Shown here: one piece after another, positions 1 to 64,000 of the stretch
Numbering within the stretch: the first letter of the stretch is position 1
Layout: every line of letters starts with the position of its first letter
Assembly (NCBI GenBank): GCA_020854105.1
Contig: JADZGB010000044.1
Coordinates: 1-64,000 of the forward strand
Direction of reading: 5' to 3'
Origin: Burkholderiales bacterium
Lineage (GTDB): Bacteria > Pseudomonadota > Gammaproteobacteria > Burkholderiales > SHXO01
Length of the DNA: 64,000 bases
Notes under the pieces: model-generated
The model's input: the letters and a program-made list of their open reading frames with translations, nothing else
What the model was told of the DNA's origin: nothing
Databases searched by the model: none
Made by a program: the position numbers and the translations under genes

Positions 1-91
1 GATCCAGATTCCTTGCCCCAGGTACCCCCCCAGCCCAGCTCAGCACCAGACCAGAAAAATACCCAGGTCAGACGCCTCGGATCAACCAAGC

Positions 92-125
92 GCCCACACC
101 TATCGGCTGTGAATTTTTAAAGAGC
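92..125 (-). promoter_or_regulatory. rRNA-leader-like boxA and boxC sequences
   Basis: Read on the minus strand just beyond tRNA-fMet, the sequence has GCTCTTTAA (117-125), matching the boxA antitermination element. About 17 nt further on is GTGTGGGC (92-99), like the conserved block that follows boxA in rRNA leaders and 16S-23S spacers. Positions 1-91 contain no gene that I can see. The likely reading is that a leftward rRNA operon begins just outside the window. This is inferred from motif order only; no rRNA sequence is present. Confidence 0.45.
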
Positions 126-154
126 GAAATAACTGCAGGGACTTACGTGAACGG

Positions 155-180
155 CCAGAGATTTCCTGCGACATCTCTGG
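155..180 (-). terminator. Hairpin just after tRNA-fMet
   Basis: An 8-bp perfect stem (CCAGAGAT / ATCTCTGG) with a 10-nt loop starts 3 nt after the tRNA 3' end. No run of T follows on the minus strand, so it is a weak intrinsic terminator at best. It could instead be an RNase processing stem if the tRNA is co-transcribed with the boxA-containing region beyond it. Confidence 0.3.
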
Positions 181-183
181 ATG

Positions 184-260
<77 letters not shown>

Positions 261-340
261 CCCGTTCAAGAGAGGCGGCATTCTACGCGCCGACCCCACT
301 CTGCGTCAACACTCAGCAACACAGAACTCTGCAAACAGAC

Positions 341-958
341 TCATTCGGCCGTAACCCAGTCCACTATCGGCTGCCAGCTCGCCTGATCCCGCTCGACAAT
401 AGATGGCGCCATATCGAAGATACTCAAGCCGTTGAATGCTGCGTTTGGGTAGGTCTGGCTATCCCGAAGATAGCCGAGCACTGGAAGATCGAACTGACCG
501 AGGAATGCAGCCAACGTCGAGGCGGCCTTGGTCCTGGGATCGACCCGTACACCCACGACGCCCACGCGCACCCGCCGACCGCGAACCACCTTCTCACGAA
601 GCAGTTCCCCCAGGAATTCCGAGGTGGCCGACATATCGAACAGGGACGGCTGCAGCGGTACCACGATGCGGTCCGCCAGCTTGAGGGCGTGTGACAGGGT
701 CTTCCCGTGGATGCCGGCCGGTGAATCGATCACCAGCCAGTCGCCCTTCGGGGGCTGGGCATCCGGATGCGGACGGAAGGCGTACACGGGAGGAAGGTGT
801 CCAGGACGGATGGACGTCCAGGTAGACGCGGAGCGCTGACGATCCAGATCCAATAGCAGCGTGCGTCTGCCAGCATGGGCAAGAGCCGCGGCTATGTTGA
901 TCGATACGGTCGTCTTACCGGAACCGCCCTTGGGATTCGCCACCAGTACCGCCCGCAC
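341..958 (-). CDS. ParA-family P-loop ATPase (orphan)
   Basis: A 205-residue protein with the deviant Walker A motif KGGSGKTT at residues 10-17, the ParA/MinD signature for ATP-dependent dimerisation. The Walker B region reads GDWLVIDSPAG, followed by a short ParA-like core. The start is GTG with AGAGGGG upstream. It follows scpB by 12 bp, so it probably belongs to the scpA-scpB transcript. No parB or parS-like partner is beside it, and it is shorter than chromosomal ParA (about 260 aa), closer to small VirC1/MipZ-like members. A role in positioning DNA or protein cargo is a family-level inference only. Confidence 0.85.
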   Translation of the reverse strand: MRAVLVANPKGGSGKTTVSINIAAALAHAGRRTLLLDLDRQRSASTWTSIRPGHLPPVYAFRPHPDAQPPKGDWLVIDSPAGIHGKTLSHALKLADRIVVPLQPSLFDMSATSEFLGELLREKVVRGRRVRVGVVGVRVDPRTKAASTLAAFLGQFDLPVLGYLRDSQTYPNAAFNGLSIFDMAPSIVERDQASWQPIVDWVTAE

Positions 959-970
959 GCGCCCCTCTTA

Positions 971-1765
971 CTAGGATGGAACTTTCACCTCTTCTGCCGC
1001 CTTGCCTGGCTCGCCGGCGACTGCTGCGGACGGAGGATCGACCTGCCCCTGGTCCACCTCGCTGCTCAGTTCGGTGACCTGCTCGGCCCGCTCGCCGCGT
1101 CCGGACCCGGCTGGCGATGTCGGCGATTCCGGCGGGAATGGATGGGCGCCTTCATCAGGGGTCTCCGTGGACGCACCTCCGCTGTTCCCGGTATCGGCCG
1201 CGTCAATTTCCAGTTGAGGGATCTGCTCGACCAGCGCCCCCAGATCCTCGAGCGGCGGCAGTTCCTCCAGCGATCGGAGCCCCAGATCATCGAGAAAACC
1301 ACGCGTGGTGGCATACAGCGCAGGGCGCCCGGGCACCTCCCGGTGGCCGACGACGTCGACCCAGCCGCGCGTCTCCAGCGCCTTCAGGATGTTCGGAGAT
1401 ACCGCCACGCCCCGCACAGCTTCGATGTCGCCACGCGTGGCAGGCTGCCGGTAGGCAATGATCGCCAGCGTCTCCAGTACTGCCCGGGAATACCTGGGGG
1501 GCTTCTGGGGATTGATCCGATCAAGGTAGACCTGAAACTCGGGGCGCGCCTGAAAGCGCCAGCCGCTGGCGACAGCGACGAGTTCGACGCCCCTGCCCTG
1601 CCAGTCCGCACGCAAATCCTCTAGCAGGCGACGCACGACATCCGATCCGAATTCGCCTCCCAGGATCTTCCCCAGTTCCGCGACCGAAAGAGGTTCGCCC
1701 GAAGTCAGCAGGGCGGTTTCGAGAATCCGCTTGAGTTGCACCACGTCATCCAACGATGCTTCCAT
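971..1765 (-). CDS. scpB: Segregation and condensation protein B
   Basis: A 264-residue ScpB, the winged-helix kleisin-associated subunit of the SMC-ScpAB condensin complex. The two winged-helix domains fill about residues 8-180, with recognisable stretches [13 protein letters not shown] and [17 protein letters not shown], the latter strongly conserved in ScpB. The C-terminal 70 residues are a low-complexity acidic and proline-rich tail, longer than in Firmicute homologues. The start overlaps the scpA stop by 20 bp, which indicates translational coupling. The partner SMC is not in this window. Confidence 0.95.
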
Positions 1766-2567
1766 CCTTCAGCCTTACGTAAATGGGTGAGAAGCAGGCC
1801 TGCTGCGTGATCTCCACGAGAGATTCCCGGCCGAGTTCGAGAATTGCCAAAAAGGTGACGACCAGTTCCGCGACGCCTCGCTCCGGCTCGAACAGATCCT
1901 CGAAGTTCATGAAGCCTGCCGCCTGCAGACGCCGGAGAACTGCGCTCATCCGCTCACGCACGGACAGTTGCTCGCGAGTCACGCGGTGGTGCCGATTGGC
2001 CTTTGCGCGGCTGAGCAGACCGAGCCAGGCGAGACGCAGATCCTCGGGATTGACCTCCGGCAGGCGTTCGACGGCTACCCTGTCGAGGAACACGCTGACC
2101 ACCGTGAAATCGCGCCCACGCTGCGGAAGCCCATCGAGCCGGCGCGCCGCTGCCTTCATCCTCTCGTACTCTAGCAGCCGTCTTACCAGCTCGGCACGTG
2201 GATCGGGCTCTTCCTGGGCAGATTGCTGCGGACGCGGCAGCAGCATGCGCGACTTGATCTCGATTAGCAGCGCGGCCATGAGCAGGTATTCGGCTGCCAG
2301 CTCGAGCTGGTGTGCCCGCATCATCTCCACGTAGCTCATGTACTGCGCCGTGAGCTGCGCCATCGGGATGTCCAGCACGTCCAGATTGTGCTTTCGGATC
2401 AGGTAAAGAAGCAGATCCAGCGGCCCCTCGAAAGCCTCGAGGATGACCCGCAGCGCGTCAGGCGGGATGAACAGATCAGCCGGAATTTCCGGCAGAGGCT
2501 CACCGTAAAGCAGCGCGACAGGAAGAACTGCATCTTCCGGGCAATCTACCTCAGCCTCATAACTCAT
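1746..2567 (-). CDS. scpA: Segregation and condensation protein A
   Basis: The kleisin subunit of SMC-ScpAB. The core [20 protein letters not shown] is the classic ScpA N-terminal motif that contacts the SMC neck; the C-terminal winged helix (about residues 210-270) binds the SMC cap. I chose the ATG at 2567 (MSYEAEVDC). The frame continues to a TTG at 2603, but that adds 12 residues not expected in the family. Neither start has a strong Shine-Dalgarno sequence. The product is 273 aa. Transcription runs leftward into scpB, divergent from cheV with a 200-bp gap. Confidence 0.93.
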
Positions 2568-2688
2568 TGAATGTCTTGATCCATGCGCGTCACTGCCGGG
2601 CAAGGTCGAGGAACGGGACCGAATTATCTCTTAATTGACGCCTCCTCCGAAACCGCGGTTCCGCCCCTTCGGCGCAGTGCGTACCAAA

Positions 2689-2715
2689 TCAAGTTTCGCA
2701 CTCGAATGCCGAAAT
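2689..2715 (+). promoter_or_regulatory. Sigma-28 (FliA) type promoter for chemotaxis cluster 1
   Basis: TCAAGTTT (2689-2696), an 11-nt spacer, then GCCGAAAT (2708-2715). This matches the flagellar sigma-28 consensus TAAAGTTT-N11-GCCGATAA at 7/8 and 6/8 positions with the exact spacer. It lies 52 bp before the first cheV start codon. A matching element sits before cluster 2. Confidence 0.75.
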
Positions 2716-2767
2716 TGGGCGAAAGCGAATCCGTGCGTTAAGCCGGCACGGTCACCGGAGCAGCAGC

Positions 2768-3712
2768 ATGTCGGATTTGATGCGGCGCATAGACGCCAAG
2801 ACCAAGCTAGCAGGCACGAACAAGCTCGAGATTCTGCTTTTCACGCTGGGGGAGGATGCTCGAACAGGCCGAAAGGAAACCTACGGCATCAACGTCTTCA
2901 AGGTGCGTGAAGTGATGCGCACGCCAGGGATCACGCGCGCGCCCGAGATGCCGCCCGCAGTGGAAGGCATGGTGAGCCTGCGTGGCGCGCTGGTCCCGGT
3001 GCTCGATCTCGCCCGATACGCGGGCGTCACGGTTCAGGCAACGCCCGAGATCATGATCGTTACCGAGTACAACGGTCACACCCAGGGCTTCCTCGTCGAG
3101 GCCGTGGACACCATTCTGCGACTGGACTGGTCGCGCATGCGCGTACCACCCGAGATGCTGGTCAGGCAGACCGGCGGCTTCGTCACCGCAGTGACGGAAC
3201 TCGGAGACGGTCGTCTGGTGATGATGCTCGACGTGGAGCGGATTCTGGCCGAGACAACCAGCTACGACAACGAACTCGAATTCCAGAATCTCCAGCCACT
3301 GCAGAGTCAGGAGAAGACCATCCTCTTCGCGGACGACTCCTCGGTCGCGCGCAAGCAGATCGAGCGCACACTCGATGCAATGCACATCCGTCACATCAGC
3401 GCGGTGAACGGCAATCATGCCTGGCGCGAACTCGAGCGGATCGCCAGCGTCGCGGAGATGTCGAAGCGACGGGCGGCGGAACTCGTTCACGCGGTCCTCA
3501 CCGACGTCGAGATGCCGGAGATGGACGGCTTCCTCCTTACCAAGCGCATCAAGGCAGATCCGCGCTTCGCCGGCATCCCGGTGATCATGCATTCTTCATT
3601 GTCCGGGCTGCAGAACCAGCACCTGGGAATGTCCGTGGGCGTGGACGAGTACGTTTCCAAGTTCGAGCCGCAGAGGCTTGCAGAAGTGCTCGTCCGCCGT
3701 CTGGCCGCCTGA
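2768..3712 (+). CDS. cheV: CheV chemotaxis adaptor, first copy
   Basis: A 314-residue CheV: a CheW-like coupling domain (about residues 15-165) fused to a receiver domain (about 180-312). CheV links receptors to CheA, and its receiver is thought to tune adaptation by phosphorylation. Receiver landmarks are FADDSSVARK (acidic pocket), the phospho-acceptor Asp in LTDVEMPEMDGF, a Ser in the MHSS switch position and the Lys in VSKFEP. The start has GGAG upstream. It is the first gene of cluster 1 behind the sigma-28-like promoter. Compared with the next gene it has a 6-residue insertion (EDARTGRKE region). Confidence 0.95.
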   Translation: MSDLMRRIDAKTKLAGTNKLEILLFTLGEDARTGRKETYGINVFKVREVMRTPGITRAPEMPPAVEGMVSLRGALVPVLDLARYAGVTVQATPEIMIVTEYNGHTQGFLVEAVDTILRLDWSRMRVPPEMLVRQTGGFVTAVTELGDGRLVMMLDVERILAETTSYDNELEFQNLQPLQSQEKTILFADDSSVARKQIERTLDAMHIRHISAVNGNHAWRELERIASVAEMSKRRAAELVHAVLTDVEMPEMDGFLLTKRIKADPRFAGIPVIMHSSLSGLQNQHLGMSVGVDEYVSKFEPQRLAEVLVRRLAA

Positions 3713-3730
3713 ATCCGTCGTCACATTCAC

Positions 3731-4663
3731 ATGTCACCGAACGACAATCAGAACCTGTTCGACACCGTCGATGCACGCACCCGCCTCGCCGGGTCGAACA
3801 AGATGGAGATCCTCCTGTTCACCCTGGGCACGCAGGAGATCTTCGGCATAAACGTGTTCAAGGTGCGCGAAGTCACCAAGACGCCCTTCATCACCAGGAC
3901 ACCCAACATGCCGACTGGAGTGGAGGGCGTGATCTCGCTTCGGGGGAGCGTGATTCCCGTCATCAACCTGGCACGCTTCGTCGGTCAGGCAGGTATCGAT
4001 CTGGGCGGTACCATGATGGTCACCGAGTACAGCCGGCGCACTCAGGGCTTCCTCGTCGAGTCCGTCGACAGGATCGTGCGCGTCGATTGGGAGAAGGTGC
4101 GCTCGCCCGACAGCGTGATCACCGGGAACGACAACCTGATCACCGCGATAACAGAGCTCCCCGACGGCACACTGGTGTCCGTCCTCGATGTCGAACAGGT
4201 GCTGGTAGACGCATTCGGCGAACCGCGCGTTCCGGATCTGCAACCGGTGGAGGCGGGCCACGAGGCCCTCGTCTTCTTCGCGGACGACTCCATGGTCGCA
4301 CGCAAGGAGATCGGCCATGTGCTCGACCGGCTGGGGGTCAAGTATCACCAGGCGAACAACGGGGCGGAAGCATGGACTCGCTTGCAGGCCATGGCAACGC
4401 GCGCCGCCCAGGACGGGGAACCGCTGAGCAGGCAGTTAAACGTCATTCTGCTCGACGCGGAGATGCCCGAGATGGACGGATACGTGCTGACCCGACACAT
4501 CAAGTCGGACGCGCGCTTCGCGGGGGTGCCCATCGTGATGCACTCCTCGCTCTCTTCTCAGGCGAATCATGCAATGGGAAAGCACGTCGGCGTCGATGCC
4601 TACGTGTCCAAGTTCGACGCCGCGATCCTCGCGGATACGCTCCGACCGCTTCTTTCGCGATGA
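3731..4663 (+). CDS. cheV: CheV chemotaxis adaptor, second copy
   Basis: A 310-residue CheV paralogue, 18 bp after the first copy and with the same architecture: CheW-like domain then receiver. The N-termini are nearly parallel (DARTRLAGSNKMEILLFTLG here, DAKTKLAGTNKLEILLFTLG in copy 1), so the pair probably arose by tandem duplication. The receiver keeps FADDSMVARK, the acceptor Asp in LLDAEMPEMDGY, MHSS and VSKFD. Both copies look intact, so each may pair with different receptors or one of the two CheA kinases; that division of labour is inference. Confidence 0.95.
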   Translation: MSPNDNQNLFDTVDARTRLAGSNKMEILLFTLGTQEIFGINVFKVREVTKTPFITRTPNMPTGVEGVISLRGSVIPVINLARFVGQAGIDLGGTMMVTEYSRRTQGFLVESVDRIVRVDWEKVRSPDSVITGNDNLITAITELPDGTLVSVLDVEQVLVDAFGEPRVPDLQPVEAGHEALVFFADDSMVARKEIGHVLDRLGVKYHQANNGAEAWTRLQAMATRAAQDGEPLSRQLNVILLDAEMPEMDGYVLTRHIKSDARFAGVPIVMHSSLSSQANHAMGKHVGVDAYVSKFDAAILADTLRPLLSR

Positions 4664-4722
4664 TCCCCCGCGGCAATGCCGTCTCGGCCCACTGAACATC
4701 AGATGCAGAGCAACTCCCGTCC

Positions 4723-5124
4723 ATGTCCAAACCCGATCTGAAATTCCTCGTCGTAGACGATTTCTCCACGATGCGGCGCATCGTCCGCAACCTTCTAAAG
4801 GAGCTTGGTTTCAACAACGTGGACGAGGCCGAGGACGGAATCAACGCGCTGCAGAAGCTGCGCGCGGAGAGCTTCGATTTCGTCATCTCCGACTGGAACA
4901 TGCCGAACATGACAGGGATCGAGCTGCTGCGCCAGGTTCGTGCAGATGCGGTACTGCGCCACCTTCCCCTGCTGATGATTACGGCAGAGGCGAAGAAGGA
5001 GAACATCATCGAGGCCGCCCAGGCCGGTGCCAGCGGCTACATCGTCAAACCGTTCACGGCAGCGACCCTGGACGAGAAGCTGAACAAGATCTTTCAGACC
5101 ATGAAGGCGGGAGCGAACACCTGA
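4723..5124 (+). CDS. cheY: CheY response regulator (cluster 1)
   Basis: A 133-residue single-domain receiver that carries phosphoryl groups from CheA to the flagellar switch. All CheY landmarks are present: Asp12/Asp13 (VVDDF), acceptor Asp57 in ISDWNMPNM, Thr in [11 protein letters not shown] and the conserved Lys in YIVKPF. The SDWNMPNM stretch is almost identical to enteric CheY, and the gene overlaps cheZ, so this is the likely motor-binding CheY. The one in cluster 2 is more divergent. Confidence 0.96.
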
Positions 5125-5846
5125 TGAGCAGTCTGGCCACCCCGAACAGCACACAGGATTCGCCCGAACTCGAGGCGCTCTTCGACAGCATCGCCGCAGT
5201 CGGCCGCGAACCGCAGAGCGGGGCGCGGTCCGATTCCGCGACCGACGACGTCGTATGCCAGATCGGCCATCTCACTCGCCGCCTGCATGATGCGCTGGGT
5301 GCGCTGGGCTATGACAGTCTGCTGCAGAACGCAGCCGATACTTTCCCGGATGCGCGAGAGCGACTCGCGTACGTGGCGAACATGACCGAGCAGGCGGCGG
5401 TGCGATGCCTGACTGCCATCGAAGCGGCCAAACCGCATCAGGAAGCCCTCAGCCAGGGCGCGAGCGGGTTGGCGCAGGAGTGGGATCGGCTGTTCCAGGG
5501 CCAGATGCCCAAGGAGCAGTTCCGGGAACTGGCGCTGCGCACGCGCGATTACCTGGGCAAGGTCCCAGCCTCGACGGACGCCACGAACGCCCAGCTCACC
5601 GAGATCATGATGGCTCAGGATTTTCAGGATCTGACTGGCCAGGTGATCAAGAAGATCGCCGACATGGTGCAGGACGTCGAGCAGCAACTGCTCAAACTGC
5701 TGATCGACCACGCGCCTCCCGATCGGCGCGTGGCTGCGCAATCGGCGGGACTGCTCAATGGACCGGTGATCAGCGGCAATGGTCGCAGCGATGTCGTGAC
5801 CAGCCAGGCACAGGTGGATGAGTTGCTGGAGAGCCTCGGATTCTGA
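5124..5846 (+). CDS. cheZ: CheZ CheY-P phosphatase
   Basis: A 240-residue CheZ that dephosphorylates CheY-P. The catalytic helix reads MMAQDFQDLTGQVIKKI, with the D-x-x-x-Q pair (DLTGQ) corresponding to the Asp/Gln used in catalysis. The last residues QVDELLESLGF form the CheY-P-binding tail. The ATG overlaps the cheY stop by one base, so translation of the two is coupled. It is the only recognisable cheZ in the window; cluster 2 lacks one. Confidence 0.96.
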   Translation: MSSLATPNSTQDSPELEALFDSIAAVGREPQSGARSDSATDDVVCQIGHLTRRLHDALGALGYDSLLQNAADTFPDARERLAYVANMTEQAAVRCLTAIEAAKPHQEALSQGASGLAQEWDRLFQGQMPKEQFRELALRTRDYLGKVPASTDATNAQLTEIMMAQDFQDLTGQVIKKIADMVQDVEQQLLKLLIDHAPPDRRVAAQSAGLLNGPVISGNGRSDVVTSQAQVDELLESLGF

Positions 5847-5870
5847 CGATTTCATTGCCGAGCGACACGC

Positions 5871-7715
5871 ATGGATGACTTGCTGCAAGACTTCCTTACC
5901 GAGGCCGCCGAGCTGCTCGCGGCCGTGGACAACAAGCTGGTAGACCTGGAGAAGCATCCGCAGGACAAGCAGCTGCTCAACGAGATATTCCGAGGGTTCC
6001 ACACCATCAAGGGCGGGGCGGGTTTCCTCAACCTGAGTGAACTGGTCGCCCTCTGCCACCTCACCGAGAATCTGTTCGATCTCCTGCGCAATGGCGAGAT
6101 GGCGCTCTCGGCGGAGACCCTCGACCTGATCCTTGCAGCGACTGCAGCCGTGCGCGACATGTTCGATTGTCTCCTCCAGTCCGCTCCGCTGCGCTCCGCA
6201 GACGCGAGATTGCTCCGATCGCTCGAGGACGCGATCGCAGGCAAGCCGGCGCAGGCAATGGGAGCGCCATCTGCTCCCAAGGCAGTTCTGGCTTCCGCTC
6301 CTGCACTCGCCGCAGCCGTCGATTGGCAGGCCGTGTACGACGCCGTGCTCGAACTGCCCCGGACAACGATGCCATCGGCAGAGCCGCTTTCTGCGAATGA
6401 CCCGATCGAGGAAAAGCGCGCGCCGGCCGCCGGCCGACGCAACGTGGATCAGTCGGACGCCGAGGGAGCACGCGCTGGCCGCCGCGACACGGATCGTGCC
6501 GTCACATCCGCCGAGCCGACCACCATTCGCATCGACACCAGCCGCCTGGATCAGGTGCTCAATCTCTCCGGCGAGATCGGGCTCGCCAAGAACCGGCTGA
6601 ACTGCCTGCGCACCGACCTCCTCCAGGGGCGAACCGACGTGGAGACCTTGCGCGCGCTCGATCAGGCCGTAAGTCATCTCGATCTTCTAGTCGGTGACCT
6701 CCAGAACGCGGTGATGAAGACGCGAATGCAGCCGGTTGGCCGTCTGTTCCAGCGCTACCCGCGTGTTGCACGCGATCTGGCACGTCACCTGTGCAAGGAA
6801 GTCGAGCTGCAGCTTACCGGCGAGGAGACAGAGCTGGACAAGACAATGATCGAGGATCTGAACGATCCGCTCATACACCTGGTGCGCAATGCGGTGGACC
6901 ACGGCATCGAAACCGCAGAGGAGCGGCGCACGCAGGGCAAGCCGGAGAAGAGCATCGTGCAGCTGTCCGCCCAGCAGATCGGCGACAGCATACTGATCGA
7001 GATCGTCGACGACGGGCGCGGCATGCGGCCCGACGTCCTGCGCCGTAAGGCTGTCGAGAAAGGTCTGATCACCGCTGACGTCGCCGCGAACATGGATGAC
7101 CAGGAAGCGATGCGGCTGATCTTCATGCCGGGATTCTCCACCAAGGAGCAGGCCAGCGACGTATCCGGACGCGGCGTCGGGATGGATGTGGTCAAGACCA
7201 AGATCCAGAAGCTCAATGGGCGCATCGAGATCAGTTCCGTGATAGGTCAGGGAACGACCTTTTCCATCTTCCTGCCGTTGACACTGGCGATCCTCCCGGT
7301 CCTGATCGTCAAGGTCGGCAACCAGCCGTTCGCCGCCCCGCTGTCAATGGTGCGCGAGATCATCCTCATGGAGTCGGACCAGATCAAGGAAGTGTCGGGG
7401 CGGGCAACCATGATGATTCGCGACGAGGTGCTGCCGATCCGCTCGCTCGCCAACATGATCGGCTGGCCGGTGGAGCGCCCCCCCGCCTACGGGGTACTCA
7501 TGCAGACCGCAGTGCGCTCGTTCGTCATGGCGGTGGACGGCTTCGTGGGGCGCGATGACGTGGTGATCAAGCCGCTGGAGGACATCAAGCCCAAGGGCAT
7601 CGCCGGCGCCACGCTTTCCGGGGACGGCTCCGTTGTGCTCGTTCTCGATGTGGAACAGCTCCTGACCGGCCCGTTTCACGAAACGCGCCAGGATCTCTTC
7701 AGAATCGCCGCGTGA
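5871..7715 (+). CDS. cheA: CheA histidine kinase (cluster 1)
   Basis: A 614-residue CheA. The HPt domain has the phospho-acceptor His44 (FHTIKGGAGFLNL). A poorly conserved linker (about 135-215, short for a P2 CheY-binding domain) is followed by the dimerisation helices, the ATPase domain and a C-terminal CheW-like P5 domain (about 475-610). ATPase boxes are intact: N box HLVRNAVDHGIE, G1 DDGRGM, and G2 [12 protein letters not shown]. Neighbouring cheY, cheZ and cheV genes suggest it drives the main motor pathway. No cheW accompanies it; the CheV proteins may do that coupling. Confidence 0.96.
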   Translation: MDDLLQDFLTEAAELLAAVDNKLVDLEKHPQDKQLLNEIFRGFHTIKGGAGFLNLSELVALCHLTENLFDLLRNGEMALSAETLDLILAATAAVRDMFDCLLQSAPLRSADARLLRSLEDAIAGKPAQAMGAPSAPKAVLASAPALAAAVDWQAVYDAVLELPRTTMPSAEPLSANDPIEEKRAPAAGRRNVDQSDAEGARAGRRDTDRAVTSAEPTTIRIDTSRLDQVLNLSGEIGLAKNRLNCLRTDLLQGRTDVETLRALDQAVSHLDLLVGDLQNAVMKTRMQPVGRLFQRYPRVARDLARHLCKEVELQLTGEETELDKTMIEDLNDPLIHLVRNAVDHGIETAEERRTQGKPEKSIVQLSAQQIGDSILIEIVDDGRGMRPDVLRRKAVEKGLITADVAANMDDQEAMRLIFMPGFSTKEQASDVSGRGVGMDVVKTKIQKLNGRIEISSVIGQGTTFSIFLPLTLAILPVLIVKVGNQPFAAPLSMVREIILMESDQIKEVSGRATMMIRDEVLPIRSLANMIGWPVERPPAYGVLMQTAVRSFVMAVDGFVGRDDVVIKPLEDIKPKGIAGATLSGDGSVVLVLDVEQLLTGPFHETRQDLFRIAA

Positions 7716-7722
7716 GGGTGCC

Positions 7723-8904
7723 GTGAGTCAATCGAACCTGCTCCTCCGGGAACCTGTCGTCAACCGCAACCGCGAATGCATCGGTTATGCCCTTGCACTG
7801 CTCGACGAAACCGGTGAACTGGCGCCCTGCGGCGGCATCCATGCCCTGCTCGCCGGTCGCGAACCTGGCGCAGATTTATTCCAACGCGTTACCGGCCGTT
7901 TCGTCATCGCCGATTGCGCCCAGGTCGAATCCGACCGGCCCAGCGTGACTCAGGGGCGGCTCGTGCTCGCTCTGCGGACCGATCACGGGCTGGATAACCT
8001 GGCCGACATCACACGAAGCTGGCGAAGCGCGGGATTCGGGCTTTGCCTGGAGTCCGGCGATGCCTCCACCTGGCCGGCGGAGGTGGCGCAGCAGGCCGCC
8101 TACATGCGCGTGCCCATCGGCACGAGCGACACCCCCACGCTTCTGCGCGGCTTCTCGGGCAAGCGCGTCGCCACGGGTGTGAACACACACGCGCATTTCG
8201 ATCAGGCCGTGCGCAATGGGTTCGACATGATTCAGGGCTTCTTCTTCACCGAGCCCAAGGGCACTCACGCAACTGCGGTCAACGCGACCTACAGCAGCAT
8301 CGTCACGCTCATGAAGCTCGCCAAGGAGGACGCTCCGATCAAACAGATCGAGGACGTGCTCAAACGCGATGCCGCACTGTCCTTCAAGCTGCTGCGCTAC
8401 ATCAATAGCGCCGGCTTCGGACTTTCCTGCGAGATCCAGTCGTTCCGGCATGCGGTCACCGTGCTCGGATATCAGAATCTGCACAAGTGGCTGGCGTTAC
8501 TGCTCGTCACCGCTGCGAAGCAGAACACCTCGGCGGCGCTGGTCACCACGGCAATCGCACGCGGGCGCCTGGCGGAGTTGCTCGGACACGGCCTGTTCGA
8601 GGCGCAGGATCGGGACAACCTGTTCATCACCGGCGCATTCTCCTTGCTGCATGTCATCCTGCAGATGCCGCTCGAGCAGATCACCGAGCAGGTTGCGCTG
8701 CCCGAGACGGTTACGGACGCGCTGTTCCATCACACCGGCCAGTTCGGCGCCCTGCTCGAGCTCGTCAAGCTGTGCGAGACGCTATCCTCGTCCAGGCATG
8801 CGCAACGCGCCACCGAACTGGCGATGATGATCGGTATCACTCCCGAATCACTCAACCGCGCTCAGATCGAGGCACTGGTATGGGCCGAGGGGCTGGGCAG
8901 GTAG
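7723..8904 (+). CDS. HDOD-domain protein with degenerate EAL-like N-terminus
   Basis: A 393-residue protein of the YuxH-like class: an N-terminal half resembling an EAL fold without its catalytic residues (about 1-180), then an HDOD domain (about 195-390; DAALSFKLLRYINSA is its hallmark). HDOD proteins are regulatory, often in cyclic-di-GMP or motility control, and lack phosphohydrolase residues. The start is GTG, 7 bp after cheA, with GAGG upstream, so it is the last gene of cluster 1. A link to chemotaxis output is inferred from this position only. Confidence 0.85.
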   Translation: MSQSNLLLREPVVNRNRECIGYALALLDETGELAPCGGIHALLAGREPGADLFQRVTGRFVIADCAQVESDRPSVTQGRLVLALRTDHGLDNLADITRSWRSAGFGLCLESGDASTWPAEVAQQAAYMRVPIGTSDTPTLLRGFSGKRVATGVNTHAHFDQAVRNGFDMIQGFFFTEPKGTHATAVNATYSSIVTLMKLAKEDAPIKQIEDVLKRDAALSFKLLRYINSAGFGLSCEIQSFRHAVTVLGYQNLHKWLALLLVTAAKQNTSAALVTTAIARGRLAELLGHGLFEAQDRDNLFITGAFSLLHVILQMPLEQITEQVALPETVTDALFHHTGQFGALLELVKLCETLSSSRHAQRATELAMMIGITPESLNRAQIEALVWAEGLGR

Positions 8905-8932
8905 CTCCTGCCCAGCGCACGCTCCGGGAGCG

Positions 8933-8933
<1 letters not shown>
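8893..8933. terminator. Tandem hairpins between convergent genes
   Basis: Two inverted repeats lie between the HDOD gene (plus) and clpB (minus): CTGGGCAGG / CCTGCCCAG with a 5-nt loop (8893-8915), overlapping the HDOD stop codon, and ACGCT / AGCGT (8919-8933). Neither has a T tract, so they may act as processing or Rho-assisted ends. The site suits a bidirectional terminator. Confidence 0.45.
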
Positions 8934-11542
<2,609 letters not shown>

Positions 11543-11579
11543 CAGGGGCCTCTCTCCCGTGAAGGTGTCCTTGCGGCGC

Positions 11580-11607
11580 AAATGGGGATAGCGCCCTGGA
11601 TTTCAAC
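11580..11607 (-). promoter_or_regulatory. Sigma-32 heat-shock promoter of clpB
   Basis: On the minus strand, GTTGAAA (-35, 11601-11607), a 13-nt spacer and CCCCATTT (-10, 11580-11587) match the heat-shock consensus CTTGAAA-N(11-16)-CCCCATNT. The predicted transcription start is about 30 nt before the clpB ATG. Heat induction of clpB by this sigma factor is well known in proteobacteria. Confidence 0.85.
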
Positions 11608-11672
11608 GGCAGATTGCATCGCGCAGGCAGCGATGGCAGAGTCGGGGCATCAGTGTTGCAGAGGAGCAAGTG

Positions 11673-12251
11673 ATGAAGCGCACGATGATATTGGGAACGA
11701 TTCTTGGCGTGGCTGCAGTCAATGCCGGCGCGCAGGACATCGACAGGCTGGCAGCCGAGGCACGCGCCCAGTCGGTCCGGCTGATCCAGGAGCTTGGCGG
11801 CCGTCTCAGGCAGGAAATGGCCAGTGGAGGCCCGGAGACGGCGATTGGTGTGTGCAAGGATGCGGCGCCGGAGATCGCCAGCCGGCTGTCACGCGAATCC
11901 GGCTCCCGTATTGCACGTGTCAGTCTCAAGACGCGCAATCCACTCCTCGGCACCCCCGACGCATGGGAGCAGGGCGTGCTCGAGGAATTCGACCGGCGCG
12001 TGGCTGCCGGCGCCCGACCCGACATCCTGGAGACGGCCGAGATCGTCGCGGAGCCAAAGGGCCGCTATTTCCGATACATGAAGGCCATTCCGGTTCAGAC
12101 GCAATGCATCGCCTGCCACGGCACCGACGAAGCGATCGGGCAGTCCGTGCGGGAACGGCTGCACGAGGACTATCCACACGACCGTGCCACCGGATACGCG
12201 CCGGGACAGGTGCGCGGGGCGGTGACGGTCAAGACCTTTCTGGGCAATTGA
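11673..12251 (+). CDS. Periplasmic DUF3365 haem-binding protein
   Basis: A 192-residue exported protein. Residues 1-21 form a signal peptide (TILGTILGVAAVNAGA, cleavage likely before QDID). The C-terminal half carries one c-type haem motif, CIACH, in the pattern of DUF3365 (Tll0287-like) proteins, which have a PAS-like fold and are suspected redox sensors or electron carriers. I chose the ATG at 11673 because AGGAG lies 6 nt upstream; the preceding in-frame GTG is too close to it. It is divergent from clpB and 7 bp upstream of a HAD gene. Its substrate is unknown. Confidence 0.85.
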   Translation: MKRTMILGTILGVAAVNAGAQDIDRLAAEARAQSVRLIQELGGRLRQEMASGGPETAIGVCKDAAPEIASRLSRESGSRIARVSLKTRNPLLGTPDAWEQGVLEEFDRRVAAGARPDILETAEIVAEPKGRYFRYMKAIPVQTQCIACHGTDEAIGQSVRERLHEDYPHDRATGYAPGQVRGAVTVKTFLGN

Positions 12252-12258
12252 GGGTCCC

Positions 12259-12921
12259 ATGGTTGCCGTCGAGGCAGTGGTGTTCGATGCGTACGGGACG
12301 CTGTTCGACGTGCACTCGGTGTCAGCGCGCTGCGAGAGCCTGTTTCCCGGCAGCGGCATCGCACTCAGCCGGCTGTGGCGCGCAAAGCAGCTGGAGTACA
12401 CCTGGCTGCGCAGCATGATGCAGCGCTACGAGTGTTTCGATGCGGTCACCGCGGATGCCTTGCGCTTCGCCTGCGATGCGCTCGGGCTGCAGTGGTCGGA
12501 GACGCTGGGCGGGACGTTGATGCAGGAGTACCTTCGCCTGCAGCCTTATCCGGAAGTCGCTGGCGCACTGTCCTCCCTCAGCCGCTACCGGCGCGCGATC
12601 CTGTCCAACGGCTCACTGCAGATGCTCGCACCGCTGGTGGCGCACGCTGGATTGGCAGGGCATCTCGATGCCGTGCTGAGCGTGGATCGGCTGCGCGTGT
12701 TCAAACCCGATCCGCGCGTGTACCAGAGCGCCATGGACCTGCTCGAAGTCCGGAAGGAGAGGATCGCCTTCGTGTCGTCCAACGCCTGGGACATCGCGGG
12801 TGCGACGCACTTCGGCTTGCGCACCTTCTGGATCAGGCGTGGCAACGCTCCGCCTGAGCGCCTCGGTGCACGGCCGGAGGCGACCGTGCGTGACTTGAAT
12901 GCGCTCGCCGCGCTGCTCTAG
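12259..12921 (+). CDS. HAD-superfamily hydrolase, haloacid dehalogenase type II
   Basis: A 220-residue protein matching (S)-2-haloacid dehalogenases. The nucleophile Asp is in VVFDAYGTLFDVHSV, motif II is ILSNGS, the conserved Lys is in RVFKPDPRVY and the late motif is SSNAWDIAGA. The SNxWD sequence separates type II dehalogenases from generic HAD phosphatases. The enzyme class hydrolyses 2-haloacids to 2-hydroxyacids with inversion, but chromosomal members often have unproved substrates. It is probably co-transcribed with the upstream haem protein (7-bp gap); no functional link is evident. Confidence 0.88.
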   Translation: MVAVEAVVFDAYGTLFDVHSVSARCESLFPGSGIALSRLWRAKQLEYTWLRSMMQRYECFDAVTADALRFACDALGLQWSETLGGTLMQEYLRLQPYPEVAGALSSLSRYRRAILSNGSLQMLAPLVAHAGLAGHLDAVLSVDRLRVFKPDPRVYQSAMDLLEVRKERIAFVSSNAWDIAGATHFGLRTFWIRRGNAPPERLGARPEATVRDLNALAALL

Positions 12922-12934
12922 TCCCGCACGGCGG

Positions 12935-13561
12935 TCAGCCGCGCTTGCGTGCGACCATGTCGATCAGAGCGGAGCGACCCACGTGCTTGCTCCCTTCGGC
13001 GAGAACATCCTCGTACTCACGCAGATGCAGGATCTCCATATCGGAGAACGCCTCGCGCAGCAGCGCCTCCGTGTACATGTGTTCGGCCTGCGGAGGACCG
13101 CCGGTCCTGTATTCGAGTTGCCTGGGCGTGTAGCCCTGCATCACGATCACGCCACCGGGCCGCAGGGCGCGCTTCATGCCATCGAATACGCGGCTGCGAT
13201 CGTCAGGCGCGGCAAACTGGATGAAGATCGTCACGATGGCGTCGAAACGTTCCTCGGGCCAGTGCCAGTTCCGAACGTCGACCTGCTCGAACTCGACATT
13301 CACGCCAGCCTCTGCCGCCATGCGCCGTGCCTTGGCAAGCCCCAGCGGGGAAACGTCGATTCCAGTCACTCGGCATCCGAGCTGCGCCAGCCAGAGGGCG
13401 TTGCGCCCTTCGCCGGTGGCCACGTCGAGCACGGCGGCGCCGGGCGTGAACATCGCGCGCTGGGACACCAGGAATCGGTTGGGTTCGCGCCCGAATACGT
13501 ACTCGTCAGTGGCGTAGCGCGCGTCCCAGAAGGCGCGTGCATCATCGAATCCATCGGCCAT
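12935..13561 (-). CDS. Class I SAM-dependent methyltransferase
   Basis: A 208-residue Rossmann methyltransferase. The SAM-binding glycine loop is VLDVATGEGRNALWLAQLG and the acidic ribose-binding residue is in VTGIDVSPLGLAKAR. It most resembles TehB/thiopurine-type small methyltransferases; the acceptor cannot be told from sequence. I start it at the ATG at 13561 (MADGFDDARAFWDARY), 2 bp from the thrC stop. The frame remains open far upstream, but that part lies antisense-like inside thrC coding sequence. It is probably translated from the alaC-hom-thrC transcript. Confidence 0.88.
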   Translation of the reverse strand: MADGFDDARAFWDARYATDEYVFGREPNRFLVSQRAMFTPGAAVLDVATGEGRNALWLAQLGCRVTGIDVSPLGLAKARRMAAEAGVNVEFEQVDVRNWHWPEERFDAIVTIFIQFAAPDDRSRVFDGMKRALRPGGVIVMQGYTPRQLEYRTGGPPQAEHMYTEALLREAFSDMEILHLREYEDVLAEGSKHVGRSALIDMVARKRG

Positions 13562-13563
13562 AC

Positions 13564-14976
13564 CTAGCCTCCGCAGCGTGCAGCAATGAACGACTTCACG
13601 GCGTCCGCGTCCGCGTCCATTACCTCGACGCGCTGTGGCAGGCGCTCGATACCGCGGAATGTCGGGGGCACCTCGGGGTCTCTGCTCAGTGCCTCGCGCA
13701 CCGCTCCGGCGAACTTGGCCGGCAGGGCGGTTTCCAGGCAGACGAGCGGCACGGCGGGATCGCGGCACTCGAGCCCGACCTTCAATCCATCAGCCGTGTG
13801 CGTATCGACGATGACACCATAGGTGCGATGGACATGTCGGATGATTTCCATGCGATCGGCGTGCGAACTGGCTCCGGAGACAAATCCGTATTGCGGCAGC
13901 TGCCGGGCCAGCTCGGTACCGGAAAGATCGAAGCCCCCCGCTCCATCCACCAGCGCCCACAGGCGCACGACTTCCCGCGGATCCCGGCCGACGAGATCGT
14001 AGACGAAGCGCTCGAAGTTGGATGCCTTCGAGATGTCCATCGAGGGACTGGAGGTCTGATGCACTTCGGCACCCCTGCGCACCCGGTAGCACCCAGTGCG
14101 GAAGAACTCGTCCAGCACGTCGTTCTCGTTGGTCGCCAGGATCAGCCGATGGATCGGCAATCCCATCTGCCGGGCGATGTGCCCGGCGAAGATGTTGCCG
14201 AAGTTGCCCGAGGGTACGGCGAACGAGACCGGGTCACCCACACGGGGCGCGATCGCGAGGTAGGCTTTGAAGTAATACACCGCCTGGGCGATCACCCGCG
14301 CCCAGTTGATCGAGTTCACGGTGCCGATGCCATAGCGGGCCTTGAACCCAGCGTCGTTGCTTACCGCCTTGACGATGTCCTGGCAATCGTCGAACACTCC
14401 ACGGATCCCGATGTTGAAGATGTTCGGATCCTGCAGTGAGTACATCTGCGCGGTCTGGAACGGGCTCATACGCCCATACGGGGACAGCATGAAGACACGG
14501 ATGCCGTGCTTTCCCCGCATCGCGTACTCGGCGGCCGATCCCGTATCGCCGCTGGTGGCGCCGAGAATGTTCAGATTCCGTCCTGCTCTGGCGAGCACAT
14601 GCTCGAACAGGTGGCCGAGGAACTGCATCGCCAGATCCTTGAATGCCAGTGTGGGACCGTTGGACAACTGCAGAATGTGCAGACCCGGCTCCAGCGTGCG
14701 CACCGGCGTGATCTCGGTCGAACCGAATGCATCCGCCGTATAGGTGCGCTCCGTCAGCGTACGAAGTTCGGCGATCGGGATGTCGTCCACGTAGCGGCGC
14801 AGGATCTCCAGGGCAAGCTGGGGATAGGTCAGCGCACGCCACTGCTCGAGGTCGGCAAGCCCGATCCGCGGGTAGTGCTCCGGGACCACCAGTCCGCCGT
14901 CCGGCGCCAGGCCCTCGAGCAGGATCTCGCAGAACTGCTTGGGTGGCATGCCGCCGCGGGTGGAAAGGTAGCGCAT
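13564..14976 (-). CDS. thrC: Threonine synthase
   Basis: A PLP enzyme converting O-phosphohomoserine to threonine, 470 residues, of the longer proteobacterial class. The N-terminus MRYLSTRGGMPPKQFCEILLEG is typical. The PLP-binding Lys is in SNGPTLAFKDLAMQFLG, and the phosphate-binding loop reads GATSGDTGSAAEYA. The start is 8 bp after hom, so the two enzymes sit in one operon. thrB (homoserine kinase) is not in this cluster and must be elsewhere. Confidence 0.97.
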   Translation of the reverse strand: MRYLSTRGGMPPKQFCEILLEGLAPDGGLVVPEHYPRIGLADLEQWRALTYPQLALEILRRYVDDIPIAELRTLTERTYTADAFGSTEITPVRTLEPGLHILQLSNGPTLAFKDLAMQFLGHLFEHVLARAGRNLNILGATSGDTGSAAEYAMRGKHGIRVFMLSPYGRMSPFQTAQMYSLQDPNIFNIGIRGVFDDCQDIVKAVSNDAGFKARYGIGTVNSINWARVIAQAVYYFKAYLAIAPRVGDPVSFAVPSGNFGNIFAGHIARQMGLPIHRLILATNENDVLDEFFRTGCYRVRRGAEVHQTSSPSMDISKASNFERFVYDLVGRDPREVVRLWALVDGAGGFDLSGTELARQLPQYGFVSGASSHADRMEIIRHVHRTYGVIVDTHTADGLKVGLECRDPAVPLVCLETALPAKFAGAVREALSRDPEVPPTFRGIERLPQRVEVMDADADAVKSFIAARCGG

Positions 14977-14984
14977 TGTCTCGC

Positions 14985-16301
14985 TCACGAACCGAGTTCT
15001 TCCAGGCGGATGCGGGTGACCGGCGCCAGGTTGGTGGGAAGCTCCTGGATGCGTGCGATCGCGTCGTTGACGTTGCGTTCCAGCGCGACGTGCGTGAGCA
15101 TGATGATGTCCACCTGTTCCTCGCCCTCGTCCGGCTCCTTCTGCAGCATGGCGTCGATTGAGATCGAACGGTCGGCCAGGATGCGGGTGATGTCGGCGAG
15201 CACGCCCGGCCGGTCGAGGACACGCAGGCGCAGGTAGTAGGCGGTGCGCACTGCCTCCATGGGCAGCACCGGAACGTCCGACAGTGAATCGGGCTGGAAC
15301 GCCAGATGTGGCACCCGGCTCTCGGGGTCGGCCGTGTGCAGGCGCGTCACGTCCACCAGATCCGCGACCACGGCGGACGCGGTAGGCTCGGCCCCTGCGC
15401 CAGCGCCGTAGTACAGAGTCGAGCCGACCGCGTCGCCCTTGACCAGCACCGCGTTCATCACGCCCTCGACGTTGGCGATCAGGCGGCGGTGCGGGATGAG
15501 GGTGGGGTGCACGCGCAACTCGATCCCCTCCGGTGTCCGGCGAGCGATGCCGAGTAGCTTGATGCGATAGCCGAGCTGGTCCGCATAACGAATATCCTGC
15601 CGGGTCAGCTTCGCGATACCCTCGGTGTAGGCACGCTCGAACTGCATCGGAATACCGAACCCGATGGCTGCCAGGATGGTGAGCTTGTGTGCCGCATCGA
15701 TGCCCTCGATGTCGAAGGTCGGATCGGCCTCGGCATAGCCGCGCTGCTGAGCTTCGGCAAGCACCTCGTGAAAGCCCGCGCCACGGTCGCGCATCTGCGA
15801 CAGGATGAAATTGCTGGTGCCGTTGATGATGCCGGCAATCCATTCGATGCGGTTGGCAGTCAGACCTTCCCGCAGCGCCTTGATGATCGGAATGCCGCCC
15901 GCCACGGCCGCCTCGAACGCCACCATCACCCCGCGCTTCTGCGCGGCAGCGAACACCTCGTTGCCGTGCAATGCCAGCAGCGCCTTGTTCGCAGTGACCA
16001 CGTGCTTGCCGTTGTCGATCGCCGCCATCACCAGTTCACGTGCAAGGTCGGTTCCGCCGATCAATTCCACCACGATCTCCACGTCCGGATCACGCACTAC
16101 CTCGTACGCATCCTGGGTGATCGCGACGTTCGTACCGGCGACCAGACGCCGCGCCTTCTCGGCATCGCGTACTGCGGCCTTCCGGATCTCGATGCCGCGT
16201 CCGGCACGCCGTCGAATCTCTTCCTGGTTGCGCTGCAAAACCTTGAAGATTCCACCGCCCACGGTGCCGAGGCCGAGCAGGCCGACGTGAATCGGTCTCA
16301 T
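14985..16301 (-). CDS. hom: Homoserine dehydrogenase
   Basis: A 438-residue NAD(P)-dependent enzyme reducing aspartate semialdehyde to homoserine, at the branch point to Thr and Met. The Rossmann motif is GLLGLGTVGGGIF at the N-terminus. The catalytic domain spans about 130-320, and a C-terminal ACT domain (YLRLRVLDRPGVLADI onward) fits feedback inhibition by threonine, as known in the family. The ATG at 16301 overlaps the stop of a 61-codon upstream ORF in an ATGA, so it may be translationally coupled. The open frame extends further upstream, but residues there are unlike the family. Confidence 0.97.
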   Translation of the reverse strand: MRPIHVGLLGLGTVGGGIFKVLQRNQEEIRRRAGRGIEIRKAAVRDAEKARRLVAGTNVAITQDAYEVVRDPDVEIVVELIGGTDLARELVMAAIDNGKHVVTANKALLALHGNEVFAAAQKRGVMVAFEAAVAGGIPIIKALREGLTANRIEWIAGIINGTSNFILSQMRDRGAGFHEVLAEAQQRGYAEADPTFDIEGIDAAHKLTILAAIGFGIPMQFERAYTEGIAKLTRQDIRYADQLGYRIKLLGIARRTPEGIELRVHPTLIPHRRLIANVEGVMNAVLVKGDAVGSTLYYGAGAGAEPTASAVVADLVDVTRLHTADPESRVPHLAFQPDSLSDVPVLPMEAVRTAYYLRLRVLDRPGVLADITRILADRSISIDAMLQKEPDEGEEQVDIIMLTHVALERNVNDAIARIQELPTNLAPVTRIRLEELGS

Positions 16302-16483
16302 GAAAGCGCCTTTTTGAAGTAGAAGGAAGTGATGGCGAAACCCTCGCAGAAATAGAACCCGTGCGCCTGCTGACGCCGAGGGCCGGAATCGAGATCGAGG
16401 GACCGCGCGCCGCGTACGCGCCCGAGCCACTGCGGCGCGATCAGCGCGCCGTCCGCGTCCGTGGCCGCGACGATTTCGACCAT
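16298..16483 (-). CDS. Small hypothetical ORF between alaC and hom
   Basis: A 61-residue frame from an ATG 4 bp after the alaC stop to a TGA that overlaps the hom ATG by 4 bases. It fills the alaC-hom gap exactly, which argues it is translated and couples the two. I recognise no family. The sequence (starts MVEIVAATDADG, ends FAITSFYFKKALS) has no signal peptide or clear membrane span; the aromatic C-terminal third (HGFYFCEG, TSFYF) is distinctive. It could be a small conserved protein, a translational relay, or a chance frame. Confidence 0.45.
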   Translation of the reverse strand: MVEIVAATDADGALIAPQWLGRVRGARSLDLDSGPRRQQAHGFYFCEGFAITSFYFKKALS

Positions 16484-16487
16484 CGGC

Positions 16488-17690
16488 TCAGCCCGCAGCC
16501 GCGATCCTGAGGAGCCCGTCGCGACGGAACATGTCGCGCATCCCGCGCACTGCCTGGCGCGAACGGGCTTCGTTTTCGATCAGCGAGAAGCGCACGTGGG
16601 TATCGCCGTACTGCCCGAAGCCGATGCCCGGTGATACGGCGACCCGCGCATCGACCAGCAGCTTCTTGGCGAATTCGAGCGATCCCATCGCCCGATACGC
16701 CTGCGGGATCTCGGCCCAGATGTACATGCTGGCCTTCGGCACCTCCACCGGCCAGCCGATGCTATTCAGACCGGCAGCGAGCACGTCGCGCCGTTTCTGA
16801 TAGGTCATGCGCACCTGCTCGACGCAGTCCTGCGGCCCTTCCAGTGCGACGATGGCGGCAACCTGGATCGGCGTGAAAGTGCCGTAGTCGTGGTAGCTCT
16901 TGATGCGCGCGAGCGCCGCGACGAGGTCAGGATTGCCGACCATGAAGCCCACGCGCCAGCCAGCCATGTTGTAGCTCTTCGACAGGGTGAAGAACTCGAC
17001 GGCGACGTCCTTCGCACCGGGCACCTGCATGATCGAGGGTGCCCTGTAGCCGTCGAACACGATGTCGGCATAGGCCAGGTCGTGCACCACGTAGATCCCG
17101 TACTCCCTGGCAATCGCGACGATGCGTTCGAAGAACGGCAAGTCCACGCACTGGCTCGTGGGATTGCTGGGAAAATTCAGGATCAGCATCTTCGGACGCG
17201 GATAGCTGTCCTTGATCGCCTGTTCCAGTTCCTGGAAGAAGTCGACACCGGGGAGCATGCGCACGTGCCGGATGTCCGCGCCGGAGATCACCGGGCCGTA
17301 GATATGGATCGGATAGCTGGGGTTGGGCACCAGCACGACGTCGCCCGCGTCCAGAGTCGCCAGCGCCAGATGGGCGATGCCTTCCTTCGAGCCGATGGTG
17401 GCGATGGCCTCGCGCTCGGGATCGAACTCGACGCCGAAGCGCGTGCGATACCAGTTGCAAATGGCCTTGCGCAGGCGCAGGATGCCCTTCGATACCGAAT
17501 AGCCGTGGGTATCGCCGCGCTGCGCGGTCTCGATGAGCTTGTCCAGGATGTGCTTGGGCGTGGGTTGATCGGGATTGCCCATGCCGAAGTCGACGACATC
17601 CTCCCCCCGCTTGCGTGCCGCAGCCTTGAGTTCGCCGGTGATGTTGAAGACGTAGGGCGGCAGGCGTTTGATTCGAGGGAACTGCTCCAT
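16488..17690 (-). CDS. alaC: Alanine transaminase, AlaC type
   Basis: A 400-residue fold-type I aminotransferase. The N-terminus ([21 protein letters not shown]) is diagnostic for the AlaC group, which makes alanine from pyruvate with glutamate. The PLP Lys is in [17 protein letters not shown] chose ATG 17690 by comparison with the family; the open frame runs 23 codons further into the divergent promoter region. It is the first gene of a minus-strand group alaC-ORF61-hom-thrC-methyltransferase. Confidence 0.93.
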
Positions 17691-17711
17691 GGGGCACCGG
17701 TCGCCAGGAAA

Positions 17712-17740
17712 TTGATCGGAAAAACTTTGAATGGTATACA
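17712..17740 (+). promoter_or_regulatory. Candidate sigma-70 promoter for the Mth938-like gene
   Basis: TTGATC (17712-17717), exactly 17 nt, then TATACA (17735-17740): 4/6 matches to each consensus hexamer with ideal spacing. The predicted start lies about 40 nt before the ATG at 17786. The 95-bp divergent region with alaC must also hold the alaC promoter, which I could not place with confidence. Confidence 0.45.
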
Positions 17741-17785
17741 AGGGGGGGCTTGGCGGCAATTCACTTCCGCCTCCAACGCCACCCG

Positions 17786-18154
17786 ATGAAATTCCATCAG
17801 AGTCGTATCAGCGGACAGAACCAGTTCACAGGGTACGGCACCGATTACGTCTCGATCAACGGCGAGCGCCACGAGCGCAGCCTGATCGTGCTTCCCGACC
17901 GTCTCCTGCCCTGGCAGATCGCCTCGTTCGAGGCCCTGTCGGAGCCCGATTTCGAGGACCTTGCCGCGCTGGGACTCGAGGTCCTGCTGCTGGGAACCGG
18001 CCCGCGGCTGCGTTTTCCGGCCCGGACCGTGGCCCGTGCGCTTGCCCAGGCGGGCACCGGCCTCGAGGTCATGGACACGCCAGCCGCCTGCAGGACCTAC
18101 AACATTCTGCTGGCGGAGCAACGCCGCGTCGGCGCCGCCGTACTGATCGGCTAG
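17786..18154 (+). CDS. Mth938-like domain protein
   Basis: A 122-residue protein of the Mth938/NDUFAF3-like fold. Typical features are the N-terminal MKFHQ then [15 protein letters not shown], and the central [11 protein letters not shown] followed by [24 protein letters not shown]. Eukaryotic relatives assist complex I assembly; the bacterial function is not established. It starts at ATG 17786; an upstream in-frame ATG would add 12 residues unlike the family. It is convergent with the deacetylase-like gene, 18 bp apart. Confidence 0.85.
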
Positions 18155-18172
18155 ATCCGAGGCCGGCGACGC

Positions 18173-19096
18173 CTACAGGTCGGCCAGTTCGCGCACGTGC
18201 GCCACTACACTGCGGCCCAGCGCGCTCAGCGCGTACCCGCCTTCCAGCACGGACACGACCCGCCCCTGCGCGTGCCGACTGGCGAGATCCTTGATGCGGC
18301 GCGTGACCCAGGCGTAGTCGGCCTCGGTCAGGGAGAGCGAGGCCATGTCGTCCTCCCGGTGCGCGTCGAATCCGGCGGACACGAAGATCATCCGTGGGGC
18401 GAATCGCTCCAGAGCGGGCAGCCAGTGCTCCTCCACGCAGGCCCTGAAGCGCTGCCCGTCCGAGTACGCGGGCAACGGAACGTTGACCATCCGCTCCGAT
18501 CGACCCTCTACCCCGCTGTATGGATAGAAGGGATGCTGGAAGCTGGACACCATGAGCACGCGAGGGTCGTGGCGGAAGATGTCCTCGGTGCCGTTGCCGT
18601 GATGCACGTCGAAATCGACCACCGCGACTCGCTCGAGCCCATGGGTCTCCAGGGCGTGGGCTGCCCCGACTGCGACGTTGTTGAAGAAGCAGAATCCCAT
18701 GGCGCGGTCACGCTCGGCGTGATGGCCTGGCGGTCGCACGCAGCAGAACGCGGTGGCGGCCTCGCCGCGCAGGACCAGATCGGTGGCCAGAACCGCGGCG
18801 CCGGCCGCACGCAGCGCCGCCGGCAAGGTGGAAGGGCACATCGCCGTATCGGGATCCAGATGCACCAGACCGCGTTCGGGCACGCTGTGCGTGATCCCGT
18901 CGAGGTAATGCTCGTCGTGCACGCGAGCCAGGTGCTCGTATGCGGCCAGCGGCGCGTCGTGCTCCTGCAGGTAGCCGATCAGTCCCGACGCGATCAGCTG
19001 ATCCTCGATGGCATGCAGCCGGTCGGGACATTCGGGATGCTGGACCCCCATGTCATGAAGCAGGCAGTCGCGGTGGCGGACGATAGCGCAAGGCAT
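18173..19096 (-). CDS. Histone-deacetylase-family amidohydrolase
   Basis: A 307-residue arginase-fold, zinc-dependent deacetylase of the class II HDAC/AcuC family. Metal and catalytic motifs are present: RPPGHHAERDRAMGFCFFNN (paired His), VDFDVHHGNGTEDIF (Zn Asp/His) and SAGFDAHREDD. Bacterial members act on acetylpolyamines, acetoin-related substrates or acetyl-lysine; which applies here cannot be read from the sequence. Nothing else in the neighbourhood points to polyamine or acetoin use. Confidence 0.9.
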   Translation of the reverse strand: MPCAIVRHRDCLLHDMGVQHPECPDRLHAIEDQLIASGLIGYLQEHDAPLAAYEHLARVHDEHYLDGITHSVPERGLVHLDPDTAMCPSTLPAALRAAGAAVLATDLVLRGEAATAFCCVRPPGHHAERDRAMGFCFFNNVAVGAAHALETHGLERVAVVDFDVHHGNGTEDIFRHDPRVLMVSSFQHPFYPYSGVEGRSERMVNVPLPAYSDGQRFRACVEEHWLPALERFAPRMIFVSAGFDAHREDDMASLSLTEADYAWVTRRIKDLASRHAQGRVVSVLEGGYALSALGRSVVAHVRELADL

Positions 19097-19132
19097 GCCG
19101 CGATCTTAAGCAACTCCTGGCAAAGCGTCCAT

Positions 19133-19234
19133 GTGCCGGCCTTCGACATGTGCCGGCCTTCGACAGGTGCCGACCTTCGACAGGTGCCGACCTTCGACAG
19201 GTGCCGGCCTTCGACCGGTTCCGGCGTTCGACCC
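19133..19234 (+). repeat. Six-copy 17-bp tandem repeat
   Basis: Six head-to-tail 17-bp units fill 102 bp. The commonest unit is GTGCCGACCTTCGACAG (copies 3 and 4 identical). Copies 1, 2 and 5 have CCGGC for CCGAC, and copy 6 is the most degenerate. They lie in the 249-bp gap between the HDAC-like gene and the acetyltransferase. The unit length is not a multiple of three, so a coding role is unlikely. Function is unknown: it could be a protein-binding array or a slippage-generated minisatellite. Confidence 0.9.
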
Positions 19235-19345
19235 GCGCCAGCGAACGCCTCGCTTCGGCATGCTTCGTGCGTCCCGCCTCCACGCTTCACGATCACACCA
19301 GACGTGCTAACCTCGACCACGATCCCCCACCACAGTTTCGACCCC

Positions 19346-19939
19346 ATGTCCCAAGCTACCGCCCCCTCGGGCGACGAGTCCGGGGACAGGTGCCGCTATC
19401 CCGTGCACGCGCTGCTTGCAGACGGAACGACCGTTGCCGTCCGGCCTATCAGCCCCGCGGACGCTGCGCGTGAACAGGCCTTCGTGCGCGGATTGTCTCC
19501 TCGGTCGCGCTACTTCCGCTTCATGAACACGCTGAGCGAACTCAGTCCGCAACTGCTGGAGCGGTTCACGCGCCCGGATCCGGCACGCGAGATCGCGCTC
19601 GTCGCGCTGACCGGATCGGCCGACGGCAGGAACGAGGAGCAGGTTGCGGTGGCACGCTGCTTCCGAACCCACGAGAACGGTCCGGCGGAGTTCGCCATCG
19701 CCGTGGCGGACCGCTTTCAGGGCAAGGGGCTGGGACAGCTGCTCATGCAGGAGCTGATCGCATGTGCGCGCCTGCGCGGATGGCGCCGCCTCGAAGGCGT
19801 CATTCTGTGGAACAACCACCAGATGCTCGAACTGATGCACGGCCTGGGCTTCACCGTCACGCCATCGGCCGAAGACGCGCATCTGCGCATCGCGGGCCTC
19901 GACCTGGACGGCGATCGCGGCGAAGCGGCTCATGGCTGA
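19346..19939 (+). CDS. GNAT-family N-acetyltransferase
   Basis: A 197-residue protein. The GNAT acetyl-CoA loop is in ADRFQGKGLGQLLMQELIACA, preceded by the RPISPADAAREQAFVRGLSPRSRYFRFM block seen in acetyltransferases that modify proteins such as acyl-CoA synthetases. The start is uncertain: ATG 19346 has no clear Shine-Dalgarno sequence, and an in-frame GTG lies near 19302. Its stop overlaps the moxR start by 8 bp. It has no obvious substrate in the local genes; an acetoacetyl-CoA synthetase occurs 38 kb away, but that is not evidence of a link. Confidence 0.85.
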   Translation: MSQATAPSGDESGDRCRYPVHALLADGTTVAVRPISPADAAREQAFVRGLSPRSRYFRFMNTLSELSPQLLERFTRPDPAREIALVALTGSADGRNEEQVAVARCFRTHENGPAEFAIAVADRFQGKGLGQLLMQELIACARLRGWRRLEGVILWNNHQMLELMHGLGFTVTPSAEDAHLRIAGLDLDGDRGEAAHG

Positions 19940-20939
19940 CGAGGTGTCGCTGACCGGTCAGCTGGCGCCCGGTCCGGGCCACCGCAGCAGATCCCGCGCC
20001 GACACGCCGGAATCAGGTGGATCGGCCGCCCGGCTGTCGCATGCGCTCGCCCAGATCAACGACATCGTGCTCGGCAAGGAGCGGCAGGTGAAGCTGTGCC
20101 TGGCCTGCATCCTGGCTGGCGGCCACCTGCTCATCGAGGACGTCCCCGGAGTGGGCAAGACCACGCTCGCGCAGGCCCTGGCGCGCTCGCTGGGGCTGAG
20201 CTTTCAACGCATCCAGTTCACCAGCGACCTGCTGCCGGCGGACGTGGTCGGCGTGTCGATCTTCGACCAGCTGTCCGGCGGTTTCCGATTTCGGCCCGGA
20301 CCGGTATTCGCGCAGATCCTGCTCGCCGACGAGATCAACCGGGCCACGCCGAAGGCGCAGAGCGCGCTGCTGGAGGCCATGGAGGAGCGTCAGGTCACTG
20401 TGGACGGCGAGACGCGCGCGCTGCCCGAGCCGTTCTTCGTCATTGCCACGCAGAATCCGGCGACGCAAGCAGGCACGTTCGCCCTGCCCGAGTCGCAGCT
20501 CGATCGCTTTCTGATGCGCATCCAGCTCGGCTACCCCGATGCACGTGCAGAACGCGCGCTGCTGCGTGGGGAGGATCGGCGCGACGCCATGCGCCGCCTG
20601 CATGGCCGGCTCTCGGCCGCCGACATCCTCGCGCTGCAACGCCAGGTGCGGGAGATCCATGCATCGGAAGCCCTGCTCGACTACGTGCAGGCGCTGGTCG
20701 CGCGCACACGACGGCCCGGGCGCTTCGTGGCCGGCCTGAGTCCGCGCTCGACGGTGAACCTGCTGCAGGCAGCGCGGGCATGGGCGCATCTGGATGGCCG
20801 CGGTTTCGTTCTGCCGGAGGACATTCAGAATGTGCTGCCCGGTGTGGCCGGCCATCGCCTGCAGCCGATCGACGCGACGGGCGAACGCGCGCAGGAGGAG
20901 TCGATCAGCGCGCTGATCGCTGAAGTGCCTCTTCCCTGA
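19932..20939 (+). CDS. MoxR-family AAA+ ATPase
   Basis: A 335-residue MoxR ATPase. Walker A is GVGKTT in IEDVPGVGKTTLAQALARSL, Walker B is LLADEINR, and sensor 1 is FVIATQNP. MoxR proteins act as chaperones that mature or remodel partner complexes and are typically linked to DUF58 and von Willebrand proteins. Here it overlaps GNAT and precedes DUF58 and a transglutaminase, the common MoxR-DUF58-TgpA arrangement. About 30 N-terminal residues precede the usual start of the family. Confidence 0.94.
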   Translation: MADEVSLTGQLAPGPGHRSRSRADTPESGGSAARLSHALAQINDIVLGKERQVKLCLACILAGGHLLIEDVPGVGKTTLAQALARSLGLSFQRIQFTSDLLPADVVGVSIFDQLSGGFRFRPGPVFAQILLADEINRATPKAQSALLEAMEERQVTVDGETRALPEPFFVIATQNPATQAGTFALPESQLDRFLMRIQLGYPDARAERALLRGEDRRDAMRRLHGRLSAADILALQRQVREIHASEALLDYVQALVARTRRPGRFVAGLSPRSTVNLLQAARAWAHLDGRGFVLPEDIQNVLPGVAGHRLQPIDATGERAQEESISALIAEVPLP

Positions 20940-20979
20940 GCCGCATGGTTCCGGCCGTCCGCCCCACGAGCCCGGGCGC

Positions 20980-21954
20980 ATGAACTGGCTTGCGAAACTC
21001 CCGGACGCACTCGCGCACCGCCTCGGACGGGCACCCGTGCCACCGTCCGCAAACGCGCGGCTCACACGCGAACGTGTCTACATCCTGCCCACAGCGGCCG
21101 GACTGCTGTCCGCTCTGACCGTGCTCCTGATACTGCTCGCGAGTATCAACTACGGCCTGGGACTCGGCTTCGCGCTGAGCTTCCTGCTCGCCGGCATTGG
21201 CGTCGTCACCCTCGTGCTCACCTACCGGAATCTGGCGGGACTGCATGTGCGGGCGTGCGACGCAGCCCCTGTGTTCTGCGGCACTCCAGCAGCCTTCATC
21301 GTCGATCTGCACGACGGTTCCGGCGCAGCGCGCCACGCCCTCGAAGTGCGCGCTCGCCTGCAGGGCGCGGCCAGCCTCGCCGATCCGTACGTCGACGTCC
21401 CTGCGCATGCCGAGCGCCAGTGTCTGGTGCGCGTCGACGCACCGGCCCGCGGGACCCTTACCCTGCCCGCTCTGCGCGTCTCCACCACCTTTCCGCTCGG
21501 CCTGTTTCGCGCCTGGTCCGATCTCGACCTGGCCGCCCGCTGCACCGTGTATCCGAGGCCGGAGCCACGTCCGCCTCCTCTGGCGTCCGCGCCTGGCCTC
21601 GCCCCCGGCATCGCCCGCACGTCCGGCGACGACTTCGCGGGACTGCGTGATTACGTCCCCGGCGATGCGCCTGCTCACATTGCCTGGACCGCGCTCGCAC
21701 GCGGCTCGGGCCTGGTCACCAGGCGATTCCAGGCAGAGCCCGCCGGACAGATCTGGCTGCGCTGGCACAGCGTCTCGCCGCAGCTCGAGACCGAACAGGC
21801 CCTGATGCGGCTCACGCGCTGGATTCTGGATCTCGCGACAGAGGACCGCGCGTTCGGGCTGGACGTGCCGGGCTGCCTGCGCGCACCCGGGCGCGGCCGT
21901 GCGCACGTACACGCCTGTCTGTGCGCGCTCGCCTGTTTCGGCAGACGGCAATGA
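20980..21954 (+). CDS. DUF58 membrane protein
   Basis: A 324-residue protein with two N-terminal transmembrane helices (about 35-75) and the DUF58 signature RTSGDDFAGLRDYVPGDAPAHIAWTALARGSGLVTRRF. DUF58 proteins are invariably MoxR neighbours and are thought to be clients or partners of that ATPase; molecular function is not settled. The stop overlaps the next ATG, so the gene is coupled to the transglutaminase. GC content and codon use match the surroundings. Confidence 0.92.
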   Translation: MNWLAKLPDALAHRLGRAPVPPSANARLTRERVYILPTAAGLLSALTVLLILLASINYGLGLGFALSFLLAGIGVVTLVLTYRNLAGLHVRACDAAPVFCGTPAAFIVDLHDGSGAARHALEVRARLQGAASLADPYVDVPAHAERQCLVRVDAPARGTLTLPALRVSTTFPLGLFRAWSDLDLAARCTVYPRPEPRPPPLASAPGLAPGIARTSGDDFAGLRDYVPGDAPAHIAWTALARGSGLVTRRFQAEPAGQIWLRWHSVSPQLETEQALMRLTRWILDLATEDRAFGLDVPGCLRAPGRGRAHVHACLCALACFGRRQ

Positions 21955-23933
21955 GCAGTGCGGCAACACTGCGTACCGGCGCGGTGTACTCGCTGCTTGG
22001 TGCGATGGCGGCGCTCATCGTACCGCACACGCCGCGCCTGCCAGACTGGCTCATGCTGACGGTGCTTGCCTTCCTGCTGTGGCAGTCACTCGCGACCGCG
22101 CTTCGCTGGAAACCGCTGTCGCGCTGGTTGTTGGCCGGCATGTCCGTGGCGGCGACAGCGGCAGTGGTGATCTCGTTCGGCCCGGTTCCCGATCGCGAGG
22201 GATCGGTCGTCCTGCTCGTGCTGATGGCCGGTCTGAAGTGTCTCGAGTTGCGCAGCGTGCGCGATGCGCATGTCGCGACGCTGCTGGGTCATTTCCTCAT
22301 CGTCACGCACTTCCTGTACTCGCAGACTGCCTTGCTCGCCGCGTTCCTCGCACTGATCCTCCTATGGCTGGTGGCTACCGGTGTGGCCTTCCAGGATCGC
22401 AATAGGACACTGCCTCCGGTCCGCATTCTGCGCACCGCGGCGGTGATCGCAGGCAGCGCCCTGCCTCTGGCTGCGCTCCTGTTCCTGCTGTTTCCGCGCG
22501 TGCAGGGGCCTCTTTTCGGCGATGCGGCCACGCCCGGCAGAGCGACCACGGGACTGGGCGATGCGATGAGCCCCGGCGACATCGTCGATCTGGGGCTGTC
22601 GGACGAAGTCGCATTCCGCGTGGACTTCGATGCCGTCGGCGTGGGAGCGCACGAGATGTACTGGCGCGGCCCGGTTCTCTGGGATTTCGACGGGCGCACC
22701 TGGCGCGCGGGGCGGCGGGCCAATCCTCCGGCCACGGTTCGCGCCGGCAGGCGCGAGACCGGCTATCGCGTCACCCTCGAACCGCATGGGCGCCGATGGA
22801 TGTTCGCGCTCGATGTCCCGGCTGCTGCGCCAGCGGGTGCGGTGCTCGGCGCGGACCTGCTGCTGCGCGCGCAGCATCCGATCCGCACGCGCACACGCTA
22901 TGTCGTGCGTTCGCTGCTCGACTATCGCGTCGGCCTGGAGGAGTCGGAACACGTGCTGCGCCGCGCCCTGCGTCTGCCGCCCGATGCCAATCCGCGCACC
23001 GTCGCACTGGGCACGCTGCTGCGCACGCGAAGCGGGGATGGACACGGCGTGCTCGCCGAGGTGCTTTCGATGTTCCGGCAGCAGCCATTCCACTACACGC
23101 TCGCGCCGCCGGCGCTGGGGCGCGACAGCGTGGACGAGTTCCTGTTCGACACGCGACGCGGATTCTGCGAGCACTACGCTTCCGCGTTTGCCGTGATCAT
23201 GCGGGCCGCTGGAGTTCCGGCCCGCATCGTGACCGGCTACCAGGGCGGCGAGTACAACAATGTCGGCAACTATCTGGTCGTGCGCCAGTCCCACGCCCAC
23301 GCCTGGGTCGAAGTCTGGCTGCCAGATCAGGGATGGCGCCGGGTCGATCCCACCGCCGCGGTCGCGCCGGGGCGCGTCGAGACGGGCTCCGCCTTGCCCT
23401 GGCGTGACCAGGATGCATCGCGCGCACGCGACACCGGCGGCTGGCCGTCCTGGATAGACGCACGGCAGGTGCTCGATCATCTCACCCGCTCCTGGAACGA
23501 TTGGGTGCTCGACTACTCCGCGGAACGCCAACGCGGCCTGCTGCGGTACGTCGGGTTGAGCGACGCGGGCTGGCCGCGGCTGGCAGCGCTGCTGGCCGCG
23601 GCAGTAGCGCCGGCTGTGGCCGCGCTTGCCGCACTGAGACTGCGGCACAGGCCGGCACTCCGGGCCGACAGGGTGGATCGGGCCTACGCACGCTTCTGCT
23701 CGAAACTGGAGCGCGTCGGCTGCGCGCGCCGGCCGCACGAAGGACCGTACGACTTCGCGCGGCGCATCGCCATGACTCGGCCGGCGCTGTCGGTCCCGGT
23801 CGACCAGATCACGCTCGCCTATGTCGGATTGCGCTATGCGCACGCGGCGCCCGTTTCCGCCGCCGGGCTGGAGGCCCTGGTGCGCGCGTTCGCGCCCCGG
23901 CGCGTCCTGCGTCAAAGCGGTGCGAGGTATTGA
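21951..23933 (+). CDS. tgpA: TgpA-like membrane transglutaminase
   Basis: A 660-residue protein with five or more N-terminal transmembrane segments (1-180), a periplasmic transglutaminase-like domain and a C-terminal membrane anchor (about 550-570) with a cytoplasmic DUF4129-like tail. The catalytic triad is visible: Cys in RRGFCEHYASAF, His in SHAHAWVEVWL, Asp in RVDPTAAV. Pseudomonas TgpA is essential. The ATG at 21951 overlaps the DUF58 stop (ATGA); an upstream GTG-frame start is less likely. Its last 22 bp overlap the end of nlpD convergently. Confidence 0.93.
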   Translation: MSSAATLRTGAVYSLLGAMAALIVPHTPRLPDWLMLTVLAFLLWQSLATALRWKPLSRWLLAGMSVAATAAVVISFGPVPDREGSVVLLVLMAGLKCLELRSVRDAHVATLLGHFLIVTHFLYSQTALLAAFLALILLWLVATGVAFQDRNRTLPPVRILRTAAVIAGSALPLAALLFLLFPRVQGPLFGDAATPGRATTGLGDAMSPGDIVDLGLSDEVAFRVDFDAVGVGAHEMYWRGPVLWDFDGRTWRAGRRANPPATVRAGRRETGYRVTLEPHGRRWMFALDVPAAAPAGAVLGADLLLRAQHPIRTRTRYVVRSLLDYRVGLEESEHVLRRALRLPPDANPRTVALGTLLRTRSGDGHGVLAEVLSMFRQQPFHYTLAPPALGRDSVDEFLFDTRRGFCEHYASAFAVIMRAAGVPARIVTGYQGGEYNNVGNYLVVRQSHAHAWVEVWLPDQGWRRVDPTAAVAPGRVETGSALPWRDQDASRARDTGGWPSWIDARQVLDHLTRSWNDWVLDYSAERQRGLLRYVGLSDAGWPRLAALLAAAVAPAVAALAALRLRHRPALRADRVDRAYARFCSKLERVGCARRPHEGPYDFARRIAMTRPALSVPVDQITLAYVGLRYAHAAPVSAAGLEALVRAFAPRRVLRQSGARY

Positions 23934-25033
23934 AGCGGGTCGACCGGCCTGCCGAGCTTGCGAATCTCGAAATGCAGTGCCACGCGATCGGATTCGGTGC
24001 GCCCGACCTCGGCGATTTTCTGACCCATGGCAACACGCTCGCCTTCCTTGACCAGGAGCTCGCGATTGTGTGCATAGACGCTCAGATAATTGCGGTCGTG
24101 CTTGACGATGACGAGCTTGCCATAGCCGCGTAGCCCGCTGCCGCTGTAGACGACCTTTCCCGGCGCGCTCGCGAGCACGGGCGCTCCGGCATCAGCTGCG
24201 ATCACGATGCCCTTCGGATTGGTCCCGCTGTTGAAGGTCTGCAGTACACGCCCGCGTACTGGCCAGGACCAGGCGCCCGGGGCGGGTGCCGCTGCCGGCA
24301 GCGCGGCTGGGGGCTGCGCCGGGGCAGGAGCCGGTCTGGCCGACTCCACGGGAGACGACGCTGGAGCGTTCGCCGGCACGGTCGGAGCCGGATCCGGAGC
24401 AGGCGGCCGGCGCGGTGCTGCCGCGACCTGCGGACCGGCCGTGACTGGTCGGGAAGCAGCAGGCGGCGGTATGTAGGGAACGCCGCGCATCTGTGCCAGG
24501 GCCTGCTCCGAATACGGCAGCTTCACCGCCTTGGGTGCATCCAGGACAGGAGGCGGCGCTACCGGCGCGAGCGGCGCGGCCTCGATGGGCGCTTGCGTGC
24601 GCATCGGTCGCACGTCGGCTTCGGCGACCTCCGATCGCTCGCTCCAGCCAGCCGGGGCCTTCACCCGCAGCACCTGGCCGATGCGAATGACGTTAGGGTC
24701 GTGCAGACGGTTCCATTCCGCCAGGTCCCGGTAGTCCTCGCCATGATCGAGCGCGATGGCGTACAGGGTGTCACCCTGGCGCACCGTGTAGTGCTCCGGA
24801 CGCCAATCCTCGCCTTCGGCCGTGGCGGCCGGCGCTGCCCGTACACCTGGTCCCGCGGGAGCCGGCGCGGACTTCGCCACGGACGCCGACGAGGTTGCCG
24901 GTGCAGAGCGCGTGCGTGCCGGATCCGGTCGTGCGTCCTGCACGGCACGCTCGACCACCGGGGCACGGTTCGGCGCGCACGCTGCCAGCACGTACAGCAA
25001 TGCAACCGTGAATGCGCGCGTACGCCGTGGCAT
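23912..25033 (-). CDS. nlpD: NlpD-like LysM/LytM lipoprotein
   Basis: A 373-residue lipoprotein: lipobox LAAC at about residue 19, a LysM domain (HYTVRQGDTLYAIALDHGEDYRDLAEWN), a long Ala/Pro linker, and a C-terminal LytM (M23) domain. The metal-binding His/Asp of active M23 enzymes are missing: the usual HxGxD site reads NPKGIVIAADAG, while HFEIRK remains. This is the NlpD/EnvC condition, in which the protein activates amidases such as AmiC during cell division instead of cutting peptidoglycan. The TAATG overlap with pcm supports the order surE-pcm-nlpD. rpoS, the usual next gene, is not present here. Confidence 0.92.
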   Translation of the reverse strand: MPRRTRAFTVALLYVLAACAPNRAPVVERAVQDARPDPARTRSAPATSSASVAKSAPAPAGPGVRAAPAATAEGEDWRPEHYTVRQGDTLYAIALDHGEDYRDLAEWNRLHDPNVIRIGQVLRVKAPAGWSERSEVAEADVRPMRTQAPIEAAPLAPVAPPPVLDAPKAVKLPYSEQALAQMRGVPYIPPPAASRPVTAGPQVAAAPRRPPAPDPAPTVPANAPASSPVESARPAPAPAQPPAALPAAAPAPGAWSWPVRGRVLQTFNSGTNPKGIVIAADAGAPVLASAPGKVVYSGSGLRGYGKLVIVKHDRNYLSVYAHNRELLVKEGERVAMGQKIAEVGRTESDRVALHFEIRKLGRPVDPLQYLAPL

Positions 25034-25692
25034 TACTTCTGCGCGCCCGGCAGCAACGGGACGAACCGCACTTCCTCGAGCGTCTTGTAGCTGAATTCCT
25101 GGTCCGTATGCTCCACCAGCGTCAGATACTGTTCTCTGGTGCCCAGCGGCATGATCAACCGTCCCCCTTCGGCAAGTTGCTCGAGCAGTGCATCGGGCAC
25201 GTGCGAGGCGGCTGCAGCCATGACGATTGCGTCGAACGGCGCGAACTCCTTCAACCCGAAATGGCCGTCCGCATGCTTGAGACGCACGTTCGCGATGCGC
25301 AGTTCGCGTAATCGCACGCGCGCCTTCATCAGCAGCGGCGAGATGCGTTCCACCGAGTACACCTCGCGCGCCAGCCGCGACAGGACCGCGGCCTGATAGC
25401 CGCATCCGGTCCCGATTTCGAGCACCTTCCCCAGTGAGCGGGCGCCGCGCACCAGTTCGAGCATGCGCGCCACCACCAAGGGGGTGGAGATGGTCTGACC
25501 GAATCCGATCGGCAGCGCGATGTCCTCGTAGGCGCGATGCGCGAGCGCTTCGTCCACGAAGATGTGGCGCGGGATCTCGGCCATAGCCGCGAGCACCTGC
25601 TCGTCCTGTATCCCCGCCTCGCGCAGCCGTTCCACCATGCGCAGGCGGGTACGCTGCGAAGTCATGCCGATCCCCGTGTGCCGCGCGCTCAT
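25033..25692 (-). CDS. pcm: Protein-L-isoaspartate O-methyltransferase
   Basis: A 219-residue repair enzyme that methylates isoaspartyl residues using SAM. The family signature runs through [31 protein letters not shown], with SAM motif [20 protein letters not shown]. The start at 25692 is used; a second ATG 9 codons in is also possible. It lies 16 bp after surE and overlaps the nlpD start, a common stationary-phase survival arrangement. Confidence 0.96.
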
Positions 25693-25708
25693 GCCAGCGA
25701 TCTCGCCA

Positions 25709-26503
25709 TCAGGACTGGAGGGGCATGTTCGAGCGAAGCGCGCCGAGGCCGGCCTGGCCGGCGGCGTCCAGCCAGTTCCATACGTCGTCCAGACGCGCGT
25801 ATTGCGTCAGGTCGATCTGCAGCGGGGTGATCGACACACAATCGCCAGCCACCGCGTGGAAGTCAGTGCCCTCCCCCGCATCCAGGGCGCCCCCGGCAGC
25901 ACCGATCCAGTACACCGTCTCGCCGCGCGGGTTGGTCGTCTTCACCACACCTTCGGCCTTGTGGCGCCGCCCCAGCCGCGTCACGTGCAGTCCCTGCAGC
26001 CGTTCATGGACCACGTCGGGCACATTGACGTTGAGGAGCATGGGCCCGGGCAGAGGATCGCGCTGGTAGCGCCGGACCAGGTCGGCGGCGACGCGCGCTG
26101 CGGTCGCATAGTTGCCTGCGCTACGCCGCGCGAGCGAAACGGCGATGGAGGGGATTCCCAACAGGAATCCCTCGGTGGCGGCGGCCACCGTACCGGAGTA
26201 GATCGTGTCCTCCCCCATGTTGGCCCCATGATTGATGCCCGACACCACCATGTCCGGAAGGTAACCGAGCAACCCGGTGACGGCGAGGTGAACACAATCC
26301 GTGGGCGTTCCGTTCACGTAGTGGAACCCCAGGTGGGACTTGCGCACGATCAGAGGGCGGTCCAGGGTGAGCGAATTGCTCGCACCGCTGCGGTCGCGCT
26401 CGGGTGCGACCACCTCGATCTCGGCGATCCGCCCGAGTGCTTCGGCAAGGATCGTCAGGCCAGGAGCGAAGTAACCGTCGTCGTTGCTCAGCAGGATGCG
26501 CAT
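25709..26503 (-). CDS. surE: SurE 5'-nucleotidase
   Basis: A 264-residue metal-dependent phosphatase that removes 5' or 3' phosphates from nucleotides. The N-terminal [16 protein letters not shown] contains the metal-binding Asp-Asp pair; [14 protein letters not shown] and [22 protein letters not shown] are the other active-site blocks. The start is ATG 26503; the frame is open for 17 more codons, but the canonical family start is here. It is the first gene of surE-pcm-nlpD. A TATAAT-like -10 lies at 26726-26731 on the minus strand, more than 200 nt upstream. Confidence 0.96.
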
Positions 26504-26940
26504 GCGGATCGCAGTTGGGAGACGTCCAGAGGAGCCGCGGCGCACCGGCAGCAAGCCACCGCCGCACGATATCCGAGCAGCCGCTGGAATGAGAGGAAAC
26601 CCTCGTTACCGACGCAAGCAGACGATTGCACCTGGGGACTCGGAAGCGCAGGCCACCGCGTGCGGACATCCTGGCGGCTGCCGTGGACGCTGCTCGGCCT
26701 TCATTCGCGGTTGAATCGGCCGAAATTATATACGAGCGGCTCCTCCTGCCCTGCTTGCGCCCCGGGAGGCGCGCCGACGCCGCGTTCGCACCTTTCCACA
26801 CGTTCGCCTACATGAATCCTGCATGCAGCATGACGCCATGATGTCGTGCCCGAACCCCGCCGCCTCGGGGACGACGACCCATTCCCGGCCCGACCGCGAG
26901 GTCCGGCCCGCTTCGCACCGCGCCTGCTGACGCTTCGCTC
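26504..26940. other. Intergenic region between surE and HD-GYP gene
   Basis: 437 bp between two divergent genes with no frame I consider coding. The only motif I can point to is an AT island near 26725-26733 that reads TATAAT on the minus strand and TATATA on the plus strand, suitable as -10 for either gene but without a good -35. I saw no sigma-28 element, tRNA or strong hairpin. Confidence 0.6.
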
Positions 26941-28416
26941 ATGGAACGCAAGCTCCCCATCGATCAGCTCCGCGTCGGCATGTTCGTCATCGAACTCGAC
27001 AGACCCTGGCTGGATACGCCGTTCCTGCTGCAAGGGTTTCTGATCGAGGACGAGCAGACGCTCGCCCAGCTGCGGTCACTGTGCCAGTACGCGGTCGTCG
27101 ATGCCGCACGCTCCACTGTCCCGGTCGCCCTGGATCATCTTTCCGCACCGCGGGTGGAGCCGCGGCGGGTTGTCTCGCCCGCAATCGCCCGCCTCGCTGG
27201 CCAGCGGGCGGAGCCAGCCAGGGGACAGCACGCCCGCTGGCTCGAGCAGATCATGAGCGCGGCCGGGGAACTGGATGCACTGCCGCCCCCGGCAGCGGCG
27301 GTGGCTACGCCCGACAGACCCGAGTCGAGCGCCAAACCGGCAGACGGGTTGTTCACCTGGCTGCGGGGATGGTTCGGCCGTGCCGATGCCAAGCCGGATC
27401 CGGACGCGGCGGAATCCGAAGTCGATGTCATGGCAGTGCGTCCGCGCAGCGGCGCCAGCGTCCCGTTACAGCGCGAACTGCCGCACGCGCACGATGGCTA
27501 CGAGCGCGCGACCGAGATGCTCACGGGCGTCATCAAGGAAATCCGGGCCGGCAAGGGTCTGGAACTCGAAGCCGTCGAAGCCGTGGTCGAGGATCTGGTG
27601 GAGAGCGTCATCCGCAATCCGGAAGCACTGCAGTTGGTCGCGCGGCTGCGCGAGTCGGACGAAGCGGCATTCGACCACGCTCTGCAGGTCGCCGTGCTGA
27701 TGGTCAGTTTCGGCCGCGAGATCGGGTTCTCGCGCGAGCAACTGGTGCAGCTCGGACAGATCGGATTGCTGCTCGATATCGGCAAGCTGCACGTGCGACC
27801 CACCCTGCTCGGCAAGCCGGGACATCTCACCCCCGTCGAGTTCGAGGAGGTGAAGCGTCACGTGGACCTCGGGCTGGAGATGGTGAATGCGTCCGCGAAG
27901 GCGCACCGGAAGGTGCTCGAAGGCATCCACCAGCATCACGAACGTCTGGACGGCAGCGGTTATCCGCGCGGCCTCAAGGACAAGCAGATCGGCACGTTCG
28001 GCCGCATGGCCGGCATCGTCGACTGCTTCTCCGGCATGACTTCACCCCGCCCCTATGCAGCGGCAATGTCGTCCTACGAAGCGATGCGCCAGCTGCAGAC
28101 CTGGGGCGAGCGCTACTTCAATGCCGGTCTGGTACAGCAGTTCATCCAGGCCATCGGCATCTTTCCCGTCGGAACGCTCGTGGAGCTGTCCACTGGGGAA
28201 TCGGCGGTCGTGATAGAACTGCACAAGGCGCATCGCCTGAAGCCGAAGGTGCTCATCGTCGGCGATCCGGAAGGCAGACCGCTCGAGATTCCGGTCATTC
28301 TGGATCTGCTCTACAACCCAGCCGCCGAGAACGACAGCGCGCCCTACATCCGGCGCGGATTGTCCGCGGACAACGGCAACATCGATTCCACCGAGTATTA
28401 CCTGGCACGCGCCTAG
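26941..28416 (+). CDS. DUF3391/HD-GYP domain protein with altered HD motif
   Basis: A 491-residue cyclic-di-GMP-family protein: N-terminal DUF3391 (about 1-140), a Pro/Ala-rich linker, and an HD-GYP domain (about 215-400). The GYP motif is intact (HHERLDGSGYPRGL), as are the first His (FDHALQVAVL) and the later KRHVDLG. The defining HD pair, however, reads Leu278-Asp279 (LLLDIGK for LLHDIGK), so one metal ligand is missing. One base (CTC versus CAC) separates the two. It may be catalytically weak or a cyclic-di-GMP sensor. It precedes an EAL gene by 17 bp. Confidence 0.88.
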   Translation: MERKLPIDQLRVGMFVIELDRPWLDTPFLLQGFLIEDEQTLAQLRSLCQYAVVDAARSTVPVALDHLSAPRVEPRRVVSPAIARLAGQRAEPARGQHARWLEQIMSAAGELDALPPPAAAVATPDRPESSAKPADGLFTWLRGWFGRADAKPDPDAAESEVDVMAVRPRSGASVPLQRELPHAHDGYERATEMLTGVIKEIRAGKGLELEAVEAVVEDLVESVIRNPEALQLVARLRESDEAAFDHALQVAVLMVSFGREIGFSREQLVQLGQIGLLLDIGKLHVRPTLLGKPGHLTPVEFEEVKRHVDLGLEMVNASAKAHRKVLEGIHQHHERLDGSGYPRGLKDKQIGTFGRMAGIVDCFSGMTSPRPYAAAMSSYEAMRQLQTWGERYFNAGLVQQFIQAIGIFPVGTLVELSTGESAVVIELHKAHRLKPKVLIVGDPEGRPLEIPVILDLLYNPAAENDSAPYIRRGLSADNGNIDSTEYYLARA

Positions 28417-28433
28417 CACTGCCTTACGCACCG

Positions 28434-29783
28434 ATGCCTGACCTGACATCCGATCCCGTCCGCACGGCGAACGCCTGCCTGAGTCGTGCGCAGCTGCGTG
28501 AGGCAGCGCGGGCGGCTATCCTGGAGGCAGCCGGCAGCGGCCGACATTGCGCGGTACTGGTGGTGGCAGTGGAGCCCAAGGACCGCCTGCTCCTGCTCAC
28601 CGAGGACTGGATGGACAGCCGCATTGCGCACGCGCTGCACTGTCTGCCCGGGACGCTGCGCGAGGCCGACCGGTACGCCATTCTCGGGCAGCGGCATTGC
28701 TGCATTCTCCTGCCCGGATTGACGAACGTGGCGCAGGCGTTGCTGGCAGCGCACAAGATCTCGCGCGATCTCTCCGAAAGACTGTCGGAGCGTGCCAGTG
28801 AGCCGTGGGCGCGGGTCCTCATCGGGATCGCCTGCCATCCCGACCATGCGGCAGAACCCGATGGACTCATCATGCGTGCGGATGCGGCGCAGCAGCAGGC
28901 GGAATGGAGCGAGGACGACATCTTCCTGTTCCTGCCTGATGCCGCACGGGGCGGCGCTGTCGAACTGCCTGCCTCGCGCGCCGAGGTGCTGGAGGCATTG
29001 ACTTCGAATGCCTACCACCTCGTGTATCAGCCCCAGGTGGAACTGGGCAACGGCAGATGCCGGTCGGCAGAAGCCCTGCTCCGGTGCAGGCTGAGGAATG
29101 GAACGCGCATCCCGCCCGATGTGCTGGCACGGGTGGCGGAACAGGAGGGGCGCATCGCCACGCTCACCATGAACGTGCTGAACATGGCGCTGCGCCAGCT
29201 CTCGGAGTGGTCGAGCGACGGCGTGGATCTGCACGTGAGCGTGAATCTGTCGCCCTACAACCTGCGCGATCGCGATCTCGCCGGCGCGGTGGCCAGCGCG
29301 ATCGCTACCTGGGAGGTGGAGCCGGAACGCGTGACGCTCGAGCTCGTGGAGAGTTCCATGATTCACAACTTCGACCAGGCCGCAGCGCTGCTCAATCGCC
29401 TCAAGGCCATCGGCGTCAGGCTCGCCGTGGATGATTTCGGCACGGGCTATTCCTGCCTGGCGTACCTGCGACAGCTGCCGGTAGACGAACTCAAGGTGGA
29501 TCAGAGCCTGATCCGACACGTACTGCGTTCGCCGGCCGATCGGCAACTGGTGCAGGCCACGGTCGACCTGGCGCACAACTTCGGCCTGCACGCGGTCGCC
29601 GAGGGGGTAGAGACCCAGCCGATGCTCGAGGCACTGAGCGCGATGCGCTGCGACACCGTACAGGGCTATCTGATCAGCCCGCCGATCGAGGCGGACGACT
29701 ATCTGGCTTGGCTCGCGGACCACCAGGCCGACGTGTTCTTCCACCTACCGGAAACAGATAGGGCGGGTACGGCGCAAAAATGA
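28434..29783 (+). CDS. Degenerate GGDEF - EAL cyclic-di-GMP phosphodiesterase
   Basis: A 449-residue protein. Residues 20-165 look like a decayed GGDEF domain: the active loop position reads READRYAILGQRHCCILLP, with no GG[DE]EF. The EAL domain (about 190-440) keeps the catalytic set: Glu213 in SAEALLR, SVNLSP, LELVES, DDFGTGYSCLAYL, ELKVDQ, EGVET and VQGYLISPP. It should therefore hydrolyse cyclic di-GMP to pGpG. Together with the HD-GYP neighbour it forms a two-gene unit likely to lower cyclic di-GMP, perhaps to favour motility. The start is ATG 28434. Confidence 0.9.
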   Translation: MPDLTSDPVRTANACLSRAQLREAARAAILEAAGSGRHCAVLVVAVEPKDRLLLLTEDWMDSRIAHALHCLPGTLREADRYAILGQRHCCILLPGLTNVAQALLAAHKISRDLSERLSERASEPWARVLIGIACHPDHAAEPDGLIMRADAAQQQAEWSEDDIFLFLPDAARGGAVELPASRAEVLEALTSNAYHLVYQPQVELGNGRCRSAEALLRCRLRNGTRIPPDVLARVAEQEGRIATLTMNVLNMALRQLSEWSSDGVDLHVSVNLSPYNLRDRDLAGAVASAIATWEVEPERVTLELVESSMIHNFDQAAALLNRLKAIGVRLAVDDFGTGYSCLAYLRQLPVDELKVDQSLIRHVLRSPADRQLVQATVDLAHNFGLHAVAEGVETQPMLEALSAMRCDTVQGYLISPPIEADDYLAWLADHQADVFFHLPETDRAGTAQK

Positions 29784-29807
29784 AAGGCCAGCCGTCTGGC
29801 TGGCCTT
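29784..29807 (-). terminator. Intrinsic terminator, tRNA-Pro / EAL gene
   Basis: AAGGCCAGC / GCTGGCCTT, a 9-bp perfect stem with a 6-nt loop. On the minus strand it is followed by TCATTTTTG, a fair T tract for tRNA-Pro transcription. On the plus strand it begins directly after the EAL stop codon and is followed by a weaker GTTCAATT, so it probably serves both directions. Confidence 0.75.
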
Positions 29808-29816
29808 GTTCAATTC

Positions 29817-29893
<77 letters not shown>

Positions 29894-29901
29894 ATCGGCG
29901 A

Positions 29902-29907
29902 AGTATA
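29902..29907 (-). promoter_or_regulatory. -10 box of tRNA-Pro
   Basis: TATACT on the minus strand, 5/6 match, 8 nt before the tRNA 5' end at 29893, consistent with start of transcription 2-3 nt upstream of the mature tRNA. No good -35 was found, so read-through from merR may contribute. Confidence 0.4.
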
Positions 29908-29927
29908 GCAGAACGCCCGTGGCGGGC

Positions 29928-30305
29928 TCAGCGCAGGATGCCCAGGATCGCTTCGATTTCTCCGCGCAGCCCGGCCAGATCAGCCCTCGAATCGCTCGCG
30001 GGCGGCGATTCCGGCTGCGCAGAAGACGGGCCCTGGTCGAGGCGGTGGCGCGCTCCGCTGATGGTGAATCCCTCTTCGTAGAGCAGCTGGCGGATGCGGC
30101 GCACCAGCAGCACTTCGTGATGCTGGTAGTAACGCCGGTTGCCGCGGCGCTTGACCGGCTTGAGCTGAGTAAACTCCTGCTCCCAATAACGCAGCACGTG
30201 TGGCTTCACGCCACACAGTTCGCTCACCTCACCGATGGTGAAGTAGCGCTTTGCCGGGATGGGTGGGAGATTAGGCTTGGCGCTGCTGCTCTGGCTCTCT
30301 TCCAT
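29928..30305 (-). CDS. MerR-family regulator
   Basis: A 125-residue MerR-type protein. The winged HTH is [25 protein letters not shown], followed by [38 protein letters not shown]. It lacks the metal-binding cysteines of MerR/CueR, as is usual for this gene in the pheST-ihfA locus, so it does not look like a metal sensor. Its start overlaps the ihfA end by 35 bp. Target genes are unknown. Confidence 0.93.
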
Positions 30306-30591
30306 GGTAGTTGCTATCCACCATCGCCTTCAGCTTCTGGCTGGCATGGAAGGTCACCACGCGCCGTGCAGTGATCGGAATTTCTTCGCCGGTCTTCGGG
30401 TTGCGGCCGGGGCGCTGCGGCTTGTCGCGCAACTGGAAATTGCCGAACCCGGACAGCTTGACACCCTCACCTTCTTCGAGCGCCTTCCTCACTTCCTCGA
30501 AGAAGCACTCCACCATGTCCTTCGCTTCACGCTTGTTCAAGCCGACCCGTTCGAACAGGAGATCGGCGAGATCGGCTTTGGTCAGAGTCAT
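30271..30591 (-). CDS. ihfA: Integration host factor subunit alpha
   Basis: A 106-residue DNA-bending protein of the HU/IHF family that pairs with IhfB. The N-terminal [18 protein letters not shown] and DNA-arm region [22 protein letters not shown] are characteristic, with the Pro that intercalates at the kink. It starts at an ATG overlapping the pheT stop by 4 bp, so it is translationally coupled. pheT-ihfA linkage is standard in beta- and gammaproteobacteria. Confidence 0.97.
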
Positions 30592-33020
30592 TGAAGCTGG
30601 CCCTCGTTACCGCGGAGCTGCGCGCCGAAGCATTCGCCCAATCGGGCGCGCATCTCCTGCATCACCTGATCGACTTTGGCGTCCGTAAGTGTGCGTTGAG
30701 TATCTTGGAATAACACTCGGAAAGCAAGACTTTTTTTCCCTTCTGGAATGCCAACGCCCTGATACAGATCGAATAGCGTGACGCTCTGGACAACGGCCCA
30801 GCCAGCCGTGCGCAGCTCCTCCAATATCGTCCCGACGGGCAATCCGGCGTCCACCAGAATCGACAGATCGCGTATGACGAGGGGGAACTTCGATACTGGC
30901 TCGTACGCGGGAAAGGTGAGTTGCTGCAGGGGCGCTGCGTCCAGTTCGAACAGCACCGCGCTCGTCGGCAGTTCGAACTCCTGCTGCCAGCGCGGGTGAA
31001 GCTCGCCGACCCAGCCGATCGGCGTACCGCCCAGGAGAACGCGCGCGCTTCGGCCCGGGTGCAGGGCCGGATGCTCCGCGCGCTCGAATGCCGCGTCCCC
31101 AGCTCCCAGAAGCACTTCCAGATCGCCTTTCATGTCGAAGAAGTCGACCTGCCGATCGCTCGATCCCCATTGCTCGGTGGCTGCCGGTCCGAAGGCCGCT
31201 GCGGCGATGCGCACCGGCTGCCGGATGCCCGCGACTTCGAGGGGGCCGTCCGGCGCGCCCGCCGCTCGCAGGAATGTCCGCCCCACTTCGAACACCCGCA
31301 CGCGCGACTGGCGGCGATTGATGTTGTAGCGGATGTTGTCGATCAGCCCCCCGAGCAGGCTGCTGCGCATTACCGAGAGCTGGCTTGCGATCGGATTGAG
31401 CACGCGGATGGGCGAGGCATTGCCGGCGAGTCGCGCTTCCCACCCAGGCTCGACGAAGCTGAAATTGATGACTTCCTGGTAGCCCAGCCCGGCGAGCACG
31501 GCGCGCAACCGGTGCAGCGAGCGTCGTTCCTCGGGAACGGCGCGCATCCTTGCCGCTGCCCGGGGCGGTTCGGCGGGGATGCGCTCGAAGCCGTGGACGC
31601 GCGCGATCTCCTCGATCAGATCCTCCTCGATCTGGATATCGAACCGATAGCTGGGCGGAGTCACCACGAAGGCACGTGCATCGCCTTGGCCCTCGGCGCT
31701 GCTTTGCAGACCCAGACGATGCAGGATCGATTCCATCTCCGCATGGGGCACAGGCACCCCGATCACGCGCTGCGCGCGCGCCGCGCGCATGCGCACGGGG
31801 AGCCGTTGCGGGAGGCGAACCACGTGGTCCTCCACCGGCCCTGGTTCGCCCCCGCAGGTGTCGAGGATGAGCCGGGTTGCGCGCTCGATTCCCGCGAGAT
31901 TGTTGTCAAAATCCACGCCTCGTTCGAAGCGATGCCCGGCGTCGCTGGTGAAGTTGTAGCGCCGTGCCCGTCCCGCGATGGCCTCGGGGAAAAAGAACGC
32001 CGCTTCCAGTAGCACGTTGCGCGTGGTGAGTTCGGCCTTCGTGCTATCGCCGCCCATGATGCCTGCGAGGCCGATCGGGCCGCTTCCATCGGTGATGGCG
32101 AGCACATCGGGCTCGAGCGCGACGATCTGCTCGTTGAGAAGCTCGAGCCGTTCACCGGGTCGGCCGAAGCGCACGTCGATGCCATCCGCCAGCTTGTCGA
32201 GATCGTACACGTGCAGCGGACGCCCCAGTTCCAGCATGACGTAGTTGGTGACGTCCACGAGCGCGGAGATGCTGCGTTGACCGGCACGTTCCAGGCGCTC
32301 GCGCATCCATGCAGGCGTGGGCGCACCGGCGTCGACGCCGCGGATCACGCGCGCGGTGAAGCGGCCGCAGCCGGCGGGGTCGCTGATACGCACCGGAAAC
32401 CGGGCGTCGCAACGAGCCGGCACCGGCTCGATCGCGGGCGCACGCACGGGCACCCCGGTCAGCGCCGAGACTTCGCGCGCCAACCCGTGGATAGACAGAC
32501 AATCGGGGCGGTTCGGGGTGAGCTTGATCAGGATCCGGTGATCGTCCAGGGCGAGCAGCCTGCGCACGTCGGTACCCGGCATGGCGTCGGATGGCAGAGG
32601 CATCAGCCCGCCGTGATCGTCGGACAGCCCCAGTTCGCGTGTCGAGCACAGCATGCCTTCGCTGTCGATCCCCCGCATCGCCACGCGACTGATCTCGGGT
32701 GCCGCCAGTCCCTCCCGCGCGGGCAGACGGGCGCCGACCAGGGCCACCGGGGCGTTCATCCCCGCGGCCACGTTGGGGGCACCACAGACGATCTGGAGCA
32801 GCCGTTCGCCACCCACGTCGACGGCGCACACCCGCAGCTTGTCGGCGTTCGGGTGCGGCGCCACGGCGCGCACCGTGCCGACGACGATCCCGGAGAACGC
32901 GGGGGCAACCGGTTCGCACGACTCCACCTCCAGGCCGGACATGGTAAGCAGGTGCGTCAGCTGCGCGGTATCCAGTTGGGGATCGACCCACTCGCGCAGC
33001 CAGGCTTCGGAGAATTGCAT
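30588..33020 (-). CDS. pheT: Phenylalanyl-tRNA synthetase beta subunit
   Basis: An 810-residue subunit of the alpha2-beta2 PheRS. In order: N-terminal [17 protein letters not shown]; an EMAP-like tRNA-binding domain (about 40-150; [13 protein letters not shown]); the B3/B4 editing domain that hydrolyses mischarged Tyr-tRNA; B5; a catalytic-like core; and the C-terminal ferredoxin-like anticodon-binding domain ([17 protein letters not shown]). It starts at ATG 33020, 11 bp after pheS; the frame remains open upstream inside pheS, but that is not coding in this frame. Confidence 0.97.
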
Positions 33021-33031
33021 GTCGTGCCCTC

Positions 33032-34057
33032 TCAGGCCGAGAACTGGCGCAGGAAGCGCAGATCGCCCTCGAAGAAAAGACGAAGGTCGTCGATCCCGTA
33101 ACGAAGCATGGTCAGGCGCTCCAGGCCGCTGCCGAACGCGAATCCGATCCAGCGCTCCGGGTCGAGGCCGAAGTTTCGGATGACGGCGGGGTGCACCTGC
33201 CCGGCGCCGGAGATCTCCAGCCAGCGCCCCTTCAACGGGCCACTGTCGAACGCCATGTCGATCTCCGCGGAAGGCTCGGTGAAGGGGAAGAACGAGGGCC
33301 GGAATCGCACGCGCAGCCGGTCGGTCTCGAAGAAGCTGCGCAGGAAATCCGTGTACACGCCCTTCAGGTCGGCAAAGCTGACGTCCTCGCCGATCCACAG
33401 ACCTTCGACCTGGTGGAACATGGGCGAGTGCGTAGCATCGCTGTCGACACGGTAGGTCCGGCCTGGTGCGATGACGCGTATGGGCGGCGTGTGCTGGCGC
33501 GCATAGCGCACCTGCATGGGACTGGTATGCGTGCGCAGGAGCAGACCGTCCTCCACGTAGAAGGTGTCGTGCATCGAACGCGCGGGATGGTTCTCGGGCT
33601 GATTCAACGCAGTGAAATTGAACCAGTCGGTCTCGATCTCCGGGCCATCGGCCACGTCGAAGCCGATCGAGGCGAAGATCTCCTCGATACGCTGCCAGGT
33701 GCGCACCACGGGGTGAATGCCGCCGCCGCCACGCTGGCGGCCGGGCAGCGTGATGTCGATCGCCTCCTCGGCGAGGCGCGCGCTCAATGCGGCCTGCGAC
33801 AGTTCCGCGCGCCGCCGCTCGAGCGCCTGCTCGACCTGCTGCTTCACGACATTGATGCGACTGCCCGCCGCGGGACGCTGATCCGCAGGCAGGCGTCCCA
33901 GCCCCTTCAACAGTTCACTGAGCACGCCGCTCTTGCCCAGGAAACGAGCCTTGGCCTGCTCCAGCTCGGCCGTGCTGACGGTAGCGCCAAAGGCTGTATT
34001 GGCGTCTTCTACCACGCGCTCGAGGTTTGCCAGCGAATCGGACGATGGGGCGGTCAT
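33032..34057 (-). CDS. pheS: Phenylalanyl-tRNA synthetase alpha subunit
   Basis: A 341-residue class II catalytic subunit. The N-terminal coiled coil ([24 protein letters not shown]) binds tRNA-Phe; motif 2 lies around [26 protein letters not shown] and motif 3 is [18 protein letters not shown]. It starts at ATG 34057 without a recognisable Shine-Dalgarno sequence. An intrinsic terminator ends only 19 nt before the ATG, so expression depends on read-through or a promoter inside rplT. There is no room for a pheM-like leader peptide between rplT and the hairpin. Confidence 0.96.
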
Positions 34058-34076
34058 GGAGAGTGACGGCAGGAAC

Positions 34077-34102
34077 AAAAAAGGAGGCTGACGGGCCTCC
34101 TT
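34077..34102 (-). terminator. Intrinsic terminator between rplT and pheS
   Basis: On the minus strand AAGGAGGC / GCCTCCTT with a 6-nt loop, running into TTTTTT. It is textbook in form and sits between the rplT stop (34123) and the pheS ATG (34057). It may partly end the ribosomal-protein transcript, or be the site of regulated read-through for pheST. No alternative antiterminator fold is evident by eye. Confidence 0.85.
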
Positions 34103-34122
34103 CCTCGTGCGTGAGCGACCCG

Positions 34123-34482
34123 TCAGATCCCGAGGCTGGCCTTGGCCTGCATCGCGATCTTCTCGAAAGCGGCCTTGTCGAACACGGCAAGATCGGCCAG
34201 GACCTTGCGATCCAATTCGACCGAAGCCTTCTTCAGGCCGTTCATGAAGGCGCTGTAGGACAGACCGCATTCACGCGCGGCGGCGTTGATGCGCTGGATC
34301 CACAGCGCGCGGAAATCGCGCTTGCGGCGGCGGCGGTCGCGGTAGGCGTACTGACCCGCCTTCATCACCGCTTCATTGGCGATCCGGAATACGTTCTTGC
34401 GGCGGCCACGGAACCCCTTGGCCTGCTCCAGCACCTTCTGGTGGCGGGCACGCGCGGTCACTCCACGTTTGACTCTCGGCAT
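34123..34482 (-). CDS. rplT: 50S ribosomal protein L20
   Basis: A 119-residue basic ribosomal protein required early in 50S assembly. It is recognised by [30 protein letters not shown] and [23 protein letters not shown]. The Shine-Dalgarno AAGGAG lies 8 nt upstream. In enterobacteria L20 represses its own rpmI-rplT mRNA; the same arrangement is present here, but the regulatory RNA structure was not traced. Confidence 0.99.
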
Positions 34483-34494
34483 CGACGTCGCTCC

Positions 34495-34692
34495 TTAGCT
34501 GTAGGGAAGCATCGCCTTGACGGCGCGCAGGTCAGCGGGATGCACGTTGGTGGTGCCGCGCAGGTGACGCTTGCGCTTCGTGCTCTTCTTGGTGAGGATG
34601 TGGCGCAGAAAAGCGTGGCTGCGCTTGACACCGCCGCCGCCCAGCGTCCGGAAACGCTTTGCGGCGCCGCTCTTGGTCTTCATCTTCGGCAT
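34495..34692 (-). CDS. rpmI: 50S ribosomal protein L35
   Basis: A 65-residue basic protein, [20 protein letters not shown] onward, with the typical [20 protein letters not shown] centre. I start it at ATG 34692; the frame is open upstream to 34752, but those codons belong to the leader. It lies 12 bp before rplT and 99 bp after infC. Confidence 0.98.
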
Positions 34693-34791
34693 TGCGACTA
34701 CTCCTGTCTGACATGACGTCGGGTGGCACCGGGCGGTGCGCTTGATGACCACGACATCACTTGTTTTAAACCCCGGCCAAATCGGGGTACT

Positions 34792-35319
34792 TCAATGGAC
34801 CGGCTTCTTTTTCGCTGACAGCACCATAACCATCTGACGGCCTTCCAACCTCGGCATCTGCTCCACGACTCCGAACGGATCCAGGTCGGTCCGCACGCGC
34901 TCGAGCAACTTGACGCCGAATTCCTGGTGCGCCATCTCGCGCCCCCGGAAACGCAACGTGATCTTCGCCTTGTCGCCCTCTTCCAGAAATCGGATCAGAT
35001 TCCGGAGCTTGATCTGGTAATCACCTTCGTCCGTACCAGGCCGGAACTTCACTTCCTTGACCTGGATCTGCTTCTGCTTGAGCTTTGCCTCGTGTCGCTT
35101 CTTGCTTTCCTGGTACTTGAACTTTCCATAGTCCATCAAGCGGCACACTGGGGGCTTCGCGGTCGGCGCGATCTCGACCAGATCGACCTCCGCCTCTTCC
35201 GCCATGCGCTGCGCAGCAGCCAGGCCGACGACCCCGATTTGCTCTCCGTCCACTCCTACCAGACGGACTTCCGGCGCAGTGATCTCTTCGTTGATCCGCG
35301 CGTCCCGATCCTGAGCGAT
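34792..35319 (-). CDS. infC: Translation initiation factor IF-3 (ATC start)
   Basis: IF-3 keeps 30S subunits free and checks the start codon. The frame encodes [20 protein letters not shown], then [22 protein letters not shown] and the C-terminal domain with [21 protein letters not shown]. No ATG/GTG/TTG fits: the first ATG-like frame start at 35253 would cut off the conserved INEEI-EVRLV segment. An ATC at 35319 lies 8 nt after a perfect AGGAGG (35328-35333) and gives 175 residues, close to the usual 180. infC is known for AUU/AUC starts that allow IF-3 to repress itself. Confidence 0.95.
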
Positions 35320-35341
35320 ACGACGATCCTCCTAAAAAAGT

Positions 35342-37258
35342 TCAGGCCGCGCTGTCGGGCGGGGCAGCTTCTGCCCTGAGGCGCTGGACCAGGGCATCCA
35401 ATGGAACCTGCTCCAGGTCGACGCCCCCCCGAATCCGCACGGCCGCGGCCTTCGCTGCCACCTCCTTGTCACCCACGACCAGGAGATAAGGCAGCTTCTG
35501 GAGACTATGTTCGCGGATTTTATAGCTAATTTTCTCGTTCCTCAAGTCCGTCTCGACGCGGACCCCCGCCTGCGCCAGGACAGCGGCGGCTTCGCCGCAG
35601 TAGCCGGCCTGCGCCGTGGTTATGTTCATCACCACGGCCTGGACCGGAGCCAGCCACAGCGGCATGGCACCGGCGTGATGTTCGATGAGGATCCCGATGA
35701 AGCGCTCGAGCGATCCCAGGATCGCCCGGTGCAGCATGACTGGAATCCTCCTGGAGTTGTCCTTCGCCACGTACTCGGCGCCCAGCCGTTCGGGGAGCGA
35801 GAAATCCAACTGCAGGGTTCCGCACTGCCAGACCCGTCCCAGGCTGTCCTTGAGCGAGAACTCGACCTTCGGACCGTAGAACGCGCCATCGCCGGGCGCC
35901 ACCTGCCATGCCAGCCCCTTGCCGTCCAGAGCCTGGCCCAAGGCCGATTCTGCCCTGTCCCACGCGTCGTCGGCACCGATGCGCTTGGCCGGCCGGGTGG
36001 CGAGCTTGATCAGGATCTCCTCGAACCCGAAATCCCGGTAGATCTGCCGCAGCAGGTCGATGAACGCCGCTGCTTCATCACCGACCTGATCCTCGGTGCA
36101 GAAGATATGCGCATCGTCCTGCACGAAGCCGCGCACCCGCATGATCCCGTGCAGTGCACCGGAGGGTTCGTTGCGGTGGCAGGAGCCGAACTCGGCCAGA
36201 CGCAGCGGCAGATCGCGGTAGCTCTTGATGCCCTGGTTGTAGATCTGGACATGACCCGGGCAGTTCATCGGCTTGACCGCGAAGTCGCGCTCCTCCGAGT
36301 GCGTGGTGAACATGTGGTCCCGGTAGTTCTCCCAGTGGCCGGAGCGCTCCCACAGGGTCCGGTCGAGCACCATCGGCGTACGCACTTCCTGGTATCCGTT
36401 GCGTACCAGACGGCGACGCACGTACTGCTCGACCTGCTGCCAGATCACCCATCCCCTGGGGTGCCAGAACACCATGCCAGGAGCATCGTCCTGGAGGTGA
36501 AACAGGTCCAGCTGCCGGCCCAGTCTGCGGTGATCGCGCTTTTCGGCCTCTTCCAGCCGATGAAGATAGACGTCGAGGTCTTCCTTGCGCAACCATGCCG
36601 TGCCATAGATACGCTGCAGCATCTCGTTGCGCGCGTCACCGCGCCAGTAGGCCCCGGCAAGCTTCATCAGCTTGAACACCCGCAGCCGCCCGGTGGCCGG
36701 CACGTGAGGCCCGCGACAGAGGTCAATGAATTGATCCTGACGGTACAGGGTTATGGTTTCCTCGCCCGGAATGCTCTCGATGATCTGCGCCTTGTAGTGC
36801 TCCCCCTGCTCCTTGAAGAAACGCACTGCATCCGAGCGCTCCCAGACCTCGCGCTCGATCGGAAGATTGCGGGCCGCGATCTCTCCCATGCGCGTTTCGA
36901 TCGCGGCCAGATCCTCCGGCGAGAACGGCCGCTTGTAGGAGAAATCGTAGTAGAAGCCATCATCGACAACCGGTCCGATCGTGACCTGCGCCTCGGGGAA
37001 CAGCTCCTTGACCGCGTGCGCGAGCAGATGGGCGGTGGAATGGCGTACGAGTTCGAGCGCGTCGTGATCCTTGTCGGTCACCAGCGCAACGTCCGCATCG
37101 CTCTCCACCCTTCTGGACAGGTCGAGGAGACGCCCGTCGATGCGGCCGGCAATGGCTGCGCGTGCAAGCCCGGGACCGATCCCCGCCGCGACCTCGGCAA
37201 GGGTGGGAGGCTGTTCGAACGATCGGTGCGAGCCGTCGGGCAGTCGAATGGTTACCAT
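35342..37258 (-). CDS. thrS: Threonyl-tRNA synthetase
   Basis: A 638-residue class II synthetase: TGS domain ([14 protein letters not shown], 1-62), editing domain with the HxxxH zinc-type site ([16 protein letters not shown]), catalytic core ([27 protein letters not shown]; motif 3 [18 protein letters not shown]) and the C-terminal anticodon-binding domain. It starts at ATG 37258 with no strong Shine-Dalgarno sequence. It is the first protein gene of thrS-infC-rpmI-rplT. The stop is 22 bp before infC. A terminator hairpin and a possible promoter overlap just upstream. Confidence 0.97.
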
Positions 37259-37272
37259 GGCCGGATCGTGGC

Positions 37273-37302
37273 AAAAAAAAAGTGCGGTTGACCGCACTTT
37301 TT
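37273..37302 (-). terminator. Intrinsic terminator just upstream of thrS
   Basis: On the minus strand, AAAAAGTGCGG-TCAA-CCGCACTTTTTTTTT: a near-perfect stem with tetraloop and nine T. It ends 14 nt before the thrS ATG and lies 78 bp beyond tRNA-Val. It should end the tRNA-Val transcript. It overlaps the expected -10/start region of a TTGACA promoter, so thrS mRNA starting there would lack the 5' arm of the hairpin. Confidence 0.85.
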
Positions 37303-37324
37303 CCGCAGACTGCGCCGATGTCAA
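37296..37324 (-). promoter_or_regulatory. Candidate thrS promoter overlapping the terminator
   Basis: A perfect TTGACA (-35, 37319-37324) is followed after 17 nt by AAAAGT (37296-37301), a poor -10 (3/6). Transcription would begin near 37289, inside the terminator hairpin. The -35 is strong and the -10 weak, so the call is tentative. Confidence 0.4.
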
Positions 37325-37379
37325 GGGCCTGTCACAGACCTCATGCCGCCCCTCCCGTCGGGCGTCTGCTCTGGGATGC

Positions 37380-37455
37380 TGGTAGGCGCGATTGGACTCG
37401 AACCAACGACCCCCACCATGTCAAGGTGATGCTCTAACCAGCTGAGCTACGCGCC
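37380..37455 (-). tRNA. tRNA-Val (anticodon GAC)
   Basis: A 76-nt cloverleaf with encoded CCA: 5' GGCGCGTAGCTCAG, anticodon loop TTGACAT flanked by TCACC/GGTGG (anticodon GAC), T loop GTTCGAGTC. A TACAAT -10 lies at 37468-37473. It stands between the STAS gene and thrS on the same strand and has its own terminator at 37273-37302. Confidence 0.96.
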
Positions 37456-37467
37456 TGTCGAAACGGG

Positions 37468-37473
37468 ATTGTA
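37468..37473 (-). promoter_or_regulatory. -10 box of tRNA-Val
   Basis: TACAAT on the minus strand, 5/6 match, 12 nt before the tRNA 5' end, which fits a short 5' leader. I found no convincing -35 17 nt upstream. Confidence 0.4.
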
Positions 37474-37527
37474 TCCGAAGACTGCCGGGCACTCCAGAGC
37501 CACCTGCGCTGGTGCCAACTGCGCCGG

Positions 37528-37833
37528 TCAGCGGATCGAGAACAGCTTCGCGAAGTTGGCGATGTCCAGTACCTGACGCACCGAACCCCTGCAGTTGGAC
37601 AACGCCACGGTCTTGTTGACCGCCTGGGCCTTCTCGCGCAGCATCAGAAGCATGCCCAGCGCGGAGCTGTCCAGGTAATCCACCGCTCCCAGATCGATCT
37701 CGACTTCCTTCACGCCCTGGTTCTCCAGCGAGGGGGCGTAGGACTCCCGGAAGATCCGGTGCGCGCTGAAGTCGAAGCGCCCGTTGAGGCGGATTCGCAC
37801 GTGGTCGTGCACGGTTTCCACATTGGCTTGCAT
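37528..37833 (-). CDS. STAS-domain anti-sigma-factor antagonist-like protein
   Basis: A 101-residue single STAS domain. The phosphorylatable Ser region reads VDYLDSSALGMLLMLREKA (Ser56/Ser57), as in SpoIIAA/RsbV-type antagonists that bind switch kinases. It is the last gene of cluster 2, 81 bp after cheB. No RsbW-like kinase or PP2C phosphatase is nearby. STAS proteins at chemotaxis loci occur, but their partner here is unknown; CheA2 might phosphorylate it, which is speculation. Confidence 0.9.
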   Translation of the reverse strand: MQANVETVHDHVRIRLNGRFDFSAHRIFRESYAPSLENQGVKEVEIDLGAVDYLDSSALGMLLMLREKAQAVNKTVALSNCRGSVRQVLDIANFAKLFSIR

Positions 37834-37914
37834 GAAGCTCTGTCTCCTGATCTGCAGTGTGCCTGGAGGCGGTTGATCGGCCCTGCGTGAGCGTTCTTGA
37901 GCGGCGGATTCGCG

Positions 37915-39018
37915 CTACACGCGGATCTCGCGCCGGCTTCCCAGCGCCTGCAGCAGATGTCTGGCGATCTCTCCCAGCGCGGCGACCTCGGTTGCCGCAC
38001 CGACCTGGATCGCCTCGCGCGGCATCCCGAACACCACGCACGTCGCTTCGTCCTGGGCGATCGTGTAGGCCCCGGTCTGACGCAGTTCGAGCAGGCCCTG
38101 CGCACCATCCTTGCCCATGCCGGTGAGAATCGCGCCCACGGCGTTCCTGCCCGCAGCGTTGGCGACCGAGCGGAACAGCACGTCCACCGAGGGCCGGTGG
38201 CGGTTGACCGGCGGTCCCTGATTCAGTTGACACACGTAATTCGCCCCGCTGCGCCCGAGCAGCAGGTGCGAGTGGCCGGGCGCGATATACGCGTGCCCGG
38301 GAAGCACGCGTTCGCCGTCCTCCGCCTCCTTCACCCGGATGCGGCAGATTCCGTCCAGGCGCGCTGCGAACGAGCGGGTGAAGCCCTCCGGCATGTGCTG
38401 CGCGACCAGCACCCCCGGGGCATCCGGCGGCAGTGCGCTGAGCACCTCCTTCAAAGCCTCCGTCCCGCCCGTGGAAGCGCCGATCACGATGAGTTTCTCG
38501 GTGGACGCGACACGGGCCATGACCTGAGGCAGGACAGCATCCGCCTTGAGGCTTGGCGCCACCTCGGGTGCAGGCGCACCGCGGCGCGGCCGGGCATGTG
38601 CCGCGATGCGGATCTTGCCGGCTATCTCTTCGGCATAGGCTTCCAGCCCCCGGGCGATGTCGAGCTTGGGTTTGGCCACGAAATCGACAGCCCCCAGTTC
38701 CAGCGCCCGCAGCGTCATTTCGGAGCCACGCTGTGTCAGGGTGGAGACCATCACGACCGGCATCGGGCGCAGCCGCATCAGCTTCTCCAGGAAGCTCAGG
38801 CCATCCATCTTCGGCATCTCCACGTCGAGCGTGATGACGTCGGGATCGAGATTGCGGATCATCTCGCGCGCCACCAGCGGGTCGGGCGCCGCGCCGATGC
38901 ACGTCATGTCGGGCTGGGCGTTCACGATCTCGCCCAGCAGCTTCCTGATCATTGCCGAATCGTCGACGATCAGCACCCTGGTCTTGCCGACGTCCTTCGC
39001 GGTCGTGGCGGAACTCAT
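37915..39018 (-). CDS. cheB: CheB protein-glutamate methylesterase/deamidase
   Basis: A 367-residue CheB: receiver domain (acceptor Asp65 in [14 protein letters not shown]) then a methylesterase domain with the Ser-His-Asp triad in [21 protein letters not shown] and LTGMGKDGA. It removes methyl groups from receptor glutamates when phosphorylated by CheA. The start ATG overlaps the cheD stop (ATGA). I rejected the longer frame upstream, which reads through cheD. Confidence 0.97.
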
Positions 39019-39623
39019 ATGAATAGCTCCACTTCGCCGCTGACCGGTTCGCTCTGGATGCGATCGCGATAGCTGCGCTCGCGCTCGACGATGGTGCTGT
39101 TGTGCATCGACTTGAGCTTCTTCACGAGCACCTTGCCTGTCGCTGGGAAGTAGTAGATCTTGCGCGGATAGCGGCCTACCAGGTCCTTGGCATGCACGCG
39201 GATCCTCTCCGTGGCCAGGAAGTCCATGACGAAGGCCGAGTTGCGCGCCCCGACGTCGGTCACGGTCAGTCCGGCGAGCACGTTGCCGCCGCCGAACACC
39301 TTCGCCTCCAGGTGCGACCGGCGCGCGCCCAGCTTGATCAGCTGGTTGATCAGCAGTTCCATCGCGTGAGTACCGTAGCGGGCGGAGGTGCTTACCGCGC
39401 CGGTCTCCTGGCCCGCGTCCGGCAGCATGAAGTGATTCAGTCCGCCCACACCGGTTGCCGGATCGCGTATGCACGCCGAGACACAGGAGCCGAGCACTGT
39501 CACGAGCAGCATGTCGGACTGCGTGACGAAGTACTCACCCGGGAGGATCTTGATCGCCTCGGTGGAGAAGTTGCGATCGTAGTAGTGATTCGTGGCAAGC
39601 GCGGTGACCGCCAGTTCGCTCAT
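39015..39623 (-). CDS. cheD: CheD chemoreceptor glutamine deamidase
   Basis: A 202-residue CheD. The catalytic Cys-His pair is in [14 protein letters not shown] and [10 protein letters not shown], with a downstream Thr in [15 protein letters not shown]. It deamidates receptor glutamines and in some bacteria works with CheC. The C-terminus ends [10 protein letters not shown], similar to the end of the cluster 2 chemoreceptor (GAGEIDLF); see findings. It starts at ATG 39623, 7 bp after cheR. Confidence 0.96.
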
Positions 39624-39630
39624 GTGCCCG

Positions 39631-40515
39631 TCACTCCCGCGCGGTACCTGCAGCGCCGGCAAGACGGTAGACGGTCCGGCCCAGCAACTGGAACACGTCG
39701 GAGACGTGGAACAGGCTTTCCGAATGACCCGCGAACAGCAGGGCATCGTCGCGCATCAGCGGCGCGAAGCGGCGCAGGATCCTGGCCTGGGTCTGCTTGT
39801 CGAAGTAGATCATCACGTTGCGGCAGAAGATCGCATCGAGCGGCCCGCGCACGAGCCAGCCATCTTCCAGCAGATTGAGGCGCTTGAAGGTGATGAGCTT
39901 CTGTAGTTCCGGCCGGACCTTGGCATAGCCTTCGCGCGCGCCCGATCCCTTCAGGAAGAAGCGCCGCACCCGGTCGGGGCTCATCTTCTCCAGACGCTCG
40001 AGTGGATACACGCCCGATTCGGCCCTGTTCAGCACCTGGGTGTCGATGTCCGTGGCGACGATGCTCACCGGCGGATTGAAACTGCCGAACGCCTCGATCG
40101 CGGTAATGGCGATCGAGTACGGCTCCTCACCCGTGGAGGATGCGCAGCACCAGACGGTGCTGCCGCGAGCCGAGTTCTTCACGAGATGCTCGGCGAGGAT
40201 CGGGAAGTGGTGTGATTCGCGGAAGAACGAAGTCAGATTGGTGGTAAGTGCGTTGGTGAATGCCTCCCACTCCTCGTCCTCTGCGTTGCTCTCGAGCATG
40301 TCCAGGTATTCGGAGAATCGCCGCAACCCCAGTGCGCGCAGCCGGCGTGCGAGGCGGCTGTACACCATGTCGCGCTTCGCGGGTCCGAGCGAGATCCCCG
40401 CCCGCGCGTAGATGAGTGCCCGGACCTTCTCGAAATCCCGATCCGAGAAATCGAACTCCCGGCTGCCACCCGCAGCGGCTTCGGCTGCAACGTTCTGTAC
40501 TGCGCTGGTTCTCAT
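39631..40515 (-). CDS. cheR: CheR chemoreceptor methyltransferase
   Basis: A 294-residue CheR that methylates receptor glutamates. The N-terminal helical domain (RRFSEYLDMLESN; NLTSFFRESHHFPIL) precedes a SAM domain with WCCASSTGEEPYSIAI and CRNVMIYFD. The ATG at 40515 overlaps the stop of a 6-codon mini-ORF (40512-40532) whose sequence repeats the start of cheR. No TPR or receptor-pentapeptide-binding extension is visible. Confidence 0.97.
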   Translation of the reverse strand: MRTSAVQNVAAEAAAGGSREFDFSDRDFEKVRALIYARAGISLGPAKRDMVYSRLARRLRALGLRRFSEYLDMLESNAEDEEWEAFTNALTTNLTSFFRESHHFPILAEHLVKNSARGSTVWCCASSTGEEPYSIAITAIEAFGSFNPPVSIVATDIDTQVLNRAESGVYPLERLEKMSPDRVRRFFLKGSGAREGYAKVRPELQKLITFKRLNLLEDGWLVRGPLDAIFCRNVMIYFDKQTQARILRRFAPLMRDDALLFAGHSESLFHVSDVFQLLGRTVYRLAGAAGTARE

Positions 40516-40532
40516 GCGGCGCTGGTCCTCAT
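40512..40532 (-). other. Mini-ORF abutting cheR, imperfect duplication of its start
   Basis: ATG followed by five codons (MRTSAA) and TGA, the TGA overlapping the cheR ATG (ATGA). The DNA GAGGACCAGCGCCGCAT is a near copy of the adjoining cheR start GAGAACCAGCGCAGTAC. It may be a duplication remnant or a translational coupling device for cheR. The GAGGA inside it also serves as Shine-Dalgarno for cheR. Confidence 0.5.
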
Positions 40533-40585
40533 GCGGCCCCGATTCCCGGATTCATTCCTGCCGAAAGCGTCGTACGCGTACGGTA

Positions 40586-40603
40586 CCGGCCGTCATCGGC
40601 CGG
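40586..40603 (-). other. GC-rich hairpin between cheW and cheR
   Basis: CCGGCCG-TCAT-CGGCCGG, a perfect 7-bp stem with tetraloop in the 119-bp gap between cheW and cheR, without a T tract. It could be an mRNA stabilising or processing element that separates upstream and downstream parts of the operon. Confidence 0.45.
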
Positions 40604-40634
40604 AATCCGCGCGCATGCGAGTCGGGCGCCTGTT

Positions 40635-41129
40635 CTATGCGGCGAGCGGCTGCTGATCGACGAGCGCCATGTCCGGGTGCGTCATGAGGCGCTCGATGTC
40701 CACCAGGATGATCATCCGGTCGTCGAGCGAACCCAGGCCGAGGATGTAGGCGGTGTCCACGGCAGCACCGAGCTGCGGCGCGGGCCGGATCTGCTCCCCA
40801 TCCAGGGTAATCACGTCGGATACGCTGTCGACGACGATCCCGACCACGCGGTCGGCGATATTGAGGATGATGACTACGGTGAATTCGTTGTACTCGACAT
40901 TTCCGAGCGAGAACTTGATGCGCATATCCACGATCGGGACGATCAGGCCGCGAAGATTGATCACGCCCTTGATGAACTCGGGCGCGTGCGCAATGCTCGT
41001 GACGGTGTCGTAGCCGCGGATCTCCTGCACCTTGAGGATCTCGACGCCATACTCCTCGTCGCCGAGCGTGAAGGTGAGGAACTCACCGCTGCGCTGATTG
41101 CCGCCGATATGCTGCGTGCCGTCGCTCAT
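40635..41129 (-). CDS. cheW: CheW coupling protein
   Basis: A 164-residue CheW connecting receptors to CheA. Typical blocks are [43 protein letters not shown] and [11 protein letters not shown]. It starts at ATG 41129 with AGGAG 5 nt upstream; the open frame continues upstream, but the alternative start lacks a ribosome-binding site. It is the only free-standing cheW in the window; cluster 1 has CheV proteins instead. Confidence 0.97.
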
Positions 41130-41193
41130 ATGCACTCCTGTTCGATTTCCTTTCCCGTTCTTTGCGGCGCAGGTGATCGCGCCGCATCGAGTC

Positions 41194-43314
41194 TCATGCG
41201 GCTTCCGCCAATCCATAGGCCACCCTTACCAGCGCCGCCACGTCGAGGATCAGCGCCACCCGGCCATCTCCCATGATGGTCGCGCCGGAGACGTAAGGCA
41301 CCTTGCGGTAGTTCGTCTCGAGGCTCTTGATGACCACCTGGTGCTGCCCGACCAGTTCGTCCACGGACAGTGCGACCTTCCCGCCCTCCGCTTCGAGAAT
41401 CACGATGATTCCCTGCTCCAGGCGCTCGACGCCGGACGGGATGTCGAGCAACCGGCTCAGCGACATCACCGTCAGATGCTCTCCGCGAACCTGAATGACT
41501 CGCGCAGCACCCTGGACCGTGTGGATCTCCGCGGCCTTCGGCTGCATCGACTCGACCACGAAACTCAACGGCAGGATGAACATCTCCGTGCCGACTGCGA
41601 TCGACATGCCGTCGAGGATGGCCAGCGTCAGCGGCAGGCGGATCGAGATGCGCGTGCCCTGACCGGTGACCGAGGACAGCTCCACCCGTCCCCCGGCCGC
41701 CTGAATGTTGCGCCTGACCACGTCCATCCCGACGCCGCGTCCGGACACATCGCTCACCACCTCGGCAGTGGAGAAACCGGGCTCGAAGATGAGCTGCCAG
41801 ACATCCTGATCGGACATGTCATCGCTGACCTGCATGCCGCGGCTGCGGGCCTTGGCCAGGATGCGCCTGCGGTCGAGGCCACCTCCATCGTCCACCACCT
41901 CGATGACGATGCTGCCGCCCTGATGGAAGGCGCGCAGCGTGATGGTGCCGATCTCCGGCTTGCCTGCAGCCTGGCGCGCCTCCGGGGATTCGATGCCGTG
42001 ATCGAGGCTGTTGCGTACCAGATGGGTGAGCGGATCCGCGATCTTCTCGATCACCCCCTTGTCGAGCTCCGTGCCCTCGCCGACCGTCTTCAGCTCGACC
42101 TGCTTGCCGAGCTTGGACGCGAGATCGTGCACCAGTCGCGGAAAGCGGCTGAACACGAAGGCGATCGGCAGCATCCGGATCGACATCACTGCCTCCTGCA
42201 GATCGCGGGTGTTGCGTTCGAGCTGGGCAAGACGCTGGGACAGGCGTCCGCACTGGAGAGGATCGAGCTGCGCGGAGGTCTGTGCCAGCATCGCCTGGGT
42301 GATGACCAGTTCCCCCACCAGATTGATGAGCTGGTCGACCTTCTCGACACTGACGCGGATGGAGGACGAGTCGCCGCCCGACATTGGTACCACCCTGGGT
42401 GCCGGGGCAATCGGGAGGGAAGTCGCGGACTTCGTCTGCGCTTGCAGCGGCACGACGACCCCTTCCGACGGAGCACCAGGGGCATCGGCGAAGAAGCCAA
42501 AGCCCCCGGATGCCTCCGCCGTGGGCGCCTGTGGCGCCTCGAAGAAGCCGTAGCCCGGATCCTCCTGCGGCGCACCGGGTGCGTCCGTGAAGAAGCCGAA
42601 GCCCTGGTCCGTCTCCGCGGCCATGTCATCGACCGGCTCGCCTCGACCGATCTCCAGTTCCTCGGGCTGGATCACGAACTGCATCAGCTCCTGCAGTTCG
42701 TCCGCACTCGCCCGCGCGGTCAGGACGAGCACCCAGGAACCCTTGCGCTTGCCGGCCTTGCCGCGTGCGCGCGCCGGTTCCGACAGGACCTCCAGAGTGC
42801 CCAGGCCACGCAGTTCCCCGAGCAGGTTGTCCACGACCTCCTGTGCGAGCGCGCCACGGAAGCGCACGCTGCGTCGCTCCAGCGGGGCCGGTCCCGCCAG
42901 AGCCGTGACCGGCACGGCGGCAGGCGCGCAGTCACCGCTGGCGAGTGCCTCGATGCGCGCACGTGCGGCCTCGGCGCTCGCCGGGTCGGCGCTCCCCTGG
43001 CCGCGATGCGCTGCCAGTTGCGAATGCAGGATGTCGCCACCGGCCAGCAGCGCGTCTACCATCGGCCGGGTCGGCTGCAGTTCCTGCTTGCGCAAGCGGT
43101 CGAGCAGGGTCTCCAGCGCGTGCGTGAGTTCGGCCACGTCTCTGAACCCGAACGTGGCCGCACCGCCCTTGATGGAGTGCGCGGCACGGAAGATGGCGTT
43201 GAGCTGCTCGGCATCCGGTTCGGCCAGATCCAGAGACAGCAGGAGACTCTCCAGACTTTCCAGGTGCTCGTTCGCTTCCTCGAAGAACACCGCGTGGAAC
43301 TGGCTGACGTCCAT
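41194..43314 (-). CDS. cheA: CheA histidine kinase (cluster 2)
   Basis: A 706-residue CheA. The HPt His46 is in [17 protein letters not shown] long middle region (about 130-330) includes a P2-like domain and a linker carrying three phenylalanine-rich repeats ([32 protein letters not shown]). Dimerisation, ATPase ([33 protein letters not shown]) and CheW-like domains follow. It is clearly a different subfamily from the cluster 1 kinase. It sits between cheY and cheW in the operon. Confidence 0.97.
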
Positions 43315-43329
43315 GTCTGCCGCCCGGAC

Positions 43330-43695
43330 TCAGCCCAGTACCTTCTTGACAACCTCCAGGAGCTTGGGCGGATCGAACGGCTTGACCAGCCATCCGGTCG
43401 CGCCCGCTGCCTTGCCCTGCTGCTTCATCCCGTCGCTGGCCTCCGTGGTGAGCACCAGGATCGGCGCCGCCTTGTATTGAGGCAGCGCGCGCAGCGACTT
43501 GATCAGGGTCAGGCCATCCATGCGCGGCATGTTCTGGTCGGTGAGAACCAGATCGACGGTGCCGGCCTTCGCCTTGTCCAGGCCGTCCTGGCCGTCCACC
43601 GCCTCGACCACCCGGTAACCCGCGCTGTTGAGCGTGAAGGCCACCATCTGACGGATCGAGGCCGAATCATCCACTGTAAGAACCGTCTTTCCCAC
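43330..43695 (-). CDS. cheY: CheY-like response regulator (cluster 2)
   Basis: A 121-residue receiver with the acidic pair Asp9/Asp10 (LTVDDSAS), acceptor Asp53 (LTDQNMPRMDGL), Thr in LVLTTEASDGM and Lys in GWLVKPFDPPKL. It differs clearly from cluster 1 CheY (no SDWNMPNM) and is more like the CheY of receptor-array or phosphate-sink type. Gaps to its neighbours are 12-15 bp, firmly inside the operon. Confidence 0.96.
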   Translation of the reverse strand: MGKTVLTVDDSASIRQMVAFTLNSAGYRVVEAVDGQDGLDKAKAGTVDLVLTDQNMPRMDGLTLIKSLRALPQYKAAPILVLTTEASDGMKQQGKAAGATGWLVKPFDPPKLLEVVKKVLG

Positions 43696-43707
43696 GGTGT
43701 CCTCCCG

Positions 43708-44871
43708 TCAAAACAGATCAATCTCGCCAGCGCCAACGTCGGATTGGCTGACTGGATTTCGTGCCGTCATGCTGCGCGCCTGCTCGGGCACGGCACTCAG
43801 GTCCCCATTCCCCTCCCGTGCGCGCGCCAGAGAACCGACGATCAGTTCGACCGCGTTCGCGCGCCGCTGCACGTGTTCGAGCAGCTGCGTGGTGATGTCC
43901 TGGAACTGCAGACGCCGCACCGAATCGTCGACGTCCTGCGTGAGGCTCCGGGCCAAGCCGCCGATCTCGTCCACGAGCTGGGCGACCCCCGTGTTGACCG
44001 CGGCGATCTCCTGCATGGTCGTCTCGACGCGCGCCTTTGCTGTCAGGGCGAAGTTCATGTCAGTCGATGCCATGCGGTTGATGTCGTCCTCGGTTTCGTG
44101 GATCGACACTTCGACCCGGTGCATGTGCGTGCGGATCTCGCTGCTGAACTGGCTGGTGCGTCCCGACAGATCGCGCACCGCGTCGGCGACCACGGCGAAT
44201 CCGCGACCCGCCTCGCCCGCGCGCGCTGCCTCGATCGCGGCATTGAGAGCCAGCAGATTGGTCTGCTTGGCGATGCTTTCGATCTCGCCCAGGATCTTCT
44301 TCACGTCGCCCAACTGAGTCTTCACACCGTCGATCCTTTCCACGAGAACCATGCCAGTACGGCTGGAGTTGATGGTGCTGTCCACGAAGGAGCGCAGTGT
44401 CTCTTCGGTGTCCTTCACGAAGCGCTCGAAGGTGACGTCCGTGCCGCCTTCACGCACCTGGCCGGTGGCCGCGCGCAGCGCGAGGTCGCGCTGCCGGCCG
44501 GACTGGTCTGCCATTGCGTGGAAGGACTGGACGAGTCCGGAGATGGCATCGCCAAGGATCTGCCTGACCCGCTCCACGTCGGCGCGGATCATGGTGAACT
44601 GCTCGACGAGCTCCGCGTGGCAGAGGTCCGTCCCTGCCGGGCAAGGGGGTATCTGACCGGCCGCACGCTCCTGGTCCACCGAGGCCTGGACCGCATTGGC
44701 CTTCGCCCAGCGCCACACCAGCATTGCCCAGACCGAGGCGGTGGCGAACATCGCCAGCGCGACGGCCACACGTGCGGATGCGGGGACGAGCAGCAGAAAG
44801 CCGATCAGTGTGAGAGCGCTGGCAGCGACACCCTGCAACAGGGTGCGGCGCGAAGGTTCGGAGGGACGCAA
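43708..44871 (-). CDS. Chemoreceptor (MCP) without periplasmic domain, CheZ-like tail
   Basis: A 387-residue receptor. Two N-terminal transmembrane helices (about 12-31 and 34-53) form a hairpin with almost no periplasmic loop, so sensing is probably cytoplasmic or membrane-based. The signalling hairpin tip is [24 protein letters not shown] (trimmed). Near the C-terminus, residues 321-330 ([10 protein letters not shown]) match the CheZ catalytic helix (DFQDLTGQ), with a D325-x-x-x-Q329 pair. The protein ends VGAGEIDLF instead of a receptor pentapeptide. It is the first gene of cluster 2, behind a sigma-28-like promoter. Confidence 0.88.
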
Positions 44872-44935
44872 GCTATTGTTCTCGTGATGCTCGTGTGGTC
44901 GGGTCCGATCGCAGGGACGCGACGTGACGAGCCCA

Positions 44936-44963
44936 TTAACGACGCTGCGCGAATCGAACTTTA
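44936..44963 (-). promoter_or_regulatory. Sigma-28 (FliA) type promoter for chemotaxis cluster 2
   Basis: On the minus strand TAAAGTTC (44956-44963), 12-nt spacer, GTCGTTAA (44936-44943). Matches to TAAAGTTT-N11-GCCGATAA are 7/8 and 6/8, with one extra spacer base. It lies 64 bp before the receptor ATG in the 167-bp relA-mcp gap. Confidence 0.65.
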
Positions 44964-45015
44964 GGCAGGCGCCCGGGAGGCGAAGGGATCAGGAATTACC
45001 TGGGGAACTGCCGGT

Positions 45016-45036
45016 CCGCCCCCAGGCTCGGGGCGG
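45016..45036 (-). terminator. GC hairpin after relA
   Basis: CCGCCCC / GGGGCGG, 7-bp perfect stem with a 7-nt loop, directly after the relA stop codon. There is no T run, so it may only stabilise the relA 3' end or assist Rho-dependent termination. Confidence 0.4.
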
Positions 45037-45038
45037 TA

Positions 45039-47249
45039 TCAGCGCCGGCGAGCAGCCACCACCCCGGGCAGGTCGCGAACCAGGCGCAGCAGCGGCGACA
45101 GTTGCGCCGTGCCATTCACCTCGACGGAGAACGAATGCCTGCTGACATGTGAACGCGTGATGGTGCGCGCGGCCAGCACGCGCACGCGCTCCTTCGCCAG
45201 CACCTCGAGCAGGGCGTGCAGGACGTCCGTGTCGGGCGCGCTCTCGACCTCGATATCGACGGGGAAGCGACCGACTGCAGCGTCCGCGCTCCATTGCGCA
45301 TCGATCAGCCGCTCGTCCGGCAAGCGTTCGACGTTGGAACAGTCGCGCCGGTGCACGGAAACACCCTTGCCGCGCGTGATGAAGCCAATGATCGGATCGG
45401 GCGGAACCGGCTTGCAGCAGCGCGCGAGTCCGGTGAGCAGCTTGTCCACCCCCACTACCAGAATGCTGTCGGTTTCGCCGCGCGGCTGTTCGGAGAGCAG
45501 GGGCGTGGGCGCCTGGACGGGAGCAGCGGACTCAACCGTCGGCGATGAGACCGCCTGCACCGCCTGGGTGATGGCACGCCCGCCCAGTTCCCCACGGCCC
45601 ACCGCAGCGAACATCTCCTCCACCCTGGCATGACCCAGATGACCGGCGAGCCGATCGAGCGCCAGCGCGGTCCTTCCTTCACGCTGCAGGATCTTCTCCA
45701 CGACCTGGCGGCCCTGCGCGATGGCGGTCTCCAGATTCTGGCTGTTGAACCACTGCCGGACCTTGCTCCGCGCGCGCGAGCTGTGGATGTAGCCCAAGTC
45801 GGAATTGAGCCAGTCGCGGCTGGGCCCACCGCTGCTTGCCGTGATGATCTCCACCGTGGCCCCGCTGTCCAGCGCATGGGTCAGGGGAACCATGCGGCCG
45901 TCGACCTTCGCACCCCGGCAGCGGTGGCCCAGCTCCGAGTGCACGTGGTAGGCGAAGTCCACCGGGGTCGAGCCGGCTGGAAGGTCTATCACGCGCCCCT
46001 GCGGAGTGAGCACGTAGACCGTATCCTCGAACAGGTCGTTGCGGAAGTGCTCGGCCAGATCGGCAACGTTGGCCAGCCCTTCGCGCCACTCGAGGATCTG
46101 GCGCAGCCAGGCGACGCGTTCGTCGAAGCGCGTATCGCCCTGCCCGCGCCCGCGCTGCTCCTTGTAGCGCCAATGCGAGGCCACACCGTACTCGCCGTGC
46201 CGGTGCATCTCGTGCGTGCGAATCTGCACCTCGAGCACCTTGGTGTCCGGGCCCACGACCGCGGTGTGCAGCGAGCGGTAGCTGTTCGGCTTGGGCTTGG
46301 CGATGTAGTCGTCGAACTCTCGTGGCAGCGGCGTCCAGATGCTGTGCACCAGCCCGAGCACCGCGTAGCAGTCCTTCACGTCATTAACCAGCACGCGCAC
46401 GCCGCGGATGTCGAAGAGCTCCGACAGGGACAGATCCTTGCGCGCCAGCTTGCGGTAGATGCTGTAGATGTGCTTGGGCCGCCCGGTGACCTCGCCCGCT
46501 ATCCCGGCCGCCGCGAGTTCCTCGCGCAGGCGCGCGATCACCTCGGCGATGAAGCGCTCGCGATCTGCGCGCTTCTCGTCGAGCTGGCGCGCGATGGTAC
46601 GGTACAGATCGGGCGAGGAACAGCGAAAGGCGAGATCTTCCAGTTCCCACTTGAGCTGCCACACGCCGAGCCGATTCGCCAGGGGCGCGAACACGTCGAA
46701 GGTATCGCGTGCGGCGGCCTGCCGCGCCGGCTCATCGGCCTGCGCCGCGAGATAGCGCAGGCGCCGGGTCTGGTCGGCGAGCGCGATCAGCACGACACGG
46801 ATGTCCTGAACCATCGCCAGCAGCATCTTGCGCAGCGATTCGAGCTGCGCCGCCCGCTCCTCCGGCCGGCTCGCACCTTCGACCTTGCGCCGCAGCCCAC
46901 GCATCTGCGCCATGCGACCAATGCCCTCGACCAGCCGCCCCACGCCCGCGCCCATCACCGCGCTCACGCGCTCGCTCGCAGCCGCCCCCAGCTCGGCGGC
47001 TCCACCCAGGACTGCGGCGGCGAGCGTCTCCGCATCCATGTGCAGCGTGGCGAGGATGCCGGCGACCTGACACCAGTGCGCAGTTGCGGACTCACCCTCG
47101 ACAGCGAGTTCGACCGGATACAGCGCCTGTGCCAGCGCGAGGGCCTGCCGCAGCGCAGGCAGGTCGCCTGGAGCCACCTGCGCCTCCATCTGTTCGAGCC
47201 ACGCCTCTGTCCCCCACTCGGAGAGTGCTTCGCGAACCTGCGCGGTCAT
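45039..47249 (-). CDS. relA: RelA (p)ppGpp synthetase
   Basis: A 736-residue long RSH protein: pseudo-hydrolase (1-190), synthetase (about 230-350; PREFDDYIAKPKPNSYRSLHTAVVG), TGS (EDTVYVLTPQGRVIDLPAGSTPVDFAYHVH), helical, zinc-finger-like (LARCCKPVPPDPIIGF) and ACT domains. Two points favour RelA over SpoT/Rel: the hydrolase HD motif is lost (AETLAAAVLGGAAELG) and the synthetase charge motif is acidic (EFDD). It therefore makes but should not degrade (p)ppGpp in response to uncharged tRNA on ribosomes. A SpoT must exist elsewhere. Confidence 0.96.
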   Translation of the reverse strand: MTAQVREALSEWGTEAWLEQMEAQVAPGDLPALRQALALAQALYPVELAVEGESATAHWCQVAGILATLHMDAETLAAAVLGGAAELGAAASERVSAVMGAGVGRLVEGIGRMAQMRGLRRKVEGASRPEERAAQLESLRKMLLAMVQDIRVVLIALADQTRRLRYLAAQADEPARQAAARDTFDVFAPLANRLGVWQLKWELEDLAFRCSSPDLYRTIARQLDEKRADRERFIAEVIARLREELAAAGIAGEVTGRPKHIYSIYRKLARKDLSLSELFDIRGVRVLVNDVKDCYAVLGLVHSIWTPLPREFDDYIAKPKPNSYRSLHTAVVGPDTKVLEVQIRTHEMHRHGEYGVASHWRYKEQRGRGQGDTRFDERVAWLRQILEWREGLANVADLAEHFRNDLFEDTVYVLTPQGRVIDLPAGSTPVDFAYHVHSELGHRCRGAKVDGRMVPLTHALDSGATVEIITASSGGPSRDWLNSDLGYIHSSRARSKVRQWFNSQNLETAIAQGRQVVEKILQREGRTALALDRLAGHLGHARVEEMFAAVGRGELGGRAITQAVQAVSSPTVESAAPVQAPTPLLSEQPRGETDSILVVGVDKLLTGLARCCKPVPPDPIIGFITRGKGVSVHRRDCSNVERLPDERLIDAQWSADAAVGRFPVDIEVESAPDTDVLHALLEVLAKERVRVLAARTITRSHVSRHSFSVEVNGTAQLSPLLRLVRDLPGVVAARRR

Positions 47250-47252
47250 GGT

Positions 47253-49595
47253 TCAGCGTCCCTGCCAGTAGCGGGCGCCCTTGGCACGCCAGGAATCGAC
47301 CACCGTCCCCGACGCCTGCAGCCGCAGATGGACCGCGCCATCCCGATCCGAGCGCCAGGTGCGCGCATTCGCCTGCTCGTAGCGCTGCAGCACCGCCTGG
47401 GCAGGATGCCCGAAGCGGTTGCGATAACCGACGGTGAAGATGGCGATGGCGGGTTGCACGTTGCGAAGGAAATCCTGGCCGGACGAAGTGGTGCTGCCGT
47501 GGTGGGGTGCGAGCAACATGTCGGCGCGCACGGCGGCGGCATCGCGACGCACGAGCGCACCTTCGGCCGCAGCTTCGATGTCGCCGCTCAGCAGCACGCT
47601 GCCATGCGCACTGCGCACGTGCAGCACGCAGCTGAGATCGTTGTCGCGGCGTCGCTGTTGATTATAGTCCGCGTCATCCGGGTGCAGCAGCGCGAACTCC
47701 ACGCCATCCCACGTCCAGCGCATGCCGCGAGTACAGCGCTCGCCGTAGCCGCGCGCGGACGACAGGACGCGCGCGACCGGAAGCGCAGCCAGGACGGAGG
47801 CCGCACCGCCCGAGTGATCGCGGTCGTCGTGGCTGATCACCAGGGCGTCGAGCCGGCGCACGCCGGTGCCGCGCAGGTGCGGCACGACGATGCGTGCACC
47901 AGCGTCGGTCTCGCCCCGGAACGACGGTCCGGCATCGTAGAGAAGCGCACGGCGGTGCGTGCGCACCAGCACTGCCTGCCCCTGGCCCACATCGAGCACG
48001 TCCAGCCACACCTCCCCGTGCAGGGGGCGGCCGGGGGGCAGGAGCATCAATGGCACGCAGGCCGTCAAGCCCAGCCAACGCGCGGGAAGACCCGCCGGCG
48101 CCAGGAGCCAGGCAACGCCTGCGAGTCCGAACGCCAGCACCCAGGGCGCCGGTGCGTGCCGGCTCCATGTCGCCAGCGGGTAGCCGGACAATGCCTCGAG
48201 CAGGAGCCAGGTCCACTGCATGAACTGCGCGGCCGCGCCGAGCAGCAGATCGCCGGGAACCAGCAGTCCGGCGAGGGTGACAGGCACCACGCCAAGGCTG
48301 ACCGCCGGTATGGCCACGGCATTGGCGATCGGCGAGATCAGCGAAACCTGCTGGAACAGCGCCAACAGCAGCGGAACGAGTCCCAGCGTGATCGCCCACT
48401 GGACGCGCCCCCACTGCGCGATCCAGTTGCCCGGACGCAACCGGCCGCCCGCCACATACAGAATGATCGACACCGCACCGAACGAGAGCCAGAACCCGGG
48501 CGACACGGCGGCCCAGGGATCGATGGCCACCACCACCAGCGCCGCCAGCGCGAGGGAGTCCCGGCCCCGGACCGGACGGCCCGACCAGAGTGCCGCGCCC
48601 ATCACCGCCATCATCAGCACGGTACGCTGCGCCGGCACGCCGAAGCCGGCCACCAGCGCATACCCTGCCCCGACTGCGATACCGGCGAGCATGGCGGCGC
48701 GTTGCGAGGGTATGCGCAGGGCGAGGCACGGTACGCGCGCCCATATGCGGCGCGTCAGTGCGAAGGCCATGGCCGCGAGCATGGTGATGTGCAGTCCGGA
48801 GATGCTCATCAGGTGGTTCACGCCGGTCGCACTGAACACCTGCCACTGGCGGGGCGCGATCGCGTCCTGATCACCGATGGCCAGTGCCGACAGCACGCCC
48901 GCGACGGGCACGCCGGCCAGATCGGACTGCAGCCGCGCACGCACCGCAGCGCGCAGGCGTTCCACCCAATAGCCGGGCCGGGGAACGGCGGCATCGAGCA
49001 GACGGGCAGGTGCCGGCCGCACGTAACCGACGGCGCGAATGCCGCGTTCGAGGTACCAGCGTTCGAGATCCGGGGAATGCGGATTGGCGGTCGCATGCGG
49101 GCGGCGCAGGCGAGCGGTCAGCTGCCAGCGCTGCCCGGGGCGCAGCTGCGTGGTCGCTGCACCGGAGCCGGCATACCAGGTGAGCGCGATGCGTCCGGGC
49201 ACCTGTGCCGAGGGCGTGGCCACTGCCTCGACATCGAACAGGAAACGCTGCGTGCCGTCCGCGTGCTGCTGCGGCATCCGGGCCACCACGCCACGCAAGC
49301 GGATGTCGCGGCCCTCCCATTCCTGCGCGAGCGCGTCGGCCAGCCGCACGTGGGCCCAGGCGGTCGCAACCAGGAATCCCGCACCTGCCCACCAGGCAAT
49401 CCACGTCCACCACCACAGGGTGCGCGGGACGAATCCGGCACGGCGCGACAGCAGCGCCAAGGCCGCCGCGGCCGGCAGCATCAGGTACGCCCACGCCAGC
49501 GCCGGGAGCTGCGCCTGCTGCTGGAGCCACCAGGCGCCGGCGACGAAGGCCATCGCGGGTGCGCCCATGCTCTGCGCCTGCGTCGGTCCAGGCAT
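47253..49595 (-). CDS. comEC: ComEC/Rec2 DNA-uptake channel protein
   Basis: A 780-residue inner-membrane protein: N-terminal DUF4131 region, a multi-span competence domain (SATGVNHLMSISGLHITMLAAMAFAL is its signature), and a C-terminal metallo-beta-lactamase-like domain (DVGQGQAVLVRTHRRALLYDAG; ISHDDRDHSGGAASVL). It translocates single-stranded DNA during natural transformation. The start is ATG 49595 (or ATG 49568), only 12 bp from the divergent DUF2062 gene. Stop and relA start are 3 bp apart. Confidence 0.95.
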   Translation of the reverse strand: MPGPTQAQSMGAPAMAFVAGAWWLQQQAQLPALAWAYLMLPAAAALALLSRRAGFVPRTLWWWTWIAWWAGAGFLVATAWAHVRLADALAQEWEGRDIRLRGVVARMPQQHADGTQRFLFDVEAVATPSAQVPGRIALTWYAGSGAATTQLRPGQRWQLTARLRRPHATANPHSPDLERWYLERGIRAVGYVRPAPARLLDAAVPRPGYWVERLRAAVRARLQSDLAGVPVAGVLSALAIGDQDAIAPRQWQVFSATGVNHLMSISGLHITMLAAMAFALTRRIWARVPCLALRIPSQRAAMLAGIAVGAGYALVAGFGVPAQRTVLMMAVMGAALWSGRPVRGRDSLALAALVVVAIDPWAAVSPGFWLSFGAVSIILYVAGGRLRPGNWIAQWGRVQWAITLGLVPLLLALFQQVSLISPIANAVAIPAVSLGVVPVTLAGLLVPGDLLLGAAAQFMQWTWLLLEALSGYPLATWSRHAPAPWVLAFGLAGVAWLLAPAGLPARWLGLTACVPLMLLPPGRPLHGEVWLDVLDVGQGQAVLVRTHRRALLYDAGPSFRGETDAGARIVVPHLRGTGVRRLDALVISHDDRDHSGGAASVLAALPVARVLSSARGYGERCTRGMRWTWDGVEFALLHPDDADYNQQRRRDNDLSCVLHVRSAHGSVLLSGDIEAAAEGALVRRDAAAVRADMLLAPHHGSTTSSGQDFLRNVQPAIAIFTVGYRNRFGHPAQAVLQRYEQANARTWRSDRDGAVHLRLQASGTVVDSWRAKGARYWQGR

Positions 49596-49607
49596 TACAC
49601 TACCGTG

Positions 49608-50153
49608 ATGCCACGCAAGCACTTCCGCAGGTTCCTCCCCAGCCACGAATCGATCAAGGGCAACCGCTACATCGCGTTCTTCGGCACCGCCCTGCACCAT
49701 CACAACCTCTGGCACCTCAACCGGCGATCGGTGGCAGGCGGTGTAGCGGTCGGCCTGTTCTGCGGCCTCATTCCCGGGCCGCTGCAGATGATCAGTGCAG
49801 CCGTGATGGCGGTCGTGCTGCGCGTGAACCTGCCGGTCGCCGTCCTCGGCACCTGGTATACCAACCCGTTCACGATCGTGCCCCTCTACTTCATCGCCTA
49901 CAAGCTGGGCATGTACCTCACCGGCCACAGCCCGCGCAGCCTGGCCGTACCGGAACTGGACCTGAACTTCTCCAACATGGCCGAGTGGACGTCCATGCTT
50001 ATGGCATGGATCACGGCAATGGGCAAGCCCTTTCTGCTCGGCCTGCTGCTGCTGGCCGCGATCATGGCGGTGCTGGGATATTTCGCCGTGCTGCTCGCCT
50101 GGCGGATCTACGTCAACCTCGCATGGCGCAGGCGGTGGCGCATGCGCCTGTAG
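49608..50153 (+). CDS. DUF2062 membrane protein
   Basis: A 181-residue protein with basic N-terminus (MPRKHFRRFLPSHE) and three or four transmembrane segments. The DUF2062 hallmark is SVAGGVAVGLFCGLIPGPLQMISAAVMAVVLRVNLPVAVLGTWYTNPFT. Function is unknown in the family. It is divergent from comEC with a 12-bp gap and 6 bp from the convergent lolD stop, so it appears to be transcribed alone; the promoter must lie within comEC coding sequence. Confidence 0.92.
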   Translation: MPRKHFRRFLPSHESIKGNRYIAFFGTALHHHNLWHLNRRSVAGGVAVGLFCGLIPGPLQMISAAVMAVVLRVNLPVAVLGTWYTNPFTIVPLYFIAYKLGMYLTGHSPRSLAVPELDLNFSNMAEWTSMLMAWITAMGKPFLLGLLLLAAIMAVLGYFAVLLAWRIYVNLAWRRRWRMRL

Positions 50154-50159
50154 GCTGGT

Positions 50160-50873
50160 TCAGGCGGGCCGCATGCTGCCGTCCTCGAGGCGCAGGGTGC
50201 GGTCCATGCGCGCGGCGATCGCAGGATCGTGGGTGACGATCACCAGACTGGTGGCGAACGCCCTGTTCAGTTCCAGCATCAGGGCCAGCACGCCCTCGGC
50301 AGTGTGGCGGTCCAGATTCCCCGTCGGCTCGTCGGCGAGCAGGCAGGCGGGGCGCGTCACCAGCGCCCGTGCGAGCGCGGCACGCTGGCGTTCTCCTCCG
50401 GACAGCTCCCCGGGTGTGTGGGTGAGGCGATGACCCAGACCGACCTCGCGCAGCATCGCCGCGGCCCTGCCCGCCGCTTCGGCCGGCGGCAGGCGCCGGA
50501 TCAGCAGCGGCATGGCGACGTTCTCGAGGGAGGTGAACTCGTTGAGCAGGTGATGGAACTGGTACACGAAGCCGAGCGACTTGTTGCGCACGCTCGACTT
50601 CTCCGCTTCGCCGAGCGCCGCGATGTCCCGGCCCTCGATGTGCACTTCGCCGCCGGTCGGCTGGTCCAGGCCGCCGAGCAGGTGCAGCAGCGTGCTCTTG
50701 CCCGAGCCCGATGCGCCGACGATTGCCAGGCTTTCTCCGCGCGCGATGGACAGATCTATGCCGAGCAGCACCGGCACCTCGTGCGGTCCCTGGCGATAGA
50801 CCTTCTTCAGGCCGCGGCACGAGATCACCGGACGCTCATTCGCCGGACGATCACTTCGCGGACGATCACTCAT
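50160..50873 (-). CDS. lolD: LolD lipoprotein-release ATPase
   Basis: A 237-residue ABC ATPase. Walker A is GASGSGKST, signature [15 protein letters not shown], Walker [14 protein letters not shown]-loop VTHD. The block [22 protein letters not shown] is characteristic of LolD, which powers extraction of outer-membrane lipoproteins by LolCE/LolF. It overlaps lolC by 8 bp. Confidence 0.96.
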
Positions 50874-52110
50874 AGCGCAGCGCCTCCGCCGGATTCACGC
50901 GCGAGGCGCGATAGCTCGGATAGAGCGTCGCCAGCCAGCTGAGCACCAGCGAGACCAGCCCGACCGTGGTCACGTCCTCCCAGTGCAGATCGGAGGGCAG
51001 ATCGCTGATGTAGTACACGTCCTTTGCCAGGAACTGGGTGTCGAAGAGACGCTCGATGGCCGGCACGATGGTCTCGACGTTGAGCGCGGTCAGCACCCCG
51101 AGCAGCACCCCCACGGCGGTGCCCGCCGTGCCGACGATCGCGCCCTGTATGACGAAGATCTTCATCACCGATGCCGGTGTCGCCCCGAGCGTGCGCAGGA
51201 TGGCGATGTCGGCCTGCTTCTCGGTCACCGCCATGACCAGCGTGGACACCAGGTTGAACGCCGCCACTGCCACGATGAGGGTTAGGATGATGAACATCAC
51301 GCGCTTCTCGATCTGCACCGCCCGGAAGAAATTGGCATGCGCACGCGTCCAGTCGGCCACCATGACCTCGGGCGGCAGCGTTCCCAGCAGCTGGCGGGCA
51401 ACACGGGGCGCGAGAAACATGTCGGTGAGCTTGAGCCGCACCCCCGACACGCGGTCTTCCATCCGGTAGAGCGTCTGTGCATCCTGCAGGTGGATCAGGG
51501 CGAGGCCGGCGTCGTACTCGTACATGCCGACCTCGAACACGCCGGTGACCGTGAACTGCTTGATGCGCGGCATGATGCCGGCCGGCGTAACCTGACCTTG
51601 CGGCGCGATGAGCACGACCTTGTCGCCCACCCCGGCACCGACCGCATGTGCCAGTTCGCTTCCCAGCACGATCCCGAACCGGCCCGGGGCGAGATCCTCC
51701 AGACGCCCCACCTTCATGTGGCGGCCGATGTCCGCCACCCTGTCCTCGTCCCGGGGCAGGACGCCCCGCACCATGGCGCCCTGGACGTTCTGCTGGAAGC
51801 CGATCAACCCCTGCTGGCTCACGTAGGGCGCGGCTGCCACCACGTCGGGATTGCGCGAGGCCTGCGCGGCGATGCCGCGCCAGTCGGCGAGCGCGCCCTC
51901 CACGCCGGCGATCTGGACGTGCGAGGCGACGCCCAGAATGCGCGTACGCAGTTCCTTCTGGAATCCGTTCATAACCGACAGCACCACGATGAGCGCGGCC
52001 ACGCCGATGGTGATGCCGATGACCGAGATGAGGGAGATGACGGAGATGAAGCGGTTGCGGCGCTTGGCACGCGTATAGCGCAGCCCGATGAGCAGCTCGT
52101 AAGGACTCAA
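50866..52110 (-). CDS. lolC: LolC/LolE-type lipoprotein-release permease
   Basis: A 414-residue FtsX-type permease with four transmembrane helices (near 25-50, 275-300, 320-350 and 380-405) and a periplasmic MacB-like domain. The N-terminus [25 protein letters not shown] is diagnostic. The best start is a TTG at 52110; the next upstream in-frame ATG (52176) adds unrelated residues. Only one permease gene is present, so the transporter may be a LolF-type homodimer with LolD. Confidence 0.93.
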
Positions 52111-52277
52111 GGTCGATGGTCCGGCCCGGGATCGCGCGGGGCGAAAGAGACTCAGTGTGCCACAACGCGGCTGCATGACCGCCCGCCTGCCGCTGCAGGG
52201 CAGCGAGCCGGCTCTGCTACACTCGGCGCCCGCCGCGACCGGACCGGTCGCGGCCCAACGGAGCCACCGCAGCGGCC

Positions 52278-53267
52278 GTGCTCTCCCTCACCCTGTTCGT
52301 ACGCGCCCTGATTCCGGCAGACGAGGCTGCGGGCGCCTGGCTTTCCGGTCGCCCGGCGTTGCACCGCTGGCTGTGCCGCGCACGGCATGACGCCCACCCG
52401 GCCGCGGATCCCGAGATCGCCATCGCCGACTGGTTCGGTCTGGCGGGCGTGCAGGAACTGCCGCATGCGGCGTTGAGCCTGCTCGGAGCCGGAATCGATC
52501 CGGAGCGCGCGTGCTGGCTCCATGCCGACCCTGTCCACCTGCATGCCCGGCGCACCGAGCTGGTGCTGGTGGACGCCGGGCGCCTGCACATCGAGCCGGC
52601 GGAGAGCCAGGCGCTGACCGAATCGCTCAACGCGCACTTCGCACAGGACGCCGTCCGCCTGCATGCGCTCGCGCCTGCACATTGGTTCGCCGAAGTCGAG
52701 CGCCCGGTGCGCTTGCACACCGTGTCGCTGTCCGCGGCTGTCGGGCACAGCATCGATTCGCTTCTGCCGCGCGGCGAGGATGCCCTGCTCTGGCACCGGC
52801 GCAGCAACGAGGCGCAGATGCTCCTGCACCAGCATCCAGTGAACGAGGCCCGGGAGGCACGCGGCGCGCCGACGATCAACAGTGTGTGGATATGGGGCTG
52901 CGGCAGCCTGCCCGTGTGTCGTACCGGCTTTGGGGCGGTCTGGGGCGGCGATGATTTCCTGCAGGGCATGGCCCGGCGCGCGGGTGTGGCAACGTCCGTG
53001 CTGCCCACCGATGCCCGAGCCTGGCTGGAACAGGCGCGCACCGGCGAACATCTGGTGGCGCTCGATGCACCGGCGGCAACGCTCGACCAGGCCTGGATCG
53101 GACCGCTGTGGAGCGCGCTCGCCGAGAATCGCCTGGCCAGCGCCACCCTCGTCACCGTCGCGCACGGCCAGCGCCTCGCCTGGCGCCTGGCGCGCGCGGA
53201 CCGCTGGAAATTCTGGCGGCGCGACCCCGGCCTGCCGCCCTCGGCCCCGGCGACGACGCATGCCTGA
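52278..53267 (+). CDS. Cofactor-independent phosphoglycerate-mutase-like protein
   Basis: A 329-residue protein starting at GTG. The motif CWLHADPVHLHARRTELVLVD is typical of a betaproteobacterial family (COG4255-like) distantly related to archaeal iPGM/alkaline-phosphatase-fold proteins and often annotated as phosphoglycerate mutase. Metal-binding Asp/His clusters of active iPGM are not obvious to me, so activity is doubtful. It overlaps recJ by 8 bp, a conserved pairing in the group as far as I recall. The assignment rests on the one motif and the neighbour. Confidence 0.65.
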   Translation: MLSLTLFVRALIPADEAAGAWLSGRPALHRWLCRARHDAHPAADPEIAIADWFGLAGVQELPHAALSLLGAGIDPERACWLHADPVHLHARRTELVLVDAGRLHIEPAESQALTESLNAHFAQDAVRLHALAPAHWFAEVERPVRLHTVSLSAAVGHSIDSLLPRGEDALLWHRRSNEAQMLLHQHPVNEAREARGAPTINSVWIWGCGSLPVCRTGFGAVWGGDDFLQGMARRAGVATSVLPTDARAWLEQARTGEHLVALDAPAATLDQAWIGPLWSALAENRLASATLVTVAHGQRLAWRLARADRWKFWRRDPGLPPSAPATTHA

Positions 53268-54960
53268 GATCGTCGAGCGCCAGGCGCCGTCCGGGCCCCG
53301 AGCCGCCCTCGAGCGCGCAGGCGTGCACCCCGTGCTGGCCCGGCTGCTGGCCGCACGCGGCGTGACCTGCGCGGAGGAACTCGACCTGCGCCTCGAGCAC
53401 CTGCTTCCTCCCGCCGGCCTGCTGGGCCTGGACCGCATGGCACGGCTGCTGGCCGATGCCATCGGCGCCGGAGAGCGCCTTCTGATCGTGGGGGATTACG
53501 ACTGCGACGGCGCCACCGCATGCGCAACCGGGGTGCTCGCCCTGCGCGCGTTCGGTGCCCAGGTCGACTACCTGATGCCCAACCGCTTCGAGTTCGGTTA
53601 CGGCCTCACCCCCGAGATCGTGCGCGTGGCCGCCCAGCGCAGGCCGCACGTCCTGATCACGGTCGACAACGGCATCGCCAGCGTCGACGGCGTGCGCGAA
53701 GCCAATGCCCTGGGCATGCGCGTGATCGTCACCGATCATCATCTGCCCGGGGAGCGGCTGCCCGAGGCCGCCTGCATCGTCAATCCGAACCAGGCCGGAT
53801 GCAGCTTCTCCAGCAAGCATCTGGCAGGCGTGGGAGTCATGTTCTACGCCATGCTGGCACTGCGCGGGGAACTGCGGCGGCGCGGCGCTTTCGCCGGGCG
53901 CGAGGTGCCCAACCTCGGCGCCCTGCTCGACCTGGTCGCGCTGGGCACGGTCGCTGACGTGGTGCGACTGGACTACAACAACCGCATCCTGGTGGAACAG
54001 GGCCTGCGGCGCATGCGCGCCGGGCGCGCTCGCATGGGCATCCGCGCACTGCTCGAGGTGTGCGGACGGGAACCAGATCAGCTGTGCGCGCATGATCTGG
54101 GGTTCCTGCTCGGCCCGCGCGTGAACGCCGCCGGGCGGCTGACCGACATCACCCTGGGCATCGAATGCCTGCTCAGCGACGATGCCGCGCGGGCACACGA
54201 GCTTGCCCGGCAGTTGCACGAACTGAACCGCGAGCGGCGTCACATCGAAGCCGACATGCAGGCCACGGCTCTGGCTCATCTCGAGGAAATCGACGCCGAT
54301 GGCGCGTTCGGGCTCGCGCTGTACCGGCGCGACTGGCATCAGGGGGTGATCGGCATCCTCGCAGCACGCATCCGCGAGCGCTTCCACCGCCCGGTCATCG
54401 CCTTCGCCGATGGCCTGGACGGCGAACTGAAGGGCTCGGGACGCTCGATTGCGGGATTGCACCTGCGCGACGCGCTGGACCTCGTGGACAAGCGCCAACC
54501 CGGACTGATCCTGCGCTTCGGAGGGCACGCCGCGGCGGCCGGCCTGTCCATCCGCACCGACTCGTTCGCTTCGTTCCGGCAGGCCTTCGATGCGGTCCTG
54601 CGCGAATTGCTCTCGCCGGCCGACCTGCAGGAGCGCATCGAGACGGACGGAGTGCTCGAAGCTCACCACATCGGCCTCGATCTCGCCGAGTCGCTGCGCC
54701 GGATCGCCTGGGGCCAGGGTTTCCCTCCGCCGCGCTTCGTCGGCGAGTTCCGCGTGGCCGACCAGCGCGTGGTCGGCGGAGCCCACCTCAAGCTGCGGCT
54801 GGCCGTCCCGGGCACGGCCTCGGGCGTGGATGCCATGCTGTTCCGGTGCGAGGCACGCCTGCCGGCGCGCATCCGCTGCGTGTACCGCCTGGAGGTCAAC
54901 GAATGGAGCGGCCTGCGTGCGGCGCAACTGGTCGTGGAGCACTGGCAGGAGCTGGCATGA
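53260..54960 (+). CDS. recJ: Single-stranded-DNA exonuclease RecJ
   Basis: A 566-residue 5'-3' ssDNA exonuclease used in RecF recombination, base-excision and mismatch repair. DHH-phosphoesterase motifs are GDYDCDGATA, VDNGIAS, VTDHHLPGE and ALGTVADVVRLDYNNR; the DHHA1 motif is RFGGHAAAAGLSI. C-terminal OB-fold residues (FVGEFRVADQRVVGGAHLKLRLA) follow. It starts at ATG 53260, overlapping the upstream gene. Confidence 0.97.
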   Translation: MPEIVERQAPSGPRAALERAGVHPVLARLLAARGVTCAEELDLRLEHLLPPAGLLGLDRMARLLADAIGAGERLLIVGDYDCDGATACATGVLALRAFGAQVDYLMPNRFEFGYGLTPEIVRVAAQRRPHVLITVDNGIASVDGVREANALGMRVIVTDHHLPGERLPEAACIVNPNQAGCSFSSKHLAGVGVMFYAMLALRGELRRRGAFAGREVPNLGALLDLVALGTVADVVRLDYNNRILVEQGLRRMRAGRARMGIRALLEVCGREPDQLCAHDLGFLLGPRVNAAGRLTDITLGIECLLSDDAARAHELARQLHELNRERRHIEADMQATALAHLEEIDADGAFGLALYRRDWHQGVIGILAARIRERFHRPVIAFADGLDGELKGSGRSIAGLHLRDALDLVDKRQPGLILRFGGHAAAAGLSIRTDSFASFRQAFDAVLRELLSPADLQERIETDGVLEAHHIGLDLAESLRRIAWGQGFPPPRFVGEFRVADQRVVGGAHLKLRLAVPGTASGVDAMLFRCEARLPARIRCVYRLEVNEWSGLRAAQLVVEHWQELA

Positions 54961-55053
54961 GGATCCGGTCCGCGCGGCTGAGCTAGAATTACGTTCTTTT
55001 CCTGCGCCGCCGCCACGTGCGGTCTGCGCGCATTCCCGGGGAACGCAGGACAC

Positions 55054-56158
55054 ATGGAAGCAGAACGGATCAATGCCGTCGGCAATTCGCTGAACGACCT
55101 GGAGCAGCGCTCCGCCTCCTTGCGGAGGTATCTTTGACTTCGATGCCACGCGATCGCGCCTGACCGAAGTCATCAAGCTTTCCGAGGATCCCGCCCTGTG
55201 GGCGGACAACCAGCGTGCGCAGGAGATCGGCAAGGAGCGCAAGTCGCTCGAGGCGGTGGTGGACGCGCTCGAGCAGGTGGCCCAGGGCCTGCGCGACAAT
55301 CGCGAACTGCTGAACATGGCGGTCTCGGAGAACGACGAAGCCACCCTGCTGGCAGTCGAGGATGACGTGGCCGCGGTGGAGAGGCGCGTGGCGGATCTGG
55401 AGTTCCGCCGCATGTTCTCCAATCCCATGGACCCGAACAACTGCTTCCTCGACATCCAGGCCGGCTCCGGCGGCACCGAGGCGCAGGACTGGGCCTCGAT
55501 GCTCGAGCGCATGTATCTGCGCTTCTGCGAACGCCGCGGCTTCGCAGTCGAGGTGCTGGAGGAGTCGGCCGGCGAGGTGGCCGGCATCAAGAGCGCCAGC
55601 ATCAAGGTGTCGGGCGAGTACGCCTACGGCATCCTGCGCACCGAGACCGGCGTGCACCGCCTGGTGCGCAAGTCGCCCTTCGACTCCAACGCTCGGCGCC
55701 ACACCTCGTTTGCCAGCGTGTTCGTCTATCCCGAGGTGGACGAGACCATCGAGGTGGAGATCAATCCTGCCGATCTGCGTGTGGACACCTTCCGCGCGAG
55801 CGGCGCCGGCGGTCAGCACATCAACAAGACCGATTCGGCCATCCGCATCACCCATCTTCCCACCGGCATCGTCGTGCAGTGCCAGAACGACCGCTCGCAG
55901 CACCGCAACCGCGCGGAAGCGATGGCCATGCTGAAGTCGCGCCTCTACGAACTGGAGCTGCGCAAGCGCGAAGCCGAGAAGCAGAAGATGGAGGACAGCA
56001 AGACCGATATCGCCTGGGGCCACCAGATCCGCAACTACATCCTCGACCAGTCCATCATCAAGGACCTGCGCACCAATCACGAGGTGGGCAACACGCGCGG
56101 AGTTCTCGACGGCGACCTCGACGACTTCATCGCCGCCAGCCTGAAGCAGGGCGTGTGA
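55054..56158 (+). CDS. prfB: Peptide chain release factor 2 (programmed +1 frameshift)
   Basis: RF2 reads UGA and UAA. The first frame gives 26 codons after ATG 55054 and stops at an in-frame TGA (55135-55137); translation continues after a +1 shift at CTT-TGA-C into a 340-residue frame, 367 residues in all. Functional motifs are intact: anticodon tripeptide SPF in [20 protein letters not shown] and the catalytic GGQ in [16 protein letters not shown]. It lies 93 bp after recJ and 8 bp before lysS. Confidence 0.97.
55124..55138 (+). promoter_or_regulatory. prfB: prfB frameshift site
   Basis: GGAGG-TAT-CTT-TGA-C: an internal Shine-Dalgarno-like GGAGG (55124-55128), the slippery CTT and the poor-context UGA-C stop. 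This is the autoregulatory recoding signal of RF2: low RF2 leads to more shifting and more RF2. Confidence 0.95.
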
Positions 56159-56166
56159 GACGATCC

Positions 56167-57669
<1,503 letters not shown>

Positions 57670-57694
57670 CGACCGCCGTCCATCCAGCGCAATC

Positions 57695-59665
<1,971 letters not shown>

Positions 59666-59772
59666 GCGGCTGATCATGTCGCTCGGACCCGAACCCTCCG
59701 CAGGCACGACAGGCGATTCTCCGCGGTAGGATTGCGGGAGCCGAGTGGAGCAGACGCCGATTGGAGCAGGCA

Positions 59773-59991
59773 ATGGTACAGATCAGAATGGAAGTGGGCG
59801 GCATGACCTGCCAGGGCTGCGTGCGCAGCGTGACCCGGGTGCTGGAGTCGGTCCCCGGCGTGAGCGCCGTGGCAGTCTCGCTGGAGCGGGGCGAGGCCCT
59901 GGTGAGCACCGGAGATTCGACGGTGAGCTCGGAGCGCCTGATCCAGGCGGTCGAGGCAGCGGGATTCGACGCCCGCGTGGCGAACAGCTAG
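59773..59991 (+). CDS. Heavy-metal-associated (HMA) domain protein, CopZ-like
   Basis: A 72-residue HMA domain with the metal-binding GGMTCQGCV (CxxC) near the N-terminus and a beta-alpha-beta-beta-alpha-beta pattern ending EAAGFDARV. Such proteins carry Cu(I) or other soft metals to P-type ATPases. I start it at ATG 59773, where GGAG lies upstream, instead of the TTG at 59761. No copper ATPase or cue regulator is adjacent, so it is an orphan chaperone here. Confidence 0.88.
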   Translation: MVQIRMEVGGMTCQGCVRSVTRVLESVPGVSAVAVSLERGEALVSTGDSTVSSERLIQAVEAAGFDARVANS

Positions 59992-60001
59992 TTCCGGTTG
60001 C

Positions 60002-60802
60002 TCACCAGACCTGCCACCAGCGCCGGTCGCGGGCGGCGACCTGCTTCGTGCTGTCGGGGTAGTTGAGCGCCAGCAGCCGCTGCGCATCATCGCGCAGATC
60101 GGCCAGTCCCAGGCCATCGTAGGCCTTCACCAGGATTACCAGCGCCGGCTCCACTGCGGTGGTTTGCTGATAGTTCAGCAATACGCTCTGCGCCCGGTTG
60201 ACGGCTGCCACGTAGGCCTTGCGGCGCAGGTAGTAATGCGCCACCCGCACCTCGTTGATGGCCAGCGCATTGACCAGGTAGCGCATGCGCTGAAAGGCAT
60301 CGGGGGCGTAGCGGCTCTCCGGATAGCGTTCCACCAGCTCGCGGAACGCCTCGAACGATTCCACTGCCGCCTTCGGGTCGCGCTCGCTCATGTCCTGGTT
60401 GGCGAGCCCGCCGAAGATGCCGAGGTCTTCGTTGAAGTTGATCAGCCCCTTGAGATAGAGGGCGTAATCGAGATTGCTGTGGTCCGGGTAGAGCTTGATG
60501 AAGCGCTCGACCTCGGCCAGTGCCAGCACCGTCTCGTTGTCCTTGTAATACGTGTAGGCAAGCTCCACCTGGGCCTGCTGCGCGTACTTGCCGTACGGAT
60601 AGCGCGCCTCGAGCTTCTGGTACAGCTCCGCCGCCTTCTTGTAGGAGCCGGCCAGCAGTTCGCTCTTGGCCTCGTTGTAGATGCGCTCGGCCGACCAGCC
60701 TCGGGTGTCGTCGTAGGGTTCGCTGTCGGTCGTGCCGCAGGCGGCAGCCGTCAGCGCCAGAGCAAGCGCCAGCGCGCGGACGAATATGGATAAACTACGC
60801 AC
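60002..60802 (-). CDS. bamD: BamD outer-membrane assembly lipoprotein
   Basis: A 266-residue lipoprotein, signal peptide ending LTAAAC, with five TPR-like repeats (ERIYNEAKSELLAGSYKKAAELYQKLEARYPYGKYAQQAQ is repeat 1). BamD works with BamA in inserting beta-barrel proteins. The start is a GTG at 60802; the frame is open far upstream, but that part is antisense to rluD. It is divergent from rluD with only 6 bp between start codons, the usual bamD/rluD arrangement. Confidence 0.95.
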   Translation of the reverse strand: MRSLSIFVRALALALALTAAACGTTDSEPYDDTRGWSAERIYNEAKSELLAGSYKKAAELYQKLEARYPYGKYAQQAQVELAYTYYKDNETVLALAEVERFIKLYPDHSNLDYALYLKGLINFNEDLGIFGGLANQDMSERDPKAAVESFEAFRELVERYPESRYAPDAFQRMRYLVNALAINEVRVAHYYLRRKAYVAAVNRAQSVLLNYQQTTAVEPALVILVKAYDGLGLADLRDDAQRLLALNYPDSTKQVAARDRRWWQVW

Positions 60803-60808
60803 CGTCCT

Positions 60809-61807
60809 ATGAGTCCTCGAAAAGACGCGGTCGATTATAGCCGATCGACTCCGCTCTCCTCCCTCGCAACCTCTCCCGCCACGCGTCTGGCCGAAGTTCC
60901 GACCGGCTGCGCCGGCATGCGTGTCGACCAGGTGCTGGCACGGCTGTTTCCGGAGTTCTCGCGCAGCCGCCTGCAGGAGTGGGTGCGCCAGGGTCTCGTC
61001 ACCGTGGATGGCAACGCTGTCGTGCCGAGCGCGAAACTGTGGGGCGGGGAAGGCATTCGTCTGATTCCCTTGCTCGAGCCCGACGGCGGCGCTCTGGCCG
61101 AGGACATCCCGCTGAGCGTCGTCTACGAAGACGCAGCCCTGATCGTGATCGACAAGCCGGCCGGTCTGGTGGTGCATCCCGGCAGCGGAAACCGCGCCGG
61201 CACCATGATGAACGCGCTGCTGCACCGTGCGCCGGAGCTTTCGGCACTGCCGCGGGCGGGAATCGTCCACCGGCTGGACAAGGACACCAGCGGGCTGCTG
61301 GTCGTGGCGCGATCCCTCGTGGCCCAGGTCAGCCTCGTGCGCCAGCTGCAGTCCCGTACCGTGGGCCGCACGTACCTGGCAGTGGTCGCGGGCGTGCCCG
61401 ACGCTTCGGGTAGCATCGAGGCACCGATCGGACGGCACCCGCAGCAGCGCACGAAGATGGCAGTGGTGCCGTCCGGAAAGTCGGCGGTGACCCACTATCG
61501 CGTGCTCGAGCAAGGCACCGCCTGGAGCCTGGTGGAGTGCCGGCTGGAGACCGGACGCACGCATCAGATCCGGGTGCACATGGCGCACATCGGACATGCC
61601 CTGCTCGGTGATCCGGTCTACTTTCCGCGCCAGGCGGCGCGCCGCCTTCCCGGAACCGCATACGCGTTTCCGCGCCAGGCACTGCACGCTGCCGCGCTCG
61701 CACTCGAACACCCGGTGGACGGCAGCCGATGCCACTGGCACTCGCCTGTGCCCGCCGACATGCGCGATCTGCTCGAGAGACTCCGAACCGATGCAGCGCC
61801 ACGCTGA
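60809..61807 (+). CDS. rluD: 23S rRNA pseudouridine synthase RluD
   Basis: A 332-residue enzyme that isomerises uridines in helix 69 of 23S rRNA. The S4-like RNA-binding domain (MRVDQVLARLFPEFSRSRLQEWVRQGLVTVDG) is followed by the catalytic domain with the Asp in HRLDKDTSGLLVVA and the KPAGLVVHPG and ETGRTHQIRVHM motifs. It overlaps pgeF by 17 bp. Confidence 0.96.
   Translation: MSPRKDAVDYSRSTPLSSLATSPATRLAEVPTGCAGMRVDQVLARLFPEFSRSRLQEWVRQGLVTVDGNAVVPSAKLWGGEGIRLIPLLEPDGGALAEDIPLSVVYEDAALIVIDKPAGLVVHPGSGNRAGTMMNALLHRAPELSALPRAGIVHRLDKDTSGLLVVARSLVAQVSLVRQLQSRTVGRTYLAVVAGVPDASGSIEAPIGRHPQQRTKMAVVPSGKSAVTHYRVLEQGTAWSLVECRLETGRTHQIRVHMAHIGHALLGDPVYFPRQAARRLPGTAYAFPRQALHAAALALEHPVDGSRCHWHSPVPADMRDLLERLRTDAAPR
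60834..60839 (-). promoter_or_regulatory. -10 box of bamD inside rluD
   Basis: A perfect TATAAT on the minus strand, 31 nt before the bamD GTG and inside the first codons of rluD. No clear -35 was found at 16-18 nt. With start codons 6 bp apart, each gene's promoter must lie within the other. Confidence 0.4.
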
Positions 61808-62546
61808 CTGGATCGTGCCGGATTGGCCGGCGCCAGCCCCGGTGGCTGCGTTCATGACCACGCGCGCGGGCGGCTTCAGCGAACCGCCGTTCGATTCGCT
61901 GAACCTGGGAACGCACGTGGGCGACGATCCCGGCACGGTCGCGCGCAATCGCGCACGCCTGCGCGAGGCGTTGCCGGCAGAGCCGGTGTGGCTGCGGCAG
62001 GTACACGGCACACACGTAGCCCGTCCGGATGCCGGATTCCACGGTGAGGAGGCGGATGCCGCGGTCACGCGCGCGCCCCACACCGTCTGTGCAGTGATGG
62101 TCGCTGATTGCCTGCCCGTCCTGTTCTGCGACCTGGAGGCGTCGGTGGTGGCCTGCGCGCACGCGGGGTGGCGGGGACTGAGCGGCGGCGTGCTGGAAGC
62201 CACGCTCGCCGCCATGGGGTGCCCGCCCGGACGCGTGGTCGCCTGGCTGGGACCTGCAATCGGGCCGCGCGCGTTCGAGGTCGGCGCCGACGTGCATGAA
62301 GCATTCGTGTCGCACCACGGTCAGGACGAGGCCTGCTTCCGCCCCAAGGCGCCCGGGACGCGCGGCGAATCCAAGTGGTGGGCTGATCTGGCGGGTCTGG
62401 CTCGCCGCCGGCTCGGGCGCGCCGGCATCCACGCCGTCCACGGCGGACACGACTGTACGGTCGAGGACCGGGCGCGCTTCTTCTCGCACCGGCGTGACGG
62501 ACGCAGCGGCCGCCACGCGGCATTGATCTGGCTGCGGGCGCGGTGA
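61791..62546 (+). CDS. pgeF: PgeF/YfiH-type multicopper-fold protein
   Basis: A 251-residue DUF152/laccase-domain protein. The metal ligands lie in VWLRQVHGTHV, VMVADCLPVLFCD and ACAHAGWRGLSGGV. Relatives are peptidoglycan-editing factors or purine nucleoside phosphorylases; the old name polyphenol oxidase is doubtful. The ATG at 61791 lies inside rluD. The stop overlaps the next gene's GTG (GTGA). Confidence 0.92.
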   Translation: MQRHADWIVPDWPAPAPVAAFMTTRAGGFSEPPFDSLNLGTHVGDDPGTVARNRARLREALPAEPVWLRQVHGTHVARPDAGFHGEEADAAVTRAPHTVCAVMVADCLPVLFCDLEASVVACAHAGWRGLSGGVLEATLAAMGCPPGRVVAWLGPAIGPRAFEVGADVHEAFVSHHGQDEACFRPKAPGTRGESKWWADLAGLARRRLGRAGIHAVHGGHDCTVEDRARFFSHRRDGRSGRHAALIWLRAR

Positions 62547-63373
62547 ACACGCTCGCCTGGATTCTGGGCAGCAGCCTGCTGGGCGGCACGCTGAGCGTGG
62601 CAGCTGCCGCGCTCATGGCGGTCAAGGCCCGCGCGTCGGCGGTGCCGATCCTGGTCAGCTATTCGGTCGGCGCACTGCTCGGCGCAACCTTTCTCGGCGT
62701 CCTGCCGCACGCGATGGAGCACATGGCGCAGCCCGCTCGACTCGGCGCGAGCGTGCTCGCCGGCCTGCTGGTGTTCTTCGTGCTCGAGAAACTCGTCCTA
62801 TGGCGGCACCACCACGCCCCGCAGTGGGGAGAGCAGGCGCAGGCGCAGGAGCACGACGGCGCGCCCCCCGTGGATGCGCATCGGCATCCCCACGGCTACG
62901 GCCATACTCATGGCCACGACCACGGGCGCAGCGGCGCACTCATCATGATCGGCGATACCGTGCACAATTTCGTGGACGGCACCCTCATTGCAGCAGCCTT
63001 CCTGGCCGATCTGCATCTGGGCATCGTCACCGCGCTGGCGATTCTCGCGCACGAGATCCCGTCGGAGGTGAGCGATTTCCTGATCCTGCTTCATTCGGGC
63101 TACTCGCGGCGGCAGGCGCTGCTGATCAACCTCATGTCGAGCCTGGCGATGGTGGTCGGCGGTATCGTCGGATACCTCGCCTTCGCCAGCCTGAACACGT
63201 GGATCCCGGACCTGCTCGGCTTCGTCGCTGCCAGCATGATCTACGTCGCTGTGGCAGACCTCATCCCGGGACTGCACCGGCGCGTGGACCTGCGGGCCAC
63301 GATCCAGCAGGTGCTGCTCATCGGCCTGGGTATCTTCACCATCTGGCTGGTCCGTTCATTCATCGCGCATTGA
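62543..63373 (+). CDS. ZIP-family divalent metal transporter
   Basis: A 276-residue ZIP protein with seven to eight transmembrane helices and a cytoplasmic His-rich loop (HRHPHGYGHTHGHDHGR). Transport-site motifs are HNFVDGTLIAAAF (helix 4) and HEIPSEVSDF (helix 5), as in GufA/ZIP zinc importers. The start is GTG 62543, overlapping the pgeF stop. It probably moves Zn or Fe into the cytoplasm. Its C-terminus overlaps the small membrane ORF convergently by 18 bp. Confidence 0.92.
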   Translation: MNTLAWILGSSLLGGTLSVAAAALMAVKARASAVPILVSYSVGALLGATFLGVLPHAMEHMAQPARLGASVLAGLLVFFVLEKLVLWRHHHAPQWGEQAQAQEHDGAPPVDAHRHPHGYGHTHGHDHGRSGALIMIGDTVHNFVDGTLIAAAFLADLHLGIVTALAILAHEIPSEVSDFLILLHSGYSRRQALLINLMSSLAMVVGGIVGYLAFASLNTWIPDLLGFVAASMIYVAVADLIPGLHRRVDLRATIQQVLLIGLGIFTIWLVRSFIAH

Positions 63374-63532
63374 GGCCCGGAGGCTGCGCACGCGCAGCGC
63401 CGCCACCCAGACCATGAACAGCACCGGGGCGATACCGAACACGACGAACACCGCGACACCACGCATGGCATCGTGTGCGCCGAGCGCCAGCATGCCGATC
63501 GCGTACAGCCAGGCTGCCCATATCACGAACAC
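63356..63532 (-). CDS. Small two-helix membrane protein
   Basis: A 58-residue protein: MFVIWAAWLYAIGMLALGA then VAVFVVFGIAPVLFMVWVAAL, two transmembrane helices, and a basic C-terminus (RVRSLRASMRDE). I chose GTG 63532 because GGGAG lies 7 nt upstream; an ATG at 63601 would add 23 unlikely residues and overlap phaC. Similar small two-helix proteins occur in betaproteobacteria without a known function. It is divergent from phaC. Confidence 0.6.
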   Translation of the reverse strand: MFVIWAAWLYAIGMLALGAHDAMRGVAVFVVFGIAPVLFMVWVAALRVRSLRASMRDE

Positions 63533-63599
63533 TGCACCGCTCCCGCCTTGACGCCCCGGTCCGACGCCGCCGAGAATCGGCACTGACCTGCACTCGTTC

Positions 63600-64000
63600 A
63601 TGTCCACCGCACCGCACACCGATCTCCCGCCACTGCAACAGCTGCAGGACGGCAGCATGCGCCTGGTCGACAGTCTGCTGGAGCAGCTGCCCCAGGCCCG
63701 CACGGCACTGGACACGTTCCTGGCCGCGCTCGCAGCCCAGCCACACGTGGTGGCAAAGGTGAACGCGCGCCACTATAGCGCACGCCTGGCGCTGTGGACG
63801 CGCATGCTGCGGCAGGCGCCGGGGGACGACCTGCTTGCCGTGCGGCCCGACCGCCGCTTCCGCGCCGGGGAGTGGCGTGACCTGCCTTACTTCCGCTTCC
63901 TGCGCGAAGCGTACGAAGAGGACGCGCACTGGATCGGCGAGCTCGTCGAAGCCGTGCAACTGCCCCCGGAACTGGCGCAGCGCGCACGCTTCCTGGCCAA
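63600..64000 (+). CDS. phaC: Polyhydroxyalkanoate synthase, N-terminus (cut by window edge)
   Basis: An open frame from ATG 63600 runs off the right edge (133 codons visible). It ends in DRRFRAGEWRDLPYFRFLREAY, the PhaC_N signature (RRFxxxxWRxxPxFxxLxxxY) of class I PHA synthases, followed by the helical DAHWIGELVEAVQLPPELAQRARF. The catalytic lipase-like box is beyond the edge. There is no strong Shine-Dalgarno sequence at the ATG. It makes PHB from hydroxybutyryl-CoA. Confidence 0.85.
   Translation, partial: MSTAPHTDLPPLQQLQDGSMRLVDSLLEQLPQARTALDTFLAALAAQPHVVAKVNARHYSARLALWTRMLRQAPGDDLLAVRPDRRFRAGEWRDLPYFRFLREAYEEDAHWIGELVEAVQLPPELAQRARFLA

Follow-up and report, generated by a model that had tools for sequence, protein, structure and literature searches.

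In PmGH, whose numbering we use for aligned positions, H221 of the HD pair sits next to the H-site iron, cutting is proposed to be the work of the M-H pair of metals, and the H221A substitution is reported to abolish activity essentially, while c-di-GMP was trapped when just the G-site iron was left (PMC4159591). In Vibrio cholerae, VC1087 and VCA0895, which are without the HD pair, are reported as inactive, and VCA0681 is reported as active without the Asp at D308 (PMC4212101). DvhD of Desulfovibrio vulgaris (9rbz, 9rc0), a membrane dCache-PAS protein that controls a protease, has SQ in place of HD and MN in place of HH, and is reported to bind c-di-GMP with no metal density and no hydrolysis (PMC13090378). 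HnoD of Shewanella oneidensis reportedly suppresses the EAL enzyme HnoB through direct interaction, both being response regulators of a nitric oxide system (PMC6335343; PMC8846402). Altered or non-consensus sites have also been reported for PA2572 (YN-GYP) and Bd1817, both described as inactive (PMC3774798), for Bordetella PdeE (QD-GYP; PMC12805831) and for NosR (HG-GTP; PMC12570481); these four are presented as single proteins, and the accessible parts of those reports describe no operon family of DUF3391 and EAL proteins. DUF3391 itself is called uncharacterised in a report where its deletion from some proteins left activity unaffected (PMC12943098).

Here we describe a gene in a window of 64,000 nucleotides (the whole stretch of DNA analysed, from contig JADZGB010000044.1 of a Burkholderiales bacterium) whose product belongs to a large clade of such altered proteins. 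With the canonical PmGH, PA4108 and PA4781, and with sister proteins of DUF3391-HD-GYP architecture, the clade shares the fold, the HHExxDGxGYP motif and most metal ligands; DUF3391 is common to the clade and these sisters. Unlike canonical HD-GYP proteins, the clade is without the HD histidine throughout, has H189 and D308 partly eroded, and has an EAL partner in its operon. The window protein resembles DvhD in combining an HD-GYP fold with a broken HD pair, but DvhD is altered in both HD and HH, whereas here only the HD histidine is gone and HH stays, and the protein is led by DUF3391 and accompanied by an EAL protein. It resembles HnoD in being a degenerate HD-GYP protein with a linked EAL gene, the HnoD and HnoB genes being genome neighbours as well. 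However, neither HD-GYP nor EAL protein of the window has the receiver domain of a response regulator, and DUF3391 is found instead. A search by titles and abstract openings, with most subscription literature outside its scope, found no prior report of the clade or of the pair.

The window protein and its active site

The features of the locus are collected in Table 1. The architecture is DUF3391-HD-GYP only, with no dCache-PAS and no receiver domain in the Pfam scan, in which DUF3391 scored 94.5 bits against a curated cut-off of 27.8 and the HD_5/HD profile matched at 9.2e-25. The HD pair reads LD, within GQIGLLLDIGK, and the HHExxDGxGYP motif is present as HHERLDGSGYP at residues 332–342. 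An earlier note on this DNA had claimed that leucine replaces the metal-binding histidine of the HD pair while the GYP half and the other histidines stay intact, and both observations hold, with H246, H307, H332, H333, GYP and D361 all in place. Further PmGH positions are matched by alignment (D183 by D240, K225 by K282, R314 by R370). Beyond Leu278, alignment and direct reading show three differences from PmGH: A242 for E185, S364 for D308 and A373 for K317. S364 carries no weight by itself, as VCA0681 lacks that Asp and is reportedly active. Neither is A242 special, as Glu is also absent from 93 of 94 sister proteins with the HD histidine; most of these have Tyr, which at this position has been linked to binuclear centres in the PmGH report (PMC4159591).

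Table 1. Coordinates of the gene pair and its sites in the window; clade counts are among the matches listed.
Feature	Positions	Strand	Basis
DUF3391-xD-GYP gene P0001, 491 aa	26941..28416	+	ORF, Pfam
DUF3391 domain, residues 3-211 (linker ~65-171 of low confidence)	26947..27573	+	Pfam, AlphaFold2
HD-GYP domain, residues 238-390	27652..28110	+	Pfam HD_5, fold confident
His246 (PmGH H189), retained; clade 78/115	27676..27678	+	alignment
Leu278, codon CTC (PmGH H221, the HD histidine); clade His 0/115	27772..27774	+	sequence, alignment
Asp279 (PmGH D222); clade 110/115	27775..27777	+	alignment
His307 (PmGH H250); clade 115/115	27859..27861	+	alignment
His332-His333 (PmGH H276/H277); clade 112/115, 114/115	27934..27939	+	alignment
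GYP motif, residues 340-342	27958..27966	+	sequence, alignment
Asp361 (PmGH D305); clade 110/115	28021..28023	+	alignment
Ser364 (PmGH D308); Asp in 57/115 of clade	28030..28032	+	alignment
Gap between the two genes, 17 nt	28417..28433	+	sequence
Degenerate GGDEF-EAL partner gene, 449 aa	28434..29783	+	Pfam scan
Degenerate GGDEF motif, LGQRHC	28683..28700	+	sequence
EAL domain, residues 183-417; catalytic positions intact 9/9	28980..29684	+	Pfam, alignment
Terminator-like inverted repeat and T run, scored on - strand	29784..29807	.	scan: 2 found, 1.4 expected by chance

The AlphaFold2 model, made with 19 sequences and for the protein chain only, has a mean pLDDT of 74.7, with most of the HD-GYP part at 87–97. 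Foldseek and VIA-align both match it to HD-GYP folds (3tmb, 9rbz, 4mcw, 4r8z). The top Foldseek match is DvhD bound to c-di-GMP (E 5.6e-9), followed by PmGH, Bd1817 and PA4781, and VIA-align gives Z 24.5 for Bd1817 (rmsd 3.3, 226 aligned) and 23.8 for DvhD (5.2, 191).

A single ancient loss of the HD histidine

With a 15-row profile (A1) we searched a sample of 300 genomes from the window's order and another of 369 from its class, retrieved 120 regions from the matches and scored every ORF in them. Before tree building, duplicate ORFs (identical last 60 aa), loci L036–L088 except eight, sequences below 90 bits and those with more than 130 of 255 columns empty were removed, and columns 242, 246, 278 and 364 were excluded. 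Trees were quick ones with SH-aLRT support only. The 115 clade sequences and 95 sequences with the HD histidine (HD sequences) are the top of profile lists built with non-His proteins, so that every count of prevalence is a minimum.

In the tree of 215 sequences among the matches listed, 115 including the window protein form one clade (SH-aLRT 99). None of them has the HD histidine, which is present in 95 of the 95 HD sequences; the loss is old, occurred once within the clade and was never reversed in the sample. The clade covers at least 49 family codes among the matches listed and occurs in at least 55 genomes of the order sample, the window's own included, and at least 45 more of the class sample; identity to the window protein over 255 columns has a median of 41% (range 28–75). 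The earlier note had suggested aligning orthologues to see whether Leu is lineage-wide: the absence of His is clade-wide, but Leu is found in 44 of the 115 only, the others having Phe (22), Gln (15), Ala (12), Met (10), Ser (5), Cys (4), Ile (2) or Tyr (1, L136). Close relatives in the paired part of the clade are all without His. A sequencing error is ruled out by the absence of His from all 115 and by the congener L005, 65% identical to the window protein, which also carries Leu.

Pairing with an EAL gene

Where at least 900 nt of downstream sequence was available, a GGDEF-EAL gene lies directly downstream at 87 of 112 clade loci versus 2 of 92 loci of HD sequences (among the matches listed), leaving 25 clade loci without an adjacent EAL gene; of the non-His proteins outside the clade with enough sequence, 0 of 4 have an EAL neighbour. 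The pairing of a non-hydrolysing HD-GYP protein with an EAL protein, suggested earlier for this locus, is well supported and far more general than was supposed. The intergenic gap has a median of 10 nt and is at most 60 nt in 77 of 88 cases, with many 4-nt overlaps. Fisher's test gives 1e-31 for rows that are related, and with only four independent contrasts (sign test p 1) the association rests on one ancient event, for which the Fisher value is not independent evidence. More telling is how persistently the pair is kept: it is present in 44 of the 50 groups compared (48 family codes with sufficient sequence, three named metagenome loci taken as one, and the window).

In the window, the inverted repeat of Table 1 lies between the pair and convergent downstream genes, and a sigma-70 promoter scan found none. 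With frames overlapping the pair set aside, no other gene family neighbours it in more than 10 loci, and no HD-GYP/EAL fusion was seen. The third-largest ORF cluster (223 ORFs) was rejected as a conserved neighbour because 205 of its members overlap the pair by more than half.

When 108 EAL domains are placed in one tree, those of the partners group together, apart from most unpaired ones; pairing requires 4 changes on it versus 23.5 when shuffled, the starred branches are compatible with one origin, and the EAL domain adjoining the HD sequence L171 is placed among the unpaired. In four of five other genomes, each with 13 to 20 matches, the best match of the window EAL protein is the partner; the exception, G091, is of the kind in which both proteins are degenerate.

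Conservation and selection

Column by column, the HD histidine is the sole position invariant in the HD sequences yet absent from the clade, and a search for a compensating ligand near the site found no H, C, D or E that has become conserved there. Around it, G224, E278 and G284 are kept in all 115 members, Y285 and P286 in 113 each, and R314 in 104. Partly eroded positions are K225 (95/115), H189 (78/115), D308 (57/115) and D183 (75/114). As a rule, sequences from other orders lack only the HD histidine and retain D308 and H189; the window's own order is eroded further. A C-terminal tail proposed as specific to the clade was not upheld, as about 40 of 95 HD sequences extend there too. Clade members without an EAL gene at L220, L224, L227, L232 and L266 also lose D222, D305 or H276, with D222 replaced by Glu in four of the five, so that decay is deeper where the partner is absent.

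GGDEF or GGEEF is found in none of 88 partners. Of 80 full-length partners, 74 have the complete set of nine EAL positions, and five of the other six make up a single subclade whose HD position is occupied by Gln (L119, L121, L135, L137, L138). The description of the EAL partner as active-looking, made for the window, is borne out there by the nine catalytic residues but not in this subclade, where EAL is degenerate too, so that EAL activity is not what holds the pair together everywhere. Both genes are under purifying selection: dN/dS is 0.06–0.45 in 13 of 14 pairs (NG86, a rough estimate once dS approaches or exceeds 1), with L102/L103 saturated, and in the Gln subclade 0.06–0.11 for the HD-GYP gene and 0.06–0.14 for the EAL gene. 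Selection on two genes without catalysis indicates that their conserved job is binding or interaction.

Proposed function

By analogy with PmGH H221A and with the V. cholerae proteins without the HD pair, the window protein very probably does not hydrolyse c-di-GMP, and it is highly likely that the HD-GYP and EAL genes are a functional pair. As the pocket is otherwise kept, along with most ligands, the protein seems rather likely to bind a cyclic dinucleotide without cutting it, and c-di-GMP, proposed in the earlier note, is a plausible ligand because of the retained metal ligands, Y285, R314, the one-iron PmGH complex and DvhD. That it directly controls its EAL partner is an evenly balanced proposition. 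On the whole we favour an ancient non-hydrolytic HD-GYP protein that probably binds a cyclic dinucleotide and regulates the EAL partner of its operon, most likely by contact. In mechanistic terms, the loss of the HD histidine, once in the DUF3391-HD-GYP family, would have ended c-di-GMP hydrolysis; the remaining pocket would hold a cyclic dinucleotide (probably c-di-GMP) uncut, perhaps around one retained metal; and the pseudo-HD-GYP and the degenerate GGDEF-EAL protein, made from one operon, would interact, the former presumably regulating the latter. Such a protein would combine features of DvhD as a receptor and HnoD as an inhibitor of an EAL enzyme, and the clade may resemble a natural version of the trapped PmGH state with only the G-site iron. 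Several points count against this reading: HD-GYP activity is hard to predict, as VCA0681 shows; 25 of the 112 clade loci have no EAL gene alongside; the EAL association goes back to a single event; no fusion of HD-GYP and EAL came to light; and the clade has not retained K317, which contacts guanine in PmGH, although this residue is rare among the HD sequences too (14/95).

It is rather unlikely that the protein is a mere scaffold or inhibitor of its EAL partner and binds no nucleotide. HnoD does inhibit HnoB by direct contact (PMC6335343), the operon-like pairing would suit such a role, and the ligands could be retained for a structural metal, but the clade conserves Y285 and R314, both of which point towards the nucleotide in PmGH, and DvhD is reported to show that such folds do bind c-di-GMP (PMC13090378).

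A still active phosphohydrolase, in which D222, H250, H276, H277 and D305 hold one or two metals and act on pGpG or another phosphoester, appears improbable. These five ligands are near-invariant, one-metal HD proteins are reported as able to act on phosphomonoesters (PMC4159591), and pGpG would come from the EAL partner; however, besides the reported effect of H221A and the reported inactivity of VC1087 and VCA0895, K225, which PmGH needs, is lost in 20 of the 115, H189 in 37 and D308 in 58.

Finally, decay confined to the lineage, or a point mutation of recent date, in either case without function, is refuted, for although CTC and CAC do differ by one base, as the earlier note pointed out, the loss is old, clade-wide and expressed in nine replacements, the congener shares Leu at a dN/dS of 0.22 (NG86), and the pairing is retained.

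Extending the favoured reading of a non-hydrolytic regulator, we tentatively suggest an ancient, self-contained c-di-GMP module of two proteins in the broadly defined Gammaproteobacteria, in which the pseudo-HD-GYP protein might read c-di-GMP (or pGpG), held uncut on the retained metal side, and gate the EAL protein, the whole module becoming a pure receptor in the one subclade where EAL catalysis is lost. If so, a receptor–enzyme pair conserved in dozens of families has so far gone unrecognised. Profile annotation still labels such proteins as HD-GYP domain proteins, hence presumed phosphodiesterases; a non-catalytic clade would mean that c-di-GMP enzymes are miscounted across many proteobacteria and that a receptor or regulator of wide distribution has escaped notice. 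With one ligand replaced in nine ways and the others nearly invariant, the clade also amounts to a natural experiment on which HD-GYP metals are for binding and which for cutting.

Other losses and plasmid copies

Five non-His sequences outside the clade (L212, L153, L158, L043, L045) represent separate losses in the tree. In L153 and L158, Lys occupies the HD position, in tandem with an intact-HD paralogue. Paenibacillus loci L043, L045, L047, L048, L050, L061 and L062 encode an HD-GYP protein with Ile for the HD histidine (LIDIGK), about 2–4 kb from an intact-HD one on the opposite strand, an independent loss by the trees. In family code f10 (L125, L126, L128, L131), non-His copies are clustered, up to three together, some with additional ligands lost. 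A tblastn search for named close plasmid relatives gave 161 records, all below 60% identity, and the three inspected have the histidine and no adjoining EAL gene. One locus, L207 (NZ_AP025279.1), is a 5.2-kb mobilizable Aeromonas plasmid with an intact-HD HD-GYP gene.

What the first reader, a model, noticed from the sequence alone, without database searches (positions are those of the whole stretch)
43708..44871. Chemoreceptor with a CheZ-like catalytic motif and CheY-binding-like tail
Residues 321-330 of the cluster 2 receptor ([10 protein letters not shown]) resemble the active helix of the window's own CheZ (DFQDLTGQ), including the D-x-x-x-Q spacing used for CheY-P dephosphorylation. The protein ends [11 protein letters not shown], a hydrophobic/acidic tail like CheZ's QVDELLESLGF. 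Cluster 2 has no cheZ. A membrane receptor with built-in phosphatase activity would fill that gap. Inference: similarity could be only a helical coincidence, since many receptors have QFQD-type sequences.
Basis: partly seen in the sequence, partly recalled or inferred. Interest (0 to 1): 0.65.

Follow-up and report, generated by a model that had tools for sequence, protein, structure and literature searches.

The report
Chemoreceptor with CheZ-like C-terminal cassette
This membrane signalling receptor belongs to a widespread family whose members nearly all keep the two catalytic-type residues of the chemotaxis phosphatase CheZ plus a CheY-binding-like end, sit beside the gene for CheY in clusters without cheZ, and may therefore switch off their own signal, which has not been tested.

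Summary
The 387-residue product is a two-TM receptor with no periplasmic sensor; D325 and Q329 lie beyond the ordinary MCP hairpin. I retrieved relatives with the hairpin alone (query stops 20 residues before the motif). Of the 43 best, all keep D, 42 keep Q and 43 end in F. Ordinary MCPs lack the motif. In a profile comparison the motif helix matches CheZ (87%, E 4e-6); controls reach at most 19%, but masking the motif removes the match, so homology is unproven. The receptor, or a stand-alone 158-212 aa protein carrying only this cassette, usually lies directly upstream of cheY. No cheZ was found beside any cassette. It fits the McpA/CttP-like receptors of F7-type clusters, whose conserved C-terminus has been published as having an "important yet unclear" role and not binding CheR. 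I propose that the cassette is a CheY-P docking and dephosphorylation module. Docking and catalysis are inferred. Two AlphaFold runs of the natural receptor-CheY read-through gave no confident interface. Most carrier genomes also have CheZ or CheX/CheC. Verdict: real, conserved, testable; phosphatase about 45-50%.

The parts
43708..44871 (-). McpA-like chemoreceptor, 387 aa, TTG start; two adjacent TM helices, no periplasmic domain, MCP hairpin, CheZ-like C-terminal cassette
   Evidence: ORF; Pfam MCPsignal E 1.9e-28; hydropathy
44713..44841 (-). two transmembrane segments (residues about 11-29 and 35-53) joined by about 5 residues
   Evidence: hydropathy scan
43945..44346 (-). MCP signalling hairpin, residues 176-309
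   Evidence: Pfam PF00015
43885..43911 (-). CheZ-like motif LQFQDITTQ, residues 321-329 (D325, Q329)
   Evidence: profile match to CheZ E 4.3e-6
43711..43758 (-). conserved C-terminal peptide [16 protein letters not shown], residues 372-387; proposed CheY-binding tail
   Evidence: family consensus NPVxQxxMxxG[DE][IV][DE]LF
43330..43695 (-). cheY of cluster 2 (GTG start), 12 nt after the receptor stop and in the same frame, with GGGAGG just upstream
   Evidence: Pfam Response_reg; junction
41194..43314 (-). cheA of cluster 2
   Evidence: Pfam
40635..41216 (-). cheW of cluster 2 (true start may be further downstream)
   Evidence: Pfam
39631..40515 (-). cheR of cluster 2
   Evidence: Pfam
39015..39746 (-). 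cheD of cluster 2 (true start may be further downstream)
   Evidence: Pfam
37915..39018 (-). cheB of cluster 2; start MSSATTAKD at about 39018 inside ORF 37915-39474
   Evidence: translation (receiver followed by a CheB-type methylesterase sequence; not scanned with Pfam)
37528..37833 (-). STAS-domain protein at the end of cluster 2
   Evidence: Pfam
5124..5846 (+). cheZ of cluster 1, the comparator
   Evidence: Pfam PF04344 E 1e-74
4723..5124 (+). cheY of cluster 1, paired with cheZ
   Evidence: ORF list and translation

Best explanation
The protein is an McpA/CttP-like accessory receptor of an F7-type chemosensory cluster. Its last ~70 residues form a CheY-directed cassette built like the back half of CheZ: a DxxxQ helix on a coiled-coil bundle, then a flexible linker, then a C-terminal peptide. 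Most likely the C-terminal peptide captures the cluster's own CheY and D325/Q329 position water for hydrolysis of the aspartyl phosphate. That would make the receptor a membrane-anchored, CheZ-like phosphatase for the CheY encoded next to it. Shown: anatomy, joint conservation of D, Q and terminal F, linkage to cheY, stand-alone versions of the cassette, absence of cheZ beside it. Inferred: CheY binding, catalysis, and the effect on signalling.
For: (1) Retrieval with the hairpin alone: of the 43 best matches, D 43/43, Q 42/43, terminal F 43/43; the one without Q (L224) is also degenerate at the hairpin tip. (2) HMM set of 108 hits: D in 104 and Q in 105; the three residue-level exceptions are tandem copies that, where separately readable, also lack the tail. 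(3) Motif region vs 76 CheZs: prob 86.7%, E 4.3e-6, 62 ungapped columns; other family windows, other MCPs and the reversed profile give E 0.001-0.4 and prob at most 19%. (4) Q-to-C-terminus distance: family median 70 aa, CheZ median 67 aa. (5) The tail resembles alphaproteobacterial CheZ ends such as SQDDIDALF and SQDDIDDLFG. (6) 32 of the first 34 receptors are directly followed by cheY then cheA; no cheZ in any fetched flank. (7) Stand-alone 158-212 aa proteins with motif and tail but no MCP tip lie directly upstream of cheY-cheA in eight loci. (8) Partner CheYs: D+2 Asn and T+2 Glu in 49/49, as in E. coli CheY. (9) The McpA tail was reported not to bind any of four CheR homologues, its role being 'important yet unclear' (PMC7184735).
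Against: The CheZ match disappears when the motif is masked (E 0.013), and the tails do not align significantly (E 0.05). Neither AlphaFold run places the tail or the motif helix on CheY with confidence: pTM 0.34 and 0.47, tail pLDDT about 35-41. Carrier genomes usually have another phosphatase: CheZ in all 43 order/class carriers of the phylum sample, CheX and/or CheC hits in 21 of 23 CheZ-less carriers, with a cheX about 5 kb from the cassette in about half. In a second context the neighbour is STAS plus a receiver-PP2C-like protein rather than cheY. Published work places P. aeruginosa McpA in F6 arrays, and deleting McpA-like receptors did not affect F7 arrays (PMC7184735, PMC7534058).
Confidence: 0.47

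Rival explanations
1. The cassette is a CheY docking site without catalysis: the tail holds CheY near its receptor or kinase, and the FQDxxxQ helix is a protein-protein contact surface that resembles CheZ because both bind CheY.
For: Linkage to cheY; invariant F323 and terminal F suggest a binding face; profile similarity limited to the motif region.
Against: Simple docking does not explain why exactly the acid and the amide of a catalytic spacing are the least variable positions.
Confidence: 0.25
2. The tail tethers an adaptation enzyme (CheR, CheB or CheD), like the NWETF/GWEEF pentapeptide, and the motif helix is structural.
For: Position at the extreme C-terminus; cheR, cheD and cheB are in the same cluster.
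Against: No McpA-like sequence has the xWxxF-type motif, and P. aeruginosa McpA bound none of four CheR homologues (PMC7184735). The stand-alone proteins keep the tail without an MCP hairpin to modify.
Confidence: 0.1
3. The cassette acts on another receiver, for example the receiver of the STAS/PP2C output module or of CheB, and the link to CheY is secondary.
For: In the second context the receptor lies beside STAS and a receiver-PP2C-like protein; the window cluster also has STAS.
Against: In the window and most beta/gamma loci the direct neighbour is cheY; partner CheYs keep CheY-type active sites.
Confidence: 0.13
4. Helical coincidence or ordinary methylation helix.
For: Coiled coils give weak CheZ hits in general (other receptors reach E 0.003).
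Against: D and Q are conserved together in 42 of 43 motif-blind relatives; the motif is absent from most lower-scoring MCPs of that motif-blind search; it lies beyond the MCPsignal match.
Confidence: 0.04

Closest known systems
McpA-like receptors of stage 1/2 F7 chemosensory systems (P. aeruginosa McpA/CttP PA0180, V. cholerae VCA1088)
   Same: Receptor with TM region beside an F7-type cheY-cheA-cheW-cheR-cheD-cheB cluster; highly conserved C-terminus without the CheR pentapeptide; Val (or Ile) at the second position of the last five residues (PMC7184735).
   Different: The published description mentions neither the DxxxQ motif nor any CheZ resemblance in the text read, and gives no function; the stand-alone versions are not described there. 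McpA sequences themselves were not available here.
CheZ (PF04344), CheY-P phosphatase
   Same: FQDxxxQ on a coiled-coil helix, about 67-70 residues before a C-terminal acidic/hydrophobic peptide; encoded next to cheY.
   Different: Whole protein far below the Pfam cut-off (E 0.082); TTQ or similar instead of the TGQ of CheZ; membrane-anchored receptor with an MCP hairpin; tail ends G[DE][IV][DE]LF rather than DLLxSLGF.
CheX / CheC phosphatases
   Same: Alternative CheY-P phosphatases, present in many CheZ-less carriers of the cassette.
   Different: A different protein family; no CheX hit in the window's genome.
HisKA_3 sensor kinases with a DxxxQ phosphatase motif (e.g. NarX; from memory)
   Same: DxxxQ-type motif on a helix of a bundle in a membrane sensor, used to dephosphorylate a response regulator.
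   Different: No kinase domain here; a resemblance of principle only, not tested.

Membership tests
McpA-like receptor (F7) | MCP signalling domain plus transmembrane region | tested here: met
McpA-like receptor (F7) | encoded beside a cheY-cheA-cheW-cheR-cheD-cheB cluster without cheZ, with STAS nearby | tested here: met
   gene order described in PMC7184735. No aer2-like receptor in the window cluster
McpA-like receptor (F7) | conserved C-terminus lacking x-[HFYW]-x(2)-[HFYW], V/I at its second position | tested here: met
   EIDLF; family tails DIELF, EVELF and similar
McpA-like receptor (F7) | direct sequence clustering with P. aeruginosa PA0180 | not testable with these tools
   no named P. 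aeruginosa chromosome in the collections available
McpA-like receptor (F7) | CheA of class F7 | not tested
   no class-specific CheA model at hand
CheZ (PF04344) | whole-protein match above the Pfam gathering score | tested here: not met
   13.2 bits vs cut-off 30.7
CheZ (PF04344) | FQDxxxQ catalytic motif | tested here: met
   residues 323-329
CheZ (PF04344) | linker plus C-terminal CheY-binding peptide | tested here: inconclusive
   spacing and composition agree; tail-tail profile E 0.05; docking not predicted
CheZ (PF04344) | phosphatase activity on CheY-P | not testable with these tools
   needs a biochemical assay
MCP with CheR-tethering pentapeptide | C-terminal x-[HFYW]-x(2)-[HFYW] | tested here: not met
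   ends E-I-D-L-F; family tails

The most novel reading that the evidence does not exclude
The receptors and the small stand-alone proteins form one widespread, unrecognised family of CheY-P phosphatases: the F7-cluster counterpart of CheZ. In the receptor form, phosphatase activity would be physically joined to the signalling hairpin and could be controlled by receptor state. CheZ and the cassette may share an ancestor.
Probability: 0.4. Interest if true: 0.85.

Novelty: new variant of a known kind. Interest (0 to 1): 0.68.

Why it matters
[quoted passage not shown] A CheZ-like cassette offers one testable answer for the first and third. If true, chemoreceptors can carry the signal-terminating activity themselves, and the small stand-alone proteins next to cheY would be the simplest material for showing it.

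Tried and rejected
First profile comparison with shallow alignments (34 receptors, 31 CheZs) gave only prob 8-19%; deeper alignments raised it to 87%. Masked-motif, reversed-profile, other-window and other-MCP controls show that the signal is the motif region only; the 13 control MCPs were chosen as lacking the motif, so they test the profile match and not the motif's frequency. Tail-to-tail profile comparison not significant. AlphaFold of the natural in-frame receptor-TGA-cheY read-through, in the window and in L037, gave no confident interface; foldseek was not run on these low-pTM models. Idea 'cassette replaces the only phosphatase in CheZ-less genomes': weakened, because 21 of 23 such genomes have CheX/CheC hits. 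Stand-alone proteins hit no relevant Pfam family. NCBIfam offers only generic MCP matches; PDB hits were ordinary receptors. The viral-collection search with the C-terminal alignment could not be run. Literature searches found no report of a CheZ-like motif in a chemoreceptor within the held PMC library; preprints and most subscription journals are not held. The 100% D/Q invariance is by construction (rows were chosen with the motif) and is not used as evidence.

Full report
What is there. The ORF 43708-44871 (-) encodes 387 residues. The TTG at 44871 is the first ATG/GTG/TTG in frame after the upstream stop. Hydropathy gives two transmembrane stretches (about 11-29 and 35-53) separated by about five residues, so there is no periplasmic sensor. 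Pfam finds MCPsignal at 176-309 (E 1.9e-28) and, below threshold, CheZ at 270-343 (E 0.082) in the register of the CheZ active helix. LQFQDITTQ is at 321-329 and the protein ends [16 protein letters not shown]. Twelve bases after the receptor stop cheY begins, in the same frame, behind GGGAGG. cheA, cheW, cheR, cheD, cheB and a STAS gene follow; there is no cheZ. The only CheZ of the genome above the Pfam cut-off is in cluster 1 of the window, and the genome has no CheX hit.

Is the motif conserved? In 34 homologues from order-level relatives every one keeps (L/M)QFQDxxxQ and a conserved end, either NPVxQxxMxxG[DE][IV][DE]LF or, in a subfamily with QFQDRVSQ, an ending such as DITFF. In a 24-member alignment of the C-terminal part the only invariant columns are Q, F, Q, D, the +4 Q and the terminal F. 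A phylum search found the cassette in 99 of 398 genomes. Among 108 aligned hits D is present in 104 and the +4 Q in 105. The residue-level exceptions come from tandem receptor copies in one family of genomes (L136, L143, L144); in L136 and L143, where the deviating copy is a separate ORF, it also lacks the tail. Because those searches used the motif, I repeated the retrieval with the hairpin alone, ending 20 residues before the motif. Of the 43 best matches, 42 have LQ[FY]xDxxxQ, all 43 keep D and all 43 end in F. Most lower-scoring MCPs have no such motif. The single exception, L224 (LQSEDVVRR), has also lost an otherwise invariant residue of the hairpin tip.

Relation to CheZ. With 104 cassette and 76 CheZ sequences, including divergent alphaproteobacterial CheZs, hhalign gives prob 86.7%, E 4.3e-6 over 62 ungapped columns centred on FQDxxxQ. 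Other 65-residue windows of the same receptors, the equivalent region of 13 ordinary MCPs, and the reversed profile give E 0.001-0.4 and prob at most 19%. Masking the nine motif columns drops the match to E 0.013, so common descent is not shown and convergence is possible. The tails do not align significantly (E 0.05), although alphaproteobacterial CheZs end in forms such as SQDDIDALF. The spacing from the catalytic Q to the C-terminus is alike: median 70 against 67 residues. In E. coli CheZ the bundle spans 35-168, the linker 169-199 and the C-terminal helix 199-214, and DxxxQ is the phosphatase motif (PMC7750401).

Context. 32 of the first 34 receptors are immediately followed by cheY and then cheA. 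In the other main arrangement the receptor lies beside STAS and a receiver-PP2C-like protein, often after cheB or cheW. No cheZ appeared in any flank examined (flanks of about 1.4 to 6 kb). In eight loci (L112-L119) the receptor is replaced by a stand-alone protein of at most 158-212 aa with no MCP tip, consisting of helices, the (L/M)QFxDxxxQ helix and the tail, directly upstream of cheY-cheA; the fuller clusters continue with cheW-cheR-cheD-cheB. These hit no relevant Pfam family. This is the strongest argument that the cassette is a module in its own right and works with CheY. The partner CheYs of both cassette types keep Asn at D+2 and Glu at T+2 in 49 of 49, as in E. coli CheY; QFQDRVSQ/FF-tail receptors go with CheYs that have Val at D+1, and the others almost all with Gln, which operon co-inheritance alone could also explain.

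What is known. [quoted passage not shown] The same paper notes that stage 1/2 F7 clusters have cheY but not cheZ, and that their function is unclear. The V. cholerae review repeats that VCA1088 has no experimental report (PMC7534058). I found no mention of a CheZ-like motif in these receptors in the searches made.

Mechanism and limits. The most likely mechanism is CheZ-like: the tail captures CheY-P and D325/Q329 act on the aspartyl phosphate. Docking, catalysis and any control by receptor state are inferred. They are uninformative about an interface, partly because a monomer cannot show the receptor dimer and the alignments were shallow. All 43 order- and class-level carriers in the phylum sample also have CheZ. 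Of 56 more distant carriers only three pass the CheZ cut-off, but in 23 of the others examined, all with FliM, 21 have CheX or CheC hits, and in about half of them a cheX lies about 5 kb from the cassette. The cassette is therefore best read as a cluster-specific device, not the sole phosphatase of the cell. A non-catalytic CheY dock is the main rival.

Noticed in passing
L112-L119 (e.g. L115:5840-6370 -, L117:5866-6339 +): Stand-alone small proteins with the (L/M)QFxDxxxQ helix and the NPVTQSEMDAGSIELF-type tail directly upstream of cheY-cheA; no relevant Pfam match.
   Followed up: partly
L034:349-1740 (own genome, G000:C43:432201): A second cassette receptor in the same genome, of the QFQDRVSQ / DITFF subfamily, directly upstream of its own cheY and cheA.
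   Followed up: partly
L136:2079-3071, L143:3642-4607, L144:1779-3800: Tandem receptor pairs in which the first copy has a degenerate motif (RFEEAVVP, QFEETVTL, HYEEVVTQ); where it is a separate ORF it lacks the tail, while the second copy is intact.
   Followed up: partly
L094, L097, L121, L124 and similar: Second gene context: cassette receptor beside STAS and a receiver-PP2C-like protein (partner-switch output), often after cheB or cheW.
   Followed up: partly
G085, G093, G097, G104, G112, G119, G127, G135, G147, G151, G171 and others: CheZ-less genomes with a cheX gene about 5 kb from the cassette receptor, from coordinates.
   Followed up: partly
L152:5478-6071 (+): A divergent 198 aa CheZ-like protein (EFQDLAGQ, ends SQRDVDSLLKDLMP) with no chemotaxis operon around it.
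   Followed up: no
window 2768-4663 (+): Two tandem cheV-like genes (CheW domain plus receiver) precede cheY-cheZ-cheA in cluster 1.
   Followed up: no
window 43695-43708 (-): Receptor stop and cheY start are in the same frame, 12 nt apart; the same in-frame arrangement occurs in L036, L037, L038 and L040, so read-through would give a receptor-CheY fusion. Probably incidental.
   Followed up: partly
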